A DNA stretch of 13,399 nt from Clostridia bacterium (lineage in GTDB: Bacteria > Bacillota > Clostridia > DSM-8532), in NCBI GenBank assembly GCA_026418215.1, contig JAOABT010000517.1, forward strand, positions 1 through 13,399, in the 5' to 3' direction. A program made the translations under genes and the position numbers. The notes under the pieces were generated by a model. The model saw only the letters and a program-made list of their open reading frames with translations, had not been told where the DNA came from and made no database searches. Shown piece by piece: positions 1 to 13,399 of the stretch (position 1 is its first letter; each line of letters starts with the position of its first letter).

Positions 1-19
1 AGATGTGTATAAGAGACAG
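1..19. other. Tn5/Nextera mosaic-end adapter (artefact)
   Basis: The first 19 bases, AGATGTGTATAAGAGACAG, are identical to the transposase mosaic-end sequence used in Nextera-type libraries. Read on the other strand they are the sequence normally trimmed from such reads. This is library adapter left at the contig edge, not genomic DNA and not a natural Tn5 end. The reading frame of the neighbouring minus-strand gene should not be extended through it. Confidence 0.97.
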
Positions 20-309
20 TTCTTATAGAGGTCCATGATAGGGACATTTTTTTCATCTATTGTAAGGCCGAGAATTCTCGCTGTCCCCTTAACCTGATAA
101 TTGCCGCAGCACAACGCGACGTTCGGGTTTTCGGTAATATGCCGGGTCTTTTCAAAGCCTGCGTCTGTTTGAAAATAAATCTTTGGTCCTATCGTGATAA
201 TGGACATGCTGCGGGCGGATATTTCGTCATGGGAGCCTGTTGCCAAAACCCAGATGTGATGGCTGCTGAGGTATTGTTCAAACCTCTCATTTTCCTGTTC
301 AAAATCCAA
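20..309 (-). CDS. Pyridoxamine 5'-phosphate oxidase-like (FMN split-barrel) protein, 3' end missing
   Basis: Read on the minus strand from a TTG at 309-307, the frame stays open to the adapter junction and gives about 96 residues. The start is chosen because AAAGGAG lies about 9 nt upstream and the only nearby GTG meets a stop within seven codons. The visible protein has the layout of the PNPOx-like FMN-binding split barrel: an N-terminal helix, a strand ending LATGSHD, SARSMSI, IYFQTD, then the TRHITENPNVALCC segment and a GTARILG strand. Proteins of this superfamily bind FMN, F420 or haem and reduce or sequester small molecules; the substrate cannot be read here. It is divergently arranged with the WYL regulator at 459, a common pairing of a regulator with a target enzyme. 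The C-terminal part is lost at the contig end. Confidence 0.8.
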
Positions 310-360
310 GGTGATGCACTCCTTTTTTATATGTTGGCTTAAGTTTAGCAGAGAGTATGC

Positions 361-387
361 GACAGCAGTCTGTCACAAATTTTTGTG
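361..387. promoter_or_regulatory. Two adjacent palindromes in the divergent promoter region (candidate operators)
   Basis: GACAG-CAGT-CTGTC (361-374) and CACAAA-TT-TTTGTG (374-387) share one base and lie between the two divergent genes. The second ends just before the proposed -35 of the WYL regulator. Perfect 5- and 6-bp arms here fit operator sites for that regulator, but no consensus is known to me, so the assignment is inference. Confidence 0.4.
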
Positions 388-389
388 TT

Positions 390-419
390 TTGTAAAAGGA
401 GTTGACTTTCATCTATAAT
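390..419 (+). promoter_or_regulatory. Candidate promoter of the WYL regulator
   Basis: A perfect -10 hexamer TATAAT lies at 414-419, with a moderate -35 TTGTAA at 390-395 and an 18-nt spacer. The start point would be near 426, leaving a leader of about 33 nt. A better-looking TTGACT at 402-407 is only 6 nt from the -10 and cannot act as its -35. Confidence 0.5.
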
Positions 420-458
420 GGAATGAGATGATCTTGAACTTTTATCCGGAGGGTTGTC

Positions 459-1391
459 ATGAAGCTGGAGCGTCTGATTGGCATCTTAATGATACTACTT
501 AATAAGGGGCATGTAACCGCCAAAGAGTTATCTCAGCGTTTTGCAGTCTCAATTCGGACCATTCAGAGGGACATTGACAGCCTGAGTGTTGCCGGCATCC
601 CCGTGACAGCAGCCACAGGACCTGGCGGTGGCTACAGTCTGCTTGAGGAATATACTTTGCATAAAAACTTTCTAAGAAAAGAGGAAATGCAGCTTTTGAA
701 CGATGTGCTGGGAGGTCTCGGAAAGCTATTGAGCCAAGCGCGGTTTACCGACATTCGTGAAAAGCTGAATGTTGTCTCTCAGAAAAGTGACCTTTTTGGA
801 AGCGGAACCCTGCGGTTTGACTTTATGCCATGGCTGCCCCCGTTTAATCTTGAGGACAAGCTTAACAAGCTTTCAGAGGCCATAACCGCACGAAAGTGCT
901 TGGAGATCGACTATAGGGACCAAAAAGGGGAGAGTTCCCACCGTATCGTTGAGCCATACCAGCTGGTCATGAAGGATTATGCTTGGTATCTTTACGGCTA
1001 TTGCCTGACCAAGAGGGATTTCAGGTATTTTAAAGTCCTTCGCATAACCAGTATCCTAATTAAAGCGGAAGGCTTTGAACCTAGGCCCCTTCCGGAACCC
1101 GCAGCGTTTCTTGATTTCTCGGACAGGCTGATTGATATTCGTCTGAAGTTCAGCATGAAGGCCATCGGCAGGATCGAAGATTATTTCTCTGAGCAGGATG
1201 TGCAGTATGGGGAGAACTGCATTATAGTCACGACGCGGTACCCCGAGGATAAATGGCTCTATCAGACGCTTAGGAGCTTTGGTAAAGAGGTGGAGGTTCT
1301 GGCGCCGCTTCATATCCGTGAAAGATTGAGGCAGGAGGCTGCAGAGATTGCGAGGATGTATTCCGAACAGCTGGAAGACAACCCTTCCTAA
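459..1391 (+). CDS. WYL-domain transcriptional regulator (YafY/DeoR-type HTH)
   Basis: A 310-residue cytoplasmic regulator. Residues 1-60 form a winged helix-turn-helix of the DeoR/HTH_11 type (VTAKELSQRF, then SIRTIQRDIDSL as recognition helix, then the GGGYSL wing). The centre and C-terminus carry a WYL domain: EIDYRD at about 149-154, the signature WYL at 176-178 inside AWYLYGYC, and RYFKVLRI at 189-196. A WCX-like tail follows, with RYPEDKWLYQTLRSFG near the end. WYL domains sense ligands, in known cases nucleotides or nucleic-acid products; the ligand here is unknown. The start is supported by GGAGGG 6-11 nt before the ATG. The divergent flavoprotein gene and the palindromes between them suggest autoregulation and control of that neighbour. 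Confidence 0.9.
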   Translation: MKLERLIGILMILLNKGHVTAKELSQRFAVSIRTIQRDIDSLSVAGIPVTAATGPGGGYSLLEEYTLHKNFLRKEEMQLLNDVLGGLGKLLSQARFTDIREKLNVVSQKSDLFGSGTLRFDFMPWLPPFNLEDKLNKLSEAITARKCLEIDYRDQKGESSHRIVEPYQLVMKDYAWYLYGYCLTKRDFRYFKVLRITSILIKAEGFEPRPLPEPAAFLDFSDRLIDIRLKFSMKAIGRIEDYFSEQDVQYGENCIIVTTRYPEDKWLYQTLRSFGKEVEVLAPLHIRERLRQEAAEIARMYSEQLEDNPS

Positions 1392-1587
1392 TTTTGCGCG
1401 ACTCTTTGTATGCCGGTTTGCTCTTTGCGGTTTTCTTCATTCTAGTCTTCTCAATGACAACCCTTACGTCACTATAAAAAATCAAGGCGTAAGCCAGGAT
1501 GGTTCACGAGAATTACGAAGGTTAAGGTGAGCTAAAACAACGCCTTCTTATAGTCAGAAGAAAACCTAAATGCTGTAGTAGCTTGAC
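1392..1587. other. Intergenic stretch without a supported gene
   Basis: Between the WYL regulator and the terminator at 1588 no frame has both a start and a ribosome binding site. One plus-strand frame reads as a short hydrophobic stretch ending at a TAA at about 1472-1474 (YAGLLFAVFFILVFS), but it has no start or Shine-Dalgarno and could be a gene remnant or chance. Confidence 0.5.
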
Positions 1588-1611
1588 CTACCCTGCTGGG
1601 GTAGATTTTTT
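1588..1611 (+). terminator. Rho-independent terminator
   Basis: CTACCC (1588-1593) and GGGTAG (1599-1604) form a perfect 6-bp stem with a TGCTG loop, followed by A and six T. It is in the right orientation to end transcripts from the WYL gene about 200 nt upstream and insulates the next unit. Confidence 0.75.
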
Positions 1612-1682
1612 ATAGTTCCAGATAATGATTTATACGCGGTAAGTTTAGTAGCAAGGAACGGTAAGTCTCTGTGAGAAAAAGT

Positions 1683-1711
1683 TTGACAAAATACGTCTAC
1701 AAATGTAAACT
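1683..1711 (+). promoter_or_regulatory. Promoter of the BlaI-pseudopeptidase / lipoprotein unit
   Basis: A consensus -35 TTGACA (1683-1688) is separated by 17 nt from TAAACT (1706-1711), a 4/6 match to -10. The -10 overlaps the first TACA-TGTA operator, so bound repressor would block polymerase. Confidence 0.6.
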
Positions 1712-1735
1712 AAGTTTATGACTACATGTGTAGAC
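1695..1735. promoter_or_regulatory. Twin BlaI/MecI-type operators (TACA-N2-TGTA)
   Basis: Two palindromic sites share the core of BlaI/MecI operators: TACA-AA-TGTA at 1698-1707 inside GTCTACAAATGTAAAC, and TACA-TG-TGTA at 1723-1732 inside GACTACATGTGTAGAC. Their centres are 25 bp apart. The first covers the -10 region and the second the likely start site. They lie directly upstream of a gene whose N-terminus is a BlaI-type winged helix, so autorepression is the natural reading. The match to the family core is seen; binding is inferred. Confidence 0.7.
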
Positions 1736-1751
1736 AAAAAGAGGTCATGCA

Positions 1752-2684
1752 ATGAAAGAAGCAAACCACATCACCGAAGCCGAATGGCAGATCATGAGAA
1801 TAGTTTGGGAGAAGGCACCGGTAACATCAGGGGGCATCATTGAAGCACTGCAAAAAAGTATCGGTTGGAGCCCAACGACCATAAAAACCCTTCTCTCAAG
1901 GCTGGTAAAAAAGAATGTCATAGGCTTTGAGGAAAAGGGCAGGACCTTTTATTATCGCCCTCTCGTTACTGAGGAGGCGTGTATCAAAGAAGAGATGCGC
2001 ATACTCATTAGCAGAGTCTATGGTGGGGCGCTTCACAAAGAAACTTCCCATTTTATGTTTTATGGCAGCAACGATCAGGATTACATTGATACTTTGTCTC
2101 ATTCCCTTGAATCAAATTACGAAAGAATTGTTGCAGATTTGGGGGTTGAGCTGACCGAGAAAGTGACCCTATACATTCATTCCAGCCTGCAAAGGCTCCA
2201 TTCGGCATTGGGAGTACTCAATGGTCCGGCTTGGTTGAGGACCGGGTGGACATGGGGTATCCTGCACATCGTAACGCCAGAGTATTTTACAGATCTTTCA
2301 GCAGAGAAGGTTGCAGTCCATTCTTTAGCGGAGATTATCATACAAAAGATCAATCCTCAAGCACCCTATTGGCTGCATCAGGGTATAGCCGCCTATGAAA
2401 GCCGATGGTTGAATAAGGATTGGATCAAGTCAATCATCTCAGACAAGGTAAAAAAGGATAAGCTTTCGCCATTAAAGACCATCATGTCTGATTACAGGAC
2501 ATTTGGAGACGACCAGGGGTATGTGTTTGCCTATACGGTGGCGGAGTTTATTGTTGAGAATTACGGCTTTTCAAAGCTGGGCATATTGCTGCGCGCGCCC
2601 AACAGTTTTCTTGAAACGTTTCATTGCCCTGAAGAACAGTTTTGGGGCAGCTGGGTTGATTATATAGAAAAAAATTATTTATAG
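1752..2684 (+). CDS. BlaI/MecI-type winged-helix regulator fused to an inactive peptidase-MA-like domain
   Basis: A 310-residue protein with no signal peptide or membrane segment. Residues 6-75 match the BlaI/MecI/CopY winged helix (ITEAEWQIMRIVWE, SPTTIKTLLSRLVKK, FYYRPLVTEEA). From about residue 98 to the end it is colinear with the lipoprotein encoded next door: SHFMFY with DHFTLSY, ESNYERIV with ESGYARMV, INPQAPYWLHQGIAAYE with INPKTPRWLNEGIAFYE, and a shared C-terminus (FIVENYGF, FWGSWVDYIEKNY). The metal site is lost: HEYVH of the partner reads HSLAE at 190-194 and the Glu of NEG reads Gln210. A normal BlaI is about 125 residues, so this is a repressor whose usual C-terminal half is replaced by a pseudopeptidase, probably as a ligand- or peptide-sensing module. 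Twin operators upstream suggest autoregulation. The ATG follows GAGG by 7 nt. Confidence 0.88.
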   Translation: MKEANHITEAEWQIMRIVWEKAPVTSGGIIEALQKSIGWSPTTIKTLLSRLVKKNVIGFEEKGRTFYYRPLVTEEACIKEEMRILISRVYGGALHKETSHFMFYGSNDQDYIDTLSHSLESNYERIVADLGVELTEKVTLYIHSSLQRLHSALGVLNGPAWLRTGWTWGILHIVTPEYFTDLSAEKVAVHSLAEIIIQKINPQAPYWLHQGIAAYESRWLNKDWIKSIISDKVKKDKLSPLKTIMSDYRTFGDDQGYVFAYTVAEFIVENYGFSKLGILLRAPNSFLETFHCPEEQFWGSWVDYIEKNYL

Positions 2685-2694
2685 GGGGTAAAAA

Positions 2695-3588
2695 ATGAAG
2701 AAAGTATTAAGATTACTCTTATCATCGTTAATATTAGCCGCCATACTGTCGGGATGTGCATCGAACAATCATAAGGTCGATGTTAAAGCAGGAGAACCTC
2801 TTGATTCCTCTGTTACACCCACTCAAGCTACTGGTACACCACAACCCACTGAAGCTGCAACAGTAAATGCGGAGACTAACAAATACGGACTGAAGTTTAA
2901 GCAGGAAACAGATCATTTCACTCTTAGCTATTTTTCAACCGACTTTTCAGATAAAGATAAAGAGTGCATCAACAAAATCATAGACTCCATGGAATCCGGT
3001 TATGCAAGAATGGTTGAGAACTACAAGATGAGCTTTGGGTATAAAAAGGATATTGAAATCCATAAGGATCACAAACAGCTTCACATTGCTATGGGGATAC
3101 CTGACGCCCCAGACTGGGCGTGTGGAGGGTACGGTTATGGGAAAATACTTGCAGCCTCGCCGCTGCTGCCAACACCGATGACCAATTATGACTGCCTAAT
3201 CAATACGCCCTTTCATGAATATGTACATCTCATTGTACAGAGTATTAATCCGAAGACACCCAGATGGTTGAATGAGGGTATCGCATTTTATGAGGCTAAG
3301 GATCACGAATTGTCATGGGTTATTGGTACGGTTCGGACAGGTATTGCCGCCAATAACATACCGAGTTTTGATGATTTGGATACAGGGGATGATTTCCAAA
3401 CCTTTACATACCGAAATGGGTATCAATACATGTACACTTTTATTGAATTCATTGTCGAGACGTATGGATATGAAAAGCTCTGCGACTTTATCAAGGCTCC
3501 CGATGACTTTAAAGGAGTATTTGGTTTATCCAAAGATGAGCTATGGACGAAATGGGTTGAATACTTGAAAGAGACCTATAAAAAATAA
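2695..3588 (+). CDS. Lipoprotein zinc metallopeptidase-like protein (gluzincin, peptidase MA type)
   Basis: A 297-residue predicted lipoprotein. Residues 1-20 are a signal peptide (KK, then a hydrophobic core) with lipobox LSGC ending at Cys21, so it should be anchored on the outer face of the membrane. A Thr/Pro/Ala-rich linker covers about 40-60. The catalytic domain has HEYVH at 174-178 (two zinc-binding His and catalytic Glu) and the third-ligand motif WLNEGIAFYE at 191-200 with Glu194, the pattern of peptidase-MA/gluzincin families. The gene starts 10 nt after the stop of the BlaI-type fusion, with GGGGG before its ATG, so the two are cotranscribed. The fusion carries a dead copy of the same domain, pointing to duplication and a regulatory pairing. 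The substrate, perhaps cell-wall peptide or secreted protein, cannot be read from sequence. Confidence 0.85.
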   Translation: MKKVLRLLLSSLILAAILSGCASNNHKVDVKAGEPLDSSVTPTQATGTPQPTEAATVNAETNKYGLKFKQETDHFTLSYFSTDFSDKDKECINKIIDSMESGYARMVENYKMSFGYKKDIEIHKDHKQLHIAMGIPDAPDWACGGYGYGKILAASPLLPTPMTNYDCLINTPFHEYVHLIVQSINPKTPRWLNEGIAFYEAKDHELSWVIGTVRTGIAANNIPSFDDLDTGDDFQTFTYRNGYQYMYTFIEFIVETYGYEKLCDFIKAPDDFKGVFGLSKDELWTKWVEYLKETYKK

Positions 3589-3750
3589 TGAACATGCTTC
3601 CCTGCAGGACTTTCTGCTTATCTATGATAATTAGGGCTCTGCTGTCTGGTAATTTGAATAATTTTTGTTTAGTACGCCGGCCTTCTCTAAGAAGCGGTTT
3701 GTAAAGTAAGAAGGATACTGTCATGATCTTCGTTGGGCTAAGTTTCCACC
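3589..3750. other. Intergenic stretch between lipoprotein gene and ECF operon promoter
   Basis: No supported gene. A minus-strand open frame spanning 3509-3757 overlaps the end of the lipoprotein gene and has no family resemblance or ribosome binding site, so it is not called. The only structure of note is a hairpin at 3677-3697, listed separately. With the leader that follows, the gene-free stretch runs to 3940. Confidence 0.6.
3677..3700 (+). terminator. Weak candidate terminator after the lipoprotein gene
   Basis: CCG-(GC bulge)-CTTCT, a CTA loop, AGAAG-CGG form an 8-bp imperfect stem followed only by TTTG. The short T tract makes termination uncertain. It is the best candidate between 3589 and the next promoter. 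Confidence 0.3.
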
Positions 3751-3780
3751 TTGACAAAACAGGTCGCTTTCGAATATATT
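3751..3780 (+). promoter_or_regulatory. Promoter of the ECF/ior operon
   Basis: A perfect -35 TTGACA (3751-3756) is followed after 18 nt by TATATT (3775-3780, 5/6 match). Transcription should begin around 3786-3788, i.e. at the first bases of the (G/U)AG repeat tract. Confidence 0.7.
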
Positions 3781-3786
3781 ATTGAT

Positions 3787-3837
3787 AAGCAGAGATGAGA
3801 TGAGAATAGATGAGTTGAATAGAGTAGATGAGATGAG
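3787..3837 (+). promoter_or_regulatory. TRAP-binding site-like (G/U)AG repeat tract at the 5' end of the transcript
   Basis: GAG or TAG triplets start at 3792, 3797, 3802, 3807 and 3812, each exactly 5 nt apart. After an 8-nt step they continue at 3820, 3825, 3830 and 3835, again 5 nt apart. That is nine (G/U)AG triplets with 2-nt spacers (six GAG, three TAG), and an AAG at 3787 keeps the register. TRAP, the ring-shaped Trp-activated RNA-binding protein known from Bacillus, binds 9-11 such triplets separated by 2-3 nt, and trpP is one of its known targets. Here the next gene is TrpP-like. The repeat is seen; TRAP binding is inferred, and no mtrB gene lies in the window. Confidence 0.75.
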
Positions 3838-3864
3838 AGAACGGGCTATTAATAGTGGTACGAT

Positions 3865-3893
3865 GGTCAGGTTTCTCCTGGCCTTTATTATTT
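3865..3893 (+). terminator. Leader attenuator (intrinsic terminator)
   Basis: GGTCAGG (3865-3871) and CCTGGCC (3877-3883) form a 7-bp stem with one G-U pair and a TTTCT loop, followed by TTTATTATTT. It sits between the TRAP-like tract and the first structural gene, so it would act as an attenuator rather than an operon end. A competing pairing of GAGAA (3837-3841, overlapping the last triplet) with TTCTC (3873-3877) is possible but weak. Confidence 0.65.
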
Positions 3894-3899
3894 AAATCG

Positions 3900-3935
3900 A
3901 ACCTCTGCGGAAATAAGTATTATTTTCAGGAGGTT
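3900..3935 (+). promoter_or_regulatory. Shine-Dalgarno-sequestering hairpin of the S-component gene
   Basis: AACCTC (3900-3905) is fully complementary to GAGGTT (3930-3935), which contains most of the AGGAGG ribosome binding site (3928-3933) of the gene at 3941. Pairing would hide the site. CTCTGC (3903-3908) in the same strand is exactly complementary to GCAGAG (3789-3794), which overlaps the first GAG triplet of the TRAP-like tract. With the tract free, the 5' end could hold the anti-SD; with the tract bound by protein, the SD would be masked. This parallels the trpE control known in Bacillus. Seven T follow the stem. Confidence 0.5.
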
Positions 3936-3940
3936 TTTTT

Positions 3941-4528
3941 ATGTCACAAGAAACCATGCAGAAACGCACCCTTTCAAGCTCAGCCAAGAAGGGCATGAGC
4001 ATCACCGACATTCTTTTGGTCGGCGTTCTTTTAGCCGCAGGCGCAGTCCTCAAATTCTTTGTAGGAGCCATTTTTACCGCAGGCATGAAGCCCAACTTCA
4101 TTATCGCCATGTACTGTCTCGCCATTATCCTCATCCGCCCCAAGTTCCTTGAAGCCCTCGTTATCGGTATCCTTGCAGGCGTCGTGGCACAGTTCTTCCC
4201 TGGAACGCCCTACATAAATCTCTTAAGCGAGCTTATAGGCGCTGCTGCCATGTACCTGCTTCTCATGATTCCGTTCAAGCTTGAGCTTGGCAAGATTTCC
4301 ATCAAGCCCATAATCTCAACCTTTATCGCCACGCTGTGCAGCGGCTTCACTTTCCTTGGTGCGCTCTATGCGCTGTTCTATGCAGGAGCCCATGTCAAGA
4401 CCATGCCTGTTGGCGTATTCCTCGGTATTATCTTCGGAACCGCTCTTGTGAACGCTATCATTGTTGAAGTTCTTTATATCCCCTTGAAGCTAGCACTTGG
4501 AAAGAAGGTCGCTGATGATCCAGTTTAA
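3941..4528 (+). CDS. trpP: ECF transporter S component, TrpP-like (probable tryptophan uptake)
   Basis: A 195-residue integral membrane protein with about five or six hydrophobic segments after a polar N-terminus. It resembles the TrpP/YhaG family in length, in the conserved GMKPN motif after the first helix (AGMKPNFIIAMYCLAIIL), and in the FFPGTPYIN loop, which corresponds to the PGGQIPN-type loop of TrpP. S components bind the substrate and dock on a shared T/A1/A2 module, here encoded directly downstream. AGGAGG lies 7 nt before the ATG. Its stop overlaps the start of ecfA1 by 14 nt. The TRAP-like leader, and the indolepyruvate oxidoreductase and arylacetate ligase genes downstream, support tryptophan or another aromatic acid as substrate. 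A general ECF S component of other specificity remains possible. Confidence 0.72.
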   Translation: MSQETMQKRTLSSSAKKGMSITDILLVGVLLAAGAVLKFFVGAIFTAGMKPNFIIAMYCLAIILIRPKFLEALVIGILAGVVAQFFPGTPYINLLSELIGAAAMYLLLMIPFKLELGKISIKPIISTFIATLCSGFTFLGALYALFYAGAHVKTMPVGVFLGIIFGTALVNAIIVEVLYIPLKLALGKKVADDPV

Positions 4529-5369
4529 GAATCTCTCTTTCTCCTATGAGAATTCAGAGGTCATGACTATTCACAATATTGATTTGAAAATAGATAAGGG
4601 TGAATTTGTAGGCATTATTGGACCTTCGGGCGCTGGCAAATCCACCCTTGTCAGCTTAATGAACGGGGTTATCCCGCACCACCGGAGGGGCGATTTCTAT
4701 GGCGCTGTTCTGGTTTGCGGTAAGGATACCGTCGACAGCAGCTGTGGTGAGCTCTCTCACTTTGTCGGGAGTGTCTTTCAGGACCCCGAAGCTCAGATTA
4801 TATCGACCGAGGTCGAGGATGAAATTGCCTTTGGCCTCGAGAACCTGAACTTTCCTCCCGGGGAGATTGAAAAGCGTATTACTGAAAGCCTTAGGATGGT
4901 AGGTATTGAGCATCTAAGGCATCGCAACACCTCGGCGCTTTCGGGGGGGCAGAAGCAGCGTGTCGTCATTGCCGCGGCCATTGCCTTAAGACCTCAGATC
5001 CTCGTTCTGGATGAACCGACCTCCGAGCTCGACCCGGCGGGAAGCCGTCAGATTTTCAGCACGCTTAAGCATCTTAACGAGGACTATGGCATCACTATCA
5101 TTATCGTGGAGCAGAAGGTCATGCTATTGTCGGAATTCTGCAAGCGGTTCATGGTCATGGATCAAGGCCGGATCATCCTCGATGGCCCAACTGGGGAGAT
5201 TCTAAAGCATAACGACAAGCTGATGGAGCTTGGTATCAACTGCCCCAGAGTAGTTTCTTTAACCAGGCTTTTGATTGATTCGGGGCTCTATCAGGGTGAC
5301 TATCCCACCGATGTGGATACGGCCGAAAAAATGGTTAGAGCACTCATAAAAAGCGGGGGTAGCCTATGA
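4515..5369 (+). CDS. ecfA1: ECF transporter ATP-binding subunit EcfA1
   Basis: A 284-residue ABC ATPase of the energy-coupling-factor type. Motifs, numbered from the chosen start: Walker A GPSGAGKST 36-44, Q-loop Gln89 in FQDPEAQ, signature LSGGQ 142-146, Walker B ILVLDEP 162-168, D-loop ELDP. The H-loop position reads VEQK, so the usual His is Gln200. The frame extends upstream to a TTG at 4497, but the ATG at 4515 is preferred: GAAGG lies 6 nt before it and the protein then begins MIQFKNLSFSY like its family. The gene overlaps the S component by 14 nt and ecfA2 by 4 nt (ATGA), indicating translational coupling. It pairs with EcfA2 to power substrate import through EcfT and the S component. 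Confidence 0.93.
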   Translation: MIQFKNLSFSYENSEVMTIHNIDLKIDKGEFVGIIGPSGAGKSTLVSLMNGVIPHHRRGDFYGAVLVCGKDTVDSSCGELSHFVGSVFQDPEAQIISTEVEDEIAFGLENLNFPPGEIEKRITESLRMVGIEHLRHRNTSALSGGQKQRVVIAAAIALRPQILVLDEPTSELDPAGSRQIFSTLKHLNEDYGITIIIVEQKVMLLSEFCKRFMVMDQGRIILDGPTGEILKHNDKLMELGINCPRVVSLTRLLIDSGLYQGDYPTDVDTAEKMVRALIKSGGSL

Positions 5370-6178
5370 TTGCCATAAAAAATCTTTCATACGCCTACGA
5401 TAAAAAAGCGCCCCTTATTCTTAACAATATTAATCTCAATATCCAGCAAGGGGAATTCGTTGCCATTATCGGGCAGAACGGTGCCGGCAAAACAACGCTT
5501 TTAAAGCAGCTTAACGGCCTGCTGAAGCCTAATACCGGCTCTGTCCTTATCAATGAGCTCAATACGGCAACAACGAAAACCAGTATCCTTGCCAAGCACA
5601 TTGGCTATCTGTTCCAAAACCCGGATCACCAGATTTTTTGCAATACTGTATACGATGAGATCAAATTCGGGCTTGTGAATATCAAATGCGAGCCTGAAAA
5701 AATCGAAGGTAAAATTAAAGCGATAGCTTCCCTTTTAGGGCTTGAAAATAAATTGTCGAAGAACCCCTTTACCTTAAGCCGAGGCGAACGTCAGAGGGTG
5801 GCTCTGGCCTCGGTGCTTGTTCTTGAGACAGATATTCTTGTATTGGATGAGCCCACAACGGGTCAGGACTACAAGGAATGCATAGAAATCATGGATATCG
5901 TGAAGGGCCTCAATGAAAAGGGTAAAACCATCATTATGGTCTCCCACGATATTGAAGGGGTATCAGACCATACCCAACGCGTGATCATTTTAAGGAATGG
6001 CGGCGTCTTGGAGGATGGACCCACGAGGCAGGTTCTGAAGCATCAGGAAAACCTTATGCTGGCAGGCTTGGAGCCTCCGCAGATCATTCAATTGGCCTTG
6101 AGGTTTGGAGACCTTTTTGACGGAGCATTTTCCGTTGAAGAAATCTTTGAAATCATTAAGCAAAAATGCAGGGCATAG
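5366..6178 (+). CDS. ecfA2: ECF transporter ATP-binding subunit EcfA2
   Basis: A 270-residue ABC ATPase, second of the pair. Walker A GQNGAGKTT 36-44, Q-loop Gln84 in FQNPDHQ, Walker B ILVLDEP 157-163, and an H-loop His194 in VSHD are all standard. The signature motif reads LSRGE (137-141) instead of LSGGQ. The start ATG overlaps the TGA of ecfA1 and follows a GGGGG tract. The C-terminal segment after the H-loop (EDGPTRQVLKHQENLMLAGLEPPQI) is typical of EcfA proteins. It forms the heterodimeric motor with EcfA1 at the inner face of the membrane. Confidence 0.93.
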   Translation: MIAIKNLSYAYDKKAPLILNNINLNIQQGEFVAIIGQNGAGKTTLLKQLNGLLKPNTGSVLINELNTATTKTSILAKHIGYLFQNPDHQIFCNTVYDEIKFGLVNIKCEPEKIEGKIKAIASLLGLENKLSKNPFTLSRGERQRVALASVLVLETDILVLDEPTTGQDYKECIEIMDIVKGLNEKGKTIIMVSHDIEGVSDHTQRVIILRNGGVLEDGPTRQVLKHQENLMLAGLEPPQIIQLALRFGDLFDGAFSVEEIFEIIKQKCRA

Positions 6179-6193
6179 AAAGGTAAATCACGC

Positions 6194-6955
6194 ATGAAAG
6201 AAATGCTTCAATACATAAACGGTGATTCCTTTTTTCATAAGCTTAATCCGCTTACAAAGCTGACGTGGGCCTTTCTGACCTGTATTGCGTGCTTTGCGAG
6301 CTCGCACCATCTGTTTGTTTTAAGCCTGTTGATCCTGAATATCGCAGTTGCGGCATCAAGCAGGATATTAGATAAGGCAAAAGGTGTATTTAAGGCTCTC
6401 TTTATTTTGGGCTTCATCTTGATGCTCTTCCAGCTTTTCTTCACCCCCTTTGGCAAGGTCTATTTTTATATCCTCCCGGGAGTGCCCGTTACCGATCAGG
6501 GCGTGAGCTTCTCGCTTCTCCTCATGCTCAAAATGATTGCGGCCCTTTCGCCGCTGTCCCTCATGATCATGCTGACCCCCATGAACGAGCTCTTAACCGC
6601 AATGGTCGACAAGCTCAAGGTGCCTTACCGCTATGCATTCGTCGTGGTTACTGCCTTAAGATTTATTCCGACGTTTTCACATGAGATGGACCAGATCATG
6701 CAGGCCCAAATGTCCAGAGGGCATGAAACTGACACAAAGAACCCGTTTAAGAAGATCGGCGTGATCATCCCCATGTGCATCCCCCTTCTGATTTCATCGG
6801 TTCGAAAGATAGAAACCATGGCCATTTCCATTGAAACAAGGGGTTTTGGCACGGGGCCACGTTCCTATCGGAAAAAACTTGAGTTTACATTAAAGGACCT
6901 ACTCTTTATAATCATAGTGGTAATGATACTCGCACTAAGTTTCATCATTCGCTAA
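6194..6955 (+). CDS. ecfT: ECF transporter transmembrane subunit EcfT
   Basis: A 253-residue membrane protein of the CbiQ/EcfT family, with hydrophobic segments at roughly 25-60, 66-85, 105-128 and 235-252. It carries the two X-R-G coupling motifs that contact the ATPases: SRG at 174-176 (AQMSRGHE) and TRG at 215-217 (ETRGFGTG). It starts 15 nt after ecfA2 with AAAGG before the ATG. It transmits ATP hydrolysis to the S component encoded at 3941. With S, A1, A2 and T together the cluster is a complete dedicated group I ECF transporter. Confidence 0.93.
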   Translation: MKEMLQYINGDSFFHKLNPLTKLTWAFLTCIACFASSHHLFVLSLLILNIAVAASSRILDKAKGVFKALFILGFILMLFQLFFTPFGKVYFYILPGVPVTDQGVSFSLLLMLKMIAALSPLSLMIMLTPMNELLTAMVDKLKVPYRYAFVVVTALRFIPTFSHEMDQIMQAQMSRGHETDTKNPFKKIGVIIPMCIPLLISSVRKIETMAISIETRGFGTGPRSYRKKLEFTLKDLLFIIIVVMILALSFIIR

Positions 6956-7017
6956 AATATTCGTCTTTTTTGGCCTCTCATGAGGCGCATGATTTGATAG
7001 AAAGCCGGTGTATAGTC

Positions 7018-8805
7018 TTGCTGAAGCTGTTAATGGGAAACGAAGCCATAGCGCTTGGAGCCATAAAAGCAGGCGTCAACGTGGTCTGCGGCTATCCGGG
7101 GACCCCTTCGACAGAGGTTTTAGAAACGGTAGCCAAGCATAATGACGGCTCTATATATGTCGAATGGTCTGTTAACGAGAAAACCGCCATGGAGGTGGGG
7201 GCGGGGGCTGCCTATTCAGGTGCCCGAACCATGGTCACCATGAAGCAGGTGGGTCTCAATGTCGCCTCCGATCCCTTGATGAGCCTTGCTTACATAGGGG
7301 TAAAGGGCGGCATGGTTATTTTGGTTGCCGACGACCCCGGTCCGCTGTCCTCCCAGACTGAACAGGATACCAGGCATTTTGCTAAATTCTCCAACCTTCC
7401 GGTTCTGGACCCTACGACGCCGGAGGAAGCCTATGAAATGGTGCAATATGCGTTTGAGCTTTCTGAACAGGTAGGATTGCCGGTTTTTCTTCGTCCCACC
7501 ACACGAATCTGCCATGCTTGCGCGCCGATAGAAGTATCGGAAGAAAAGATCAACCATAAGCCGGAAGGCTTTATCAAGGACCCTAAATGGGTTATCTTCC
7601 CGTCCCTGGCTTATAAAAGGCATATTGAAATTGAAAAACTGCAGAGTCACCTTTCTGATTTATTTGATAAGAGCGCTTTCAATGCTGTTTCAGGTCAGGG
7701 AAGGCTTGGTATTGCCGCGTCCGGCATTGCTTATGCTTATGCCTGCGATGCCTTGAAGGCTATGGGGAGCGATGTTAAGCTCTTAAAAGTAGGTACGCCC
7801 TATCCCTTCCCAAAAGCTACTGCAGAAAGCTTTTTAAATGAAGTTGACCAGGTGCTTGTGCTCGAAGAGCTCGACCCTGTCGTTGAGGAAGCCCTTCTGG
7901 AGCTATGTGCCCAAAAGGCGCTGTGTGTGAAGGTTCTGGGTAAGAAAGACGGCACAACGCCATGCTGTGGAGAATTCTCGTTTGAGATTGTATATAACAC
8001 CATTGCGAAATATATTGGCAGGGACGTACCGGCTGCTGCTGAAGCGCCTTCACAGCCTCTGCCCTCAAGACCACCGGTGCTATGCGCAGGCTGCCCCCAC
8101 AGGGCCTCCTTCTATGCCGTTAAAAAGGCGATGAAGGGCAAAAAGGCCGTCTTTACGGGAGATATCGGCTGCTACACGCTGGGTAACGCCAAGCCCCTTA
8201 ACATGGTGGATACCTGCTTATGCATGGGCGCTTCCATCAGTGTCGCACAGGGCATCAAGCGTGTCGAGCCCGATACAACCCTGTTTGCCTTTATCGGCGA
8301 TTCAACCTTCTTCCATACAGGAATCCCCGGCATCATTAATGCCGTTTATAATCAGACCAACCTCGTGCTGGTGGTGCTAGATAACAGCACAACGGCCATG
8401 ACGGGCCACCAGCCTCATCCCGGCATTGCAAAAACCATGATGGGCAATGTTTCTGAAAAGGTCAGCATTCCGCGAATTTTAAAGGCTATCGGCATCAAGA
8501 ATGTGTGGACTTTGAATCCTTTTGACCAGAAGGCCGCCATCAACGCTGTTCAAGACGCTTCGCAAATCAACGGTGTATCAGCTATCGTATTTGAAGCGCC
8601 CTGTATTGCCATAATCCCCAAACCCAAGGCGCTTAGTGTTGAAAACGATAAATGCCGGGCCTGCGGTCTTTGCGTCAAGGAAATCGGCTGCCCCTCCCAA
8701 TATGTTACGGCTGACAAGAAGGTTCATATCGAGCCCTCAACGTGCTATGCCTGCGGTCTTTGCAAGAGTATATGCGCCTTTGATGCCATAGGAGGTGAGG
8801 CATGA
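7018..8805 (+). CDS. iorA: Indolepyruvate:ferredoxin oxidoreductase, alpha subunit
   Basis: About 595 residues. IorA with IorB interconverts aryl pyruvates (indolepyruvate, phenylpyruvate) plus CoA with arylacetyl-CoA, CO2 and reduced ferredoxin, using thiamine diphosphate. Seen in order: a pyrimidine-binding domain with GYPGTPSTEV, the central transketolase-C-like domain, the TPP domain with GDIGCYTLGN, GDSTFFHTGI and the IorA hallmark LDNSTTAMTGHQPHPG, and a C-terminal two-cluster ferredoxin domain with Cys546, 549, 552, 558 and Cys576, 579, 582, 586. The start is uncertain. The frame opens with a TTG at 6970, but family members begin about two to six residues before LLMGNEAIA, so TTG 7018 is chosen; ATG 7033 is the alternative, and none has a strong ribosome binding site. 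It overlaps iorB by 4 nt. Confidence 0.93.
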   Translation: MLKLLMGNEAIALGAIKAGVNVVCGYPGTPSTEVLETVAKHNDGSIYVEWSVNEKTAMEVGAGAAYSGARTMVTMKQVGLNVASDPLMSLAYIGVKGGMVILVADDPGPLSSQTEQDTRHFAKFSNLPVLDPTTPEEAYEMVQYAFELSEQVGLPVFLRPTTRICHACAPIEVSEEKINHKPEGFIKDPKWVIFPSLAYKRHIEIEKLQSHLSDLFDKSAFNAVSGQGRLGIAASGIAYAYACDALKAMGSDVKLLKVGTPYPFPKATAESFLNEVDQVLVLEELDPVVEEALLELCAQKALCVKVLGKKDGTTPCCGEFSFEIVYNTIAKYIGRDVPAAAEAPSQPLPSRPPVLCAGCPHRASFYAVKKAMKGKKAVFTGDIGCYTLGNAKPLNMVDTCLCMGASISVAQGIKRVEPDTTLFAFIGDSTFFHTGIPGIINAVYNQTNLVLVVLDNSTTAMTGHQPHPGIAKTMMGNVSEKVSIPRILKAIGIKNVWTLNPFDQKAAINAVQDASQINGVSAIVFEAPCIAIIPKPKALSVENDKCRACGLCVKEIGCPSQYVTADKKVHIEPSTCYACGLCKSICAFDAIGGEA

Positions 8806-9401
8806 TGAAGTGTGATGTCTTAATTACGGGTGTCGGCGGACAGGGTCAGATTCTCGCCTCTCGCTTAATTGGAGCTGCAGCTATCATTGAAAACCAGCCG
8901 GTGAGAACCGGCGAAACCATAGGCATGTCCCAGCGCGGGGGCTGTGTGGTCAGCCATGTGAGAATAGGTGGCGAGAGCAAAAGCGCTACCATTCCCTTTG
9001 GTTATGCAGATTTGATCATTGGCTTCGAGCTTTGCGAAACGGTTAGAAGTCTCAATAGACTTTCCCCGGATGGAGGGCTTATCGTCAATAAGCAGACCAT
9101 AAATCCCGTAACGGTATCCCTCGGCATGGAAGCCTATGACACCGAAGCCATGGAAAAGGCCCTACAGGCTAAAACAGATAAGCGATTAATAGTTGACGGC
9201 TATGGACTTGCGCAGCAGGCCGGTTCCGTAAAGGCAGTCAATGTGGTGCTTTTGGGTGCGGCCGTGGGCTCGGGCTTTTTGAAGCTTTCAAGGGAGTCCT
9301 TTATCGAAGCCATTAAGAGCACCGTTTCCCAGAAGTTCCATGAGCTCAATGTGAAAGCCTTTGAGTTGGGCTATGGTTTTGCCAATATGGCAATGAAGTA
9401 G
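8802..9401 (+). CDS. iorB: Indolepyruvate:ferredoxin oxidoreductase, beta subunit
   Basis: A 199-residue protein of the 2-oxoacid oxidoreductase gamma/IorB family. It shows the N-terminal GVGGQGQILASRL motif (10-22), the GMSQRGGCVVSHVRIG segment that lies at the active site interface, and the C-terminal VVLLGAAVGSG strand-loop. It is the partner of IorA in a soluble ferredoxin-linked enzyme. The ATG overlaps the iorA stop and is preceded by GGAGGTGAGG, so the two are coupled. An ATG immediately after it at 8805 could equally serve. Confidence 0.94.
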   Translation: MMKCDVLITGVGGQGQILASRLIGAAAIIENQPVRTGETIGMSQRGGCVVSHVRIGGESKSATIPFGYADLIIGFELCETVRSLNRLSPDGGLIVNKQTINPVTVSLGMEAYDTEAMEKALQAKTDKRLIVDGYGLAQQAGSVKAVNVVLLGAAVGSGFLKLSRESFIEAIKSTVSQKFHELNVKAFELGYGFANMAMK

Positions 9402-9469
9402 TCAAATTGAAGGTGCATCTGGCAAAGAAGTACAGGCATGGGAGCATAGCCTTCGTTTGAAAATTACTG

Positions 9470-9499
9470 CTTCCTTACAGCCAAAATAAAGCTAGGAAG
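9470..9499 (+). other. Imperfect hairpin after iorB
   Basis: CTTCCT (9470-9475) pairs with AGGAAG (9494-9499), and inside it AGC (9479-9481) pairs with GCT (9491-9493), giving a 9-bp stem with a 3-nt bulge and an A-rich loop. There is no T tract after it. It may be RNA-stabilising structure at the end of the ior transcript or a weak terminator. Confidence 0.3.
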
Positions 9500-9521
9500 G
9501 CTTAAGAAAAGCATTAAGTTG

Positions 9522-9550
9522 TTGTGAGACGGGCTGACAAGCCATTTAAT
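9522..9550 (+). promoter_or_regulatory. Candidate promoter of paaK
   Basis: TTGTGA (9522-9527, 4/6) and TTTAAT (9545-9550, 5/6) are 17 nt apart, placing a start near 9557 and a leader of about 88 nt before the ligase gene. The 243-nt gap after iorB makes an independent promoter plausible. Confidence 0.4.
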
Positions 9551-9579
9551 AAACTATTTTAAGATGGAGTATGATTTCT

Positions 9580-9611
9580 TAGGATAAGCAGGCGATTTAA
9601 CGCTTGTCCTA
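9580..9611 (+). other. Stable hairpin in the paaK leader
   Basis: Bases 9580-9589 pair with 9602-9611 in a 10-bp stem with one G-U pair and a 12-nt loop. It lies about 20 nt upstream of the ribosome binding site (GAGGAG near 9634) and has no T tract, so it is not a terminator. A role in mRNA stability or control is possible. Confidence 0.4.
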
Positions 9612-9644
9612 TCCTTAGTCCTGCAAGAGTTAAGAGGAGTGTAG

Positions 9645-10886
9645 ATGAGCATGAGAGAAGAAGTTTTCTCCGACATTCAAAAGCTATTAGAGCGCGTTTT
9701 CAACCAAAGCCCTTTTTACGGGAAAAAGTTTAAAGAGGCAGGTTTTCGTTTAGAGGACATCAAATCAGCTGAAGATTTTAAGCGTCTTCCCTTTTCAGAC
9801 AAGGATGAACTTCGCCTGGCCTATCCCTTGGGCCTTTTATCAGTTCCACAGGATGAGGTGGTAAGAATTCACTCCTCCTCGGGAACAACGGGGAGCCCCG
9901 TTATCATACCTTACACCCGGCAGGATGTAGAGGATTGGGCCACCATGTTTGCCCGTTGTTACGAGATTGCGGGCATCACCAAGAAGGATGTCATTCAAAT
10001 CACCCCGGGTTATGGTCTCTGGACCGCAGGCATAGGCTTCCAGGCAGGCTGTGAAAAGCTGGGCGCTATGGCTGTTCCGATGGGCCCCGGCAATACCGAC
10101 AAGCAGATTCAGATGATGATAGACCTAAAAAGCACCGTCATCTGCGCAACCTCTTCTTATGCACTTCTTTTGGCTGAAGAAGTTGAGAAGCGGCAGCTCC
10201 ACGATAAAATCTGTCTTAAAAAGGGTGTTATCGGCTCAGAACGCTGGGGCGATCTCATGAGAAACCGCATCAGAACCGAGCTTGGCATAGAATTGTTCGA
10301 CATCTACGGCCTCACCGAGGTCTATGGCCCGGGTATCGCCATGGATTGCGAATGCCACGAGGGCATGCACTACTTCGACGATTTCCTCTATTTTGAGATC
10401 ATCGATAGCGAAACCGGAGAGGTTCTGCCAGACGGCGAGGTGGGTGAGCTTGTTATCACGACCCTCAAGAAGGAAGCCGCTCCCCTTGTACGTTATAGAA
10501 CCCATGACCTGACGAGAATAATTCCCGGAAAGTGCTCCTGTGGCAGAAGCTTCCCCATGATTGACCGCATCATAGGAAGAACGGATGACATGGTCAAGGT
10601 CAAGGGCGTCAATATTTACCCCGGCCAGATTGACAGCGTTCTTAGGGATATCCACGGGGTCAGCAGCGAGTATCAGATCATCATCAACCATGTGGATGGC
10701 AAGGATCAGATGATCCTTCGAGTGGAGAGGCTGCCGGAAGCAGCTCCTGAGGACCTTGAGCATCGGATCACTGAGGTCTTCAAGAAGAGAATCGGTATCA
10801 AGATTGATGTCGAGACCGTGGTTGTTGGTGGGCTTCCCAGAAGTGAAAAGAAGAGCAAGCGTGTTTTTGACTACCGTGATAAGTAG
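9645..10886 (+). CDS. paaK: Phenylacetate-CoA ligase (arylacetate:CoA ligase)
   Basis: A 413-residue AMP-forming acyl-CoA ligase of the PaaK family; its length is near the family norm of about 430. Motifs: P-loop SSSGTTGSP 77-85, YGLTE 221-225, RTHD 285-288, and GRTDDMVKVKG 311-321 followed by NIYPGQID, which opens the AMP-dependent C-terminal domain. CSCGR near 297-301 is the usual PaaK Cys pair. The reaction joins phenylacetate or indoleacetate to CoA with ATP. Next to iorAB it either makes arylacetyl-CoA for reductive carboxylation to aryl pyruvate, or in reverse captures energy from arylacetyl-CoA. The ATG at 9645 follows GAGGAG; an in-frame ATG two codons later is less well placed. Confidence 0.92.
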   Translation: MSMREEVFSDIQKLLERVFNQSPFYGKKFKEAGFRLEDIKSAEDFKRLPFSDKDELRLAYPLGLLSVPQDEVVRIHSSSGTTGSPVIIPYTRQDVEDWATMFARCYEIAGITKKDVIQITPGYGLWTAGIGFQAGCEKLGAMAVPMGPGNTDKQIQMMIDLKSTVICATSSYALLLAEEVEKRQLHDKICLKKGVIGSERWGDLMRNRIRTELGIELFDIYGLTEVYGPGIAMDCECHEGMHYFDDFLYFEIIDSETGEVLPDGEVGELVITTLKKEAAPLVRYRTHDLTRIIPGKCSCGRSFPMIDRIIGRTDDMVKVKGVNIYPGQIDSVLRDIHGVSSEYQIIINHVDGKDQMILRVERLPEAAPEDLEHRITEVFKKRIGIKIDVETVVVGGLPRSEKKSKRVFDYRDK

Positions 10887-10904
10887 GGTCTGAAAAGACT
10901 TTGA

Positions 10905-11140
10905 CATGACTCGGGAGGACGTCTGTAAAGGCGTCCTTCTATAACAAAGAAGAGGGCCTGATTGAAAGAGCCGAAGCTGTAAGCGGTTATTTAAATCTCT
11001 TTTTTAATCGTGCCCGGGTTAATGAGGCTGTTCTTTCCTTAGTATCTGACTCAAATAAAGATAAGCGTGTACTTGGCACTAAAAATAGCACCACGAGAGG
11101 CTCTGAGGAAGGTTTAGGACAGTCCCTCGGCTCGGTCACA
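10905..11140 (+). pseudogene. argS: In-frame remnant of the arginyl-tRNA synthetase N-terminal domain
   Basis: Directly after a TGA at 10902-10904, the frame of the downstream synthetase is open with no ATG, GTG or TTG before 11141. It encodes recognisable family sequence: IERAEAVSGYLNLFFNRA followed by a helix (VNEAVLSLV) matches the end of the ArgS N-terminal domain. An unusual Ser/Lys/Gly-rich stretch of about 20 extra residues then precedes LGRGKTVLIE. Roughly the first 60-80 residues expected in ArgS are absent, and only about 50 nt separate this remnant from paaK. A CTG at 10958 is the sole near-cognate start. The open frame shows either a recent deletion or translation from an unrecognised start. 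Confidence 0.6.
10914..10939 (+). terminator. Hairpin after paaK (possible terminator)
   Basis: GGAGGACGT (10914-10922) and GCGTCCTTC (10931-10939) form a 9-bp stem with two G-U pairs and an 8-nt loop, 28 nt after the paaK stop. The tail TATAAC is not T-rich, so termination is uncertain. The hairpin lies at the point where the truncated argS frame begins. Confidence 0.4.
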
Positions 11141-12514
11141 TTGGGCCGGGGTAAAACAGTGCTGATTGAATTCTCCTCACCCAATATTGCAAAGCCTTTT
11201 CATGTTGGGCATCTTTACTCCACTGTCATTGGAAACTCTATTGAGCGAATATATAAGCATTTAGGCTACAACACTGTTCGCATCAATCACCTGGGCGACT
11301 GGGGAACGCAGTTTGGTAAGCTTATTACGGCCTACCTCCTATGGGGAGACGATGAGAAGCTCACCGAAGAGCCCATTCAGGAGCTTTTACGTATTTATGT
11401 CATGTTCCATAAAGAAGCGGAAAGGAATCCGGCTCTGGAGGATGAGGCAAGAAGGTGGTTTAAGAAGCTCGAAGAGGACGATCCGCAGGCAAAGGCACTG
11501 TGGACCAAGTTTTCGGATTTAAGCCTCAAAGCTTTTAATAAGCTTTATGACCGTCTTGGCATTACCTTCGATTCCTATGCGGGAGAGAGCTTTTATAGCG
11601 ATAAAATGGATGAAGTTGTTTCTTTATTGGATCAAAAGGGCTTATTAGCTGAGAGCGACAACGCTAAAGTAGTTAATTTGGAGGCCTATAGCCTGCCGCC
11701 CTGCCTTATTGTGAAGTCGGACGGCGCGACCATCTATGCTACCCGTGACCTTGCAGCTGCACTCTACAGAAAACGCACCTATGATTTTGATAAATGCCTT
11801 TATGTGGTTGGAACGCCTCAGGCACTCCATTTCCAGCAAGTGTTCCATGTGCTTGAGCTGGCGGGCTTCGCGTGGTACCGTGACTGTGTCCATATAGGCT
11901 TTGGTTTGGTGCGCTTTGCTGACCGTAAGCTGGCTACACGAACCGGTGATGTCATCTTTTTGGAGGATGTCCTGAACGAATCCGTTAAGCGCTCCTTGGC
12001 TTTGATCGAGGAGAATAACCCGGCTCTTGAGAATAAGCAGGAAACCGCTGAAAAGGTAGGCATTGGCGCTATTATGTTTGCTTTTCTTAAAAGTGGACGG
12101 GAGCGAGATATTGTGTTTTCGTGGGAAGAAATGCTCAACAACGAAGGGGAGTCTGGGCCTTATCTTCAGTATACCTATGCCCGCGCACAGAGCATCCTTA
12201 AAAAATCCGGCATACCGGATCAGGCATCTTGCGATACTTCACTTCTGGTTTCAGATGAGGAGTTTGCCATTGTTAAGCTGTTGGACAGCTTTCAATACGC
12301 AGTTGTGGATGCTGCCGAAAAATATGAGCCGAGTATTCTTGCAAGGCATGCGCTAAACCTTTCCCGGGCATTCAACCGTTTTTACAATCACTGCCCGGTT
12401 TTAAGCGCCGAGCCCGAGCTTCGGAAGGCTCGCCTGTGGCTCATCCGTTCATTCTGTGCTGTCCTCGAAACCGAGCTGGAACTGCTCGGCATGAAAGTAT
12501 GCAAACAGATGTAG
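11141..12514 (+). CDS. argS: Arginyl-tRNA synthetase, N-terminally truncated
   Basis: A class I aminoacyl-tRNA synthetase charging tRNA-Arg. From the TTG at 11141 it gives 457 residues against about 550-590 for the family. Present: SSPNIAKPFHVGHL with the HIGH-type motif at 21-24, HLGDWGTQFGKL, SDGATIYATRDLAAA, the KMSKS-equivalent KLATR at 263-267 followed by TGDVIFLEDVL, GPYLQYTYARAQSI, and the C-terminal DALR anticodon-binding domain ending LGMKV. The tRNA D-loop-recognising N-terminal domain is mostly missing, though part of it is coded in frame upstream. The TTG has no ribosome binding site; a GTG at 11159 has a weak GGGG upstream. The long intact frame argues against old decay. Whether it is active, or is a second copy, cannot be told here. 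Confidence 0.8.
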   Translation: MGRGKTVLIEFSSPNIAKPFHVGHLYSTVIGNSIERIYKHLGYNTVRINHLGDWGTQFGKLITAYLLWGDDEKLTEEPIQELLRIYVMFHKEAERNPALEDEARRWFKKLEEDDPQAKALWTKFSDLSLKAFNKLYDRLGITFDSYAGESFYSDKMDEVVSLLDQKGLLAESDNAKVVNLEAYSLPPCLIVKSDGATIYATRDLAAALYRKRTYDFDKCLYVVGTPQALHFQQVFHVLELAGFAWYRDCVHIGFGLVRFADRKLATRTGDVIFLEDVLNESVKRSLALIEENNPALENKQETAEKVGIGAIMFAFLKSGRERDIVFSWEEMLNNEGESGPYLQYTYARAQSILKKSGIPDQASCDTSLLVSDEEFAIVKLLDSFQYAVVDAAEKYEPSILARHALNLSRAFNRFYNHCPVLSAEPELRKARLWLIRSFCAVLETELELLGMKVCKQM

Positions 12515-12526
12515 GAGGATAAATGT

Positions 12527-12856
12527 ATGCGGAGCAATAAGAAAATGAGTACGGAAAAGCTACCACCCGATGCGCTCACAGAATTGAAGGAGTGGCAGGA
12601 CAGCCAGTATAGCCCTGGCGCCTATATGGGTATGAGCAGCAGGAATAAGCCCTTGAGTGGTTTTGGTAGGTTTCCTGCTGTTATGATCGTGATGGGTGTG
12701 CTTGTAATATTTTTGGGAGCTCTTGTATTTATAAAGTCAAAGCAGGATATTTCCTCAGTATTATCTGGTATCATTGCGTTAATGGTTTCGTTGGTGCTCC
12801 TTGTTGGCGGTGTTGTAAGGCTAAATGCATCAAGAAAAAGTAGAGGACGCGCATAA
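12527..12856 (+). CDS. Small membrane protein of unknown function
   Basis: 109 residues, not recognised. It has a polar N-terminal half of about 48 residues with a Tyr/Met/Gly-rich patch (QYSPGAYMGMSS). Two hydrophobic segments follow, at about 49-68 and 76-97, separated by KSKQDISS, then a basic tail ending RKSRGRA. The topology is probably a hairpin with both ends in the cytoplasm. AGGAGG overlaps the end of argS (12512-12518) and lies 8 nt before the ATG, so it should be cotranscribed with argS. ATG 12545 is a possible internal start without comparable support. Confidence 0.7.
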   Translation: MRSNKKMSTEKLPPDALTELKEWQDSQYSPGAYMGMSSRNKPLSGFGRFPAVMIVMGVLVIFLGALVFIKSKQDISSVLSGIIALMVSLVLLVGGVVRLNASRKSRGRA

Positions 12857-12867
12857 AACAATACTGT

Positions 12868-12883
12868 ATGCCCTATTTGGCAT
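12868..12883 (+). terminator. Weak candidate terminator after the small membrane protein gene
   Basis: ATGCC (12868-12872) and GGCAT (12879-12883) form a perfect 5-bp stem with a CTATTT loop; the tail TAGTCTTG is only moderately T-rich. It lies 12 nt after the stop. Confidence 0.3.
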
Positions 12884-12957
12884 TAGTCTTGTAGAATGAG
12901 TATGCGATCTTTTCATTGAATGGAAGCAGTACAGCTACCTGAACGAACCATGATAGT

Positions 12958-12990
12958 AAACCGTAAACCTTTTATTGAGCGGTTTCTCTT
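12958..12990 (+). terminator. Candidate terminator between convergent genes
   Basis: AAACCG (12958-12963) and CGGTTT (12980-12985) form a perfect 6-bp stem around a 16-nt loop, followed by CTCTT. It lies between the convergent membrane-protein and asparaginase genes and could stop readthrough on the plus strand. The large loop lowers confidence. Confidence 0.3.
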
Positions 12991-13012
12991 TAGTTGTAGT
13001 TTAGGAGCTGAC

Positions 13013-13399
13013 CTAAGGCAGATAGGTATAAGGCGTCTCGATATAGGCCTTCAAGGCTTCAATGGTCTTATAGCTTCCCATGCCGATCATGGTTTTAGCT
13101 ACCAGGGTTTCGGTGTTGAAATCGCCGGCAATGATCACCTTATCCTGAGGGAGCTTACTGCCTACCTCATAGATGCCGTATTCGACGCCCTCTTCGAGGC
13201 ACTGTGTTGTGAGCACCACCACAATGCCATCCTCAATGAGCTCATTGATTTTTCCCGCGATATTGCTGCCATTGTCAGGAATACCGCCAAGGCCGAAGCT
13301 TTCGATGATAACGCCGTCATAATGCGCTTTGATGAAGTCAAAGATATCGGTGTGCATGCCCGGAATCATCTTGATGACGAGAATACGGTCGTTGTAGAC
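13013..13399 (-). CDS. ansA: L-asparaginase, type I, C-terminal part (5' end beyond the contig)
   Basis: The minus-strand frame is open from the window edge to a TAG at 13015-13013, giving 128 residues. It continues upstream of the first in-frame Met (13369) with VYNDRILVIK, so it is a gene fragment and not a short gene. The sequence fits the C-terminal domain of cytoplasmic type I asparaginases: RILVIKMIPGMH, YDGVIIESFGLGGIPDNG, LTTQCLEEGVEYGIYEVG, and DKVIIAGDFNTETLVAKTMIGMG. The enzyme hydrolyses asparagine to aspartate and ammonia. The catalytic N-terminal domain with its Thr residues is outside the window. The related GatD family cannot be fully excluded but is archaeal. Confidence 0.88.
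   Translation of the reverse strand, partial: VYNDRILVIKMIPGMHTDIFDFIKAHYDGVIIESFGLGGIPDNGSNIAGKINELIEDGIVVVLTTQCLEEGVEYGIYEVGSKLPQDKVIIAGDFNTETLVAKTMIGMGSYKTIEALKAYIETPYTYLP

Follow-up and report, generated by a model that had tools for sequence, protein, structure and literature searches.

The gene at positions 1752..2684 (+ strand) of the window, a stretch of 13,399 nt from a Clostridia bacterium (DSM-8532; assembly GCA_026418215.1, contig JAOABT010000517.1, forward strand), encodes a protein of 310 aa in which a BlaI-type repressor is joined to an inactivated gluzincin-fold domain of the Peptidase_MA_2 type, as indicated by Pfam and structure matches. The fusion is real, it extends over a whole protein family, and it is undescribed among the literature matches listed. 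We infer a sensor role for the inactivated domain. The reading that we favour, with rather better than even confidence, is a one-component BlaI repressor in which the inactivated peptidase domain serves as the sensor for a ligand in the cytoplasm, probably a peptide. A BlaI-type switch that has lost the cutting site of its peptidase domain and stands beside genes for surface proteins would probably sense something inside the cell. BlaI-type control is known to operate via the membrane receptor BlaR1. A BlaI family with a built-in dead peptidase domain and a conserved operator, found across several phyla, offers a direct test of intracellular peptide control in the absence of BlaR1 and suggests a new kind of sensor module for transcription factors.

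The repressor half of the fusion is clearly recognisable as one of the BlaI/MecI/CopY type. The Penicillinase_R profile matched residues 7-120 with an E value of 5.7e-28 and 98 bits (Pfam cut-off 22.6), and the structure search matched this half to MecI. According to the Pfam match, the structure matches and the alignment, a MecI/BlaI-like winged helix and the first dimerisation helix occupy residues 1-89 (1752..2018, +). The C-terminal two-helix dimerisation domain of BlaI is incomplete: its first helix (residues 74-89) is retained, and from about residue 91 onward both the secondary structure and the structure matches are those of a gluzincin fold. The resulting domain (residues 91-310; 2022..2681, +) was assigned to Peptidase_MA_2 on a profile match together with the gluzincin fold. 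No Peptidase_M56 match was obtained for the fusion in Pfam. The first-pass annotation, made from the letters of the window, had proposed that the C-terminal part of the regulator is homologous to the adjacent lipoprotein peptidase and had suggested a profile search of each half. Both halves were recovered by such a search, and the homology was borne out, the two domains aligning at 29% over 252 aa and with a profile-profile probability of 100%.

The zinc site of the domain is lost. In the alignment, HSLAE (residues 190-194; 2319..2333, +) stands at the position of HExxH, and HQG (residues 209-211; 2376..2384, +) at the position of the third zinc ligand, which is NEG in active relatives. This destruction had been pointed out for the window and proved to be family-wide, as HExxH with the downstream Glu is kept in 0/68 aligned fusion-family proteins, the window's included; the alignment also contains P0091, a protein of 236 aa without a called Pfam domain. 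The column of the second His holds His in none of the 68 proteins. Glu appears once in the HExxH column and once at the NEG column, in different rows. The first His is retained in 65/68, and Q210 is Gln in 65/68 fusions and Glu in all 23 active relatives. HExxH-like strings in nine fusion rows were rejected as candidates, being located near residue 95 or 2, away from the active site.

Despite the loss of the zinc site, the domain is well kept. Its mean conservation is 2.17 bits against 2.39 bits for the winged helix. Moreover, S151, W168 and H172 are fixed in 68/68, F179 in 67/68 and W219 in 63/68, at positions that are variable or carry a different residue in the 23 active relatives. Conservation near that of the winged helix, together with these newly fixed residues, makes the domain look like one that acquired a new function, not like one in decay. 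In the secondary structure, H172 lies on, and W168 between, two short strands preceding the HExxH helix, and Q210 lies on the helix after it. The regions of W168, H172 and Q210 presumably line the cleft of the gluzincin fold. The substrate strand of BlaR1 was reported to run antiparallel to a strand of the gluzincin sheet (PMC9834060), and residues 164-174 of the fusion, including W168 and H172, would be the counterpart of this substrate-strand region.

The family is sparse yet spread across phyla. The first protein search returned 31 proteins and a search with their alignment returned 68, the window's included; all but P0091 have a Penicillinase_R domain. They come from sources such as Clostridia, other Bacillota, Fusibacter, Spirochaetes and Izemoplasmatales/Tenericutes, and the first search returned one from Fusibacter bizertensis, a cultured host. 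Full-length fusions were found in 2/33 genomes of the window's order (G000 and G021), in 8/90 genomes of the order of L040 and in 3/194 of the order of L034. With at most five candidates scored per genome, the phylum sample yielded a full-length fusion in 1/398 genomes and the class sample in 1/391, the second genome listed in the latter carrying an active-type protein. The contig scan of genomes gave at least ten full-length fusion loci. Carriage on mobile elements was also considered and rejected: the full-length fusion was unseen on plasmids, phages and viral contigs, the plasmid and phage collections matching the winged-helix half only (1 and 8 records, none covering 80%) and the viral contigs giving no match.

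The DNA context was available for 20 loci (the window, L032-L041, L202, L206, L209, L211-L214, L228 and L229), all selected by similarity to the window's fusion and most from metagenome-assembled drafts. A co-directional gene with a lipobox-like start, the lipoboxes being judged by eye, is present in 19/20. In 13/20 loci an S41-protease-like gene adjoins the fusion on the same strand, upstream in L035 and downstream in the other twelve, that of L032 being cut by the contig end. PD40 propeller lipoproteins occur in four loci, identified by Pfam in L212 and L213 (below the family cut-off in L213) and by eye in L228 and L229; in L213 a lipoprotein without a Pfam match is next to the fusion and the PD40 gene follows. 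In L214 the neighbouring lipoprotein has no Pfam match, and in the window the neighbour is the MA lipoprotein. The shared theme is a surface lipoprotein in the apparent operon of the regulator, for which the window substitutes a metallopeptidase. Two loci count against the sensor model in this respect: L202 has no co-directional gene within the 851 bases available downstream, and in the S41-like gene of L039 an in-frame stop lies between the lipobox segment and the remainder.

The palindrome TACAnnTGTA is the consensus of BlaI/MecI-type operators. The window holds two exact sites of this kind at the fusion's own promoter, a sigma-70-like TTGACA-17-TAAACT predicted by a consensus scan at 1683..1711 (+); the stretch contains 10 promoter-consensus sites against a shuffled mean of 6.3. 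The two putative operators flank the end of the promoter, TACAAATGTA (1698..1707, unstranded) lying in the spacer and overlapping the -10 element, and TACATGTGTA (1723..1732, unstranded) just downstream of the -10 element. The arrangement recurs in the family. Between -80 and +45 of the listed start, exact TACAnnTGTA was found in 12/18 loci (13 sites, consensus GACTACAnnTGTAGTC), and the loci's own rate gives an expectation of 0.014 exact sites per locus; this count covers 18 loci, L228 and L229 having been found later. A site with one mismatch is near the start in L032, L202, L206 and L212. The operon of L035 is led by the S41 gene, with two exact sites before it; in L228 and L229 GTTTACAAATGTAAAC precedes the first PD40 gene, which likewise leads the operon. 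L037 has an exact operator only at -464, a distance that speaks against the sensor model.

An extended pattern, ACTACAnnTGTAGT with at most one mismatch, is rare, each of six genomes having 1-7 such places, and its reversed control was commoner in five of the six and equal in one. Since the extended pattern is no commoner than the control, it is position that supports the operator. For the same reason no wider regulon is claimed. A regulon beyond the fusion's own operon was looked for in the window's genome, and the only other operator sites belonged to an ordinary BlaI (contig C635) or lay within an ORF (one site, on C431). The sober reading of the sites at the fusion is a local, autoregulated operon. 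The outer letters of the operators differ between loci, being GTTTACA...TGTAAAC (L228 and L229) and ATTTACA...TGTAAAC (L213) on the PD40 side and mostly GACTACA...TGTAGTC on the S41 side. Fusion paralogues may thus have diverged in operator specificity.

The 20 loci come from 15 genomes, of which 14 were searched for a BlaR1 partner; no M56/BlaR1-like gene adjoining the fusion was found in these 14. Peptidase_M56 exceeded the cut-off in one of them, the window's own genome, where the match is on contig C635 beside a separate, ordinary BlaI with its own operators upstream. Sub-cut-off matches in three genomes are likewise not adjoining the fusion, the nearest (G1064) being 25 kb away on the fusion's own contig. 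In control genomes the same search gave matches in 9/14, two of them over the cut-off. The first-pass annotation had described a one-component arrangement distinct from BlaR/BlaI. The part concerning BlaR1 agrees with the lack of an adjacent BlaR1-like gene in these genomes, and the one-component part is best kept as a probable interpretation.

Several known systems share parts of this design. BlaI and MecI have a winged helix with a similar recognition helix, the same type of operator and an operator at their own promoter. In contrast, their last dimerisation helix is replaced in the fusion by a gluzincin-fold domain of 220 residues, and the fusion lacks an adjacent BlaR1/MecR1 and has surface lipoproteins, not a beta-lactamase, as neighbours. 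According to one report, gamma-D-Glu-meso-diaminopimelate and gamma-D-Glu-L-Lys bind BlaI and MecI, respectively, apparently at the C-terminal domain, and this peptidoglycan dipeptide response weakens the repressor-DNA complex (MecI dissociation constant about 8 mM); a role of cytoplasmic peptidoglycan fragments in BlaI-type control was proposed there (PMC3305447). BlaR1 and MecR1, M56 gluzincin receptors, also tie a gluzincin fold to BlaI-type control (PMC9834060), whereas the gluzincin fold of the fusion is soluble, fused to the repressor and devoid of a zinc site. The nearest precedent is PrpR. PrpR and RamB combine a DNA-binding domain with a metallopeptidase-like fold that lacks HExxH and binds the effector CoA; in PrpR of Mycobacterium tuberculosis, CoA was described in the cavity of this IrrE-like fold (PMC6765138). 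Both the DNA-binding domain and the peptidase fold of the fusion are different, and neither an XRE nor an IrrE match, the pair that marks PrpR/ScfR regulators, was among its six Pfam matches listed at E up to 1. Active Peptidase_MA_2 proteins share the fold and the sequence family with the fusion, but its zinc site is lost. Extended ECF sigma factors resemble it in that a sensor is fused to a transcription factor without a separate partner, and they differ in that the extensions described are SnoaL, TPR or Cys-rich and are carried by sigma factors (PMC8999054). Both a dead-peptidase effector domain in a regulator, PrpR, and peptide-responsive BlaI repressors are therefore already on record. 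By title or abstract, none of the literature matches listed, one of which names the Pfam family, showed a BlaI or a sigma factor fused to a Peptidase_MA_2-type domain, in agreement with the earlier statement that a described system of this form was not known.

A mechanism can be proposed on these grounds. The winged helix would bind the TACAnnTGTA palindromes at its own promoter, and the repressor would thereby silence its own gene and the lipoprotein gene or genes of the same operon. The gluzincin-fold domain takes the place of the last dimerisation helix, with its zinc chemistry gone and its own invariant residues kept. A ligand reaching the cytoplasm, most likely a peptide such as a product of the cell wall or of proteolysis, would enter the old cleft, and its binding would loosen the repressor from DNA, so that the fusion and the surface lipoprotein are derepressed. 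The dipeptide precedent of BlaI/MecI and the CoA precedent of PrpR make the sensing of a peptide or metabolite reasonable. On the other hand, cytoplasmic sensing of a ligand made outside would need import, and the role of the conserved residues might lie in folding, dimerisation or partner binding.

The neighbouring gene (2695..3588, +) starts 10 bases past the fusion's stop and probably lies in one operon with it. Its product, by ORF, Pfam and alignment, is a lipoprotein with a lipobox-like LSGC and an active-type Peptidase_MA_2 domain, in which the zinc motif HEYVH (3214..3228, +) and the third ligand in NEG (3271..3279, +) are intact. In the window the two genes stand side by side and are homologous, and the dead domain had been called a copy of the metallopeptidase encoded next to it. 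Such a local duplicate, tuned to the same substrate or inhibitor, is extremely improbable. A tree of 77 rows was built from every second non-identical fusion protein plus four loci, 15 sigma-factor rows (described below) and 25 active rows; P0054, L214, L015, L135, L140, L112 (the P0038 protein) and domains that were shorter than 170 residues or identical were omitted. The 37 fusion domains form one clade with support of 100/100, the window's lipoprotein groups with the active proteins, and constraining it together with the fusions was rejected (p-AU 0.0007). Local duplication is disfavoured by both the tree and the AU test. An active paralogue adjoins the fusion in only 1/20 loci, the window itself (flank lengths vary), and in 11/14 fusion genomes no non-fusion member of the domain family was found at E 1e-8, the exceptions being the window's genome, G021 and G1101. 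The first-pass annotation had staked its idea on the two genes being neighbours in homologues as well. Given these two counts, the pairing comes close to being refuted, which is not so of the sensor idea. That fusion and lipoprotein bind the same peptide is suggested by their homology and by nothing else. As a separate observation, L112, L113 and L144 encode close active relatives of the lipoprotein that are short and start at or near the domain; they are apparently cytoplasmic, because a signal peptide is absent by eye. In L226 (G1101:C29) the genes of an active-type MA protein and, on the opposite strand, of an S41 homologue are about 700 bases apart, and MA-type and S41 enzymes may be functionally linked.

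Other roles of the dead domain have to be weighed against sensing. Dead enzymes may turn into protein-binding scaffolds, and among the structure matches of the fusion is chain B of the TFIID entry 7edx, which we take to be TAF2. With this precedent, the domain might be a docking or dimerisation module that binds a partner or holds the dimer while the signal comes from elsewhere. Its replacement of the last BlaI dimerisation helix and the location of about half of the newly fixed residues outside the supposed cleft agree with such a role. We nevertheless consider it unlikely, as W168, H172, Q210 and W219, which are among the best conserved of the newly fixed residues, surround the lost zinc site both in sequence and in secondary structure, and inspection of the 20 loci by eye revealed no cytoplasmic partner gene that recurs. 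Derepression by proteolysis at the fusion junction would have its model in BlaI, which was reported to be cleaved by BlaR1 between Asn101 and Phe102 (PMC9834060). His100-Phe101 of the fusion aligns at this Asn-Phe site, Phe101 matching the cleavage-site Phe of S. aureus BlaI and being Phe in 67/68. The same His and Phe, however, are conserved in 22/23 and 23/23 active relatives without any BlaI part, so that the pair is probably part of the peptidase fold, in its first strand. With no M56 neighbour either, this route appears improbable. Finally, the domain could be chemically alive, with H172 (68/68), H190 (65/68) and H143 (45/68) forming a different metal site in a metal sensor or changed enzyme; the replacement of H143 by Tyr in 23/68 leaves this a very remote prospect. 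Ligand sensing by the inactivated domain thus stays the preferred reading.

A parallel case, distinct from the window's gene, was found in ECF sigma factors. In family f35 of the window's phylum, reached via G098 and searched with at most nine candidates scored per genome, 35/197 genomes match an ECF sigma factor joined to a member of the same domain family; the match is nearly full length in 31 of them and partial in the other four. Examples of an ECF sigma factor with a C-terminal inactivated MA-type domain are L142:7554-8774 and L146-L175 (G098 and relatives). HExxH is present in 0/31 aligned sigma rows, and xQG stands at the NEG position of the active proteins in 25/31; one protein appears twice among the 31 rows, as L142 and as L146. 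In the 77-row tree the 15 sigma-linked domains group in a separate clade (100/97) next to active SLH-type proteins. A shared inactivated ancestor of the BlaI-linked and sigma-linked domains is opposed by the best tree, but one common clade gave a p-AU of 0.095, which is above rejection. Inactivation on two occasions is therefore favoured but not proven. No convincing recurrent neighbour of the sigma-linked proteins was seen in flanks of 1.5 kb. It is tentatively proposed, as a possibility short of even odds, that inactivated gluzincin domains are a general intracellular peptide sensor joined at least twice to unrelated transcription machinery, namely to BlaI repressors, which in several phyla stand next to surface lipoproteins, and to ECF sigma factors in one family of the window's phylum; the window would then represent a self-contained BlaI system that needs no BlaR1.

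The remainder of the window contains several further features. Positions 3941-10886 encode a TrpP-like membrane protein, two ABC ATPases and a CbiQ-type protein; after these come a two-subunit ferredoxin oxidoreductase, presumably of the indolepyruvate type, and an AMP-binding ligase. These genes may serve aromatic amino acid uptake and fermentation. The start of the arginyl-tRNA synthetase gene at 10887-12514 appears to be missing. Before the TTG listed as its start (11141) the reading frame stays open as far back as a stop near 10905, and this upstream part shows N-domain-like residues by eye and no usual start codon. Either an assembly join or a true truncation would account for the loss. 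At the other end of the window, the opening bases agatgtgtataagagacag (1-19) are, we assume, a transposase adapter end, and the contig end carries library adapter sequence.
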